A stretch of DNA of 64,000 nucleotides from Chloranthus sessilifolius. Taxonomy: Eukaryota > Streptophyta > Magnoliopsida > Chloranthales > Chloranthaceae. The notes beneath the pieces are model-generated. The model had not been told where the DNA came from. It saw only the letters and a list, made by a program, of their open reading frames with translations, and did no database searches. The stretch lies in assembly GCA_021018995.1 (NCBI GenBank), contig CM037584.1, positions 145,717,317 to 145,781,316 on the forward strand, written 5' to 3'. The position numbers were made by a program, and so were the translations under genes. Below are positions 1-64,000 of this stretch, piece after piece (positions within the stretch are counted from its first letter, which is position 1; every line of letters begins with the position of its first letter).

Positions 1-1446
1 TAAAGTGCTTAGCTCAGTGCCGCTGTTCTGGTTGACCATTATTTTCTTATTTCTAAGTTGTATATTAGCTCTAAAATACCCTCTAAGGGGACATGATCAA
101 TCCAGAGAAGCATCCTAGTAACGATATATATTCAACGTTCAGAAAAAAAAAGTATTATGAGATTTTTGTAGTTGATGAAAACACCTGTAAGGCTGTTGAT
201 ACGCTCTTCAATTCTTGCTTTCTCTCTTCCCTAAAAATTCATCGGGCGTTTTAAAGAGAGATTAACATGTGATTTTTATAAAGTAGGCTAGAGGGAGAGA
301 ATGTATATTATCTCTGTCCCCTATTTTCCTGGATGAGATAGAGAAAATAAGTATATTTTTCTCACGCTCCACCTCTCCTATTATTTAGGAGAGATACATA
401 GCAATATATAAGTCCTATATTTTCAGGCTTCTATGGAAAGTATCCTAGTCCTAATACATAGTTGACGGAAACAGAGAAAAGATTTTCTTTCTTGATCTCC
501 TCATGAAGGTTCCCTTAATCACATGATCACCATAAGTGATGTGATTGAGGGTTGTAATTCTCTTTCATGTGAGGGTTATTCAACTCTCTTCGTGGTGTCT
601 TTCGAGGCTGCATCAGGCCTGATCATATACATGTAAACAATCCATAGGTAAGACTGCTGAATGTGGATAGGAGACAACAGCTTTAGGCATTGGAGCATTA
701 TACATGTAATTAATTTGATCACACATATGGAGGCTCAAGGTCTAACAGTCGGGATTATCTGACAGATGAGATATTTGAAATGTGCCCAATTCACATGATA
801 GCCTTCACACGGCCTATTTGGATGAATGTCCTACAAAATCAATAGTGCAAAGACAATTTTTTTTTCTATATATAAATTTGGACGCTCAGATCGACCTTGT
901 GTGTGTGCACGTGGCACTCGATCCTTGGATTAGGTGCCACATGGCACCCAACTGGCATGAGTGCAGCCCATTTGGCTGCACCCATATGCACATCACCAGG
1001 CCTCATGTTTTATTAGTAATTGGTGGAATCAGGAATATTCTTGGCTGTGTATCTTGATTTGTATTTGGTGGTTGAGTAAAGATACATTGATATATATAGT
1101 TAGTAATATTTGGGTACCATATAAGTTGTCCATGGTGGTCACCCAATTTATGGTCCGATCAGTCTAAACATGTCACCTCTCTTGTAGGGACTTTCTATTT
1201 CCTTGCTTTTTTGTGTAGTCACTAGTGATCTTTACTGTTTCTTTATACACAAACACGCACAAATATGCATACTTACACACACAAATATGGCTCCAAACAC
1301 ACATTTTGATTTTGTGAAGCGAGTTTTTATAGGGGGCTAACTCCGTTTAGCATAATTGCTTGATTAAATAAAATTTTCAACGTATCCAGACAGGATTTTG
1401 AGCATAACTGGTTCCGATTTTATTTATTTATTTATTTGGAATTTAG
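1..1446. other. Intergenic DNA, no gene recognised
   Basis: AT-rich DNA with short ORFs that resemble nothing I know. It holds only small low-complexity tracts, such as an alternating CA-rich stretch near 1250-1300 and a TTTA run just before 1440. The end of this stretch reads like a plant intron, since a T-rich tract leads to an AG at 1445-1446 just before a recognisable exon. Confidence 0.5.
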
Positions 1447-1616
1447 GTGGACTTATGCAGATCCATCTTGGGCTCGTATTGTGGCACTTGTTCCAGTTGT
1501 AGTGTCATGTGCAGAACCAGGTGATCAAGTTGCAAATCAAATTTTACTAGATTCTGTCAAAGAGTTAGCATTAAGTGTGAAAGCTGTTCTTCAGAGACTT
1601 GGCTTGTGTGGCAAAG
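1447..1616 (+). pseudogene. Single exon of N-acetyl-D-glucosamine kinase-like gene (fragment)
   Basis: The reading frame from the AG acceptor at 1445-1446 to a GT donor at 1617 encodes about 56 residues. They match an internal part of plant N-acetylglucosamine kinases (BadF/BadG sugar-kinase-like ATPase fold): WTYADPSWARIVALVPVVV, then SCAEPGDQVANQILLDS, then ALSVKAVLQRLGLCGK. The family phosphorylates GlcNAc in amino-sugar salvage. The exon has no stop and both splice sites look usable, but I find neither the preceding exons nor the following one (which would carry a VMVGG-type segment) in the next kilobases. I therefore call it an isolated exon, not a working gene. It could still be the edge of a gene whose other exons lie to the left of the window. 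Identification is from memory of the family. Confidence 0.7.
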
Positions 1617-1870
1617 GTGAAGTGACACTGAATTATGAACAGTCAAAATTGCATTTTACTTCAATCATTTGTTACATAGCTAATAGATTTAAGTAACTTA
1701 GACATGGACAAGATGCGTCATGACACCCCCAACAATTTGATATGCGAGCACAACCTTTGTTAATTGATAGAATGAATATAAAATTATTATACAAATGTTA
1801 GTTATGCATACTTAGATAATTATAAAATATATAAAGTAGCGCCTGACTCTCCTGACCATCATTTAAACAT

Positions 1871-2010
1871 GAACATGGTGTTTAAACAATCAATCTTACA
1901 CCATCCGTGTTATAAGATGCGAATGATCCATACCGTCAAAGTCATAGATCATATATTGACGTGAAACAGGCCCATCAATGGTGTTTTATGGAGATTTAAA
2001 CCATTCGATC
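1871..2010 (+). repeat. Interspersed repeat, copy 1 (MITE-like)
   Basis: About 140 bp that reappear in inverted orientation at 8775-8905. Shared blocks include ATGGTGTTTAAA, CATACCGTCAAAGT, ATAGATCATA and GGTGTTTTATGGAGATTT. No coding potential. Two diverged copies 7 kb apart on opposite strands point to a short non-autonomous element; I could not define its termini. Confidence 0.55.
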
Positions 2011-2712
2011 TGTGGCCTTTGATGTCAACCGTTGTTTTTAATGGCTGATATTAAAACTCATCAATCGAATGATTCACATCACTTACAGGCATATTTCATT
2101 TGGCTAAGAGATGTTTCAATGATAGATTGTGAGTTGGACAATTTAGATTGATCACAAATGTTCACCATGTGGCTTGAAAGGAAGCCTTGAAGAAATCTAT
2201 AAACAAGTATAAAAGTCAATAAAAAAACTTAAGAGCAAACACAATTTCTATCTCAAAATAATACTGAAATGTCAATACATTTCAAAAATTGATATTGCTA
2301 TTACTATTGGAATAGCCCTGCTGGGAAACTGATATTGTATGGCTGACCATTTATTTTCAGGGTGGCTTTGAGATGATGCTTAAAAAATTGAGAGTGAAGA
2401 GTAAGGTTTTAGTTACTGGAAACTAGTTGAATTTTTTAAAAACCAAAACAAGAATTGAACTGCTTAATCATTTTCTTATAGGCAATGCGTCACATTAGAT
2501 AAATAGCCCTTGAGACGAGTGGTGAGGTGGTGTATGGCTTGGGCAGACAGCCTGCTGTTCTGCGTAAGCAAGTAATCTATGCAATTCTTTTTCTGTCAAG
2601 ACCTTTTCTTTTTGTGTATGACATTTATATGAGATTTTTAGTTTTTGGTTCTTGGGGTTCTGTTTTCAAGTTTTGAAACAGAACCTAGCACCTGATGCCA
2701 GAAAAGCTGCAG

Positions 2713-2899
2713 GTAGGAGTAATCACACCACAAAATTTGTTAGCATTGCTGCCAAACATTCACGAATGTCTTGAGAGTAGCGATTGGGCTACCTGTAAGG
2801 CAACTGCTGATACTCTTTGTGCATTGGCATCTCATTCAAGTGATTGTTGATGGGACTGCTTCAACAATATCTGCACTCGAGGCTTGACGCTTCGATAAG
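2713..2899 (+). pseudogene. Decayed exon of a TORTIFOLIA1-like microtubule-associated protein
   Basis: After a TGCAG acceptor, the frame reads VGVITPQNLLALLPNIHECL, then ESSDWATCKATADTLCALASHSS. A frame change follows, then IVDGTASTISALEA, a TGA stop, and RFDK to a GT donor at 2900. This order matches a HEAT-repeat segment of plant TORTIFOLIA1-like proteins, which bind cortical microtubules and affect twisting growth. About five bases are missing between the SHSS and IVDG blocks, and a Cys codon of the family's EAC-RFDK motif has become TGA. The piece cannot encode the protein. Its neighbours, a sugar-kinase exon and an RRM remnant on the same strand, are unrelated, so it looks like a captured or relocated exon. 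The family call is from recognition without a search. Confidence 0.65.
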
Positions 2900-3471
2900 G
2901 TACCTTTCTGATTCAGTACTTGGCTATTGTGCTTATTTCTTTACTTGGCTGTGTTGATGCTAATATATCAGACTTTCTGGAATTGTCAGAAGGTCAAAAT
3001 GTAGGTGGACCTTCTGGAATTTCCAAGTTAGAGGCCAACATGTTGGTGGAACTCAACCCAAAAATTATGCTTATCAGAACTTTGTAGCCCCCTGACCAAC
3101 ACAATTTTTTGTGCCTCAATGTGGACCATTGTCCCTAGGCTTTTTGGTCGTACATTTGAGGGCTTTTGTAGGCTCTTGATCAGAAAATAGAAATTGTTCG
3201 ATGGAACAATCTTTTGTTGGATTTAATCTAAACTATGGCCACACGTATCACATGAGACATACACAGAGTTTAAAGAGCATTAAAATCTGTGAATGCAGTA
3301 TCAACTCAACAGATTTCTCCTTATGAGTTTGCCCTTGTAAATGATAGAGGTCTTATCTTTTTGGTGATAATAATTATTATATGCAAGTGGTTGGTGATCG
3401 AAAATGATGTTAAGAACTTTCTTGGTACACGCAATGTCATTTTGAATGTCTTTTTATTTTTTTCTTTCCTT

Positions 3472-3565
3472 TTTTTCCGATAGGTAAGCTGGGATTGAGC
3501 TTGCCCCTCAAGCAGGATGCAGTAATGTCAACCCTTAATTGGTATGAAGACCCTTCTCTCGTTAT
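3472..3565 (-). repeat. SINE-like repeat, minus strand
   Basis: Read on the minus strand, the element ends in GCTTACCTATCGG followed by an A-rich run (plus-strand T-run at 3463-3478). The same tail type (TTATCG plus A-run) closes the copies at 5361 and 8555. The inner part is diverged and the tRNA-like A box is not clear in this copy. Confidence 0.45.
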
Positions 3566-3662
3566 CATGTAACCCACAGTGTTTCGGGCTTTGACAGCAA
3601 AAAACCCCATACTACATTCTCTTATCACCAAGCTTTAAGAGTGAAATTACCAAATTTTTCAG

Positions 3663-3977
3663 CGAGATTAATGTATGACATATTCTAGGAGGTCAAGAGG
3701 GTTTGAGTTTGTATATCTTTCCAAAGAGGGCGATGCTAGATGTGCCAAAGATGCCATGAATGGGAAGGTATAGTTCATCTTAGGAGAATTTTCATACAAA
3801 ATTAAATCAGCAAATGGGAAAAACAACTTATGTTTCTTAGGCTTTTGGTTTCTTTTGCAGGCATTGTTAGGTTGACCAATGAGGATTAGTTATGCTCTTG
3901 AAAAGGTTCGTGGTGGACCTGTGGGAATCCCTCCTCTTTCCACTGTTGAAAGTGAGGCCACAAGTCGAAAACGTTGA
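3663..3977 (+). pseudogene. Decayed RRM (RNA-binding) gene remnant, two exons with intron
   Basis: Two exon-like blocks are separated by a 93-bp intron with GT (3768) and CAG (3858-3860) borders. The first encodes SRRSRGFEFVYLSKEGDAR, then CAKDAMNGK. This carries the RNP1 octamer of an RNA-recognition motif (RGFEFVYL) and the following helix. The second continues ALLG, stop, PMRISYALEKVRGGP and ends at TGA 3975-3977. Beta-strand 4 of the RRM is recognisable (RISYALEK). In-frame TAA (3669) and TGA (3873) break the frame; the latter fits a CGA-to-TGA change. Plant organelle-type or glycine-rich RRM proteins have this form, but I cannot choose a member. The intron shows that a genomic copy, not an mRNA copy, was moved or left behind. 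Confidence 0.65.
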
Positions 3978-4810
3978 ACTCTTCCTTCGTAAGAATCTTC
4001 ATTCTTTCAACAAAAAAAAAAAAAAATTCTTCATATTATATAAAAGGGTGTTGAAGTCTGAGCACTGTCATCCTGAATTGGATCATAAGGTACTTCAAGC
4101 ACCCTAAAATCCTAGCTATGATAGTAGCTTAAAATGTATAACCATCTAATTTCAACCAACTTCTTAACAAACACCAATTGCTTTTATATTGTATCATCTA
4201 CAGGAGCTTGGGCCAAATTGAAAGTCATATAATATGGTTAGTTTTGAGAATCATGCTTGTTGGGATGTAGTAGAAATGAAGGAAACTCGGATTGTGCATT
4301 GTGATATGGTTCTAGAGTGGAAGCAAGTAGAAACTGAAAAGTGCATCCATGTACTTTTGATTTAAGGGGTAAGGAGTTAAATGAATTCTCTGTAATTTCA
4401 CAGATCTTGTGTGCCTCACCGGAATGCCTGTCAGATGGGTTTTGGTATGAAAATGGGATTAGGGTTTACTATAAAGTTTATTTTATTTTATTAAATAGAA
4501 TTAATATAAAAATTTACTCCACGATCAGCATAGGATTCTCAAGATTTATTATAAAGTTTCACAGACCTTGAGTTGTCATTAGATACTTTATTCAAGCGCT
4601 GATGCTCTTGGTACTTGGGTCACTTTATGAGATGTATGCCATGTGGAACCATCATGTGTTCCATGTGATTTGACCCCCAGGTTCTCAAGATTTATTTTGT
4701 AAAAGATGAAACAAAAAATGATCTCCATCGTTCGAGTCCATAAAGTCAAACACCATCCAAAATGGAACCATCATGTGTTCCGTGTGATTTGACGCCCATG
4801 ATCTCAAAAA
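3978..4810. repeat. Non-coding DNA with a short direct duplication
   Basis: No gene is seen. A block of about 50 bp (GGAACCATCATGTGTTCC, GTGATTTGAC, TCTCAA) occurs at about 4648-4695 and again at about 4762-4808 in the same orientation. A poly-A run lies near 4008-4026. Confidence 0.55.
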
Positions 4811-4811
4811 T

Positions 4812-4915
4812 CATTTTTTTTAGGTAAGCTGAGATGAAACCTGGAACCTAGAGGTTGTAATATTGTCAACACCTTCCATTGGGCTATAGGCCCAATCCCT
4901 TGCATTAGTGTCCAA
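4812..4915 (-). repeat. tRNA-derived SINE, minus strand
   Basis: On the minus strand the sequence runs GGGCCTATAGCCCAATGG, AAGGTG, AACCTCTAGGTTCC, then CAGCTTACC and an A-run. TAGCCCAATGGAAGG resembles an RNA polymerase III A box, and GGTTCCAGGTTTC lies where a B box is expected. Head, B-box region and tail resemble the copies at 3472 and 5361, so this is one family. Confidence 0.55.
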
Positions 4916-5056
4916 CTGGTTTTCAAAGAAAAGGAGGCAACCATGTACTGATCCCCTTATTTGTTTGTTTCTCTTTGAACCAAGTTCACAGTAATCGTCT
5001 GATACAAGGTGTTGTCGGTATCCTTCCTTATGACAGAAGGAGATACTTTGGGGCCA

Positions 5057-5290
5057 TGGTCTAGTTTTCAGTCTATAGGGTGTTGGGCTTAGTTATAGGA
5101 AGGGGCATGAAGCATGTTGTAGGTTGGGGGCGAGAGCGTCCTAAAAAGGTTTAAATTACACCATTTTATGGCTGTGGTCTAGTTTTCAGTCTATAGGGTG
5201 TTGGGCTTAGTTATAGGAAGGGGCATGAAGCGTGTTGTAGGTTGGGGGTGAGAGAGTCCTAAAAAGGGTTAAATTACACCATTTTATGGC
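5057..5290 (+). repeat. Tandem duplication, two units of 118 bp
   Basis: The unit starting TGGTCTAGTTTTCAGTC at 5057 is repeated from 5175 to about 5290 with only a few changes. There is no coding content. High similarity suggests a fairly recent local duplication next to a SINE. Confidence 0.85.
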
Positions 5291-5360
5291 AAAAAGTAGG
5301 AGCGGCAATGAGATTCCGAAGCAGAGAGGTACACTAAGTAAACGATTCCCCCTTCTACTA

Positions 5361-5456
5361 GGGGGTGGTCCTATGGCTCAACTAGAAGGTTCACGATATT
5401 GCAACCATGAGGTCTCTGGTTCAATAAATATAAGCTTATCGAAAAAAAAAAAAAAG
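5361..5456 (+). repeat. tRNA-derived SINE with poly-A tail
   Basis: GGTGGTCCTATGGCTCAACT at the head carries an A-box-like TGGCTCAACTAGAAGG. CTGGTTCAATAA about 45 bp downstream fits a B box. The element ends TAAGCTTATCG and a run of A at 5442-5454. Such elements are copied by RNA polymerase III and mobilised by LINE machinery. Confidence 0.65.
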
Positions 5457-5635
5457 AGAGAGAAGAGAGTTCTCTTATAGTATAAAAAAGGTTGGCATAT
5501 ATATAGCTTTATACTCCAATGGCTACCCTCTTGGATCCTCTATGACCCAAAAATTTCACAAACTCAGTGATCCTAACCATCTTAGTAATCAAATACCTTC
5601 TAATCAGTCCAATTTTTTTTATATGGCTCATCCCA

Positions 5636-6041
5636 GAGGTGACCCATTTTTTATTTTTTGATGGGAAGTATGGGAATCAAAACCCATCTAAGAGGTTGAT
5701 TAGCGAAGTTGCCAGAGATTTGAGGACCTGGGCCAACGTGTGGGTCCCCTGGGGGAATTCAAGACTGATTCAGTTGGGAATCTGCTCTTTTGGTGAGTTC
5801 GACTGGGGCTGCTGGCTGATGGATTTCTCTCTAAGGGCCTCGGTTTGGTACCGGTCGGCCTCAGCGGTGTTGAAAATTTAATCAGATCGATAAAAAAAAA
5901 AGGACAAAAAAAAAAAAAAAAAACCATCCAAGTGGTGACCCATCTTTTTCTTTTTTGATGGAAAGTATGGGAATTGAAACAAGTGACCCATCTTTTCATT
6001 TTTGATGGCGAGTATGGGAATTGAAACCCATCTCAGAGGTG
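5636..6041 (+). repeat. Three copies of a ~60-bp motif around a short insert
   Basis: GTGACCCAT, a T-rich tract, TTTTTGATGG, AGTATGGGAAT and AACCCATCT recur at about 5636-5697, 5931-5975 and 5980-6041. The stretch between copies 1 and 2 ends in an A-rich tail (5890-5920), which looks like a short retro-inserted sequence. Function unknown. Confidence 0.5.
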
Positions 6042-8190
6042 GAGGCATTAATTGGATCGACGGTTTCGATCGATGCCCACATGCACGAATTCCGTGGGCT
6101 TGTTTCCAAGAATTCCAACCTTTTCAAGAATCCCATAGCAACTTTTTCTGAAGACTGTATATATAAACAGGCCTTTTTTATAGTTCTCAACAAGGAGAGT
6201 TTGGTATATATGGAGAAGTGATTTTTGGTGCAACAGGAGCTACTGCTACTTCACTTAAGGTTGGAGGATAATATGGAGCTACTTTTCCACAGCTCAGATT
6301 AAAGTAAAGTGGTCATACTAGTGGGTGCTCTGCCGAGAATACAGTCCCTTGTACTATCTGCTATCAGCGGGTAGTCTTTTTTGCAATGTTTCACATGGTG
6401 CCTGGTGGTCAGTTGAAATTCTATACATTAAGCAATAGTCGCACCTTTCATCAAGAACAACCCAACTTATGGGAGATGTTTTGTAGATTGATTATTGTGA
6501 AAAAATTGATTTAGTCTTTCATCTAGCGATTACACAAACGTTGTGTAGGCAAGTGGATCAACTAAAACGAGAATTACTGATCTTCCATCAAGAACAACTT
6601 AGAGATGTTATGTAGAATGTTTATTATGAGAAACTTGATTTTGTCTTTCATCTAGCAATTGTCCTCCAAAGAAGTTAATTTTGGCATTTTACCAGAGTTC
6701 CCATATGTTTCTATTTGTGGACTGTAAGTTTTAGCTTGCCTCTTGGTAAATGTCCTCTCTGCAATGTCAATTATTTATTAATGCATATCCTGGTTTACTT
6801 GGTTGTTCTGATTGCCTGCTATCTATTATTGGATATCATACACTGATAACAAAAGATAGTTTTAGTGATTTTGTGTATACAATATTATTAATTTACTCAT
6901 ACAAGTAATGTTGCATATTGGAGTGTAACTACTAATACTGTTTTTCATGCCCATTACTGTAGAAGAAGTACTTGCTGCAACTGATTCAAAAAAGGTTGAG
7001 ATTCTTCAAAGGTATCAACTACCTTTGACCTATTTTTGTTTGTTGTCTTTTGCATTGGTTGGAGCCAGAAAGTTGTATCTGTTCTTGCTACCACATAGTT
7101 GTTGAACCTTTTACGTTTGCCATCAAACTACATTTATTATGGATGAATTTCTAGATATGTACCTTCCTTTTTTTTGTCTTGTGGCTGAGAAATTGTGCTA
7201 GGGACTCCTTGTCGCTATGGTCGCTTTTACCGCTTCCTAATCTGGAGAATCGATGTCGATGTTTATGACCGAATAACAGGTATTGTGAGACCCCAAGAGT
7301 ATTCCCAGCAACATTTAAGAACTCAGTTGAATCGACTAGGTTTAGGTCCAAACTGAAACTGAGTCAACTTGATATAAGTCTCAGCTAAGTTCTTGTTTGT
7401 AGGGGCACAACTTGGACCAGTTGAAACCGAGTTTACTCGGTTTTGGACTGGGGCAAGTCCTTGGCTAAACCTGATATTTAAATACTTGATTCCCAGCAAT
7501 CTTTGGTTGGTAGATCAGATCACCTGTGATTATGCATGGTATTTTATTTTTGTGTTCAAGCCTGTTTAACCTTTTCTCTTCAGTTAAACATTACATGAAT
7601 TCTTTTGATTTCAGGCGACACAGCCTGAAATAAAAAAAATTTGGCTGTGTTTGGGAGTATTATCAGTTTAATTGCTTAATATCATCAATATCTCAATTTA
7701 ATTATTTAATATCATAAATATTTAATTACGTTCTCTTTTTTATTCAGGCGAAGCTTTTCAATTTGAAGCTCACCTCAAACGGATCACTAGGGGACGGGGA
7801 TACTTGGCAAGAGAGGCGAAGCACATTTTTTTTTTTTTAAATTATGAAAATAGGTCATAGGGTCCTTAGATTGTTAACTCTCTTTCTTTTCTTCTTTTTT
7901 TTTGTTTGAATAAAAGGATTGAGCATGTAAAGTTTAAAATATTTGGTTGATTTGAAAGGTTGGATCATAGGTTGAGATACAATATTTTGTTTGAATAAAA
8001 GAATTGGGCATCTATTTTATTTATTAATGGCATTGAATGATTTACATTTGAGTTGAATGGATGCGTTTAAATATGAGATTAATAATTTTTTTTAAAACAT
8101 TTAAAAAAGCATAAAAAAAATTGCATTAAAAAAAGCATAAAAAAATATTATTTTAAAAAAATTTGCATAAAAAATTGTCGACGAAATTTT
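6042..8190. other. Intergenic DNA, no gene recognised
   Basis: About 2.1 kb of AT-rich DNA with no convincing ORF, repeat or RNA gene. Several T-rich tracts followed by AG look like introns, and a possible 50-bp exon-like piece near 6963-7010 is discussed among the rejected items. Confidence 0.4.
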
Positions 8191-8200
8191 TTTTTAAAAA

Positions 8201-8296
8201 TATATATATATATATATATTAAAATTTACATAAAAAAACCACTGTCAAAGACAGTGGTTTTTTGAAAAAATCACTGTTTAAGGCAGTGATTTTTTT
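8201..8296. repeat. AT microsatellite followed by two adjacent hairpins
   Basis: A short (AT)n run (about 8201-8219) is followed by two inverted repeats. The first has 14-base arms at 8233-8246 and 8250-8263 with an AAA loop (arm core ACCACTGTC). The second has 12-base arms at 8265-8276 and 8284-8295 with a 7-base loop (arm core TCACTG). Both sit just before a CACTA-like MITE and may be part of an older related element. Confidence 0.7.
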
Positions 8297-8319
8297 GGCT
8301 TTTTCACGTAGTGTCCTAT

Positions 8320-8554
8320 CACTACAAAAATTAAGACTATTACCGGCAGCCAAAAACTGACACTAATACCCTTACTGCTATAGTCTTAATAGCCTTTAAT
8401 AGTTTTTTTGTTAATAGTGGCAATTTTTTTATGCAAAAAACTGTCGCTAATAGTCTCATTTTTTGTAGTATGCATTTTTTGGTAGCGACAGGACTAATAG
8501 CAGCAGTTTTTTGTTAAAAAAATTATCGCTAATAATCTTTTATTTTTTGTAGTG
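8320..8554 (+). mobile_element. CACTA-like MITE, copy 1
   Basis: Starts CACTACAAAAATTAAGAC and ends TCTTTTATTTTTTGTAGTG, terminal inverted repeats typical of small non-autonomous CACTA elements. Inside are several alternating GCTAATAG/CTATTA and AAAAACTG/CAGTTTTT blocks. The flanks (TAT left, ACT right) do not give a clean 3-bp duplication here, so the boundary or the history is uncertain. The same family recurs at 10385 and 10872 with clean duplications. Confidence 0.65.
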
Positions 8555-8718
8555 ACTATGCCTCAAGAAGCGGAGATTGTGAGTTTGAATCCCACCCCTT
8601 GTCTACTCAAGGATTTATCCCCACTCGCTGGTACGTGTGACGTGCGGGTGTTGTGTGTACCCGCGGACTTAGTCTGGCTCTCTATAAGGCCAAATATCCC
8701 ATTATCGAAAAAAAATCA
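8555..8718 (+). repeat. SINE-like repeat
   Basis: The head contains ACTATGCCTCAAGAAGCGG and a B-box-like GAGTTTGAATCCCACC. The body is GC-rich with a CGCGGACT-type segment. The tail ends CCCATTATCG plus an A-run at 8707-8714, the same type as the SINE at 5361. It adjoins the MITE end directly. Confidence 0.5.
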
Positions 8719-8774
8719 AAACCTATTAAACAATAAGAACAACAACTAAAATAGTGTAGTGGCCATATAAGATA

Positions 8775-8905
8775 TGATTCAAATCTCCTTAAAACACCAT
8801 TTTCAGACGCATTGCCCTTCAATGTATGATCTATCACTTTGACCGTATGAATTACTCATAATCTTAAGCCATTAATAATATATGCTCATTTAAACACCAT
8901 TTTAG
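8775..8905 (-). repeat. Interspersed repeat, copy 2 (inverted relative to 1871-2010)
   Basis: Reverse complement shares with the first copy the blocks ATGGTGTTTAAA, ATACGGTCAAAGT, ATAGATCATA and GGTGTTTTAAGGAGATTT. Non-coding and diverged. Confidence 0.55.
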
Positions 8906-9429
8906 TATTTAAGTGACGGTCAAGAGATTTGGGTCCTATGTTTAATTTGATGTGCAGATGATTTTTTCTCGTGAATAATCATGATTTTATAAAATATAAA
9001 ATTAAAAAAAAAAGGAAGAAGAAGAGGAGACCTCCATCCATCCATAATGACCTCCAAGTCCAATATGTGAAGCCAATCAAAAACAATTTAAGGTAATGGT
9101 CTCTTAGCAACTAAAAGGACTGAAAATTACTAGTTTTGAGGAGTTAGTCAACAATGGGGATCCACCTATCATTGTTGGACACATCGGTTCACACGTTTGT
9201 GACTGTATGACGTGCACGAACTTCCAAGTCCGTACACGTCACACAGTCACACAAATGTGTAGGCTGCATTACGGTTCATGATGGGTGGACACTCATTAGA
9301 GACTAACTCTTCGAGAAGAATCATGGGGACCTTACAAATCATGCAGAATGAAAGAACCACAACACTTAGTAGGCTAGTAGTCTCTTTCCCTCATTAGAGA
9401 TAAATTATTATTTTTTTTTTGTAGTTTGT

Positions 9430-9480
9430 TGGGCTGAGGCCTGTAGCTCAATTGGAAGGTAGAATAGGTTCAAGTATATC
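9430..9480 (+). repeat. SINE 5' fragment
   Basis: GGCCTGTAGCTCAATTGGAAGG resembles the tRNA-type A box of the SINEs nearby, and AGGTTCAAG follows at about the B-box distance. No tail is visible, so this is a fragment. Confidence 0.4.
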
Positions 9481-9599
9481 CAGACTTCCACGTGTGGCCG
9501 CAAATAATCGTATGGAGTAATATTATAATTTATAAAAAAAATTGATATTTCTTTTTTCCTTTGAAAATGTTTAAAATGCATGCATAACATATAGGCATA

Positions 9600-10010
9600 C
9601 TATTTTAGTTGTTATTCCTAATCCATGCACCAAAGTATAGGTGATACCATGTATGCACGGTATCTAACTTCTTACCAATATATATATCATTGGACCGATA
9701 TGTATTGGTTGATACCAACGGATGTGTCGATATTCATATAGGGTCAGTGATATTGAAATTATTTTTCTTTTACAAAAAAAAGGAATTTAAGAATAAAATA
9801 AATGATTGGATCAGTCCGATATAATATTGGCTGATGCCGACAGTATATACTGGTATCACCGATTCCGATACAAATATCGATACCATACCAATACCTGCAT
9901 CAGGATGGTAGTGACATCGGCTTCCAGTGATACCTGATATATATTGGTACCGGCGAGTTCTAATACCTTCCGTGACACACGGATCAAACCATAAGTGACA
10001 CCCATGCACC
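9600..10010. repeat. Degenerate GATACC / ATATTGG dispersed-motif region
   Basis: Short words such as GATACC, CGATAC, TATTGG and their complements recur many times without a fixed period. The region includes several near-palindromic junctions (for example TATCGATA). No coding potential. It looks like an old degenerate simple-sequence array or LTR remnant. Confidence 0.45.
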
Positions 10011-10384
10011 ATACAAGTACAAGTATCGTATCATTTTTCACATTCACGTATCTAGTAGAAATCAAGATAAGTAGGATGATTATGTTGGTGGAAAAATTCA
10101 CTACACTGCAGAAAGAAAAAGCAAATGCAATCAGAGCTTAAAGCTCATGAAGTCCATATTAAGTCCATGAAGGCCACTGCCGTAAATGTTGGCAAACCAC
10201 CATAGACGAAGAGGATTACAACCATCTGTCAAAACCCCACGACCAAAGTTCAGCCATCAATAGAAACCGGCAGACTTGGCCATCAAAATAATGCAACCCC
10301 AAAAAGATCATATTGCAGCTAGCTATCAGAAGCTTGCGACCAAACTTAACTAGCCCCATGAACCCAGCAGCCAGACTTCATTAA

Positions 10385-10506
10385 CACTATAAAAATAAGG
10401 TGTTTTAGTGGCACTTGCTGTTAAGGCAATTTTTTGTAGTGACAAGACTAATAGCAACAGTTTTTTGTTAAAAAAATTGCCACTAATAATCTTATTTTTT
10501 GTAGTG
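10385..10506 (+). mobile_element. CACTA-like MITE, copy 2, with TAA target duplication
   Basis: Begins CACTATAAAAATAAGG and ends CTTATTTTTTGTAGTG, 122 bp. It is flanked by TAA on both sides (10382-10384 and 10507-10509). The 3-bp duplication and the CACTA-type ends fit a non-autonomous CACTA element. The interior carries the family's AGTTTTTTG and GCCACTAATAAT blocks. Confidence 0.75.
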
Positions 10507-10585
10507 TAATCACTAGTAACTGCTCACATTCGGACATAGAAGTCATATATTTGTGTTTGAACTTAAATTTTATGCAACATTTTCC

Positions 10586-10792
10586 TGTATGAGAAGAAGA
10601 TTGTGGGTAGTGGTTTTAGGGTTACTTAGGTGGTTTAGGGTTTAAGTTGAGAGAGAGAGAAAAAGAGGAAAAGACTTAGTGAGTTCAATGTTCTCACTAA
10701 CATTAATATTTATATTAAGTGAGAGGTTACCTGCACACTCTATATTAATAGATACACCCACACTCTAACTAATTCTAGTAACATTATTAACA
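10586..10792 (-). repeat. 3' LTR of Copia element E
   Basis: On the minus strand, a polypurine tract AAGGGGAAG is followed by TGTTAATAATG at 10792, the start of the LTR. The Copia pol stop codon lies just upstream (10800-10802). The LTR contains an AG-rich leader-like tract (10650-10670). The outer end is provisional: a CA (plus TG) at about 10586 gives about 207 bp, short but plausible for Copia. The matching 5' LTR is absent because the element is cut at 13105. Confidence 0.6.
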
Positions 10793-10799
10793 CTTCCCC

Positions 10800-13105
10800 T
10801 TAAGCTGGAGCATACATATTGATCATGCCCAGCTTGACAACAACATCACTAAGTGTACTAGGCCCAAAGGCCACTACAAAAAAAAGACTATTAACGGTAG
10901 CCAAAAACTGCCGCTATTAACAAAAAACTACCGCTAATAATCTTAATAGTGTTTTTATTAATAGCGGCAGTTTTTTGAAGCAAAATATTGCCGCTAATAG
11001 TCTTATTTTTTGTAGTTGGCCTTAGTCAAAATATCTGCACGCTGTTGAAAGGATGTAATATCAACTAAAACAAGTGTCTTGTCCCACACTCTCTTGGACG
11101 AAATGAATATCGACCTCAATGTGTTTAGTCATCTCATGAAGAACAAAATCAAAAGCAATCTTTTCGACTACCTCATTGTCACAATGAAAAGGAGTGGAAT
11201 CTGAGAGAGCGGAGCCAAGTTCAGATAGAAGAGAGCGCAACTATAAAACTTCGTATGTTCCATGTGCAATAGCTCTGTATTCGACTTCAACACTAGATTT
11301 AGACACAACGGTCTGTTTCTTACTCTTTCAAGCAACCAGGTTACCTCCTAAGAATACACAATATCCTGAAGTAGACCGGCGATTAGTAATAGATACAGCC
11401 CCATCGGCATCAGTGTAAGCAGAGACGCTCATAGAATCATTAGCACGATATATCAATCCAAAGCCCGGGCTGGACTTGATATATCTGAGAATACAACTGA
11501 CGGCAACGAGATGGACTGTACGAGGGGCATGCATAAATTGACTCACAAAACTGACAGCAAATATAATATCAGGTCTCATGAGAGTGAGGTAAATCAATCT
11601 CTCAACCAATCTCTAATATTCATGCGGATTTGGAAGTAAGTCGCCATTATTCTCATGAATAGAAAGCTTCTGATCTAGGGGTGTGGTTGTTAGTCTCAGC
11701 ATGCCAGTGTCATGTAATAAATCTATAGCATACTTTCACTTAGAGACAAATATCTCTTTATGAGATCTAGCAATTTCTAATCCAAAGAAGTACTTTAGAT
11801 TTTCTAAATCTTTAACTACAAAATTTTTACCCAGTTCGCTCTTAGTCCAATTGATAAAAGCATGATCATCACCAGTAATAATAATGTCATCCATATAGAT
11901 AAGAAGGATGGCATGATCAGAAGGGTTAGAGTAATGAATATAGTATGATTTGTGTGACATCTTTGAAATCTCAAATCAACAACGACACTGCTAAAGCAAT
12001 GAAATCATGTCCTAGGAGCCTGCTTCAACTCATATATAGAATTTAGAAGGCGACAGACATTGTCAATCTCCCCCTGAAGTAGGAAACCAGGTGGAGGATC
12101 CAAATATACCTCTTCTAAAAGATCACCATAAAGAAACACATTCTTCACATCAAGTTGATAAAGGGGCCAACTTTGAATGGCAGCTAGGGATAAAAGAACG
12201 CGAACTAAAGTTAACTTGGCCATGGGAGCAAAGGTAGCCTCGTAATCAATGCCATAGGTTTGAGTAAACCCTTTAGCAACAAGTCGAGTTTTATACCAAG
12301 AAACCGAACCATCCGGATTGTGCTTGATTGCAAAGACCCATTTTGCAGCCAACAATTTTCTTTTCTGGCGGAAGAGAAACCATATCCCATGTATGATCCT
12401 GCTGTAAGGCACTCATCTCATCAACCATGGCAGCTAGCCAGGAGGGGTGGTCAAGGGCGGCACGAATAGTCCGGGAGATCGTCTCAGAGTCAATGACAGA
12501 GAGAAAGGCTTGATAAGCTAGAGGAAAATCCTGAGAACAAATAAAATTGGCAACGCGATGAGGGATCATTCGATCGCAAACTCCTTTCCTAAGAGCTATA
12601 GGAAGATACAACTCATTAGTAGAAAATAAAGGAGAAACAGAAGTTTGATGAAGGATACTTACATGAGGTGGAGTTACCACTTCAGAGGATGTTGGAAGAG
12701 GCACTGAGATGGTTGGATCACGCCACCTACGACGTACATAAGTAATTACCCCTTTCTGTTGCTTAGAGATCCGAAGGTCTTGGAGGGCAGGTAAAGGAAG
12801 AGAGGGAGCAGGAGTAAGAGTATGACAATCCTCAGTGAAATATGGCACATCCTCAAAGAATGTGACATCCATAGAGGTGTTAAATCGATGGGTATGAGGA
12901 TCATAACAACGGTACCCTTTAGAGACAGTAGAGTATCCAACAAATAAACACCTGATAGCCTTATCATCTAATTTCTGTCAAGCTGGATGAAGATCCTGAA
13001 TAAAACAAGTACATCCAAACACACGAGCTTAAACCACAAAGAGGGGATCTGTAGGTTTAAGAGAATGATAAGGAGTATGGCCCACTAGTGCGAGAGAGGG
13101 TGTGC
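10800..13105 (-). pseudogene. Copia element E: integrase C-end, RT and RNase H remnant
   Basis: Ty1/copia polyprotein fragments lie in order on the minus strand. The end of the integrase/linker region (CLFVGYSTVSKGYRCYDP equivalent, frame-broken near 12900) comes first. Then come RT blocks (WVFAIKHNPDGSVSWYKTRL, LVAKGFTQTYGIDYEATFAP, YQLDVKNVFLYGDL) and the RT catalytic box ILLIYMDDIIITGDD at about 11890. RNase H follows (ISAYTDADGA-type segment near 11430, RRSTSGYCVFLG), and finally the pol tail ADILTKA ending APA-stop at 10800. Several frameshifts and stops separate the blocks. Gag, protease and most of integrase are missing, as element E is truncated at 13105 by an LTR-like fragment. A MITE splits the last codons of pol. 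Confidence 0.85.
10872..11017 (+). mobile_element. CACTA-like MITE, copy 3, inserted in Copia pol
   Basis: Begins CACTACAAAAAAAAGACTA and ends TAGTCTTATTTTTTGTAGTT, 146 bp, flanked by GGC on both sides (10869-10871 and 11018-11020). Removing it with one GGC rejoins the Copia frame at the conserved LTKAFGP block, which shows insertion after the Copia element arrived. The terminal base at the right end is T where the other copies have G. Confidence 0.85.
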
Positions 13106-13884
13106 TGTGACAGCTCGGATTTTCTTACCACATATGTAATTAGACCTAAATTTATATTATCAAGCTAAGTTCCAGTCTCTCCTACTTTGATTGCACATGC
13201 AATGTTCCGAAATATCGGACATCGGAGAACTTAGCCTCCAATCCCTTCACGCATTCGATTCTCGAAGTTTTGTTGCATGAATTTCCAAATTTTTTTTAAT
13301 TAGATCCTAATCGTGACTTCCTACCCTCATTTGATCGCGCATGCAAGGCTCTGAAGCCTCGGAACTCGATGAACTCGGCTACTAAGCCTATCACACATTC
13401 GACCCTTGAAGGTTCATTGCATGAAATTCCAGAATCGCCTAAATCAAATCTTGATTTAGGGAATCGAGATTTATGAGACAAGGTTAACATGTTTACCTTC
13501 ATAGATTCTTCGCATGCGAAGTCTCCGATCTTCGGGGAAGAGATGTCTCATTGTTTACGTGCTCAACTGTCCAATTTCTAGATCGTAGGAGCTCGATGTT
13601 TGGAAAGTCATGATCTCTCAGAGTGGATTTTCTAAGGAGAACGGTGAGTTCAAAAGATTGGAGTAGTGGTCTCACGATTTGGGATTTTATCAGAAGGAGA
13701 AGGTGTTCCCACGGCTCAAGTTTCTCACGAAAATGGTTTTCTTAATTTGTGCAGGTTTTAGATGTGGGAGTTGTATTTAGATTGAGGGCCATGTTCTGAT
13801 GTGTGACCAACACATCCACCACAGTGTATGGGCCTATAAGAACAACATAGATGGTGTTCTAGTGTGTACCCTGCACACCAACAC
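13106..13884 (+). repeat. LTR-like fragment with internal ~153-bp duplication
   Basis: Begins TGTGACAGCTCGGATTTTC, the typical start of a Ty3 LTR, exactly where the Copia element is cut. It has no coding potential. Two imperfect direct copies of about 150 bp lie at roughly 13186-13338 and 13339-13490. Shared words are GCATGCAA, CTCGG or TCGGA, GCATTCGA or CATTCGA, and GCATGAA followed by TTCCA. The right side stops where the LTR of element A begins. I see no internal domain, so this is a partial or solo LTR. Confidence 0.5.
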
Positions 13885-14798
13885 TGTAATTGTAATTTCG
13901 GCATGAAGAAATGTGGTTCGATGCACAGACTACAGATATGGGAACAAGTTTATTGTAAGTTATTTTATTTAAAGTAATAAATTGTTGGTTTTAAAGCTAA
14001 ATTAAATCTATGGATCTTGTGGTTCCATTAGATTCTCGATCGGCTCTTGTGTAGATGGGACTAGCCCACCCACTTAACTGGTAGATCTCTTAATGACCAT
14101 CTGATTTCCCTGGGTTTGATATGCCTGTGGGTGTCTGTGCCTATGGCCTTGCATTCACATCATCTGTAGTGATTATCTTGTTCTGATTGAAGCCATCGGA
14201 ATGGAGGAAATTTATTGGATGATCTGTGACCATTTAAGTGGGCAGATTATAGCCTTAAGATCAATCCAAATCATCGGAATGGAGGAAATCTATTGGATGA
14301 TCTGTGATAATTTAAGTGGACAGATCATAGCCTTAAGATCAATCCAAACCACCGGTCTAAATCAGATTCTTATACCTTGCATTTGTGCTTGTAGTCAAAT
14401 GAAGGATGGTTGCATATCCTCAAATCTTGATCTGTTTTGCAATGAAAATCAGGCCCTAGCTATCTATTTCTCCCCAGTTAATATTTTATTTTACCATCCA
14501 TCTTCCTCCATCTCTTAGTTTAGTTTTATTTTAGTTTTGTAGAATTAGATCTAGTGACACCCGAAAAGCTCTCTTTCTTCTTAGAATTGCCAGATCTGGA
14601 GGTCTACTATACACCTTCTAGGTTTAGATCACTACTCCCTGTGGGACAAACTCTTACTTATTAAAACTTGCTACAAAGGACCCTATATCTTGCAGGTCTA
14701 GGATATTTTAGATGTGCTGAACTCATCCTCTGTTTTACTTTGATTTTATTTTATTTTTATCATTACACAATAATCAGCACACTGAAAATCCTCCAACA
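13885..14798 (+). repeat. Element A, left LTR (5'-truncated)
   Basis: Homology to the right LTR of A begins at TGTAATTGTAATTTCGGCATG (13885, matching about 20441). The LTR ends CTCCAACA at 14798, followed by AG and a PBS. The 5' part (about 2.4 kb by comparison with the right LTR) is missing. The reverse complement of element B's LTR (20514-21500) is recognisably homologous across this stretch (for example GATGCACAGACTACA, CTCGATCGGCT, CCCACTTAA). A and B therefore belong to one family. Confidence 0.8.
14195..14350 (+). repeat. 78-bp tandem duplication inside A's LTR
   Basis: ATCGGAATGGAGGAAAT at 14195 recurs at 14273, and each unit ends near GATCAATCCAAA. The same two-unit structure is present in reverse in B's LTRs (about 21010-21200 and 44950-45150). 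The duplication therefore predates the split of A and B and is a family trait. Confidence 0.85.
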
Positions 14799-17700
14799 AG
14801 TTTTTGGCGCCACTGCCAGGGAGTTTTGATCTAAATAGTATTTCTGAGTTTTTCATTTTTGTAGATCTGAGTTTTATTTTATTATTTATTGTTGTTTTTG
14901 CTTTAAACCTGCACTTTGCATTCCAACTGCTTGATTAAAGGCCTGCTGCAGTTTTTGTATAGAAAACCTGTTTTACTACAGTAGAATTTTTTATTTTTCT
15001 GAGTTTTTATTTTCTGCCTTCTAGATGTTTGAGTAAATGCTGCTGTAGCCTTTTACATTTTTGCAAAATTGAGGCTGCTGTTTGAGTTTTTCTTTGTATT
15101 TTTGTTAATATGCTTGAGTAAGGTACTGTTGCAGTTGTTGAACTTTTACAGATCTGGAGTAACTGCCAAACGATGAGCAAATGGATTGTAGCAGGAGAAA
15201 ATCTGCTTGAGTTTGCATCCCCTTCTCCTTTGGATTTATTTTATATTTTTAAATTCTTTTGACCAGCAGTTTTACAGTGTTTGCTATCATTCTAATTTTT
15301 GTATAACTCAACAAAATCAAATAAAAAAATAGAAGAAAATGTAAACACAAATAGAAAATTTCTGTTTCTTATTATTTTTAAAGCAGTAGTAAATAAGGGC
15401 TCTTGTTGAGCCCGGGCTGATCCAAAACATACAAATAATAGAAAATCATAAAATCATTAAAAAAAAAAAATTCTCTAGATGGGCTGTTTTCTTTTGCCTT
15501 TATTCATTTTTCTCATCTGGACCTGCTGAGATCATGGTTTTTCATTTTGAGGAATCATGTAGGATAATGAGCAGTGGATCATATGTTGTTTTGGATATTC
15601 AATGGAGCCACTGATTTTATTTTCCTTCGAGATTTCTTCACCATCACATGGATCTCAGCTGTATGAATCTTGTTTTTAATGTGTGCTTCCATTCTTCATT
15701 ACTTAGAAATTCTTTTTGATTCATACACATCATCAACATAGGGGTCAGTCTTATGAATCTTGCTTGTCACTGTATGCTATTCCTGCAGATCATTTTTATA
15801 ATCACTTAAATTCATATGTATCTGATTGGCTCAGGCTTTTGGGGTTTTCTTTGGGCCTAGGGGATTTATGATTTGGTACTAGGATTTTCTGTTTTAGAAA
15901 TTTTAGTTTAAAATTCTGTTTTTAGATTGCTGATTTTTCTTTCTTAGGTTAATGTGTCCTAGTTTTACTGATTGTTTTTGCATTTTTCTGTGAGTATAGT
16001 TAGTTTCTAACTTTGTTTTCCTATTTTTTTTATCTACAACTTTGTTTTTGTATCAACACTTTTTAGTTTTTTGTAGCTTTGTAATCAGTTCCTTACTTTG
16101 TGTTATTAGCAATAGTTTCCTTTAAATTGCATAGCAGTCCTTTTATTTTTTTGTCCATATATGCAATTTTTAGATTTTATTTTGTAGCAGTTTTAGCTTT
16201 GTTTTGTTTTTTTTTCTTTCTGTTTTACCAATAATTTCCTGCACTTGTTTATCATCTTTTCCATTTTCCTGCTCATATATTCAGTTTTTTTTTTTTTTTT
16301 CTACTGCACATAGCTGCAATTTTTCTACTTAGTTTTTATTTTTTCTTTTACCCTGCTGCCCCTAGTTTCTCATTGTGTTGAATATTGAGGACAATGTTCA
16401 TCTTAGGTTTGGGGGTATGACAGGTGTGCCACTGAAATGAGTTAATGCTAGTGTAACTATGTTAAAAATAAAAATAAAATTTTCAAAATAAAGTGATTTC
16501 CCACCTGATTTTTGGAAAAAAGGAAATTAAAAACTTTTTAAAACTGAAAGGAGTTGTAGTTTTAACATTTTTCATGAAACAAATGTCAAGAATTTTCAAA
16601 ATTTGATATTTAGTGAACCTGAAATGAGAGAAAACTGTAAGGATACACCCCAGGAAATGTGATGGAAAGCCATACCCAATGAGATTTGGGCCTGAAAAAA
16701 TTTTCTTTGAAGAGTGTCTTGGCAATTTTTCTACTCTAAGGACTGATTGAATCTAATTTCGATCACTAGAAGTTAGACAAATCTAAGTTAAAACAGCTTG
16801 ACAGCATTCAAGACATTGAGAATATGAAGTAAGGCCATCCCTTTGACAGTTTGAGCCTAAAATTTTCCCACCATTGAACTGCCCTTGATACACACTATTT
16901 GAGCCTTTAAAATTCAAGCTTTTATTTGATAAAAAATCAAAAAATTTGAACCCAAAACCCCTTGACCTATTTCAGTTCACTCTCGATCTGAGAAATCATG
17001 AAAAAGGAGAAGTGAGGCTAGAGGAGCAAGGTTTAAAATTGGGTTAAAAGAGAAGGAAGCACATTTGGTGGTATTGTGGCATTCCAGCCCATAAAGAGAA
17101 AAAATATAGAGAAAAATATACAAAAAGAAAAAAATAAAAATAAAAAAATAAGAATGAGAAAGAGAAGTCATTTCATTCAAAGATTGAAGTGAGGATTAGA
17201 AGCTGATCACTTCAAATCTGAAAGTTCAAGAAGTAAATGGAATTGTGCTGAAATGAAGAAGGTTGAGTTGCAAATCACCTCCTTACCAGGCTGATTTCTC
17301 AATTTGAATCCTTTTTACCCCTTTATTCTTTTACAATTTCACCCATAAGACACATTACAACCCAATAAAAGACCTTACTGATCTGAAATGGATTGAGTTG
17401 TCATGTGGAGATGAGGATTTATTTAATCTATGGTGAAAAGAACTAGAAAATTTCATAAATTAAAGCAATGCCTATGCTCATGCTTGCAGTCCTATTTGAG
17501 GGCTGTAACTGTTCTTGAGTTGTGTGAGATATAATGCACCCTTCTAATTTTATTGAGAGTGACAGCCCCGATAAGATTTGGGTCTGAAATCTGGTTTGTT
17601 TGGGGCATTATCAAAACAGAATTCTTAAATTAAAGGTGAACTCTGCATTAAATTTCAGGCATAATGCTTTGACATGAACTGATTGATAATGAAGGAACTA

Positions 17701-18036
17701 CAGCAAAATTTCAGGTTTTGAACTGGTGTTGTTTCTGCTAAAAAAATCCTCTAAAACTGAATGGACATGGTGTGGAACTTATTTTATTTCCCTTAAACTC
17801 TGTTTTAACATGTTGCATGAGTATTAACTAATTTTATTAGAGAAGTTTGGGGGTACCTTCACTAAAAACCCTCAGGAGACTCCACTCCTCCACTAGGGAT
17901 CACCTAGGGATTTAAAAGGCTTGGTGCATGTGCCAAATGCACCTATGTTCCCTACGAAAATGGCATTTAATTTCATAGGTTAGTTGTTTTAAATTTCACT
18001 TTGCTCGAGGACTAGCAAAGGTTAGATTTGGGGGTG
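14799..18036 (+). mobile_element. Element A internal region, no gag-pol (non-autonomous)
   Basis: About 3.2 kb between the LTRs with no gag, protease, RT, RNase H or integrase in any frame. The first 1.5 kb is T-rich leader. From about 16385 it resembles the 3' non-coding part of element B: AGGTTTGGGGGTATGACAGG at 16405 matches B near 37110 in reverse. The CCCTCAGGAGACTCCAC and AGGGATCACCTAGGG blocks at 17868-17911 match B at 22735-22780 and 35615-35665. The final polypurine tract GATTTGGGGGTG sits at 18025-18036. A thus keeps only cis-acting parts of the Athila-type family and would need B-type proteins in trans. Confidence 0.8.
14805..14822 (+). promoter_or_regulatory. Primer binding site of element A
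   Basis: TGGCGCCACTGCCAGGGA lies six bases after the LTR end. TGGCGCC-type sites of this form are used by Athila-like elements and are usually assigned to tRNA-Asp; the tRNA assignment is from family knowledge. Element B has the matching variant at 44443-44460 on the minus strand. Confidence 0.7.
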
Positions 18037-18349
18037 TGTTAAGCACTGATTTTTGCCACTTTCTACACCTTTAAACTTAGCTTTTGATAGGACTTAAAGT
18101 ATTTAATATTTGCTTTTGATGTTGTTTTGCAGCAAGGAGGTAATTGTGTCCTTAGTGCAGTTTTCGGTTAAAAAGCGCTAATAAGGAGAGTTTTGAATCA
18201 GTCCATTGCTGAGAATGAGAGCTGAATAGAATGGCTTCAATCCCAGGCACATTGGAGGTGTTTGAAGGGTAACTTTCAGCACAACAACAGTTTGGGTCAT
18301 GCACCATTTACTATAGCAGGAGTAGATCTGCTCTGATATGAGCTCCAAG

Positions 18350-19490
18350 TCTTGCAACCTCTCAATATGCAGCTGAACCTCTCAGCCAATGCTAAACCTT
18401 ACAAGCAAAGGCAAGTAAACTCTTCAAATGAGGGATTAAAGCTACAGGTTTATCAAGTGTTTAAGTCGAGTAGACCAACTTGCAGTTCCAGCCATCTAAT
18501 CAGCATCAGCATGTAAACTTGTCAAATGGAGTAGTGCACCTTTCAGCCATTCTGCAGATCTAAAGCTTCAGCAACCTCACGACCTGTGTTCCTCTTGAAC
18601 CTATCGAATGGGTTGAGATTGAGTGCACCTAACATGTCAACCTCTGCTTTGATCTTGTCAACAACTTAAAGCTGCAACCCTCAAAATCCATCCTCCCAAG
18701 CAACCTGTCGAGATGTACATCTCATCTGGGTGACATGCAACTCCTTCATCCTCTCGACTGCACACAAGCAACAGCTGCTAGTTCATTCTATCGAAGCATT
18801 TGCAGCTCCACCCACGAGAGGCTGCTGAAATACCAAACTCTCAATCCTGTTGGCATTGTATACAAACTACTACACTTTTAAACATGTTGAACATCACACT
18901 TCAATGACCCCTTGAACCTGTTGACACCTGCACCTTTGAACCTGTCGATAGCTTTAGCTCCTCAATTGCACCAACCTCTCGAAAAGGTATGATGTTGAAC
19001 CTGTCGATAGGATCTTCAAAGCTTCAACATGTCGACAGCATAAAGCAGCAGCCCTCTGCAGCAAACCTATCGAGGAGATAATTCACCCACTTGAAAACTT
19101 TAACATACTCCAACCTATCGACAGCTTCTCCATGCAAATCCTCCAACCTGTCGAACTCCTCCAAGCCTTCATGCATTGAACCTATCGAATGGTTCACTTC
19201 TGCAGCCTTCCTCCCATGAACCTCTCAAAATGCATAAGAAGCAGCTCCAACCGCCCACCAATCCTCTTGACACCTTGCTGCTCAAACCTGTCGACAACTT
19301 GCATGCAAAGCTTCAGCTGTAAACCAGACCACAGAGCCTTTTGACCACTTAAATATCCGAACCAGTCGAGATGCCCAACCTCCAACCCTCTTCTAACCTG
19401 TTGATATGCATTCAAGATTCTATCCAACCGGTCAATTTCTCGATCAGAAAACCCCTCAAACCTGGCATCTTATGTGCAGCTGCATATACA

Positions 19491-19545
<55 letters not shown>

Positions 19546-19775
19546 TTACACTCCTTGCTCCATCTGCCCATTCATCCTATCGAACTCTTCATTGTAGCTG
19601 CCTTCAACCTATCGAATGGATCAGTTCTGAAGTCCATCCAATGAACCTATCGAGTTCTGCTGAAGATCAAAAGCCCAACCTGTCGAATGCCTGAGAAACT
19701 CAGCAACTAACCTATCAAATGCATTGCTGAAGCTGCAATGTGCAACTCCATTCAGCCAACCTATCGAGGCTCGGG
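18350..19775 (+). repeat. Dispersed AACCTATCGA / AACCTGTCGA motif array in A's LTR
   Basis: Some two dozen words of the form ACC(T)(A/G/C)TCGA or close variants (CCTATCGAA, CCTGTCGAC, CCTCTCGAA, CCTCTCAA) all face the same way. Spacing varies, mostly 30-60 bp. CCTATCGA is half of the palindrome CCTATCGATAGG. The same word fills tracts in B's LTR (reverse, 21890-22345) and in B's 3' region (38040-38370). Confidence 0.75.
19492..19544. repeat. (AT)n microsatellite
   Basis: About 50 bases of uninterrupted TA dinucleotides inside the right LTR of element A. ORFs running through it are artefacts. Confidence 0.95.
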
Positions 19776-20513
19776 ATCTAGCTGTCATCAGCTACTATCA
19801 GTGACCACTGGGGGGGCTATTCTTGGTGCCAAATACCGGCAATTAATGTTCAGCAATTCTACAAGAACTGCTGAAGCTGCAGATTTTAATTAAACTGCTA
19901 AAGCCATTTTTCCTCAGCTGCAGATTTATTACTTAAGCAACTCGCAATTCTAATGTGTGGGGGCTGTTTTGACAACAGTTTGGTTCCAATTAACCCTCAG
20001 CAATTATACAAAGGTGTGCGACTGGGTATTTTTGATAAGCAAGGGCAAATTTGGAAACTCCAATGCACAAGAAACTCTGCACATGGGTGTGAACTAATTT
20101 TTGACGGGAATGCAAGTTAGCTTCCGCTGGGCACAAACAAAATCAGATCCCTATCTCTTCTCTGATTAGTTGAAACTCTTAAACAGGGATTAAGCTTAAA
20201 CTGAAATCCTCTCTTCTGATTGGTTGCAACTCAAAGCACATGGATCACTGCATACCTATAAATACCCATCTATTCTGCTATTTTTCTTCAGCAAGGAAAG
20301 TAGGAACAAAGGAATAGCTTGAGTTCTCCTTAGCTTATTTAGGTTTAGTTTTAGGTTTTATTTTTCTTTTTTTCTTCCACCTTCTCTCTCTAATCCAGCC
20401 TGTTGGATTAGATCTAGGTAGCAACTCAGATCTAGTTTGTAATTGTAATTTCGGCATGAAGAAATGTGGATCGATGCACAGACTACAGATTTGCGAACAA
20501 GTTTATTGTAAGT

Positions 20514-22620
20514 TGTTGGGATTCTACCCTGTGCTCAAAAAGGGGTTTAAAATCGCACAATTAAAGGGTCTATGAATAGCACACACCAAGGCAGGCTCAC
20601 ACACAGTCCTGCAAGTATTCAGGGCCTGTTGTAGCAAGTTTTAAAAAAGTAAGGGAATATCCACAGGGAAATGTGAGTTAAAGTCAGGTAAATCTCCAGA
20701 TCTGTGGTAGATCTGGCACCCTTCCTAATGTTAAAATAGTAAAAGGAAGAGGAGAGGTTTAAGGGGTTGTCACTTCTAAATTAAACTAAAAACAAGTAAG
20801 ATTGCAGAGATGGATGGTAGGATCAGATCTAGAGTACAGATCTTGCAGAGAGGGGGAATTAAACACAGAAAATGGGGAGAAACAGCTTGGAGTTTGATCT
20901 TGCAGCAATTAGGTTGAGCTGCTAGGGTTACAGAGAGTTTAGAGTATACTGAACCCTCATCTGGCCATAGGCACAGCTGCAGGGTAGAAGAATCTACTCT
21001 ACACCTAAGGCTTGAACTGATCTTAAGGGTATGATCTGTCCACTTTAATGGTCACAGATCATCCTATAGACTTCCTCCAAATCAAAGGATTAAGGTAAAA
21101 GAATCCAATTTAGACCAGAGGATTGAATTGATCGTAAGACTATGATCTGTCCACTTCAATGGTCACAGATCATCCTAGGGATTTCCTCCAAACCAAAGGG
21201 TTCGATTAGAGCATTAAAATTACTATGAATGCTGCAATTACTAGGCCACAGACATAGGTAATTACAGGAGCATCAGATCCAAGGAGATCAAATGGCATCC
21301 AAGAGGTCTACCAATTAAGTGGGTGAGTTATTCTCATCTACACAAAGCCGATCGAGCACCAAATGAAACCAAAGAAACTATAGATCTAATAACAATAATT
21401 AAACTAACATTACATTGAATTAAACTGACCATACAATGAAATGTCCTCAAATTTGCAGTCTATGCATCATCTAACCCACAACAACACTCTCAGCTCTCCC
21501 TAATTATAGCTTCGACCTCTCTCTTTGCTGCTCTCAAGAAATTAGCCAACCATAGTTGGACTAAAGGAAAGAATTAAATAATTTCGCTGGAAGCTTTAGT
21601 TTCCATAATCGATCCCCCCTTTTCTTACGGCTTCCTTCCTTCTTATAGCTTTCTCCTTCAGCCTTAGATCTATTTTTCCCGCCAATTGCAACTTCTAGAA
21701 TGATTCTCTTATTCCCTTTCTAGAAGGTTCTTCCAGTTCGTTATAGTTTGAGAGAGAGCACGTGGGTCGGTTAGGGTTTCCCAAGGCACTTCTAGAATCC
21801 TTGCGTCGGTCACCAAGGTGCCTCGGTTTGCATGCTGTAGGTTACCAACTCGCGGCGTGTGCACAGCAGCTTTTCTGGGAAGTGTTTAGATCGATTTCGA
21901 TAGGTTGATGAAGCTTTCGATAGGTTGAAATCTAGTACTTTAGTCCTTTCGCTAGGATTCAGGATCCTATTTAAAGGTTTCGATAGGTTGAAACCTGCAA
22001 CTAGAGCTTCAGCATCTGCAGCTTCAGCATTTGCAGCCTTCATTTGATGTTTTCGATAGGTTGAGGGGTCCTTTCGACAGGTTGAGCTCTTGCACAATCG
22101 CTTTCGATAGGACTGTTCTCTGCCTAATAGGTTTCGATAGGTTCTCTTCTGGCTCCTATCGACAGGTTCTCAAACTTTTTTATAGGTTCTGTTCAAGCTC
22201 AGGCAACCATTCGATAGGATGCTCCCTTGTTGCTTTCGACTGCGTGATAGGTTCTGGATCCTATTGAATTCTCCCCATCTTCACGATTTCTTCCTTTTTT
22301 AGCTTTCAGATCTTATCGATAGGTTGCAGTAACCTATCGACAGGTTGTTCTCAGCCTGTTTTTCCTTTTTCAACGCTACTTTGTTGTTGCTGCATGCCCC
22401 AAGTGGTCATTGGTGTGGGGCCCTTTTGTGTGCCATAGCTGGGTCAGAGCTGTAGTGAGAGATGGACCTTCTTGTAGAGCACTTTAGGGTGGATTTCTGC
22501 ACTATGATTGCTTATTACTACTATCTGCAAAACATGCTCAACAAGCACTTATTAGCCAACTCATAGGTCTATCAAAGCTCATGTTAAGGGGTGAAAAGTA
22601 GTACTTTTCACTGATTAATA
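20514..22620 (-). repeat. Element B, 3' LTR
   Basis: On the minus strand the LTR ends in AATCCCAACA at 20514 and starts next to the polypurine tract TTTGGGGGTG at 22621-22632. The expected TG start has become TA. Its first 1.04 kb is nearly the same as B's 5' LTR at 44467-45504. It lies directly against interrupted LTR sequence of element A; the 5 bp on the left are TAAGT. The partner duplication would lie beyond element D, outside the window. Confidence 0.8.
21890..22345 (-). repeat. CGATAGG / CGACAGG motif array in B's LTR
   Basis: More than a dozen TTTCGATAGG or TCGACAGG words occur, for example at 22054, 22075, 22105, 22135, 22160 and 22212. Intervals are about 21, 30, 30, 25 and 52 bp. 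They are the complement of the CCTATCGA words of element A, so the motif keeps its orientation relative to each element. Confidence 0.75.
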
Positions 22621-23834
22621 CACCCCCAAACCTAAGCTTTGCTAGTCCCTGAGCAAAGAAAAGATAAAGAGAATTAAAATGCCACTTTTGTAGGGAGCAC
22701 AGATGCATTTAGCATATGCATCAAGCCTTTTAAACCCCTAGGTGATCCCTAGTGGGGGAGTGAAGTCTCCTGAGGGTTTTCAGTGAAGGTACCCACAAAC
22801 TTCTTCAATAAAATAAGTTAATACTCATGCAACATGCTAAAACAGAGTTTAAGTAAATAAAATGAATTCCACACCATTTCCATTCAATTTTAGAGGATTT
22901 TCAACATAAAAATTACCAGTTCAAAACATGAAATTCTGCTGTAATTCCTTCATCATCAATCAGTTCATGTCAAGGCATTGTGTCTGAAAATTAATGCATA
23001 GCTCACCTTTAATTTAAGAATTCAGCTCTGATAATACCCCAAATCTTTTATTTCAGACCCAAATCTTACCAGGGCTGTTCACTCACAATAAAATAGAAGG
23101 GCGTATCATTTCACACAGCTCAAGAGTAGTTACAGCCCTCAAATAGGACTGCAAGCATGAGCATAGGCATTGCTCTAGTTTCTGAAATTTCTAATTCTTT
23201 TCACCATAGATCAAACAAATTCTCATCTCCACATGACAGCTCAATCTATGTCAGATCAGTAAGGTCTTTTTATTGGGTTGTAATGTGGCTTATGTGTGAG
23301 GTTTATAAAGAATAAAGGAGTAAAAGGATTCAAATTGAGAAATCAGTAAAGTAAGGGGTTGATTCATGACTTCACCTTCTTCATTTCAGCACCTCTTCAT
23401 TTTCTTTTTGAATTTTCATACTTGAAGTGATCAACTTCTTATCTTTTTGTAGATTTTCAAGTGAAGTGACTTCTCTTTTCTTTTTTTTCATTTTTTCATT
23501 TTTTTTATATTTTTCTCCATTTTTCTTTTTATGGGCTGGAATGCCACAATTCCATCAAATGTGCTTCCTTCTTTTTCAACCAAATTTTAAACCGTGCTCC
23601 TCTAACCTCACTTCTCCTTCTATCTCCTGATTCCTCAGATTAAGGGTGAGCTGAAACAGGTCAAAAGGTTTTGGGTTCAAATTTTCTGGTTTTCATCAAA
23701 GAAAATTAGGACTTTTAAGGCTCAAGTGGTGTGTATCAAGGGCAGTTCAAAGGTGAGACATTTTAAGCTCAAACTGTCCATGGGATGGCCTTACTTCATG
23801 TCCTCACTATCATGCATGCTGTCAAGCTGTTTCA
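22410..23834 (-). repeat. Element B segment, copy 1 of a 1.43-kb direct repeat flanking element C
   Basis: The segment covers the U3 end of B's 3' LTR (22410-22620) and the adjoining 3' non-coding region. It is repeated at 35291-36729 with about ten substitutions and poly-T length differences. Here it ends CTGTTTCA directly against C's left LTR. In copy 2 the same words continue into ACTCGGATTTGCC. Confidence 0.9.
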
Positions 23835-25976
23835 TGTCACAACCGCAGATTTTTGAGTTGAGTGCAGGGCACGCATACACACATAGGTATATGTGTTTTA
23901 CAAGGAGACCAAAACGACCCAAATACATTAAGTGTGTACGTGGGAAACACACTAGTATATCCCTAACTTTTAGATATAAAAGTGAAAGAGAGAGAGAGAG
24001 GAACCTTTACGTAACTCTATTCTAACCTAAATAGAGAGAAGGAGAATATAGAGAGAATGAAGAAAAGAGCCTGGTAGAGAACTAGGGTTCGTTAAGACTT
24101 AGGTCGGCAAAGGAGATCAGAGGAAAGGACGGGAGGAAGAACCAGGGAGGCCGGATAGCCTAGTAGATATTCAAATCATAAATCGGACCTGTGCGTGATT
24201 CATCGTTAGAGGTACGTTAAAAACATGATAGATGCCTAGGAATGTTATGAATAGTAGGATAGAAGATGGATAAAAGTTGCTTGTATGAGATTAAAAAAAA
24301 GTGGATGGAAATCTGTTCTCGATCGGATCGAGGACAAATCATTGTTCCTCGCCGAGCGGTCTAAAAGGCTCGCTCGAGCGAGGATGAACAGAAAAATATG
24401 ACTGGGCTCGCCGAGTTCCCTAAAACTAAAGGGGAGCTCGCCGAGCGAGGGTCCACGGTCATATTGCGAAAGCTCGATTAAACTGCTCGAGCGCCCTCGA
24501 TTTAACCGCTCGAGTGAGGTCAAGAGGCCGCCGAGCGAGGTCAAGTGACCGCCGAGCGAGGATAATTAGCCATGAAGCGGTCCGTGACCACTCAGATCTT
24601 GGTTTGCTAATATAAGAAACTTGGGTGTCATACACCCCAATGACCTTAGATCATTCTAAAACTATTTCTTTAATGTAGGTTGATGCATTATAACCCTCCA
24701 CGAGCAGGCGTGCCTTGAGATTCGTCGAGGTAGGGAATATTCTCGAAACATGTGCATTATTCTGTGAACTCATATGCGTAGTATAGTCTATGTAAATAGT
24801 GTATATTCCATAAACCCTCATGATAAGGGTGTGTGTGTGTGTTACAATGTGGAAACTCCTGAGGTCCCCAGGGGACGAGAAATAAAATAGGAGCAAGTGG
24901 CATCCCAGGGATGCGTAAGAAAACAAATAGAGAAACAAAGGTAACGTGATAAGGCCTAATGTAATATATTTAGCACAATCACGGTGAATGACTATATGTA
25001 AAGCACATTGATATTTTTATTATTTAAGGTTGATTAGAATACCCCACCGACGTGGCGGGATACCCACGACTGACTCGGCAGGATATCCGTGACCGGTACG
25101 GCGGCCAATCCGTACATTTATAACACATCCCAGGGATGTAGATTGAGAATAGACCCCGCCGCCTATGAGGAAGGGGCTCGGGCAGTATTCCCAGGGAATA
25201 CATATAACAACTGTCTAGTTAGACGACGATGGCGGGTATTCCATCGGGGCTCGATGCTATATTGCTCGAGGACTACTTAAGTTAAGATTTAAGTGATTAG
25301 GCCAAATTCACAACCAAACTTATAAGGAGAATAAACAAAAATATGCTAAGTATTGGTCGGAACCATTGGGTTATTCCTGTTACTCAAAATGTTGTACATA
25401 AGTGATTTCTTGAAAATTCTATGCTGGTTAGGTTACTGACATATGTGTGAAGGATGATCTATATGTTCTTTTGTTTTCCCTACGGAGCTAGGATGTAGCT
25501 CACCCCTTAGACTATACGTCGCAGGTCCAGGACTAGCGGCAGCAAAGACTTCGGGAGAAGTTAATCCAAGGGCCTCGGTGTTCGTGGCCACAGAAGAGTC
25601 GGAACCTCCTCCCGAGGAATTCTTCTAGGAAACCCGCTGCATACTCTGAGAGTGAGTTGAGAGAGTATTATGTATGGCTTGGTATATCGAGCCTCTTTAT
25701 TTCGAATGCTTTAATTTCTGTCTCTTGATTAAACATCTAGGATGAATAATTATCATTTAACTTTTGGGTATGTCCTTATGTCCATGAATTGGCATGGGAC
25801 AAGGACAGCCTTGCGAGACCAAATATATTATTTTGAGATTTCGATTTAGGGTAGCTACGTGTGCTTCAATTTCAGTTTTGGCTTGTATATATCATTGTAT
25901 TATAAAGGACCCAGGGCACCGCCTTGAAGGTCGTGCTGATGGCACGGATTTCGGGATGCCGAAATTCAGGCTGTCA
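23835..25976 (+). repeat. Element C, left LTR
   Basis: TGTCACAACCGCAGATTTTT to AGGCTGTCA, 2142 bp, with the partner at 33156-35290. It contains a CT/GA-rich tract (23985-24000), a block of CTCGCTCGAGCGAG palindromes in damaged form (24345-24560), and a GT run (24830). Compared with the right LTR it has many small insertions and deletions, mostly in GC-rich words, and few substitutions. Confidence 0.9.
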
Positions 25977-25980
25977 CAGT

Positions 25981-25992
25981 TGGTATCAGAGC
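25981..25992 (+). promoter_or_regulatory. Primer binding site of element C
   Basis: TGGTATCAGAGC starts four bases after the LTR and is the standard plant retrotransposon site complementary to the 3' end of initiator tRNA-Met. Confidence 0.9.
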
Positions 25993-26085
25993 CTTTCTTT
26001 CCAGGGTTCTGACTATCATATCGTCAGAATATAGGGACTTCTGCTAACGAGATTATGAATTCTCATGCAGACCGTTATGTTTCCT

Positions 26086-27470
26086 AGAGGGAGAGGCCAC
26101 CTGTGGGTGGTCATGATAGGAATTTATGCAAGAGAGATGGGTTCGTCTCACCTACAAACAGGCCGTTGGGAAGCAGGGAGATTCCAGAGCGGTGGCTGTG
26201 AGGAAACCAAAATCAAGCAGAGGAGCAAGATCTAGATAGACAGGATGGAGATCAGAGGGAACAAGATAGGGTGAGAGAACGAAATGAAGAAAGAGAAGAG
26301 CGTCAGAGAATGATGCACACAATGGAGACCATGGCAACTGCCATGGCACAACAAGCAGCGTCCTTGGTAGCGCATACAGTACCAGAACCACAACGAACAC
26401 CTACCCCTCCAGTAGGACTTACACCTTCAGTGGCTTCAGCATTCACCGAGTTCAGAAGAATGAGACCTCCCAACTTTTCAGGACAGGCAGACACGATGGC
26501 CGCCGAAAACTGGTTGGGAGAAATGGAGAAGGTGTTCAGCGTACTGACATGCACGGAGGATGAGAGCGTCCGTTGGGCAGCATATATGTTAGATGGAGAA
26601 GCTGGACCGTGGTGGAAATCAGTTTCGCGAAACGAGAGCACAAGAAACTCCAGATGTACCGTGGACTTGGGACGAATTTGTAGAAGAATTCAATAAACAA
26701 TATTTCCCTGAAGTTGTGAGAAATCAAATGGAGACCCAATTTTTACAACTAGCACAGGGAAGAATGACCGTGAGAGAGTATGGAGTGGAATTCATGAGAC
26801 TGGCTCGCTTCGCCCCAGACTACGTAATCTCAGACGTGATGAAAGCGAAGAGGTTCCAACAGGGCTTAAGGTCGGACATCCGAGGAGGGGTTGCGCCCTT
26901 CCAGCTGAAAACTTATGGAGAAGTAATGAGTAAGGCATTGGTAGTTGAGGAAGAAAACAATAACCGATACCGTCAGAGGGAACATCAAGGTAGAGAAAGC
27001 ATTGATTCGAGCAGGACGGGGAGTTATGAATCGGTATATAAGAAACCGAGGTTTGTAGCACCAAATCAGAAACAGTCATTCCAGACAGGGTATGGGAGAG
27101 CTGCACAACAACCTACTCATCAAAATTATCCGTTGCTGGCATCAGGGAGACCGATGAGGTATCAAGGTTTTTTCCAATGGGCTACAACTCCACAAGGTTT
27201 TTCGAGAGCTGCTACTTCATCACCAAGGGAAACTTGTGCAAAATGTGGCAAGTCCCACAAAACAACCGACTGTAGGCAGGGAATGCGAGGCTGTTTCAAT
27301 TGTGGCAAGATAGGCCACATGATTAGAGAGATTACAGAGACAGTCAAAGAAAAGACGGCTCCAACTTCCATGCCACAACCTATTCAATCTCGAAAGCTTT
27401 GTTATTCGAGGGAGAGCCTCTGTGATTACACCAGAAGCGTGGAGTGTACACGACGTTATCCAAGGTGAGA
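26086..27470 (+). pseudogene. Element C gag (frameshifted)
   Basis: Tekay-type gag. The first frame (about 26271-26640) holds an acidic/basic N-part and the capsid start MRPPNFSGQADTMAAENW up to EAGPWWKSV. The second frame (from about 26640) continues WTWDEFVEEFNKQYFP, the conserved plant gag segment, then FMRLARFAPDYV and FQQGLRSDIR. Two zinc-knuckle-like motifs follow near 27235-27325: CAKCGKSHKTTDC, and CFNCGKIGHMIRE, in which the last Cys is lost to a small deletion and the frame drifts. Gag packages the RNA and forms the particle. The start is uncertain; an ATG at 26086 begins an RGRG-rich head in a third frame. At least two frame breaks make it inactive. Confidence 0.85.
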
Positions 27471-27619
27471 TCTCCTTTAAAATAAAGAATTTCAATACAA
27501 CTTTAGATAAGAATGGAATTCCATTAGGATAAATATCTATATAACTGTTATTAAACTTAAGAGTGAAAATTTTGTTTTATGTATATGTTATGTACGTATA
27601 TGCATGCATTGTAGGTACG

Positions 27620-28123
27620 TTACAGATTTATGAGAAAGGGTGCTACGTAGCACATGACGCGCGAGTGCTGATAGACCCAGGGTCTACCCACTCTTTCATT
27701 ACCCCTAGATTTGCAAAAAGGATGAAGATTATTCCGGAAACGCTGGACTTTGTGTTATCAGTGTCCATCCCAACAGGAGAATTAGTGGACACGGGGTTAG
27801 TCTACAAATCGGTAGTAGTAAGCATTCGAGATCACGCTGTCCACGAATTAGACGCAAATTTAATATGGTTGGACATGCAAGGATTCGATGTAATCCTTGG
27901 CATGGATTGGCTGTCCCACCATTGCGCAACGGTGGACTGCAAGGATAAAGTGGTTGTTTTCCGTCCTAACACGAGGAGATCGTTTCGATTTCAAGGGGAG
28001 AGGTCGACTCAAGTACCGCTCATATCTGCAGTCAGAGCAGAACGTTTAATCCGAAAGGGGTGTAGTGGTTATTTGGCATTTTTGAAAGAAGATAAAGAAG
28101 AAAAGAAATTATCACTGAGATAG
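27620..28123 (+). CDS. Element C protease domain
   Basis: The frame from 27563 to 28123 carries an aspartic protease with the active-site box [14 protein letters not shown], and [13 protein letters not shown] downstream as the flap/core motif. These are typical of Ty3 elements of the Tekay/Del group. The protease would release gag and pol products in the particle. The frame stops at 28123, two bases before the RT frame start, so pol is split here; originally the two would be one polyprotein. Confidence 0.85.
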
Positions 28124-28125
28124 AA

Positions 28126-29034
28126 GTGGTGCGAGAATTCCCAGATGTATTCCCAGAAGAATTGCCAGGATTACCTCCAGAAAGAGGAGTAGAATTTGCG
28201 ATCGACTTAGCACCAGGAACGGAACCTGTTTCAAAGGCACCTTATAGAATAGCCCCTGCAGAGTTGAAAGAGTTGAAAGAACAACTGCAAGAGCTCATGG
28301 ACAAGGGATTCATACGACCAAGTGTGTCTCCGTGGGGAGCACCAGTGTTGTTTGTGAAAAAGAAAGATGGGTCAATGCGGTTGTGCATCGACTACCGCCA
28401 ATTGAACAAAGTCACGGTGAAGAATCGATATCCGTTGCCAAGAATAGATGACTTATTCGACCAATTGCAGGGTGCAAAACATTTTTCCAAGATTGATCTA
28501 AGATCTGGGTACCATCAGTTAAGAGTCAGGGCCGAGGACATTCAGAAAACGGCTTTCAGAACACGGTATGGACACTATGAATTTTTAGTGATGCCGTTCG
28601 GACTGACAAATGCACCAGCGTCATTTATGGACTTGATGAATCGAGTGTTTAAACCACACCTAGACTCCTGCGTGGTAGTGTTTGTTGATGACATCCTAAT
28701 CTACTCAAAATCTAAATCGGAGCATGAAGAACACTTACGTGTCGCTCTACGAACCTTGCGTGAACACCAACTATACGCTAAGCTCAGCAAATGTGAGTTT
28801 TGGCTAGAAGAGGTTAGCTTTTTGGGACATGTCGTATCCAAGCATGGCGTCACTGTAGATCCCGCCAAGATCGAGGCAGTAGTGAACTGGGAACAACCAA
28901 AAACCGTGATAGACATCCGAAGTTTCCTCGGACTGGCAGGTTATTATCGACGTTTCGTAGAGGGGTTTTCAAAAATATCAGGACCTCTTACGAGGCTTAC
29001 AAGAAAGGACTCAAGATTTGGAGTGAGGCGGTGA
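28126..29034 (+). CDS. Element C reverse transcriptase
   Basis: A 302-residue open frame containing all core RT blocks. These include [14 protein letters not shown] (linker), [59 protein letters not shown] and the catalytic box FVDD at residues 186-189. [15 protein letters not shown] and [16 protein letters not shown] follow. Both catalytic Asp are present. It uses the Met-tRNA primer at 25981 to copy the element RNA. The frame breaks after TRLTRKD, at the border with RNase H. This is the best preserved gene piece of element C. Confidence 0.92.
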
Positions 29035-29440
29035 GAAGAGTTTTCAAGAACTCAAGAAGAGACTCACCTCACCAGAGTTAGCCATTCCATCAGCAAAGGA
29101 GGATTCGCAGATTTATAGTGATGTCAGATAATGGGTTGGGTTGTGTACTAAATCAATATAAAAGGTAATAGCTACGGCTCCGCATATTGAAAGAGCACGA
29201 AAAGGAACTACCCAACACACGATCTAGAACTAGCGTTCATATTCGCATTAAAGATATGGCTATTATTTATACGGAGAAACATTTGAAATTTTCATCACCA
29301 TAAGAGCCTCGACACTGGCTACCGTATGAACTCAATATGAGGCAGCAGAGGTGGATGGAATTTCAAAGATTACGATCGCTCCATACAGCATCATCCGTGC
29401 AAAGTTAACGTAGTGGCCGACGCCTTTGAGTCGGAGAGTT
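29035..29440 (+). pseudogene. Element C RNase H region (several frameshifts)
   Basis: Pieces in all three frames fit the RNase H domain of Ty3 elements: FQELKKRLTSPELAIPS, then SDVR followed by WVGLC, HTI-LELAFIFALKIW, LYGETFEIF, and NVVADAFESESS near 29410-29440. Many small deletions relative to the family spread across 400 bp. The domain cannot work. Confidence 0.75.
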
Positions 29441-30986
29441 CACCTGGAGAGTCAAATTTCGATGGAAGTTGTTGGAGGATCTAGCGTTATGTGGCGCATA
29501 CATAACCGCAAAGCCACAGGAGCCTTCTTAGCCAACATATCAGTGAAGCCAGTGATATTCAAACACATACGAGAACTACAGATGAAAGACCCGATTTTAA
29601 CAAGGATACATCAAAATGTAACTGAAGGTACTACCTCGGAATTTTCAGTCAAGGAAGACGGTTCCTTAATGTTCAAGGGGCGACTTTGCATTCCGGACAA
29701 TGCCGAATTACGGCGAACGATTCTTGATGAATCTCACAGGACAAGCTATGCGATCCACCGGGAAGCACGAAGATGTATCGGATCCGAAAAGAACTACCGT
29801 GGAGAGGTTTGAAATAAGATGTGGCGAGTACGTGTCACGATGTTTGACGTGCATACAAGTGAAAATCGATCATAGACACCCCTCAGGTCTATTACAGCCC
29901 TTGCCCATACCGGAATGGAAATGGGAGTCTATCTCAATGGATTTCATAGTCGGTTTACCGCGAACTGCAAGGAGGCATAACGCCATTTGGGTAGTAGTTG
30001 ATCGATTGACAAAGTCGGCACATTTCTTGCCGTACAATACGATGTACACAGCGGGAAGACTAGCAGAACTTTATATGAAGGAGATCGTCCGGCTACATGG
30101 GATTCCAAGTAGCATTGTTTCAGATCGAGACCCATTATATACATCAAAGTTTTGGAGGAAATTCCAAGAAGGAATGGGAACTAGGTTGGATTTTAGTACG
30201 GCATTTCACCCACAAACAGACGGAGGCGGTGAGAGGGTCAACCAAGTCATTGAAGACATGCTTAGGGCATGTATGTTAGAGTTGCAAGGATCATGGGATC
30301 AACATCTACCATTGATTGAGTTCGCTTATAATAATAGTTTTTAGACGAGCATCGGGATGGCACCGTATGAAGCCTTGTACGGAAGACGATGTAAGTCGCC
30401 AATCAACTGGGAGGAAATTGGCGAGAAATTCGTTTTGGGACCCGAGCTACTTGAAGATAACGCTGCTATTGTCCGCATGATCAGAGAATGACTAAAGGCG
30501 GCTCAGAGCAGACAGAAAAGTTATGCTGATATCAAGCAGACTAGCGTAGACTTTAAAGTGGGTGAACATGTGTTCGTGAAAGTATCACCGATGAAGGGAG
30601 TGATGAGATTTGGGAAGAGAGGGAAACTAAGTCCCCGCTATCTTGGACCGTTTGAAGTTTTGGGTCGAGTGGGAGAAGTAGCCTACCGCATTGGTTTGCC
30701 ACCATTGTTTGATCAGGTACACAATGTATTCCACGTGTCGATGCTTAGAAAATATCTCAATGACCCTGATCACGTGCTGAGCGGCCAATCATTCGAAATG
30801 CATGAAGATATGACCATGATTGAAGAGCCGGTAGAAATTTTAGATCGAAAGGAACAGGTGTTGCGAACAAAAGTAATTCCCTTAGTGCTTGTCCGATGGA
30901 AGAACCATCCGGCCGAAGAGGCAACATGGGAACGTGAGGCGGATGTTAGAGAGCAATATCCCAAATTGTTCGAAATTACCAACTGA
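29441..30986 (+). pseudogene. Element C integrase with chromodomain
   Basis: Four pieces. 29441-29812 is the N-part (FKHIRELQMKDPILTRI, GRLCIPDNAELRRTIL). 29700-30344, in another frame, holds the catalytic core with D81 (SMDFIVG), D142 (SDRDPLY) and E178 of that frame, with 35 residues between the last two. A TAG at 30342 cuts the frame; the sequence then goes on TSIGMAPYEALYGRRCKSP, and a TGA occurs near 30489. 30558-30986 is the C-terminal domain (KLSPRYLGPFEVLGRVG, VFHVSMLRKY), ending in a chromodomain (LVRWKNHPAEEATWERE). The chromodomain places C among chromoviruses of the Tekay/Del type; such domains steer insertion towards heterochromatin. The catalytic triad is kept but the chain is broken. 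Confidence 0.9.
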
Positions 30987-31146
30987 ATGGGTTCATTCCT
31001 TGAGAGTACGCGATTACGAGAACCACAAAAGCTATGTATATTTTATTTTAATGATATGTTGACTCCAAACTAAGATTGCACCCATTGTCATTGAATTTTA
31101 TTTTAATGGGACTAATGATTATATAAAAAAAAAATGTGTTTCTAGT

Positions 31147-31350
31147 CTCGCTCGAGCGACTACTTATGACCGCTCGAGCGAACTACATAAAATCACACTT
31201 CCTCTCGCTCGAGCGATAACAAATCCTCGCTCGAGCGAGGTATTTGGACCGCTCGAGCGATGCATTATAACCGCTCGAGCGAGGCTACAGTATATAATAA
31301 TACGATTTCTGTCCTCGCTCGAGCGAGAACTAATGACCGCTCGAGCGAGG
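31147..31350 (+). repeat. Phased array of CGCTCGAGCG palindromes
   Basis: Perfect 10-bp palindromes start at 31149, 31171, 31206, 31228, 31250, 31272, 31316 and 31338. Six of the seven intervals are 22 or 44 bp; the one exception is 35. The 12-bp spacers differ from each other. Many copies extend to the 14-bp palindrome CTCGCTCGAGCGAG. The array lies 160 bp after the pol stop and just before the accessory ORF. The same words recur in both LTRs. Confidence 0.95.
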
Positions 31351-31562
31351 CGGAACTATAAAAATGGCAGAGGCCAGAGCGCCTGTTCATCTTCAAGCGA
31401 AAGGGAGAAGAGACGAGCAAGGGGTTAGGGCAAGCGATTTCCAATATTTTCCGTCCGATTTCAGCCGGATTTGGACAATCCGATCCGTTAAGACTACTCT
31501 CTTAGGTAAAATCTACCGATTCCTAAACTCTTTCCTTTATTTTTCAACCTTATTTATACTAA

Positions 31563-32800
31563 ATGGCCTCAAGCCCGAACCCCCAACCAAAGAAGCAGAT
31601 GGCGACTTTCGATCAACGCAACAAAGCGCCTCAAACCTCTCAACCATCATCAAACCCCTCCCTCCAATCACACTAGATGATTGGTGGGGAGCAAAAATTT
31701 TGAGGCGAATGGAAATACACCCTCGTGTTTGAGATCCGGCGTCCACCAGTGGACATCGAACTTTCTCACCAACAACCAGCTCAAGACCACCTTCGCCTTT
31801 GAGGATCGGTATTACGAGGCTAGTGAAATTGTTTTACGGACCCTACAATTGGCGTCGATGAGGATGCCATACTCGTTACCATCGATGGTAATGAGTTAAT
31901 TTTCGAATGTCGACATTTCCTCAATCATGAAATGTCCTCACATCTACACCCCTAGTCCACTCATCCTACCACCTTTTTTAAGGGCGTAGATTTCCCACGA
32001 TCATTTTCGACATCCGGCGGTATGTCGCCTCGGGACAATCTATTACCCGATCACAACTACCGCCGCGCATGTGGCTTTTAGATATTATCTTTAAAAAGAA
32101 TCTACACCCAACCGGCCATGATCAAGAGCGCCGAGATGCGTTTCTGCGAGCCCTACACACAGCTTTTCACAATAGGTGGATCAACGCACCTATGGTCATC
32201 ATAAAAGGCATGGCGCATGCCTACAAAAGAAATGTAAGGGGTGCTGTCCCTCCACCAATCAACCGATTACCATATGCTCGGTTGATTTCCCGACTCTTAG
32301 ACTCACGGAATGGGAAGGGAGGATTTAGGATCCGGGAGGACGAGTTGTTCCTCACTGATAACGTCGTCCCATATCTCGCCCAAGACTGGAGCCGAAACCT
32401 TAAAAGCCTACAAACTAGTGTCAACAAGAAGAGAGACCGACAAGTCTCCCGATCAGCCACCCATCAAGCACCGGTAGGACCGACTACTCCCTCTACCTCA
32501 GTTCCACAGCCCATACCCACTACCGACGCGGGCATGATGAGGGAGATCCTTCAGCAAGGGAGGGAGATCAGGTTGCATCAGAGGTTCCAGGAGGCGCTAC
32601 TTATCGACCTCATGGGCCAGGCATACCATGATCTTACATGCGGTTGAGGTGCCATGAGGGACGCTATTTTTGGAGCATCTAGCTCCGGCCCGGCTACGAG
32701 GAGCGCCACAGTTGGTACCACAGCCGTCACGGTGGACGATGACGATGAGGATGGCGAGGACTACGACGACGACGACGACTATGAAGAGGATGAGGATTAG
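31563..32800 (+). pseudogene. Element C accessory ORF with acidic tail
   Basis: An additional coding region lies between pol and the 3' LTR. The start ATG at 31563 begins MASSPNPQPKKQMATFDQ. A stop, then an open stretch 31681-31899, more breaks, then a 192-residue frame 32069-32644 follow. The latter contains NLHPTGHDQERRDAFLRALH, PPPINRLPYARLISRLLDS and AQDWSRNLKSLQTSV. After one TGA (32645) the same frame continues to 32800 as GAMRDAIFGASSSG and a run of Asp/Glu with few other residues. Composition and the TGHD block resemble the 'putative plant transposon protein' domain seen in many plant transposon ORFs; this is a tentative match. Role unknown; an acidic tail suggests contact with chromatin or histones. 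Confidence 0.6.
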
Positions 32801-33139
32801 ATAGTAACAAAAACTTTGAACACTTTACATGTAATATTTTGAAACATTTTGTATGGAGGTTAAATTTTTTTCAAACTATCGTGACATGAATGTCACAAAG
32901 TTTGTTTGTGTAGATGATAAATATGCATGGAATGAGATACCGATAATGTTTTATTTGTTTCTTTTGTTTTTTTTTTTTTTTTTTTTTTTTGTTGTTGTGT
33001 GGAAATTTATTGGCGTGACCAACACTGGTTGCTGCAAAAATGCGGCAAAATGTTTAAATTACTGTTTGGAAATGCGAGTCGTATGACAGAAGTGGTACCT
33101 GGTTAAGAGAATAATATCGATTTTCGAGGGCGAAAATCT

Positions 33140-33155
33140 TATAAGTTGGGGTGAT
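33140..33155 (+). promoter_or_regulatory. Element C polypurine tract region
   Basis: AAGTTGGGGTGAT directly precedes the TGTCACAACC start of the right LTR. It is short and imperfect but in the position where second-strand priming occurs. Confidence 0.6.
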
Positions 33156-35290
33156 TGTCACAACCGCAGATTTTTGAGATGAGTGCAGGGCACGCATACA
33201 CACATAGGTATATGTGTTTTACAAGGAGACCAAAACGACCCAAATACATTAAGTGTGTACGTGGGAAACACACTAGTATATCCCTAACTTTTAGATATAA
33301 AAGTGAAAGAGAGAGAGAGAGGAACCTTTACGTAACTCTATTCTAACCTAAATAGAGAGAAGGAGAATATAGAGAGAATGAAGAAAAGAGCCTGGTAGAG
33401 AACTAGGGTTCGTTGAGACTTAGGTCGGCAAAGGAGATCAGAGGAAAGGACGGGAGGAAGAACCAGGGAGGCCGGATAGCCTAGTAGATATTCAAATCAT
33501 AAATCGGACCTGTGCGTGATTCATCGTTAGAGGTACGTTAAAAACATGATAGATGCCTAGGAATGTTTTGAATAGTAGGAAAGATGTTGGATAAATGTTG
33601 CTTGTATGAGATTAGAAAAAAAAAAGTGGATGGAAATCTGTTCTCGATCGGATCGAGGGACAAATCATTGTTCCTCGCTCGAGCGGTCTAAAAAGGCTCG
33701 CTCGAGCGAGGATGAACAGAGAAAAATATGACTCTGGGCTCGCTCGAGCGGTCCCTAAAAACTAAAGGGGAGCTCGCTCGAGCGCCACGGTCATATTTTG
33801 AAAGTTCGATTTAACCGCTCGAGCGACCTCGATTTAACCGCTCGAGCGAGGTCAAGAGGCTCGGCGAGGTCAAGTGACCGCCGGCGAGATAATAATTAGT
33901 GCATGAAGCGAGGTCCGTGACCACTCAGATCTTGGTTTGCTAATATAAGAAATTTGGGTGTCATACACCCCAATGACCTTAGATCATTCTAAAACTATTT
34001 CTTTTTCAAATGTAGGTTGATGCATTATAACCCTCTAAGGGCGGGCGTGCCTTGAGATTCGTCGAGGTAGGGAATATTCTCGAAACATGTGCATTATTCT
34101 GTGAACTCATATACGCAGTATAGTCTATGTAAATAGTGTATATTCCATAAACCCTCATGATAAGGGTGTGTGTGTGTGTTACAATGTGGAAACTCCCGAG
34201 GTCCCTGTGGACGAGAAATAAAATAGAGCAAGTGGCATCCTGTGGATGCGTAAGAAAACAAACAGAGAAACAAAGGTAACGTGATAAGGCCTAATGTAAT
34301 ATATTTAGCACAATCACGGTGAATAACTATATGTAAAGCACATTGATATTTTTATTATTTAAGGTTGATTAGAATACCCCACCGACATGGCGGGATACCC
34401 ACGACTGACTCGGCAGGATATCCGTGACCGGTACGACGGCCAATCCGTACATTTATAACACATCCCAGGGATGTAGATTGAGAATAGACCCCGCCTATGA
34501 GGAAGGGGCTCAGCGATATTCCGGGGAATACATATAACAACTGTCTAGTTAGACGACGATGGCGGGTATTCCATCGGGGCTCGATGCTATATTGCTCGAG
34601 GACTACTTAAGTTAAGATTTAAGTGATTAGGCCAAATTCACAACCAAACTTATAAGGAGAATAAACAAATATGCTAAGTATTGGTGGAACCATTGGGTTA
34701 TTCTACTCAAAATGTTGTACATAAGTGATTTCTTGAAAATTCTATGTCTTTAGGTTACTTGACATATGTGTGAAGGATGATCTATATGTTCTTTTGTTTT
34801 CCCTACGAGCTAGGATGTAGCTCACCCTTAGACTATCGTCGCAGTCCGGGACTAGCTAAGAAAGACTTCGGAGAAGTTAATCCAAGGGCCTCGGTGTTCG
34901 TGGCCACGGAAGAGTGAACCTCCTCCCGAGGAATTCTTCTAGGAAACCCGCTGCATACTCTGAGAGTGAGTTGAGAGAGTATTATGTATGGCTTGGTATA
35001 TCGAGCCTCTTTATTTCGAATGCCTTAATTTCTGTCTCTTGATTAAACATCTAGGATGAATAATTATCATTTAACTTTTGGGTATGTCCTTATGTCCATG
35101 AATTGGCATGGGACAAGGACAGCCTTGCGAGACCAAATATATTATTTTGAGATTTCGATTTAGGGTAGCTACGTGTGCTTCAATTTCAGTTTTGGCTTGT
35201 ATATATCATTGTGTTGTAAAGGACCCAGGGCACGGCCTTGAAGGTCGTGCTGTTGGCACGGATTTCGGGATGCCGAAATTCGGGCTGTCA
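33156..35290 (+). repeat. Element C, right LTR
   Basis: 2135 bp, TGTCACAACCGCAG to CGGGCTGTCA. Palindromes CGCTCGAGCG are intact at 33676, 33699, 33741, 33775, 33816 and 33839. Intervals are 23, 42, 34, 41 and 23, close to multiples of the 22-bp phase of the internal array. The right flank is TTGGT, which does not match TTTCA on the left side of the element. Confidence 0.9.
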
Positions 35291-36729
35291 TTGGTGTGGG
35301 GCCCTTTTGTGTGCCATAGCTGGGTCAGAGCTGTAGTGAGAGATGGACCTTCTTGTAGAGAACTTTAGGGTGGATTTCTGCACTATGGCTGCTTATTACT
35401 ACTATCTACAAAACATGCTCAACAAGCACTTATTAGCCAACTCATAGGTCTATCAAAGCTCATGTTAAGGGGTGAAAAGTAGTACTTTTCACTGATTAAT
35501 ACACCCCCAAACCTAAGCTTTGCTAGTCCCTGAGCAAAGAAAAGATAAAGAGAATTAAAATGCCACTTTTGTAGGGAGCACAGATGCATTTAGCATATGC
35601 ATCAAGCCTTTTAAACCCCTAGGTGATCCCTAGTGGGGGAGTGAAGTCTCCTGAGGGTTTTCAGTGAAGGTACCCACAAACTTCTTCAATAAAATAAGTT
35701 AATACTCATGCAACATGCTAAAACAGAGTTTAAGTAAATAAAATGAATTCCACACCATTTCCATTCAATTTTAGAGGATTTTCAACATAAAAATTACCAG
35801 TTCAAAACATGAAATTCTGCTGTAATTCATTCATCATCAATCAGTTCATGTCAAGGCATTGTGTCTGAAAATTAATGCATAGCTCACCTTTAATTTAAGA
35901 ATTCAGCTCTGATAATACCCCAAATCTTTTATTTCAGACCCAAATCTTACCAGGGTTGTTCACTCACAATAAAATAGAAGGGCGTATCATTTCACACAGC
36001 TCAAGAGTAGTTACAGCCCTCAAATAGGACTGCAAGCATGAGCATAGGCATTGCTCTAGTTTCTGAAATTTCTAATTCTTTTCACCATAGATCAAACAAA
36101 TTCTCATCTCCACATGACAGCTCAATCTATTTCAGATCAGTAAGGTCTTTTTATTGGGTTGTAATGTGGCTTATGTGTGAGGTTTCTAGAAGAATAAAGG
36201 AGTAAAAGGATTCAAATTGAGAAATCAGTAAAGTAAGGGGTTGATTCATGACTTCACCTTCTTCATTTCAGCACCTCTTCATTTTCTTTTTGAATTTTCA
36301 TACTTGAAGTGATCAACTTCTTATCTTTTTGTAGATTTTCAAGTGAAGTGACTTCTCTTTTCTTTTTTTTTCATTTTTTCATTTTTTTTTTCATTTTTTT
36401 TATATTTTTCTCCATTTTTCTTTTTATGGGCTGGAATGCCACAATTCCATCAAATGTGCTTCCTTCTTTTTCAACCAAATTTTAAACCGTGCTCCTCTAA
36501 CCTCACTTCTCCTTCTATCTCCCGATTCCTCAGATTAAGGGTGAGCTGAAACAGGTCAAAAGGTTTTGGGTTCAAATTTTCTGGTTTTCATCAAAGAAAA
36601 TTAGGACTTTTAAGGCTCAAGTGGTGTGTATCAAGGGCAGTTCAAAGGTGAGACATTTTAAGCTCAAACTGTCCATGGGATGGCCTTACTTCATGTCCTC
36701 ACTATCATGCATGCTGTCAAGCTGTTTCA
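35291..36729 (-). repeat. Element B segment, copy 2 of the 1.43-kb direct repeat
   Basis: Starts TTGGTGTGGGGCCC directly after C's right LTR and ends CTGTTTCA, continuing into ACTCGG at 36730. It repeats 22410-23834 with about ten base changes. It carries a second copy of the first 211 bp of B's LTR (35291-35501) and of B's PPT. Confidence 0.9.
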
Positions 36730-38619
36730 ACTCGGATTTGCCTAACTTCTTGTGATCGAAACTAGATCCAATCAGTCCTTAGAGCAGAAAAATTGCCAAG
36801 ACACTCTTCAAAGAAAATTTTTCAGGCCCAAATCTCACTGGGTATGACCTTCCATCAAATTTTCTGAGGTGCATCCTTACACTTTTCTCTCATTTCAGGT
36901 TCACTAAACATCTATTTTCTGACAATTCTTAACATTTGCTTCATGAAGAATGTTAGACTATAGCTCATTTCAGTTTTTAAAAGTTTTTTTTTTTTTTTTT
37001 TTAATTTCCCCTTTTCCAAAATTCAGGTGGGAAATCACTTTATTTTCAAAAAATTTCCAACATAGCATAGCTGCACTAGCATTAACTCATTTCATTGGCA
37101 CACCTGCCACACCCCCAAACCTAAACTAAATAGTGTCCTCACTGTTTTAACAACCATCACAAAAAGAGACTACTAACAAGGTATTTCATTATAAATGTGA
37201 CAAAACAGCGATTACAAAGCAAATGCACGACAAATATGAGAATAAGATCAATATATTGGCAAAATATTCATCTGCAGACAAAAAGATTCTTCCTCCTGGC
37301 TCAGGGATATCCTCAACCTGCTTCATGTGGAAGAGGAACTGCAAGCCAGGAGGGGGGGAAAGAAAAGGAAAAGGAAGAAAAGAAGAAAATAAGAGTCAGG
37401 GGGCGGGTGGTGGAGTAGCTGAAGAAGATGGGGGTGGTGATGCAGGTGGTTCGGTCTTCTGCCTCTTCTTCTTTCTCTTTTCTTCTTTTTTCTCCTCAGC
37501 GAGGATTTGTTGCACTTCTTCGTACTCATCCCATAAAAATTACAAGGAATCAGGCTCGACTGGTGGTGGCGGTGGTGGCCAGACGGGGGTAGAACTTGGT
37601 CGGCAAGTCTTTGGGTTTATCGTCGGCCATGATTGAGGTTATGGAAGGGCTGAAGAGTTCAGGAGGGAATGGATGTGAAAGGATTGGATGAGGCTGATAT
37701 TTAAAGCGCATGGCCAGTGGAATATGAATCGGTATAATAAATTGTTCGCATTCTTCCAAGCTTAATTGTTGAAAATGAAAGTGGAAATAAATAGAGCGGT
37801 GGTTGTTGTATGGGAAATAGAACACGGACTGCATGTTGAGCTATTTTTAGCAATGGTGGTTAAGTCAAGGAAGTATGCGCAATGAATGTTGAGACCCCGA
37901 TTTGTGGATAAGGATGAAAATGCGCTCCGACAGGGTTGGCTTGTAACAGCGACAAATGAGTAAGAGAGAGCTAGGGTTTGCAGTAGGTGTTGAATGGAGG
38001 AGACTGACCTAACGATAGGTTTATAAAGGATGAAAAACGAGTTCGATAGGATGAGCTGAGTGATTTTGATAGGATAAATTGAATGATTTCGATAGGATAA
38101 AGCGTCCTATCGATATAAAAGTACAGCGTGCAGATGGAATACTTCGATAGGTCAATCCTTCTTATCGATAGGTTCATGACATGTATGATTTATCCGTTCG
38201 ATAGGTTTCCGATGAGTATCCAGAACCTATCGAAAACTTCTTTTTGACCTTTTGAACTTATCAAAAAGCTGTTTTCACCTATCGACAAGTCTCCGTGCCT
38301 ATCGAAGTTCTCAAATGACCTATCAAAATCATCAAATGACCTGTCGAAAATATCAAATGACCTATCAGAAGGTCTCATATGCACATAAAAACAACATTTT
38401 TGTGTTGTCTTCAGCCTCAGCACCCAGCAAACTCATTAGCTATGCTTCCATTCACTATGTTTTTATTATTTACACACTCCCATGGTCCCTGAACTATTGG
38501 CCAGATTGAGATGATGACCTAATCCCAGTAACTTTATTGAACACAACAAAACAAAACTGAGCAAAATCAAACTATGGTACATATGATACAAACGAAAATC
38601 ATGTATAACTTGGAGGGTC
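36730..38619 (-). mobile_element. Element B 3' non-coding region
   Basis: The region lies between pol and the 3' LTR on the minus strand. It contains a second purine-rich block (AGGTTTGGGGGTGTGGCAGG read on minus near 37110) that A shares at 16405. No envelope-like ORF as in some Athila elements is recognisable; ORFs at 37200-37830 are Lys/Arg- or His-rich low-complexity frames. The motif array at 38040-38370 is listed separately. Confidence 0.6.
38040..38372 (-). repeat. Periodic CCTATCGA array in element B
   Basis: CCTATCGA or CCTGTCGA/CCTATCAA words start at 38278, 38298, 38319, 38340 and 38361, steps of 20, 21, 21 and 21 bp. Further words (TTCGATAGG, CCTATCGATA) lie at 38040-38240 in both orientations. 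The strict period produces a seven-residue protein repeat (DRSFDIF-like) in an overlapping minus-strand frame. This is an effect of the DNA repeat, not evidence for a gene. Confidence 0.85.
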
Positions 38620-39075
38620 CTAAAGATCAATGGTCTCCTCAGGTGCACAAATTTTTTCAACACAAATTTTTAACCTTTGGCCATTGACTTTCATGACCCT
38701 ACCATCTTTAGAGTCCTTGATTTCTACAACTCCAGATGGGGACACATGTAAGACTGTGTAAGGCCCATCCCATCTGGAATGCAATTTGCCTGGAAAGAGT
38801 TTCAATCTTGAATTGAATAACCATACCTTGGCACCTATTTTAAATTCTTTCTGCAACAAGTGCTTGTCATGAAAGGCCTTGGTTTTGTCTTTGTAAATCC
38901 TTACATTTGAATATGCTTCCATCCTCAACTCCTCAAGTTCAACTATTTGCAATTTCCTGTTCACACCAGCAGAGGTTAAGTCAGAATTTAATGTTTTAAT
39001 GGCCCAATATGCTCTATGTTTCAACTCAACAGGCAAATGACATGCCTTGTCATACACTAACCTGAATGGGGACAT
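38620..39075 (-). CDS. Element B integrase C-terminal part
   Basis: A 151-residue frame: [29 protein letters not shown], then [36 protein letters not shown]. These are the conserved C-terminal integrase blocks of Athila-type Ty3 elements; no chromodomain follows, as expected for this lineage. It is separated from the catalytic core by one stop/frame break at about 39076. Confidence 0.85.
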
Positions 39076-39077
39076 CC

Positions 39078-39700
39078 CTATGGGGTTTTATAGGCAGTCC
39101 TATATGCCCACAAGGCATCTGGCAATTTTATGGACCAATCCCTCCTATCAACTCGCACAGTCTTCTCTAGGATGTGTTTGATTTCTCTGTTAGAAATCTC
39201 TACTTGCCCACTGGTTTGTGGGTGGTAGGGAGTAGCAACTCTGTGGGTCACAGAGTATTTTTCCAACAGTTTTGCAAAAGGTTTGTTGCAAAAATGGCTA
39301 CCTCCAGCACTAATGATAGCTTTGGAGGCGCCAAACCTAGAGAAGATGTTTTCTTTTAAGAACTTGATGACAACCTTGTAGTCATTTGTTCTTGTAGCTA
39401 TGGCCTCTACCCATTTGGACACATAGTCCACAGCTACAAGAATGAAATTATAACCATAGGAGGGGGGAAAAGGTTCCATTAAATCAATTCCCCATATGTC
39501 AAATAGTTCAACAACAAGCACAGGTTGCAGGGGCATTGAGTTTCTCTTTGTAATACTTCCCATTTGCTGGCATTTAGGACAGGCTTTGGAGTGTTGTATG
39601 GCATCCTTGAACAGAGTGGGCCAATAGAAACCAGATTGGAGCACCTTTGCAGCAGTCTTGTTGCCACTGAAATAGCCCCCACAAGCCTATTCATGACACA
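39078..39700 (-). pseudogene. Element B integrase core with altered catalytic residue
   Basis: The zinc-binding N-part (CHE, stop, [21 protein letters not shown]) lacks one of the usual His residues and has a stop. The core frame begins at 39644 with D54 (WGIDLMEPF) and E149 (GQVEISNRE). The position of the second catalytic Asp holds Ala (IISAGGSHF, residue 113, exactly 35 residues before the Glu). Integrase of this copy would therefore be dead even without frame breaks. Upstream (39700-39888) the link to RNase H is weakly conserved. Confidence 0.85.
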
Positions 39701-39887
39701 TGGTTAGAATATTTTCGAACTCAGTTTCAGGTATACATCTTCTTATTACCTGGTCTGCATAATATTTAAAAAGGTAAGGATCCTCCCACATGTAATATCG
39801 AATCTGTGAAAAGAACAGGCTTCGATCATCCTTACAGCAATGTGGGGGTATCCTTCCCACAGCCAGATAGTTTACTATATTGGCAAA

Positions 39888-40322
39888 CTAGGGCATACTT
39901 ATCTCTACAGTAAAAAGCTGCTCATCTGGGAAAGAGTCATTGATGGGCAAGCTCTCTATATCCGCATGTGGAATCCTTGACAAGTGGTCTACAACCACAT
40001 TTTCAACCCCCTTCTTGTCTTTGATTTCCAAGTTGAATTCCTGTAAAAGAAGAATCCATCTAATTAGTCTGGCTTTGGCCTCCTTCTTAGACAAGAGGTA
40101 TTTTAAGGCTGAATGGTCAGTGAATACAGTGATCTTGGATCCTAACACATATGATCTAAACTTTTCTAAAGCAAATACAATGGCTAGCAGCTCCTTTTCA
40201 GTCGTGGTGTAATTCAATTGAGCATCAACCATTGATTTACTAGCATATGCCACCACACATGGTGCTTTGTCTCTCCTTTGTCCCAGCACTACACCAATGG
40301 CAAAGTTTGATGCATCACACAT
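39888..40322 (-). CDS. Element B RNase H domain
   Basis: A 144-residue frame with [76 protein letters not shown] and VVDHLSR. Asp, Glu, Asp and Asp expected for catalysis are visible. It degrades the RNA strand of the RNA/DNA hybrid. It follows the RT frame with only a frame break between. Confidence 0.9.
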
Positions 40323-40326
40323 CAGC

Positions 40327-41523
40327 TCAAATGACAGAAAAATTAGGAGCTTGCAATATAGGAGCAGTAGTCAAACAGGTTTTTAGAAGTTTAAAAGCAG
40401 CTAGGCATTCCTCATTGAGTACAAATGGAACCTCTTGGCACAGCAAGTGACAAAGAGGCTTAGAAATTTTGCTGAAGTCTTTGATGAACCTCCTGTAAAA
40501 ACCAGCATGGCCTAAGAATGACCTGACTTGTTTGACAGTTTTGGGAGGGGAAAAATGTGCTATTAGGTCAATTTTAGCTTGATCACCCTCTATTCCTCTT
40601 TGGGAAACAACATGTCCTGGGACAGTTCCTTGAGTCACCATAAAATGACTCTTGTCCCAACTCAGAACCAGGTTGATCTCCTCACACCTTTGCAGTACAA
40701 GGCTGAGATGGTGCAGGCATTGGCTAAAATCATCCCCAAAAATAGAGAAATCATCCATAAAAATCTCTAAAAACTTGTCAATCATGTCAGAAGAGATAGA
40801 ATACATGCATCTTTGAAAAGTGGCAGGTGCATTACATAGTCCAAATGGCATCCTTCTGTGTGCAAAGGTTCCAAATGGACAAGTGAAGGTGGTTTTCTCT
40901 TGATCCTACGGGTAAATAGGAATCTGGTTGTACCCTGAATAACCATCAAGAAAATAGTAAAAACCCTTACCTGTCAACTTATCTAAGATCTTATCTATAA
41001 AGGGCAATGGAAAGTGATCTTTATTGATTTTCTCATTGAGCTTGTGATAGTGTATGCATACCCTCCAACCAGTGGTCTATCTAGTTGGAATCAACGCACC
41101 CGAGTCTACTTGAACGACTGTGATCCCAGATTTCTTGGGCACCACCTGAGTAGGTGCCACCCATTGAGATTCTAAGATGGGGTAAATGACCCCAGCATCA
41201 AGGAGTTTAACTACTTCCTTTATTACAACTTCCTGCATGTGTGGGTTGAATTTCCTTTGCATCTCTCTAGAAGGTTTAGAACTTTCTTTAAGATGGATTT
41301 TGTGCATACACACTGCTAGATTTATCCTTCCCAAATCAGCAATAGTCCACCCTATTGCTCTCTTATGCCTACTTAGCACACAAAGCAATTCTTCTTCCTG
41401 CTCAAGGGTGAGGGAAGAAGAAATTATCACTGACAGTTTGTGATTGGCCTCTAAAAAGGCATATTTCAAAGATTTTGGGAGTTGCTTCAATTCCACATCT
41501 GGGGGACTGATAAGTGAAGGCAA
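40327..41523 (-). pseudogene. Element B reverse transcriptase (broken)
   Basis: Athila-type RT in two main frames. 41523-41077 has the linker and first blocks (LPKSLKYAFLEANHKLSVII, HKRAIGWTIADLGRI, GVIYPILESQWVAPTQVVPK). 40851-40327 continues MPFGLCNAPATFQRCM, the catalytic box FMDD at residues 31-34 of that frame (about 40761-40750), FLGHAGFYRRFIKDFSKI and LLCQEVPFV. Between them (40852-41076) the blocks around DGYSGYNQI survive with stops (STILMVIQGTTRFLFT frame). Catalytic Asp are kept. Confidence 0.88.
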
Positions 41524-42227
41524 TAGGGTTCCTTAGAAGGTGGTGGAAGGGGTAATAGAGCAGGAGTCCATGGGTGGTGCTTTGCTGGCTCTGCTTCAGA
41601 ATTGACATTTTTCACGTGCTCAAGCTCAGGTGTGAGAGCTTTCTCTTTCCCAGTTTCATTCCATACCTCATCAAAAACATTACACAAATCAGTACCATGC
41701 AACAGCTGAGGCAGAGTTTCTTGCACAAACTCATCCAGCACATCAATGGAGAAACATTCCTCACTCTCTAAGTGGGGTTGATGAGCTGCATCATACACAT
41801 TCAGCTTGACTTTCATATTACCAAAACATACTTCCATGATCCCTAATCTACATTGTATGCAAGCATTTGCAGTGGCCAAAAAGGGCCTACCTAAGATCAC
41901 AGGGATAGAAGTAGAACTCCTACTTGGCTTCATATCTAGCACCAGAAAATCAGCAAGATAAAAGAATTTATCAACCCCAACTAAGACATCTTCAATGATC
42001 CTCACAGGCTTCCTTTCAGATCTATCAGCTAGTTGCAAGACCACATGTGTGGGCCTCAACTCTCCTAAACCCAGCTTCTCATACACTGAATATGGAAGCA
42101 AATTTATACTAGCTCCCAGATCTAACAAGGCCTTTTCAATGGTATGATCCCTAATGATGCAGGAGATAGTGAGGACTCCAGGGTCTTGGAGTTTGGTTGG
42201 GGTGGCAATAGTCAATATCTGTTTCAC
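41487..42227 (-). CDS. Element B protease region
   Basis: A 246-residue frame with LLDLGASINLLPYSVYEKLG (DLGA active site), LQLADRSERKPVRIIEDVLV, and SIPVILGRPFLATANACI, the Athila-type retroviral-like protease. A variable linker rich in Glu and Pro follows. It overlaps slightly with the next frame of RT. It would cleave the gag-pol precursor. Confidence 0.88.
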   Translation of the reverse strand: MKQILTIATPTKLQDPGVLTISCIIRDHTIEKALLDLGASINLLPYSVYEKLGLGELRPTHVVLQLADRSERKPVRIIEDVLVGVDKFFYLADFLVLDMKPSRSSTSIPVILGRPFLATANACIQCRLGIMEVCFGNMKVKLNVYDAAHQPHLESEECFSIDVLDEFVQETLPQLLHGTDLCNVFDEVWNETGKEKALTPELEHVKNVNSEAEPAKHHPWTPALLPLPPPSKEPYCLHLSVPQMWN

Positions 42228-42299
42228 TTTTTCTGCTAAAAAGACTTTCTTGGATAAATGTATCCTTGATTGTCTTTTGTGGGTGCACAGGTCTTTTAA

Positions 42300-44030
42300 A
42301 AACTTGGCATAGGCTGGAACCTACTTGATTGCATCAAGGAGAGGCAGGTTAATCTTCACTTGCTTAAAGGTTTCCATCATTTCCTCTATTTTGGCATGCC
42401 CTTTATCAAAAGGGGGAGGTGCTTGCATTGCCCTAGGAAATGGCAAATGTGGGACTGCTCCCTCATTTATAGCCTTTGCCAACTCATCATCTCTTTTTTT
42501 TGTTTTATTTTTTTCTTGAGGATCATCACTATCCTTTTTATTCATCATGGGTTGCTCCTATTGCACTTTCTCTTTAACCACCTCTTTCTCTTTTTCTGAA
42601 TTTCTCAAAGGCCCACAGCCTACATGATTATCTACCAACCTTTCACTTATCAATGTGGTGACAGATTTGGCTTTCTCATGGGAAGAAGAAACTTCACCTA
42701 CCACATATTATCTCCTTGGGTTGTCTATGGGTTGGCTAGGCAGCCTCCCTTCCTCTCTCTTGGCTAAAGCATTAGATAGCTGACCAAGATGGTCTTCTAT
42801 CTTTTTAATGTTTTAACTATGAGAATGCACAGTCTGAGACAAGGATCCTAAGTTCTGTAATAAGGCCAGAACTTGTTCCTCAAAAGAAGATGATCTAGCA
42901 GCTGAAGGGGGTGCAGATTGCTGCATAGGCTGAGCCATAGGTTGGGCCATAGGCTGTTGGTATTGAGGCCTTGGGAAGTAATTCTAGTGGTATGGCTAAG
43001 CATTCTTATAAGGCATAGGCTGCTATGGCTGCTGCTGCTGGTTTTGAAAGCCATCTTGTCTCCACCTGAAGTTGGGGTAGTTTCTCCATTGGTAACCAGC
43101 AGTAGGTTGTTGCCCATAAGATTGAGTGGAAGCCACATGCTCCATCACAAAGTCTAGAAATTGAACAGCTGAAGGGCATTCCTCAAGGGAGTGAGTGGGG
43201 GACTGGCATATAACACATGCCTCCTCCACTTTAGCAATTGTGGGTGACTGCATTGCTCCCATGAGCTTGTCATATTTCTGAGTCAAACTGTCCACTTTAT
43301 TTTCCAAATCATTGTGACCACTTACCTCATACAATTTTCCTCTTGTGTTATTTTCTTTTACTAGTCTAGGAGTGTCCCAATCCCTGGACAATGTCTCTCT
43401 CTGCATGGAGTTCTCACTGATAATGTCAAACAACTCTCAAGCCTCCTTAGCAGTTTTGTGGAGGTAAGTACCTCCGTAAAAGGCATCGACCATATCCCTG
43501 CTTTTGGAATCAATCCCTTGATAGAAACTTTGGACAAGTTTTCATTCAGGGATTTGATGAGGACATTTCTTGAGGAGTTCTTTGAATCTCTCCCAAGCTT
43601 GGTGAAAATTCTCAGTTGGATCTTGAGCAAATGAGATAATGCCCTTCCTCAACTGGCTTGTCTTGGACATGGGAAAAAATTTAGCCAAAAACTGACATTG
43701 AAGGTCACTCCAGGACTGAATGTTGTTGATTGGGAGCATTGATAACTAAGTCCTGGTCCTATCCTTTAGTGAAAAAGGAAAGAGTCTCATCCTGGTTGCT
43801 TCCTCCCCCAAACCTGTGATATTGAATGTAGTGCACAGTCCTAGAAATTCATCAATGTGCTTATATGGGTCTTCTTTGGTCAGGCCATGGAATGAGGGTA
43901 ACATTTGGATTATGGATGACTTGATCTCATAGTTCCCTTGAGCAGCTGGGAATTGAATACAGAAGGGAGAATTGTAAACCCCTGGTGCATTGAATTCCTT
44001 CAAGGTTCTAGGTTGCTGTTGCTCACCCAT
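42300..44030 (-). pseudogene. Element B gag (several stops)
   Basis: Start at 44030: MGEQQQPRTLKEFNAPGVYN, then SSIIQMLPSFHGLTKEDPYK, HIDEFLGLC, RLFPFSLKDRT, stop. It then continues SWSDLQCQFLAKFFPMSKT, FHQAWERFKELLKKCPHQIP. A Cys-containing segment (ACVICQSPTHSLEECP near 43215) looks like the degenerate zinc knuckle. A Gln/Pro-rich part (43000-43080) and a Lys/Glu-rich part (42330-42600) follow. Stops occur near 43745, 43540, 43440 and several more. The order is that of Athila-type capsid proteins. Confidence 0.87.
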
Positions 44031-44442
44031 TTCAGCAAATCCAGGTGCAGCAGATGTGGGTGAAATTTGTTTAGTCCTAAGGATTCTTTCAATATTTGGA
44101 TTTAATGAAACAATCTGAGGATTGAGAGTTCTCCTTCCAAATATACACCACTCACAATCTTAATGCACACACAATGCACAACCAATTTATCACAAAAATC
44201 AGGAATCAACACAATACAAATCCACAGATTAGAAAAATAAAAGGAGTAGAGGAATGCAAACTTTAGCACAGCCTCCAACACAATGTTCCTCTATATGCAC
44301 AGCTTCCAATCTGTTAAAAATAATAAAACTACTATAAAATAGTAGAAATTTCAACAGCAGTTAGTGGAAAACTAAACAATCTATTGCAAATCTACAATCT
44401 ATGCTAAAATAAACTTAGATCTACCAATTTCAAGCACACATT

Positions 44443-44460
44443 TCCCCAGCAGCGGTGCCA
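44443..44460 (-). promoter_or_regulatory. Primer binding site of element B
   Basis: On the minus strand TGGCACCGCTGCTGGGGA follows the LTR end by six bases, the same position and nearly the same sequence as in element A (14805). The G-to-A in the GCGCC core is a CpG-type change. Confidence 0.75.
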
Positions 44461-44466
44461 AAAACT

Positions 44467-45504
44467 TGTTGGGATTCTACCTTGTGTTCAAAAAGGGGTT
44501 TAAAATCGCACAATTAAAGGGTCTACGGATAGCACACAGCAAGGGAGTCTCACACACAGTCCTGTAAGTATTCAAGGCCTGTTGTAGCAAGTTTTAAAAA
44601 AGTAAGGGAATGTCCACAGGGAAATGTGAGTTAAAATCAAGTAAATCTCCATATCTGTAGTAGATCTGGCACCCTTCCTAATGTTAAAACAGTAAAAGGA
44701 AGAGGAGAGGTTTAAGGAGTTGTCACTTCTAAATTAAACTAAAAACAAGTAAGATTGCAGAGATGGATGGTAGGATCAGATCCAGAGTACATATCTTGTA
44801 GAGAGTGGGAATTAAACACAAAAAATGGGGAGAAGCAGCTTGGAGTTTGGTCTTGCTACAATTAGGTTGAGTTGCTAGGGTTACAGAGAGTTTAGAGTAC
44901 ACCAATCCCTCATCAGGCAATAGGCACAGCTGCAGGGTAGAAGAATCCACTCTACACCTAAGGCTTGAACTGATCTTAAGGGTATGATCTGTTCACCTTA
45001 ATGGTCACAGATCATCCTATAAACTTCCTCCAAATCAAAGGATTAAGGTAGAAGAATCCAATTTAGACCAAAGGGTTGAATTGATCTTAAGGCTATGATC
45101 TATCTACTTCAATGGTCACAAATCATCCAAGGGATTTCCTCCAAACCAAAGGGTTCGATTAGAGCATTAAAATCACTGTGAATGTTGTAATTACTAGGCC
45201 ACAGACACAGGCAATTGCAGGAGCATCAGATATAGGGAGATCAAATGGCATCCAAGAGGTCTACCAATTAAGTGGGTGAGCTATTCTCATCTACACAAAC
45301 CCGATCGAGCACCAAATGAAACCAAAGAAACTATAGATCTAATTACAACAATTAAACCAATATTACATTGAATTAAACTGACCATACAATGAAATGTCTT
45401 CAGATTTGCAGTATGTGCATCATCTAACCCTCAACAACACTCTCAGCTCTCCCTAATTACCGCTTCAACCTCTCTCTTTGCTGCTCTCAAGAAATTAGCC
45501 AACT
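44467..45504 (-). repeat. Element B, 5' LTR (interrupted by element D)
   Basis: The first 1038 bp, counted from the U5 end, match 20514-21551 with scattered substitutions. Homology stops at AGCCAAC, where B's other LTR goes on CATAGTTGG but here TTGTGCGGCC begins. The missing U3 part should lie beyond element D, outside the window. Confidence 0.85.
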
Positions 45505-47097
45505 TGTGCGGCCATGGATCCTCTCGAACCCGTCGCGGCGATGCGCTCGCTTTTAATGAAAATGTAGAGTCGCTACTCGGAGCTTTTGGTGACCCGGGAA
45601 ACCTTCAAATCAATATTTTGAGCACCGAAGTGCTAAATATGACTCTGATTTACCGATCTTTGCCAAAGGCTCTAGGGTAGGGGCTTCGGTTATTGATCGG
45701 GAAGGGTTTAGGCACCCGATCAACCCGCACATAGCGGTCTCTATCTATGGCCAAATATTAAAGATAAAAGGGCGGAGTTTCCCCTTGCCCGAAGGTAATA
45801 CGGTGCTATCAAGCTTTGAGCCGAACCAAAATTTCGGCGGCGTAACGGCTTGAATCCTTGGACGGAGGAGACACCAAGAAGGTAGAGAAAGAGAGGGGTG
45901 AACCAGAGCTCACGGGCCCTTGTTGCACCGTGGAAGACCGTCACTTTAACGTGCTTCCGATGGCTCAAATGGTATTGAAATGGACTCTAATGCAAATATT
46001 TGATAGATTGGGAGTATAGAGTGAAGCTAGGGCATAGATTTTGGCTAAAAGAAGGTGATGTCATGGTTGAAGTGGGGTGGAATAGGTGATCTAAGCTTAC
46101 TGGAATTCTAAAAAATAAATGGCATTTTCTCTCACTAGGACTTTCTCTCTCTTAAGCTCTCTAATCAACCAAAATTTTCAACCCTTAAGGAAGAGGTGGG
46201 CCTCTCTATTTATAGAGGAGGGGAGGGTTAGGGGCTTACTTAAGAGCTAAGTGGTTTAGCAATTAGGTAATCCCCCATCTAAGGTTTTCTAGGTTTTCAA
46301 GGTCCTAGGGTTTTGGGAAATTGGTTTTAATGGTAGATGATGGGGTGATGCCAAAGGTGACTTAAGGGTTGCAAATAAGCTCAAAGGGGGTGCAACCAAG
46401 CTCAAGACACCCACCCCAACTAAGGGGATGGCCAAAAGGTCAAACCAGATGAAGGAAATTTGAGCTCCTGAGGACAGTTACTGTAGCTAAGCTGGGCGTA
46501 TATATTATATACGCCCAGTTTAGGCACAGTGAATTTCACCAAAAACAGGGGAGCTTTGGGAAGATAAGCCCGTGGTGGGTCCCATGCATACTGGGTGTAT
46601 ATATTATATACGCCCGACCAAATTGGCCCAAAAATAGGTAGGCGTATATAATATATATGCCTGACTAATCTGGGGCAAAAATGGCTGGGCGTATGTAATA
46701 TCCACGCCTGAGTAAAAGTCCTATGATTTTATGTGAAACTTTGAACAGCCATAACTTTTGTACCGTAGCTCCAAATTGGGTGATCTTTGACTTGTTGGAA
46801 AGCTAGAGAATCCCTCTTTCCAATGGTATATGGGTCATCCTTGGTAATGGTCTGTGTAAAATTCTGTAGCTTTCATCCCATCACCCGCTCAGAAGGGTTT
46901 AAGTTAGGTATGAGAAGGGATTCTAGGGTTTAGGGGTGACTTCTAAGGATTGGGGGAATGGCTCTAAAGGTTTTAGGGAGATTCCTAATGGTCTAGGTAG
47001 GTTCCTAAAGGTTCAGGGGGTGCCATCGGAAGCACAGGGGTACATCTCTCCCGAAGTACAGATTGATCGGGCCTTGGGCCGAATTTGGGTATCTACA
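45505..47097 (-). repeat. Element D, probable 3' LTR
   Basis: On the minus strand the LTR starts TGTAGATACCCAAATTCGG at 47097, right after a purine tract CCAAAGAGGGGCATC. This start is typical of Tat-type elements. It ends near GGATCCATGGCCGCACA at 45505. Just inside the end, GCGACTCTACATTTTCATT and CGCCGCGACGGGTTCGAGAGG resemble U5 ends of Tat elements. About 1.59 kb. It contains four of the 47-bp palindrome modules (46492-46710). Confidence 0.65.
46492..46710. repeat. Palindrome module array, LTR site
   Basis: Four palindromes start at 46494, 46593, 46640 and 46687. The last three are exactly 47 bp apart. The first is perfect over arms of 13 bases around one central base (arm CTGGGCGTATATA). 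The fourth is decayed in one arm. Linkers carry AAAATAGG or AATCTGGGGC words. Confidence 0.95.
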
Positions 47098-47112
47098 GAT
47101 GCCCCTCTTTGG
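47098..47112 (-). promoter_or_regulatory. Element D polypurine tract
   Basis: On the minus strand CCAAAGAGGGGCATC directly precedes the LTR start TGTAGATACC, the arrangement known from Tat-type elements. Confidence 0.7.
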
Positions 47113-49258
47113 TATTCGATCACTAATGATCAGATGTCAAAGACAAGAGACATCCGAAGAGGTCCAAGGCACGTTTGATGGGTCCGCCTTGTTCAACTCA
47201 ATTCTCAATCATCCATGGTGATGATGAGTGTACGTAAGCCCTCTCATTTCGGGATATCGTCCGTACCTCAAAGCGAACAGTCCCCAAGCGCATTGCGACA
47301 TTACTGGGCATAACTGCGATGATCACAAAAAGTGTAAGTTCGCTAGCCGGGATATCGTCCACTTCCTGAGGGAAATTATAGATTTGTGATGTTGAGTATT
47401 AATCTGAACCAGACAGCTCCATGAAACAGGATGATCGATCTATGCTTCGGAATTGATGCGAAGCACACAAAGCGAAGGCCTTCAAACTGTGTCCAATCCT
47501 ATGGGATATTTACAGCTCCATTGGATTGGCCACGGGTGCCCTTACCTAGGTAAGGCTCGAAGTCTTTTGGGTGGACCCATCAACCTCAAGGTTATTTTAG
47601 CATGTTTTACTCGAGTGAAGAGAATATTGATGTTGCAACACCTCTTGGGAATGCATGCCCATTTTCCGAGTAAAAGATTTGGTGTCATTTTTTAAATTTT
47701 CTTTTGCTTCGAGGCCTCTAAGCAAAGCTCAAGGACCTCTGGCAACTTTATTCTTGCACAACTCTTTAAGTGGATCAAATGCCAGTTGATACGCTTTTAA
47801 GAGTGCGTGCGCCATGCGGAGGATAAGTACACCTTGGGGATGTGCACGTTCTAGTGGTGAGGTGCTCCTGATTCACATGAATCGGAGTGCCTTAACTTGA
47901 GACAAAACTGAAAAGATCAGGCTAGGACCAATCATCCCTTGAAAGAGATGGCCAATTCTAACCTCCAACCCTAATGAAATCACATCTTACTAACTATCCA
48001 CAGACATACACCCATCAGGGGCGATAAGCAGCAAAATAGGCACGAACGGAAGCCTTGACCCTAAGGTACAATTTACGAAGACAAACGACCATCCTGCGGA
48101 TATCCAAATGCAAGTGCGTACATTCAACAGGGACACCGTGCCTAAAATAAAAGGGAAAAGAGCCCTTTGGTCTGTATGTTTGCACATAGCTTGGTTGGTT
48201 GTATTTTCATTTTTGACGGGTCAGTTTCAACTAACAATAGACTTTTCAAATGGTCTGAAGTTGGGGGCACTCTTGGTCAACATAGATCCGAAGGGGGATG
48301 ACCAGAGCGAATGCTTGGAAGGTGGGGTCAACCTACTCAGGTTTCTTTTTTTCTTATATTTTATTTTTACTTATGCAATAATAGGTTGTTATTTCTTCTC
48401 TCTTTTTTGCACATGTCAGTTCGAGACTTCGAACGTGCTCAAACGGGTTTTATTTTTGCACGTATCCTTAGGCAAATCAACTTTCCATGTTGATATACCT
48501 CAGGGACGTGTGCATTCTGGTGACGGGTTCTTGGTTTGCCTGCCAGATCAGGCCTCGGTTCTTGTTGGGGGAGATTTGGGGCTAGGTGCATGTTCCCAAG
48601 TGTGACCGGTGGTGGATGAGTTTATTTGCATGCCGGATTAGGTCTCGACTCCTGGGGGACTCTGTAGGGAACAGTGATCGGAGATGGGCAAAATTATCTG
48701 CCTGTCGGGTCAGGTACAAAGTGTCCCTGCATGAAACGGGGTTTGAGAACTTTCGGGTGGACCCGATCATTCCGAATTGATTTAACACGGTTCTCGGAGT
48801 GGCGCAAATGGTCATCGCAATGCTCCTTTAAGAACTAGTGTTATATATTTTTCTTCCTTCTTCTTTTTATTTTTCTTCTTTTTTCTTTGATTTTGTGGGC
48901 GCATTAGGTGGGCGCCTACCGATCTAGATCCGTTTATTGTAGCACGGTCCCTTTGGGCCAATCGAAGTGAACTCGAAGGGCCATTTGGAGGTGCGTGCAC
49001 CTTCGCCTGATGATATATGGGCTTCTGAGGGGGGGTCCGGGCCGTGGTCCAACATGCAAGGGGTCCGTCGGGCCTTAAAATCGAAAAAAGGAGGCCGGGT
49101 AGTTTAAAAACTACCATTTTTGGTCGGGCGTACATAATATATACGCCTGACCAAAATCTGGCGAAAAATGGTCGGGCGTATATATTATATACGCCCGTCT
49201 AAAATCTGGCAGTTACGAAACTGCCCAAGTCCGAACACAAAAGGGGGCCCCCCTTTTC
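47113..49258. other. Element D non-coding region between 3' LTR and antisense gene
   Basis: No protein domain is seen on either strand. Imperfect repeats of a TGCC(A/G)GAT(C/T)AGG(C/T)CTCG word, about 80-90 bp apart, occur at 48540-48715. Two palindrome modules lie at 49121-49197. The end of this stretch probably holds the promoter of the antisense gene. Confidence 0.5.
49121..49197. repeat. Palindrome module pair upstream of the antisense gene
   Basis: Two palindromes start at 49126 and 49174, 48 bp apart. The second is perfect, with 12-base arms (CGGGCGTATATA) around one base. They lie about 60-140 bp before the CT-rich 5' leader of the plus-strand gene, a place fit for a regulatory site. 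Confidence 0.95.
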
Positions 49259-49259
49259 A

Positions 49260-52250
49260 AATTCTATCTTCCTCCCTCCTTTCTTCTTGAGTCCGGGACA
49301 ACCCCTTAGGGTTTTTTCATTCGATTTGGCCTGAGTTCTATTGTTAGGGGTCGCGGTTGTGGATCAAAGGTGCTCGTTCGCCGTCGATCTTTGTTTTTCT
49401 CTTCCATTGAAGGTAACCATTATCCTTCCTTTTCCTTTTGGATTGCCTCTCTTCTTCTCTTTTTTTTTTTTTTTTTTTTTATATATATATATGGTGAAAT
49501 GCTTTGTGATGCCTACATTTCTTTTTGTCTCTTTTTGTTTTAGTTTTTTTTTTTTGTTTTTGATGGATTAGTGCATTTTATTTGATGGATTGGTGCCTCT
49601 CCCCTCTTTTTTGGATTAGCGCATATATATTAGTAGGCGTATTTATGTATATATATATATATTTTTTTTTGGTGGATTAGTATACACATACACACACACA
49701 TTTTTTTTTTGTTAAAAGGTTAGTACATCTATACACACACACACACACATTTTTTTTGGATTATTACGTTCGCATTTTTTGTTAATGGGTTAGCGCACAC
49801 ACACATTTTTTTTGGATTAGTACGCTTACACACATTTTTTTTTTTGGATTAGTACACACACACATACACATTTTTTTTCTCTTTTTTTTTTTTGGGATTA
49901 GTACTCATACACGCATTTTTTTTTTACGGGTTAGTATGCACACACACACATTTTCTTTTTGGGATTAGTACTCATGCACACACTTTTTTTTTTTTGACGG
50001 GTTAGTATGCACACACACACATTTTCTTTTTGGGATTAGTTGTTGTTTTTTTTTGTTTTTGTTGCTTTTCTTTTTTTTTTTTGTGATGAGATTTTTTTCT
50101 TTGGATTAGTGCATACATATATATATATATTTTTTGTTTTTGCACTCCTCTCATATGCCGATGCGCCTCATACTTTTAGGATGTTCGGTGAAGAAGGGTA
50201 TGATCAGCAAGAAGAGCCGGAGATGGCCTACGGTCCCCGTGGGGAACAGTTCATTGTGTCTCAGCGCTCCACCCAGCCTTGGTACGAAATGCAAGGCGAG
50301 GCCGCCCATACCGGCCTCCTCTACTGCCAGCACATCCATATGTCCAACTTCGGGATCGTTGGTAAGGTAAACAAATGAGCCCCCTCCCCTTTTCCGCTTT
50401 TGCTTTTGTTTTCCTTTGATGTCTTCATTGTACCGGCTTGCCCTTATCTGATTGACGCCTTCCGAGGCGGTTGGTTTGACCTCCAGCGCCTCGTGCTTTA
50501 CCTTCCCCCAGTGGTGAAGGACCTGCTCACTGCTGCCGGTTTCGGGGATTTCATTTCGTGCCTCATGAGGGCCGTCTGACCTATTTAAAACAACGATAGA
50601 GCATTTTTGCCCCGAGACCATGACATTTCACATGGTCGTGGCAGAGATGGCCTTTACACCTGTCGACTAGTCTATGATCACCGGGGTCCGTATTGGAGGG
50701 GTGCCCGTGGTACCTACCCGCACACCAGGTAAGGAGGAGGTGATTCAACTGATAGGGGCTTACCCGACCTCTGGGAATGTTCGGGGTTCTGAGGTCAAGC
50801 TATCCTGGCTGGTTGATCAGTTTGGGCCTCATGAGTTAGTGGACCAGGGTCAGCCTGACATGGATATTTATATCAAGCCCGCGCACGCACTTATGCTGGC
50901 CCGCATCTCCTTGCTGTTCATCCGTTGCCCAAACTACTCCAGGCGGCTTCGTCATCGTGGGACCATAGGGCCCATGTCTTTATATTTGGGTCTAGGGAGC
51001 TAACCCCAACCTTGGAAGAGCTAGCCTCCATCACGAGCCTGAAGATGCATCGAGGCCTTACCAAAGTAGTGCCCAAACCGGGGTATGCAAAGGCGGTCAA
51101 CGCAGTCCTCGGCTTAAAAAAGGGTGGATATGAAAAATGTTTCGCCGAATGGCCCACCAGGTGTTCGGTGAAATTCCTGAGAGAACTTTTTGGTGATTCG
51201 AGCCTTCGAAAGTTGCCTATTTGAAATCCCTTCAATGTAAAGGCCTTTGCCCTTTATTTGCTGTCGGAAGTTCTCTTCTTCACTGGGGGTGAGAGCTTTT
51301 CCCTTGGACTATGTGATGTCTTGATCGAATTGGAGGGAGGTCACTCATTGGTACACCTGGTCCTGGCGGAGATGTATCGAGGCTTGGATGCTGCGGCCTC
51401 GGGCCGGGTTGGGATTCTCAGCGGGAGCCCGCTCCTTGTTCAGATCTGGTTAGGAGAGAATTTGGCTATCATGGGGCCTGTGCCGAGATTCTGCTTGATA
51501 AGAGGGGATGTGGCTCGGGACTTTCTGATCTGGAGTTCGAGACTGCCTTGTGGGAGCATCGAGGAACTGAGCCTGTGGCTATCTGATGTGGAGCTGACCT
51601 AGAAACTTCCCTTGATGGACGACACCTTTCCGATTGTCCGCTCTCGGGATTGTGAGGGTATCACCCTATTGGGGTTGACCGGTAGCACATATTATCTTCC
51701 ATCTCGGGTGCTTCGTCAGTTTGGGTACAACACGTGCCATGCTCTGTGAGGCCACCTTTGTGCTCTCTGATATTTTCTCGGGGTTCTCTCATTGATCTGG
51801 ATCGCATAGCCGCCCTCTGGGAGACCCGCCAATCAGCGCACATGTGCAGCTTAGTTCAAGGGGGACGTCGTCTCTCCTGATTACGAGGTTTGGCTGGTAT
51901 CTGAGGAATTACTTGCTCCTAGCCCAATTTCGGTAGACGTGATAGAGACGGGGCCTTGGCCATGCAAGGAAGCGATGCTTCGGACCAAGAACGAGTCTCT
52001 TTCTGTAGAGAGGCTGGCTTTGACCGAGGCTTTGGAGAAAGAAAGGGTCAGAGCGGAGATTGCAGAAGTGAGAGCTGCCACAGCCGAGAGTGAGGTTCTT
52101 CTGTTGGTAGGCTTTTGGATCGAGTCTCGTGAAGATTCACGGAGGCGGCAGAAGAGTCTTCATGGTAGGTGGATGTCTGATCGAAATGCTCGCGAGGACT
52201 CTCTGCTTGCAGAGATTAGCGCTTTGAAGCGTGCTCCCTGCCCTTGACCT
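49260..52250 (+). pseudogene. Antisense accessory gene with plant mobile domain (PMD/DUF7745-like)
   Basis: A gene-like unit on the plus strand, opposite to element D's pol. A CT-rich leader (49260-49408) ends TTGAAG with a GTAACC donor. A T-rich intron follows to ...TTTTAG at about 50178. The next exon starts MFGEEGYDQQEEPEMAYG and ends at a GTAAGG donor near 50362. Downstream pieces read AAGFGDFISCLMRAV, then TTIEHFCPETMTFHMVVAEM and ITGVRIGGVPVVP (50590-50730), the PMD signature. Next come HVFIFGSRELTPTLEELASI (about 50980), and LVLAEMYRGLDAAASGR then GSPLLVQIWLGENL (51350-51465), as in DUF7745 proteins. YYLPSRVLRQFGYN (about 51690) and a coiled-coil tail (51960-52245) close it. Stops and frame changes break it. 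PMD proteins (the MAIL1/MAIN group in Arabidopsis) affect transposon silencing. Antisense extra ORFs are known from Tat elements. Confidence 0.72.
49455..50135. repeat. Simple-sequence region: T-runs, CA-runs and GGATTAGT words
   Basis: An irregular tandem array of the form T-run, GGATTAGT, (CA)n, 40-60 bp per unit, with about ten units and an AT run at each end. It fits inside the first intron of the antisense gene and explains that intron's length. Confidence 0.85.
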
Positions 52251-52540
52251 GTTCCTGCACATGTCATAGATCATATACGCGGAGGGGAGGAATGCCCCAT
52301 AACAGAGATCTCTTTTTGGGTTATTTTTCTTCTCCTTTTTTTTGTTGTTATATATATACAGATATATATTTTTTGGCTTTTTTTTTGTAAAGAAAGCAGC
52401 AAAATAGAAAGTGTGTCATGTTGTTATCTTTTTGGGACGTGACACTCCGCACGTAATACTGTAAGAAATGGAATGAAATCTATACATACATATGTTTTTC
52501 GTTTTTTGACTCTTTTTTTTTTCTTCGTACGTTTCGCAAC
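52251..52540. other. AT-rich tail behind the antisense gene
   Basis: No coding content. TATA-rich and T-rich tracts (52335-52400) could form the 3' untranslated end of the antisense gene. No clear terminator can be named. Confidence 0.35.
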
Positions 52541-52550
52541 GTAAGGCTTT

Positions 52551-52985
52551 TTATGGAGATTTTCTCCTCCACAATGTGGGGCTTTTTATGGGAAAGGGAA
52601 ATCTATTATCTTTTTTGAAAATTTTCTCCTCCACAGTGTGGGGCTTTTTATGGGAAAGGGAGATATATTATCTTTTTTTGAAATTTTTCTCCTCCACAGT
52701 GTGGGGCTTTTTATGGGAAAGGGAAATCTATTATCTTTTTTGAAATTTTTCTCCTCCACAGTGTGGGGCTTTTTATGAGAAAGGGAAATCTATTATCTTT
52801 TTTGAAATTTTTCTCCTCCACAGTGTGGGGTTTTTTATGGGAAAGGAAAATCTATTATCTTTTTTGAAATTTTTCTCCTCCACAGTGTGGGGTTTTTTAT
52901 GGGAAAGGGAAATCTATGAAATTTTTCTCCTCTACAGTGTGGGGCTTTTTATGGGAAAGGGAAATCTATTATCTTTTTTTGTGTT
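52551..52985 (+). repeat. Tandem repeat array, ~61-bp unit, about seven copies
   Basis: The unit contains TTTTCTCCTCCACAGTGTGG, GGCTTTTTATGGGAAAGGGA and AATCTATTATCTTTTTTG. Copies follow head to tail with few changes; one late unit lacks the ATTATCTTTTTT segment. It lies between the antisense gene and the pol end of element D. Arrays at this place are common in Tat/Ogre-type elements. Confidence 0.93.
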
Positions 52986-53319
52986 TTGTGTTTTTTTTTT
53001 CTTTTCTTTTGGATCTTTTGAGATGCCGGTAATTACAAGGCCAAACCAGTGGGTCCTATTTTGAGCATGGTCGAACCCTGTTCATGAGATACAGATTTTT
53101 CCTTTAAACGTGGGAAGTTCAGCTTCCCAAGGGTTGGTCTAGTCTTCTGTCTTTCCCTTTGGTCATGAGTCAGACGCCGTGGTAGAGACGACATACTTGA
53201 TCAGGATCTGATCCAATTTTCACATGAGTGGCCCCTCAAAAAGGGGGAAAAGGGGTTCAAACTGGAATGGGCAGGCCAGAACAGGTCTTCTCCTAATCTC
53301 ACTTTTCTCGACATTTTTG

Positions 53320-53515
53320 CTCATAGCGCCCAAGACGGGTTTTCGCCATGCCCGTCATCCCTGATTTTACCCGTAGCGCCCTTTCGGGTTTTCACTATGT
53401 CCATGGGTTCGCTTTCTTACCCCAGGTGCCCTTTCAGGTTTTCACCTGGTCCGCGTGAGTTCGCTGTTTTTACCCGTGGCGCCCTTTAGGGTTTTTATCA
53501 CGTCCATCTTGCTTT
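53320..53515 (+). repeat. ~65-bp imperfect repeats with GCCCTTT-GGGTTTTCAC core
   Basis: Four units: AGCGCCCAAGACGGGTTTTC, AGCGCCCTTTCGGGTTTTCA, GGTGCCCTTTCAGGTTTTCA and GGCGCCCTTTAGGGTTTTTA, each followed by GTCC/GTC and a TTCGCT or TTAC segment. Each unit can fold into a small stem. Such blocks also occur in the 3' part of other Tat elements. Confidence 0.8.
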
Positions 53516-53559
53516 GAACTCAAATTAATTTTTTTTTTTTTTCAAGAACCGGAAGGCCA

Positions 53560-54108
53560 CGACATGGACGTCGATTCCATCATAGCCGGCTGAATGAAGT
53601 TCTGTGTGATTTGTTAACTCAGCTTGTTCTGATGCAGTAGATGTTATGGGCGCTTGTGGACCTTAAAGAGGGCTTTCTTCCGGGTTGTAATGTGGCCGGG
53701 GTTCAAACAGGTTGGATTTTTCTGGGGATTGGATCTAAGTTTTGAGTGAATTCTAGATTCGGGGACTCCTCTTCCTTTCCAAAGGCTTTTTATGCCCCAG
53801 TCATTTCTTTTTTCTTGGTCCCCCTCCTCTTTTTTTTTTTGTTTTTTTTTTAAGGGTTTTGTTTTTTTTCTTCTTTTTTATTTTGGTTTGGATTTTTCCT
53901 CTTTTCTCTTCTCTTTTTTCTTGGAATTTTGGGTGGGGTATGTGAAAGAAATGGTTATTGGCCCGAAGTGTGTAGCAAAAAGGGTGAAGGTTTTCAAGGG
54001 ATATTTCTTTTGGGCTACTTGACTTTGAAATGATGGCCTCTTTTATGGGGCCCTTAAGCGGTCACGCATCTATTTTTATCAAAACTTACCTTGTCCCAAG
54101 ACCTATGA
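53560..54108. other. Non-coding stretch before the pol end of element D
   Basis: T-rich DNA (53815-53920) with no recognisable gene. It forms the 3' end region of pol transcripts on the minus strand. Confidence 0.4.
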
Positions 54109-55347
54109 CTAGAACTTGAGAAGGTATCCAACGTTGATGGGCTTAGGAAAGTGGTCTCCGTCCATGGTGGCGAAGCGAACGGCGTATCCTGGCAAAACCT
54201 CTCGGATGACGTAGGGTCCCTCCCAATTTGGCTTAAGCTTCCCTCTCGGATCGGCGTGGAGAGACGGGAAAATTTTCTTTAGTACAGTGTCTCCTACCTT
54301 CAAATCTCGACCGCAAACGCGCTTATTATAAGCACGTGCAATTCTCCTCTGATAGATCTGGGCGTGGCATAGGGCTAGGAGTCTTTTCTCGTCAATTAAA
54401 TCCAACTGCTCAAAATGGGCTCTTTCCCTCTCAGCTTCAGGTAGATGGGATTCCAAAAGGATACGGAGCGACGGTACCTCGACCTCAACGGGTAGCACGG
54501 CCTCGGTTCCATACACAAGGGAGAATGGTGTTGCCCCTGTCGCGGTACGGATAGACGTTCTATAGGCTCAAAGTACGAAGGGTAACTGCTCACTCCAATC
54601 TCTGTAAGTAACTACCATCTTCTCTAGGATGTGGATTAGAGTTTTGTTGGCCGCCTCCACGGCTCCATTCGTCTGTGGCCTGTATGGGGATGATCGATGA
54701 TGCTTGATCTGGAACTGCTCACACAAGGCTCGGATGCGCCTACTAGCGAAATTAGTACCATTATCAGTGATGATGTCTTTGGGTACGCCAAATCTACAAA
54801 TGATGTTGTTCTTGATGAATTTCTTGACATGACTGGCCTTAATGCTTGTATAGGAGGCCGCCTCTACCCATTTCGTAAAGTATTCCACAGCGATGAGGAT
54901 GAACTGATGCCCGTTGGAAGCTTTAGGATTGATTTTGCCGATGACGTCGAGACCCCAGGTGGCGAACAGCCAAAGAGTGGCCATGCTGTGTAAGTCAATG
55001 GCCGGAGCGTGTATTAGACTGGAGTGCTCTTGGCATTTGTAGCACTTCTGTACGTGCTTGCAGCAATCAGTCTCCAAAGTGGTCTAAAAGTATCCTTACC
55101 TTTGAACTTTCTTAGCAAGCATGTGCCCACTGATGTGTGCCCCGCAGACTCCTTCATGGATCTCCTTCATGATCTCACCCGCCTCTTTCTGGGTTAGGCA
55201 TCGGAGCAGAATATTGTCATGAGACCATCTATACAGGAGATCGCCGCAGATGACATAGTTCGTTGCCAATCGCTGGATGGTGTGTTTGTCTACCTTTGAT
55301 GTTCCATCCGGGACAGTTTGAGCTTCGAGGAAATTCTTGATGTCCGA
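54109..55347 (-). pseudogene. Element D integrase
   Basis: Blocks in order: the zinc-binding N-part near 55180-55040 (EIHEGVCGAHISGHMLAKK, one stop, then CCKHVQKCYKCQEHS), and the core in the frame from 55077 with D44 (WGLDVIG), D105 (ITDNGTNF) and E141 (GAVEAANK). The last two are 35 residues apart. After a stop at about 54570 the chain continues ATPFSLVYGTEAVLPVEV, and the C-domain runs to 54109 (PRGKLKPNWEGPYVIREVLP, DFPKPIN-like end). The catalytic triad is complete and only two breaks are seen, so this is one of the better kept genes of D. Confidence 0.9.
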
Positions 55348-55350
55348 GAA

Positions 55351-56262
55351 CTAGGGTGGTTCATCATCTACCTCTGTAGGTCCCTCGATGAGGTGATAGA
55401 AAGCCGGCTCGTTCCTCTGCTCTATCATGATCGGCTTCATCACAACTCCGTATGGAATCTCAACCATAGAGGCCAGGGTAGCCAGGGCATCAGTAAACCG
55501 ATTCCTTGCTCGTGGTACATAGGAGAAGGTGACCTCCTCAAAGCAGGTTATTAGATCCTCAAGATGTTCATGGTATGGGATCAGTTTCTCATCCTTGGTC
55601 TTCCAATCTCTGTTGGTCTGGCATACAATTAACTGCGAATCCCCAAAGACCCTGAGGTGAGTTATATTTAGATCAAGAGCTGCCTGTAAACCAGCTATAC
55701 AGACCTCATACTCGGCCATATTGTTGGTGCATGGGAAGTTAAATTTGATTGAGATGGGTATATGTGATCCTCTGTGTGAGATAAGAATGGCGCCAACTCC
55801 TTGGTCCTCAACATGCGATGCTCCATCAAAGTGCATTACCCAGGACTCCTTTGTTTCCTCAGTATCCTCGTCAGCCATGAACAGAATGTCCTCATCGGGG
55901 AATTCAGATCTTAGAGGCTCATAGTCCAGCAGAGGGTTCTCAGCAAGATTATCAACGAGTGCCTGCCCCATGATCGACTTCTGGGTGACATAAGTAATGT
56001 CAAATTCAGATAGGAGTAGTTGCCATCGTGCAGTTCGGCCAGTGAGTGCAGGTTTCTCGAATAGGTACTTTAGCAGATCCATCCGTGCTAGAAGTAGGAC
56101 GGCTTGGGATAACAGGTAGTGCCAAAGTCTTTGAGTAGCCCAAATGAGCACCAAGCATGCTTTCTCTAAATGAGAATAGCGTGTCTCGTAATCAGTGAAT
56201 TTCTTGCTTAGATAATAGATGGCCTGCTCGCTTCTTCCTGTCTCATCATGCTGTCCTAACAC
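55351..56262 (-). CDS. Element D double RNase H (Ty3-type plus archaeal-type)
   Basis: A 303-residue open frame. The first half has the Ty3 RNase H (AIYYLSKKFTDYETRYSHLE, LLKYLFEKPALTGRTARW, LLSEFDITYV). The second half is a full second RNase H: WVMHFDGASHVEDQGVGAIL, CTNNMAEYEVCIAGLQAAL, LRVFGDSQLIVCQTNRDW, RFTDALATLASM, with the Asp-Glu-Asp-Asp set visible. An added archaeal-type RNase H is the diagnostic trait of the Tat clade (Tat, Ogre, Retand). It presumably helps remove primers during reverse transcription. Confidence 0.93.
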   Translation of the reverse strand: MLGQHDETGRSEQAIYYLSKKFTDYETRYSHLEKACLVLIWATQRLWHYLLSQAVLLLARMDLLKYLFEKPALTGRTARWQLLLSEFDITYVTQKSIMGQALVDNLAENPLLDYEPLRSEFPDEDILFMADEDTEETKESWVMHFDGASHVEDQGVGAILISHRGSHIPISIKFNFPCTNNMAEYEVCIAGLQAALDLNITHLRVFGDSQLIVCQTNRDWKTKDEKLIPYHEHLEDLITCFEEVTFSYVPRARNRFTDALATLASMVEIPYGVVMKPIMIEQRNEPAFYHLIEGPTEVDDEPP

Positions 56263-57343
56263 AGCCCATGGAAAACTCTGTCGTGGACAGGTACATTATC
56301 AGGGGTCTATCAGGTACGGGCGGTACTAATACTGGAGGTTTCAGGAGGTAACCTTTAAACTTGTCGAATGCAGCCTGGCAGTCATCATTCCATTCAACCG
56401 GTGAGTCCTTTCTCAGTAATTTGAAGATTGGTGTGCGTATCGGAGTTAACTGTGCGATGAATCGACTGATGTACTTGATTCTGCCTAAGAAGGCTCTGAC
56501 TTCCTTCTCTGTAGACGGTGATGGCATTGCAGTGATGGCCTTGATCTTGGTCGGATCGACCTCGATCCCTCTCCTGCTGACAATAAAGCCCAACAATTTT
56601 CCTGACATAGCGTCGAAGGTGCACTTCTGGGGGTTCAACCGTAACTTGTACTTTCTCAACCTCTCGAATAGCTTCTGAAGGTTTATCAAGTGGTCCTCCC
56701 TTTCTGGTGATTTGGCAATCATTTCATCGACGTACACTTCGATCTCTCAGTGCATCATGTCGTGGAACAAGGCTGTCATTGCTCTTTGATAGGTTGCCCC
56801 AGCATTCTTCAGCCTAAATGGCATTACCTTGTAGCAAAAGGTTCCCCAAGGGGTAATGAACGTTGTCTTCTCGCAATCAACCTCTACCATCTTTATCTGA
56901 TTATATCCTGAAAATCCATCCATAAATGAGAGCATCCCGTGTTTTGCAGTGTTATCGACCAAAATGTCGATGTGGGGTAATGGAAAGTCATCCTTAGGGC
57001 TCGCCCTGTTGAGGTTACAGAAATCAATGCACATTCGAACCTTTCCATCCTTCTTTGGTACGGGGACGATATTGGCCAGCCACTACGGGTACTTAGATAC
57101 CATGAGGAAACCTGCATCATACCGATCGGGTCAGAGGAGTCTTAGCTTCTGTTTAATCGGCTTAACATCGGGGTAGAGTGGCAACTCATGCTCAACCAGA
57201 TCGGTATCCAAACCAGGCATGTCTTCATACGACCATGCGAAGACGTCTTGGTATGACCGAAGGAAGTCTATCATACCTTTCCTCTCCGCAGGGGATAGCG
57301 ATGTTCCGATTTTGGTGATTCTGAGGGCCTCTTTGGTGCCCAA
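56246..57343 (-). pseudogene. Element D reverse transcriptase with changed catalytic box
   Basis: Three pieces. 57343-57131 holds the linker and N-part (FLRSYQDVFAWSYEDMPGLD, PDVKPIKQKLR). 57034-56747 holds MCIDFCNLNRASPKDDFPLP, MDGFSGYNQIKM and the AGATYQRAM block. 56737-56246 holds the catalytic box and thumb (GFIVSRRGIEVDPTKI, FLGRIKYISRF). The box reads YVDE instead of YVDD (GAA codon at 56725-56723), so the second metal-binding Asp is replaced by Glu. Stops lie between the pieces (near 57100 and 56745). Confidence 0.88.
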
Positions 57344-57668
57344 ATTGACATCCTCTGTCTCTTCGACGATCGGGGTAGGGCCATGCTTGAAATCGGTAAA
57401 TTGTTTGAGGAGCTCATTGGGGAGCTCATCGGTTTAACCTTCCTCATCTAGACTCGTGGCTCCTACCTCTTCTCGTATTTCTATAGGAAAGGGGTCGGCT
57501 TCACGTGGGACAGGTATCATGGCATCGATTTTAATTTTATTGGGAATTTTAAAGGACAATATTTTTGGAATTGGTATTTTTTCTATTTTTATGGTCTTTT
57601 GCATTTTTTCAGAGGTCAGCCCCTGGCGAGGTGGATCCCTATATATACAAGGTAGAGTGGTCCAGAGG

Positions 57669-58481
57669 CTAACCTCCCTTTTTACAGGTTATATTTTTTG
57701 GGGAGTCGGTGTCGTTTTCATGGTATTTGGCGGCTCCCAGGAGTTGGGGCAAGGATGCCCAGTTACTCACCTGCGAGGCTTGGCCTTTACCTCTTCGATC
57801 GAGAGCGGCATCGGTAGGCTCTTGCATTTCCTCCCTCAATATATTTACAGAGGGATCCTCGGGGACCCTGTCCTTTATGGTTAGGAGGGGCCCAGAGTGG
57901 TTGGTGCTGGAGTGATGGGTGGATCGGGGAACTTCTTCCTCAAATAAGGAAAGGGCAGCTAAGTCCATTTCAAAGTCTGGGGGGATGATGTAGGGATTGG
58001 TGGGGTGGACGGAAGCAGGCTTACGTGGGGTGACCCTTGTCTCCCCATTCAGATCAATTTTTACTACCCCGACGCTCACAAAGGTTTCACGGATGTGGGG
58101 GCGAGCTTGAGGTTCCTCTTCCAAGATGATTCCCTTGGCCTTGGCGACTGCTGCGGCACTCATCTTTTCCTTGGTCTCTCTGACTTCCTCTTCTCTGGGC
58201 CTGTAGCCTAAGCAGAATTTAGTTTGTTGTCCCTTGGCCTTGACGGGGTCTCTTCTTCCTTGGAGGCGTGGGCCCAGCCCTTTCCCTTTTTGATGGCCCC
58301 ATCTGTGGAGCATGAACACAGCTGCGTCCATTCCTCCTCTAGTTTTATCCGGGGTCTTCTCAGTTGGTCTGAGGGTAACATTTGAGAAGTCATACTCAAA
58401 TCGGTGGAGATCGATGTCCTCTGCTGTGTGCGGTATGTTCAGCACTTTCGGATTCTCAATGTGCAGAGCGCTCTTCTCCAT
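57669..58481 (-). CDS. Element D linker region with G-patch-like motif
   Basis: A 270-residue frame between protease and RT. RFEYDFSNVTLRPTEKTP is followed by MLHRWGHQKGKGLGPRLQGR, a glycine-rich motif (GKGLGPRLQG) that resembles G-patch domains found in the same place in Tat-type elements. The rest is Lys/Glu- and Pro-rich with IVEE-like repeats. G-patch segments in retroelements may aid RT or nucleic-acid binding. Up to 57343 the link is not resolved. Confidence 0.65.
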   Translation of the reverse strand: MEKSALHIENPKVLNIPHTAEDIDLHRFEYDFSNVTLRPTEKTPDKTRGGMDAAVFMLHRWGHQKGKGLGPRLQGRRDPVKAKGQQTKFCLGYRPREEEVRETKEKMSAAAVAKAKGIILEEEPQARPHIRETFVSVGVVKIDLNGETRVTPRKPASVHPTNPYIIPPDFEMDLAALSLFEEEVPRSTHHSSTNHSGPLLTIKDRVPEDPSVNILREEMQEPTDAALDRRGKGQASQVSNWASLPQLLGAAKYHENDTDSPKNITCKKGG

Positions 58482-58532
58482 GTCCTCTCTGCTCTCGCCT
58501 ATGATGGTGACAATTTTTCCTTCCGAGATGAA

Positions 58533-59120
58533 TCAGAGCTTTTGGTGCAAGGTAGATGGTATTGCTCCGAGCTTATGTATCCATGGCCATCCCAACACAG
58601 ATTGAAAGTAGACTTGATATCCATCACCTGAAAGGAAGTGGTGAAGGTTTGCAGTGAAGTTTTGCGGCCCGAGGATCAGGTCGAGGTCTACTTCTCCTAT
58701 GATTTCTTTTCTGGTGTTGTCGAATCCCCGGGCGCTTGATATGGATGGCAGAAAGGTGTCAGGGTTCACACCAATCTTGATTACCGTCCTTAGAGGGCAT
58801 ACGTTCAGCGCCGACCCGTTGTCTATTAGGACCAATGGCACCACCAGGTTCCCTACCTCAACTGTTATATTCAGGGGTTTAGAATGGTCATTCCCCTCGA
58901 TCGGTAGGTCTGCATCGGTGAAAGAGATGGCATTTGGGGCCAACACTTGCCCTATTATTTCTCCTACTTCATCTGGAGTTACGTGGGTGGAGACATGCGC
59001 GTCCTTGAGCGCTCCCATTAGGGCTTGAAAGTGGAGTGGAGATGTGATTAACAAATCCCACACAGTAATGTGTGCGGGTGTTCTCTTAAGCTGTGTCTCC
59101 AGTATGTGCTCCCTGGCCAT
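58533..59120 (-). CDS. Element D aspartic protease
   Basis: A 195-residue frame. ISFTDADLPIEGNDHSKPLN precedes VPLVLIDNGSALNVCPLRT, where DNGS is the active-site loop typical of Tat proteases (DNGSALN). LGWPWIHKLGAIPSTLHQKL is the conserved end. A stop separates it from the linker frame. It would process gag-pol. Confidence 0.87.
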   Translation of the reverse strand: MAREHILETQLKRTPAHITVWDLLITSPLHFQALMGALKDAHVSTHVTPDEVGEIIGQVLAPNAISFTDADLPIEGNDHSKPLNITVEVGNLVVPLVLIDNGSALNVCPLRTVIKIGVNPDTFLPSISSARGFDNTRKEIIGEVDLDLILGPQNFTANLHHFLSGDGYQVYFQSVLGWPWIHKLGAIPSTLHQKL

Positions 59121-59299
59121 TTTTTCAAAGGGATTCCCCGCGGCCTATTCTTTCTTTATCTCTTCTCCTCTGACAGCCCCTGATGCTTCCGGCTCAGTAG
59201 AAATCCGGTCCGATCGGGTAACGAACTCAACAACTTCTTCTTGGTTGCACCTGACATTCATGTCTGTCTGTTCATAGCTCAGCGGTACTTGATGCGGGT

Positions 59300-60960
59300 C
59301 ATAAGCAGGTTTTGGGATGAGAAAAGGAGTGCATGAGGATTACGGGAGGATTGGGTGGATATCGGTTTCTCGAGTCCAAATGAGTTAACTCCAATGGGGG
59401 TGGAATGGTAGGGGGGGGAATTGGCAAAATTGGATTTATGGGCACGGAGGGGCTTGTCTTGGTATTACAGGCATGGTAGGACCAGTGGTGATTGGGTGAT
59501 GAGGGGATTGGGTAAGGGGTTGCTTGCGTGAGTGGGGGTGGAGTTGGATTGGGGCCAAAATAACGAAGGGATGGCGGGAGTGTGACTGGGATGGAGGAAT
59601 TGGGAGACGTTTGAGGTGTGGTGGGCGTGGGGTGATAGGGATATGAAGGATTTGTATATGGGGAGGTATGATGGGATGGTGATGGATTTGGGGATGATGG
59701 AGTTGTGCATTGAGTGGGATGATTTGGATATGACTGGCTTGTGTAGGGGGTGGCATGGTGAGGTGATGAGGGGTTTGTGGGTGAAATGGGGATGATAGAG
59801 TTATGCATGGAGCGAGGTGATTTGGGGACGGTGGGATGGTATATTGGGTGGTGGGATTTGAAGGTGTGTATGGGATGGGGTAACTTGGGGATGGCGGAGT
59901 AATGTATTGGGTGGAGGGATTTGAGGGTGTGTATGGGGTAGGATAATACGGGGATGGCGGAGTTGCATATGGTACGGGATGATTTGTGTGTGACGGAGGG
60001 GTGTATGGGGTAAATTGGGCGTGGGGTGCATATGCATATGATTGCGGCGGGGCTGTGCCCGTTTGGATTTGATAGGCGGGAGCAAGGGTGGAAAAATACT
60101 GCCCTAAATCTAAGGGCTCTTCTTGGTATGCCGGTGTGGGAAAATAATCGGCTAAATACAATGGCTCGATCACCCCAACAAATAGTTCATCTGCGTTCGA
60201 CCTGGGGAGTGAAAACTCCTCCTGATTACTAATATAATCCGAAGGGTCAAACACTTCTTCTCCCTCTTTTATCCAATGTATGTTAGGCCTGGGGCCTCCT
60301 GAGTGCGACGGCAGAGGGGCTTGATGGATATTCTGGTTCTGCCCTTGAGGAAGTGGCAGGGGAATGATTTTTCTAGCCTCTATAAGATCTTGGACCGTGT
60401 GTTTTAACGGGAAGCACCGGTCCGTAGGGTGACCCGGTCCCTGGTTGAAATTGCAATGCAGATTCGGATCCTTGGTATGGGATGGGGTGGTGGGCGAGGC
60501 TGGAGCAGATTGACCAAGCCTTTTTGTAGCAACACTGGCAACAAGACACTCAAGGATTGCCCCAACGGTGTGAACACTCGTTCGAACCGTGCTTTCATCT
60601 ATTCCTGGGTAAACGGGGCTCTTGGTCCATTGCTTGGCCTTGGTACTTGCTCAAAACGAGCCGGGGGTGGTTGTGTAACTTGGAGCTATATCAAGGGGGC
60701 GTTGGTATTGGCCTGGGGGTATACAATGTTCTGTACCTCTGTCCCTGGTCTTCTTTCAATTCTCGGTTCGGCAGCTTTTCGAACCCCGGTGTCCCCGTTG
60801 GCCACATTCCTTCCTAACCTGCCTTCTCTAATGGCGTCTTCACAACGATTGGCATTTCGGACCAGATCAGCAAAATTAGACTGCTGCTGATATACTAAAA
60901 AATTTGATAGGGAGGGCTCCCTTGGTTATCAATTCAATCTGCTCATCATCGAGAATCCGA
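59300..60960 (-). pseudogene. Element D gag, C-terminal Pro-rich part
   Basis: After the capsid core, broken frames carry a zinc-knuckle-like segment (CNFNQGPGHPTDRCFPLKHT near 60440, one expected His replaced by Asn) and DLIEARKIIPLPLPQGQNQN. A 272-residue frame (60254-59436) then holds FDPSDYISNQEEFSLPRS and a long Pro/Thr/Ser tract. The tract has about 20-residue repeats of the type TPPSPSYPIPYTPSNPTTQY. The repeat makes the plus strand strongly G-rich. Order and length fit Tat-type gag, but the expanded Pro-rich tract is unusual. Confidence 0.75.
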
Positions 60961-60968
60961 TTAGTTAC

Positions 60969-61382
60969 CTAAGCGACTAATGCCCTCCACCTTCCCAAGT
61001 AAGCACTGAATGTTTCATCATGTCTTTGCTTTAGACGAGCCAAATCTGACTTCCTTGGCTCTATGTCCATGTTATAGACATACTTCTCTTGAAATAAGCG
61101 TGTCAGATCTTTCCAATTTTTTATCATGGACGGTTCTAAGGATGTGAACCATCTCAGTGTTGGGCCCGTTAAACTCTTTTGGAACACTTTGATGAGGAGT
61201 CGTTCATCTCCGCCATACTGGCACATATCCCCACAGTAAGATTTTAAGTGGGCGATGGGGTTGCTAGTGCCATTATATTTATCGAATACTGGCATCTTGA
61301 ATTTCTGTGGTAGGGGGACATCGAAGAACAGACATAAGTCTGAAAAGTCTGTTGAATGCAGTTCTACTCCTCCCATCTTCAA
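60969..61382 (-). CDS. Element D gag capsid core
   Basis: A 137-residue frame: LPQKFKMPVFDKYNGTSNPI, AHLKSYCGDMCQYGGDERLL, KVFQKSLTGPTLRWFTSLEP, WKDLTRLFQEKYVYN, RKSDLARLKQRHDETFSAYL. This is the conserved capsid segment of Tat-type gag (PF03732-like retrotransposon gag fold). The frame continues after a stop with VTNRILDDEQIELI. Confidence 0.9.
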   Translation of the reverse strand: MKMGGVELHSTDFSDLCLFFDVPLPQKFKMPVFDKYNGTSNPIAHLKSYCGDMCQYGGDERLLIKVFQKSLTGPTLRWFTSLEPSMIKNWKDLTRLFQEKYVYNMDIEPRKSDLARLKQRHDETFSAYLGRWRALVA

Positions 61383-61414
61383 CAGTTGCTTCTGTATTCT
61401 GTCTATTTATTCTT

Positions 61415-63168
61415 TCAACTGTTCTGGTTCTTTCGAGGCTGTAGTGGGGACCGCTTCCCCTTGATTTTGTTCGACCCTAGGTGTGATGATGGTGGGCCCG
61501 GGAGGGTAAAACTGGCAACTCCTCCACTATTGCGGATCTCATCCTCCTCGTACTGTTGGTCATGGTATTGGTGTGGGGCGAGTTCTACTATTTGGACTTG
61601 GGGGGTCAGGGATTGGATGACCTGGTGGGGCCATATGGTTTGTAGGGGATGAGAAGGGATAAATGGGTGAGCGGTTTGTGGGTAAGTGATGTGCTGAGTT
61701 GGGTGCACATTCTGGGGGTGATGGGGGTGTGATTGAAGTGGCAGGATGTTGTGGGTTTGAGGAATGGGATGGATTGGATTTCCCGTTGGAGGTCGGATGG
61801 GGGCGTAAGGGGTATAGGTGAATGAAGGGTATTGGTGGGGGGGTATGGGGTTAGTGAATGGGCCTTGATGAGCGTGGGTGGATGGGCCTTGGGTTTGAGG
61901 GATTTGGGTTTGATGGTTTCGGAAGGCTTGGATTGATGGGCCTTGGGCTTAGGTGTGAGGGTTAGTATGAATCTGGGTTAATGGGCCTTGTTGGGTTTGG
62001 GCTAATGGGTTATGAGGGGGTTGGGTTTGGATCTGAGCCTGATGGGCTTGGGTTCATGGGCCTTGGGCTTGGGTCCATGGGCCTTGGGCTTGGGCTTGAT
62101 AGGTTTGATGGGTTTGGGCTTGGGCCCATGGGTTCTGAGGGTTTTGGGCCAAGGCCTGATGGGCTTGGGTCCATGGGCCTTGAGAATTCTGGACCTGGGT
62201 CTGATGGGCTTAGGTCCATGGGTTTTGAGGGTCTTGGACCTGGGCCTGGGTCTGATGGGCTTGGATCCATGGGCCTTGAGGATTATGGGCCTGGGTCTGA
62301 TGGGCTTGGGCCCATGGGTTTTAAGGGTATTGGGCACCTGATGGGCTTGGGCTTGGGCCCATGGCTCTAGAGGTGTTTGGGCTTGGGCCCATGGATTTGC
62401 ATGGGTTTGGGTCTGGCATTGAGGTGGGGGATTTTGGGAGGTATGGATGATGGGTGGTTAGGCATGGTTAGGAGGGAATGGGGTATGGAGATTTTAGAGA
62501 TTTGGATGCGGGGTTGGAGATGTAGGGTTCCGAGAAGCAGCCCACAAGGCGTACATCGTTCTCATGTCCTCCATTGAGGGCATGGATTCAAGTGTGAGAT
62601 TGGGGGGTGATGGCTCACTTAATGATGGAGGGGGTTGGGAGAAATTGGGCATGACCCGGGTAAATAGGAGGGTATGTTGGGATGTGGATGGGCCATGTGA
62701 TGGGAATGGTATGTGAGATGAGGTGGATGGGATGTAGGATGTTGGGGGCATGGATGATGAGAGGGATGGAACGTGGGAGGTAGGCCGGGGATGGGACTCC
62801 CTATGGGGTCTTTGGAAATATGGGGATGCGGTAAGGGTGTTTGGATGGGAGATGAGGATGTATGGGTCGGTTGGGAAATGAGGGGTTTCAGTAGGGGATG
62901 AAAAAGGGGTATGTTGGGGGAATGTGAGGGAAGGGGATGGGGTGGAGGTGAACACGGGTGCCCCAAATGGACCCGTGATATCGAACCTGGCTTGGGTGAA
63001 GGTGTCGGAGATCAGGTCTTCTCCGATATGAGAATGGGATGGGGATGACGGTGGGGATGTATCGGCTCTTGACATGATCCGCTGACGGGTGCTGTACCGA
63101 TGTCGCGAATAAGGGCTGAATACCTTCCTTCTACGGGACGAGCTTGAGGTTGCCGTAGTGACAGTCAC
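61415..63168 (-). pseudogene. Element D gag, N-terminal low-complexity part
   Basis: From an ATG at 63168, 224 residues very rich in Ser, Pro, Thr and His, with a basic start (SSSSRRRKVFSPYSRHRYST) and EDMRTMYALWAASRN at the end. After breaks comes a tract of 15-18-residue repeats (GPKPIRPRP, LKAHGPKPIRP) at 61985-62400 in several frames. A His/Gln segment (61708-61415) leads into the capsid core. The Pro-rich repeats correspond to plus-strand GGGCTTGGG(C/T)CCATGGG units. Such a long repeat-based N-part is not typical of Tat gag as I know it. Confidence 0.6.
61985..62400 (+). repeat. G-rich tandem repeat in gag N-part
   Basis: Units such as GATGGGCTTGGGTCCATGGG, TTTTGAGGGTCTTGGACCTGG recur with lengths of about 45-60 bp and many changes. 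Long runs of GGG spaced by a few bases make this strand a strong candidate for G-quadruplex formation. Confidence 0.8.
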
Positions 63169-63441
63169 ACCAAAACGTACTCTTTTTGTTTTCTTTTCTC
63201 TTTTTGTGTTTGTTTTGTTTTTGTTTGCTTTCTTCTTTTTTTTTTTTTTTTTTGGAAAATGATTTTTGATTGATGATTTTTTTTATTTGAAGAGAGATTT
63301 CTTTTGGTTCTTTTTTTTTGGAAGATGATTTTTTTTTATGGAGATTACTCCCCTTTGCTTAGATGAATAATGACCTAGTGCCCAGGGTCAACTCCCGTCT
63401 CGGGTGATATATGTACCTTTAGTAGGTCCCACGGCGAGATC
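63169..63441 (-). promoter_or_regulatory. Element D leader and probable primer-binding region
   Basis: Untranslated leader of D on the minus strand, with T-rich tracts at 63180-63330. Near its start (63420-63441) the minus strand reads TGTCAGATCTCGCCGTGGGACC. GTGTCA would be the LTR end, and the following bases sit where a PBS belongs. The tRNA cannot be named with confidence. Confidence 0.4.
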
Positions 63442-64000
63442 TGACACACTTCGGAAGAGGCGAAAGGGAACCCTTTCGTTCTATTGAAGATGCAGGAATC
63501 CACGCAAACGACCCGGTCCCCCGGAGCAAATCAATGAGAAGTTGCCTTCTTGTGATTGGGCGGGGGCATGTTGGGTGTTAGAGGATGTGGGAGGCTACTG
63601 CGGGCACTAATACTGCTAATCGGGGACTTGGGGTGATGGATTGGGCCTCAGGTCGGGTTGCTGTGGCCCAGTGTATACTGGGCGTATATATTATGCACGC
63701 CCGACCAAAAAAATGCAGATTTGGCTGGGCGTATATATTATATACGCCTGGCTTAAATCTGGGGATTTTGGCTAGGCGTATATATTATATACGCTTGGCT
63801 ATTTTCTGGGGATTTTGGTTGGGCGTATATAATATATACGCCTAGCAAAAACACTTCTGTCAGCTTAGTTTGATAGTGAACAGCAAGCCCGAATGTGGGT
63901 CTTTGAACTGGTTTCTGGGGAGGGATGCTCCCGGGGACTGCTGAGTATGTTATCGGGTCCCTCATTTCCGTTTCCTAGGCATACACGACTGAATTTTGGG
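63442..64000 (-). repeat. Element D, probable 5' LTR (runs to the window end)
   Basis: Non-coding region upstream of gag on the minus strand, with a candidate LTR end TGACACAC (plus) at 63442. The window's last bases (CTGAATTTTGGG) resemble the border before the LTR start of the other end (CCGAATTTGGGTATCTACA), so the U3 start may be just outside. It carries four palindrome modules, but its unique parts do not match the 3' LTR candidate at 45505-47097. Confidence 0.4.
63678..63845. repeat. Palindrome module array, 5' end site
   Basis: Four palindromes of 23 bp start at 63680, 63727, 63774 and 63821, an exact period of 47 bp. Arms are GGGCGTATATA-like around one base. The 24-bp linkers share TTTGGCT or TTTTGG(C/T)T at their ends and ATCTGGGG in the middle. 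Confidence 0.95.

Follow-up and report, generated by a model that had tools for sequence, protein, structure and literature searches.

The window, that is, the whole 64-kb stretch of DNA analysed here, contains an LTR retrotransposon, element C, in which perfect 10-bp palindromes at steps of two helix turns stand ahead of a TATA box and an accessory gene. The palindromes are selectively conserved among copies of the element, are shared with unrelated retrotransposons, have been exchanged as cassettes between LTRs and agree with the clades of the accessory proteins. As the best explanation of these observations taken together, we consider it probable, though well short of certain, that the palindromes are operators and that the accessory protein is their regulator.

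Overall organization of element C

Based on the TG...CA ends of its LTRs, its Ty3-type gag, reverse transcriptase and integrase, and its chromodomain, element C is assigned to the Ty3 chromovirus LTR retrotransposons. The 5' LTR (23835..25976, plus strand) and the 3' LTR (33156..35290, plus strand) share 94.9% identity; both start with TGTCA and end with TGTCA. A PBS-like TGGTATCAGAGC begins 4 bp past the 5' LTR. The plus strand then carries a gag fragment (26593..27465; PF03732, E 1.7e-16), a reverse transcriptase fragment (28096..29031; PF00078, E 1.6e-39), an integrase fragment (29670..30341; PF00665, E 1.5e-05, under the curated cut-off) and the pol end with an SH3_Tf2-1 domain and a chromodomain (30492..30983; PF24626, E 1.3e-25, and PF00385, E 7.3e-07). 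The pol end is followed in order by the array, the TATA box, a leader and the accessory ORF. A 5-bp target-site duplication was looked for at the LTR ends and is absent. Element C is flanked by a 1.43-kb direct duplication (22406-23834 and 35287-36729, 98.4% identical), the copies of which start and end at the element borders, in place of the expected 5-bp target duplication.

The PF20167-like accessory ORF (31563..32761, plus strand) is broken in the window and 92.4% identical to the uninterrupted ORF of the family copy L017. An ORF of 418-425 amino acids is present in 7 of 30 sampled family copies, and it is under purifying selection (dN/dS 0.265 over 21 pairs of the 7 copies). The three element C proteins scanned against PF20167 (Transposase_32) scored 33.5, 29.8 and 31.1 bits against a curated cut-off of 45, with the match covering profile positions 4-172 of 177. 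Searches of a 5.8-billion protein set including plants returned no homologue at E 0.01, either for the 221-aa accessory fragment of the window (100 candidates) or for the accessory ORF of L019 (4408 candidates). Profile comparison with solved structures gave a best E of 0.33. A single marginal match to the solved structure of CFAM166C (E 0.0028) was taken as chance, and the single-sequence fold of the window fragment was unusable, with a mean pLDDT of 39.7.

The palindrome array

Exact matching confirmed the eight perfect CGCTCGAGCG palindromes reported in the earlier note, which start at 31149, 31171, 31206, 31228, 31250, 31272, 31316 and 31338. The array (31149..31347, no strand assigned) is conserved in 30 copies of the family. 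Its spacings of 22, 35, 22, 22, 22, 44 and 22 bp bear out that all intervals but one are 22 or 44 bp, and the 12-bp spacers do differ from one another. The 64 kb hold 15 exact CGCTCGAGCG sites, against about 0.02 expected from the window base composition. A TATA box, ACTATAAA (31355..31362, plus strand), lies 7 bp past the last palindrome and is proposed to belong to an internal promoter; by position, 31363..31562 on the same strand would be the leader between the TATA box and the accessory ORF.

The claim that the array is repeated in the LTRs stands in part. Six exact palindromes are present in the 3' LTR (33676..33848, no strand assigned), but at spacings of 23, 42, 34, 41 and 23 bp rather than 22. 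The 5' LTR also has a cluster (24350..24559, no strand assigned), but it is decayed, with a single exact CGCTCGAGCG at 24371, one-mismatch sites at 24484 and 24507, and four sites (24350, 24439, 24529 and 24550) in each of which the same T is missing (CGCCGAGCG). The CGCCGAGCG form occurs once in the 29 other family loci and in 0 of 23 sampled clusters from elsewhere in the genome; a local assembly error or gene conversion is a possible origin of this shared loss. Downstream of the LTR clusters lies a TATA-like GCTAATATAAGAAA (33939..33952, plus strand; 5' LTR copy at 24606-24619).

Conservation among element C copies

The family was collected with 31063-31620 as the query; from 1520 first-look candidates, 40 were scored, giving 30 loci including the window. 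With up to two mismatches allowed per site, the full register is kept in 23 of the 30 copies. In the other 7 copies sites are missing or shifted; adjacent palindromes are 22 bp apart in 141 of 200 distances over the 30 copies. Alignment of the copies, as the earlier note had proposed, showed far less variation in the palindromes than in the spacers, so that the note's proposal withstands its own refuting condition of equally conserved spacers. Over 29 copies, the difference from the window is 2.6% in the palindromes, 1.1% in the adjoining bases, 8.3% in the spacers and 14.1% just upstream. Columns with shared variants, defined as those present in at least three family copies, number 2 of 80 in the palindromes and 22 of 119 in the spacers, so the two are not equally conserved. 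The corresponding counts are 41 of 162 in the interval between pol and the array, 130 of 1419 in pol, 35 of 212 in the leader and 206 of 1499 downstream. In addition, the TATA box ACTATAAA is identical across the 30 copies, except for one base in one copy.

This column conservation led us to reject neutral tandem duplication, in which the array would be a minisatellite between pol and the 3' LTR. Tandem repeats in that position are frequent in plant Retand elements, according to the accessible text of PMC11963269. Here, however, the palindromes are constant and the spacers variable, within as well as between copies, and the same pairs occur in unrelated sequences, leaving this explanation a practically negligible probability.

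Singleton C>T or G>A changes at CpG sites occupy 18 of 1427 cells in the palindromes, 55 of 4039 in pol and 31 of 4340 in the accessory region. Singleton variants of family copies mostly postdate insertion. Shelter of the array from methylation is not supported, because the palindrome CpGs decay like those of pol. Since they decay in this way after insertion and yet are constant in the spreading lineage, the alignment argues that the palindromes are under selection in the lineage that kept spreading.

The motif in unrelated retrotransposons

Genome-wide counts over 2.17 Gb (32 contigs), with the reversed string as control, revealed 30274 copies of TCGCTCGAGCGA against 141, an excess of about 215-fold. 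Exact palindrome pairs at 20, 21, 22 and 23 bp number 95, 1378, 11758 and 1609, respectively, with 0 for the reversed controls; among the 23-bp pairs listed, the spacers resemble those of the element C LTR. Two further 12-bp palindromes are also abundant: ACGGACGTCCGT, with 9483 copies against 14 for its control, and TCGATTAATCGA, with 241617 against 55. The latter is often found in long arrays, for example at C1:19527-19921 on contig 1. Its period is 20.87 bp, equal to two turns of 10.4 bp (vector strength 0.60, 156 distances), as measured at 100 listed places, all near one end of contig 1.

We read 23 clusters of the CGCTCGAGCG motif (L001, L002, L004 and L035-L054; L003 was dropped as it overlaps L002). 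They were taken from the head of the contig 1 listing (0.28-6.8 Mb) and do not sample the genome at random. In 21 of the 23 there is a pair 21-22 bp apart with at most one mismatch, the exceptions being L038 and L042. No BLAST match to element C was found in 16 clusters, and in the other 7 the matches cover at most 94 bp, on the motif; the 23 split into several sequence groups. The idea that the motif is private to the element C family was rejected, as unrelated sequences carry the same pairs. Its users include an element with a chromodomain pol (L004/L057), an element with a Ty3-type gag (L002, E 1.2e-13) and a Ty1/copia element (L055), in which a repeated LTR-like segment bearing the pairs precedes gag (E 4.3e-27). 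In L004/L057 an accessory gene would not fit, since pol ends about 330 bp ahead of the first site. Outward of the cluster, at a distance of 65-143 bp, a TATAWA is present in 20 of the 23, compared with a mean of 7.6 and a maximum of 14 clusters for block-shuffled flanks; cluster L051 has a second TATAWA 204 bp away on the opposite side. Several unrelated retrotransposons share the CGCTCGAGCG-type motif as a promoter-proximal element.

The spacers are not entirely free. The likeness between families exceeds that of shuffled spacers, with z of 11.2 for 29 distinct 12-bp spacers and 6.2 for 12 distinct 11-bp spacers in a sample that still included some distant relatives. The statement that sequence is conserved in the palindromes and only length in the spacers is therefore too strong in its second half. 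The sequence AACCAAA/TTTGGTT is present in many spacers of the pairs listed and resembles what we take to be a MYB-type site; a second factor might be bound there, between two dimers.

The pairs also bear on RNA or single-strand hairpins, in which two copies 22 bp apart would pair as a stem around a loop of about 10-12 bases. Every pair could form such a stem by sequence, but compensating changes are rare in mutated pairs (L037 is the one example in the pairs listed). A loop needs neither the sharp spacing of 21-23 bp nor the periodicity of the arrays, and the symmetry of each single copy would be left unexplained; we regard hairpins as highly improbable.

Concordance of accessory-protein clades and palindromes

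The genome yielded 13855 first-look candidates for PF20167 genes, and all 150 that were scored passed the cut-off. Upstream regions were examined for 36 of these 150, comprising 20 spread over the list and 16 picked because their profile ends were atypical or their rank was low. CGCTCGAGCG was found within 1.3 kb upstream of none of the 36. A strict array rule was applied, requiring at least four sites of one 10-bp four-letter palindrome with at most one mismatch, and two or more steps of 20-23 bp. By this rule, phased arrays of other palindromes are present in 11 of the 20 and 9 of the 16 upstream regions, as against 0 of 200 block shuffles. On 70 overlapping tiles of the window the rule returned the element C arrays alone, and on L055-L057 only the CGCTCGAGCG sites of L056. 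The palindromes ahead of the other PF20167 genes are CGGACGTCCG, CGATTAATCG, CGGTCGACCG and the hardly phased CCTCGCGAGG. L070 carries TGGTTAACCA, which equals CGGTCGACCG after CpG deamination. In L074, 14 copies of TGATCGATCA, separated in alternation by about 20 and about 23 bp (140-496 in upstream orientation), lie 1.3-1.7 kb upstream of the PF20167 gene; they may come from another insertion and possibly represent a further palindrome system of another element.

A tree of the PF20167 domain was built from 43 rows, the 36 genes and 7 element C copies. A row was labelled if it had at least three sites and one best motif, which applied to 36 rows: 18 with CGGACGTCCG, 7 with CGCTCGAGCG, 5 with CGATTAATCG, 3 with CGGTCGACCG and 3 with CCTCGCGAGG. 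The seven unlabelled rows are L058, L070, L074, L075, L099, L100 and L106; the domains of L058 and L074 are identical or nearly so to those of genes with CGGACGTCCG. The five palindromes, which were discovered in the same data that they label, require 4 changes on the protein tree, the minimum, compared with at least 13 in 300 label shuffles that ignore the relatedness of the rows. As relatives inherit gene and array together, the 36 labelled rows amount to about five independent cases. Accessory-protein clade and palindrome are thus concordant, with five clades and five palindromes.

Among adjacent distances of up to 60 bp, those of 20-23 bp make up 34 of 48 for CGCTCGAGCG, 45 of 75 for CGGACGTCCG, 27 of 29 for CGATTAATCG, 3 of 3 for CGGTCGACCG and 1 of 6 for CCTCGCGAGG, the hardly phased palindrome of clade II. 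Four of the five half-sites, CGCTC, CGGAC, CGGTC and CGATT, have the outer CG in common and differ in the inner bases. Concerning the host elements, what we take by signature to be a copia RNase H end lies upstream of several CGGACGTCCG genes; a Pfam scan of the L059 piece returned nothing like RNase H. A retroviral SH3-like domain and an integrase core were found upstream in L058. An apparent Ty3-type integrase end (Pfam 0.057 at best) precedes the genes of the CGATTAATCG and CCTCGCGAGG clades, whose host elements are presumably Athila-like.

The concordance supports the tie between the array and the accessory ORF that the earlier note had suspected, and also weighs on two other candidate binders. 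Host transcription factors could bind the palindromes, the families having acquired or exchanged host sites and the accessory protein having another role. LTRs that respond to stress are known to have taken up sites for host factors, unrelated elements of the Ty3 and Ty1/copia types use one and the same palindrome even where an accessory gene would not fit, and AACCAAA/TTTGGTT in some spacers resembles a MYB-type site. Comparison of Sirevirus boxes with plant cis-element databases gave mainly stress-related sites, according to the accessible part of PMC2829016. This explanation would, however, require several host factors, all of them with 10-bp palindromes at two-turn steps as their sites and each paired with a single accessory-protein clade. 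We consider such host factors rather unlikely, but a good deal less so than the second candidate, another element-encoded protein such as integrase or gag, with the palindromes serving targeting or packaging and not transcription. Any such protein would track the same lineages and clades. However, TATA boxes and the accessory gene stand downstream of the clusters, and the palindromes serve Ty3 as well as Ty1/copia elements, though the pol and gag proteins of the two differ in kind; this makes the second candidate improbable.

Exchange of palindrome cassettes between LTRs

Six of the ACGGACGTCCGT places listed were examined (L114-L119). In L114 and L115, CGGACGTCCG adjoins a pol end with a chromodomain (E 9.2e-06 and 3e-06), and in both the sequence on either side of the array is homologous to that of L004, a carrier of CGCTCGAGCG. 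L115 matches L004 at 78% over 757-1301 and at 77% over 122-543, with no match in between. In a joint alignment, identity between L004 and L115/L114 is 59-86% in the 100-column blocks surrounding the array, with a fall in the last L115 blocks, and 36-44% in the array block itself. In that same block the identity is 62-70% between L004 and L044, and 73-76% between L114 and L115. In addition, L116 and L118 match L043, L051 and L002 at 72-81% on one side of the array. In homologous LTRs, therefore, the operator cassette has been replaced while the promoter region stayed.

Proposed regulatory circuit

We propose that the 3' accessory gene is driven by an internal promoter, to which the array belongs as operator and upstream activating region. 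As each site is symmetric, one symmetric dimer would sit on each palindrome, and as the steps are of two turns, neighbouring dimers would lie two helix turns apart on one DNA face. The two-turn phase and selective conservation support the repeated sites for a dimeric protein envisaged in the earlier note, as do the promoter position and the presence in unrelated elements. The clade-palindrome concordance makes the accessory protein, a putative sequence-specific regulator, the first candidate and most likely binder, and the position of the palindromes points to a promoter-proximal activator or anti-silencer. The LTR promoter carries the same operators, and a feedback circuit may be inferred from the same site standing at the accessory promoter and in the LTR: the accessory protein would activate, or keep unsilenced, its own internal promoter and the LTR. 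Families without the accessory gene but with the operator in the LTR would respond in trans, and LTRs could swap one operator cassette for another.

A wider reading, which we hold as a whole to be evenly balanced between true and false, is that PF20167-type env-like or accessory genes encode dimeric sequence-specific DNA-binding regulators, not envelopes; that these co-diverge with phased palindromic operators; and that the module of gene and operator resides in Ty1/copia, chromovirus and probably other Ty3 elements. It further holds that the operators have spread further than the genes, that regulator-bearing and freeloading elements form competing networks in one genome, and that LTRs change network by exchange of operator cassettes. 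Several competing networks per genome would follow from operators outspreading genes, given the 30274, 9483 and 241617 copies of the three 12-bp palindromes.

The match of clade and palindrome joins two questions, the role of env-like or accessory genes and the binder of the Sirevirus palindromes. If the proposal is true, LTR retrotransposons would count among the elements with a sequence-specific regulator of their own, the hundreds of thousands of identical palindromes present in a single plant genome would have an explanation, and elements would be seen to exploit one another's regulators. We found no paper linking PF20167 proteins with palindromes, in a search whose reach ended before most subscription papers and preprints, and none pairing GCTCGAGCGA with a retrotransposon; among the matches listed for the decamer, none was by title on retrotransposons or such motifs. 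Palindromic boxes (Sirevirus), a matched system of protein and motif (VANC) and a PF20167-like Athila accessory ORF are known already. As far as the literature was searched, the occurrence of this plan in a chromovirus, its strict two-turn phase and the selection test appear to be new, as do the concordance with protein clades, the sharing across superfamilies and the cassette exchange.

Comparison with known systems

Extra ORFs between pol and the 3' LTR (aORFs) are described for plant LTR retrotransposons in the accessible parts of PMC7264820, PMC11963269 and PMC11728184. The 3' aORF of sunflower Athila has similarity to PF20167 (PMC11728184, accessible part), and the maize Grande antisense gene has its own promoter (the same three papers). 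Unlike in element C, no matched operator arrays are described for aORFs in those parts of the three papers. The foamy virus Tas protein, by the available text of PMC4929722, is encoded before the 3' LTR, has an internal promoter and binds both that promoter and the LTR. Element C is similar in layout only, with sites in the LTR and in a putative internal promoter ahead of the accessory gene; foamy viruses, in contrast, are animal retroviruses, and no phased palindromes are described in that text.

The RM boxes of Sireviruses (Bousios and others 2010, PMC2829016, accessible part) are palindromic and clustered upstream of the LTR TATA box, and also upstream of the env-like gene where present. 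They vary between elements and, according to that study, are confined to Sireviruses (Ty1/copia); all except one have a CGG-CCG core, and no common binder was identified in that study, as far as its accessible text goes. The boxes CGGTCGACCG (Vitis) and GTCGGACGTCCGAC (Usier) from the same source share their core with palindromes of this genome. Similar to RM boxes, those of element C lie upstream of the LTR TATA and of the env-like or accessory gene. However, element C is a Ty3 chromovirus by its chromodomain pol, and its CGCTCGAGCG lacks the CGG-CCG core, being of the CGC-GCG type, while PF20167 clades III and IV have CGG-CCG. Also unlike RM boxes, the palindromes of this genome follow a strict two-turn step, are matched to clades, are common to unrelated elements and are exchanged as cassettes.

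The VANC anti-silencing proteins of VANDAL transposons act on a short motif repeated in the non-coding regions of the element; protein and motif diverge together between VANDAL families, and binding and loss of methylation were demonstrated (PMC5735166, PMC10398659, accessible parts). VANDALs (Mutator-like) are DNA transposons, whereas element C is an LTR retrotransposon, and those parts of the two papers do not call the VANC21 motif palindromic. As with VANC, a protein encoded by the element and a repeated motif appear to diverge together, seen here as the concordance of clade and palindrome.
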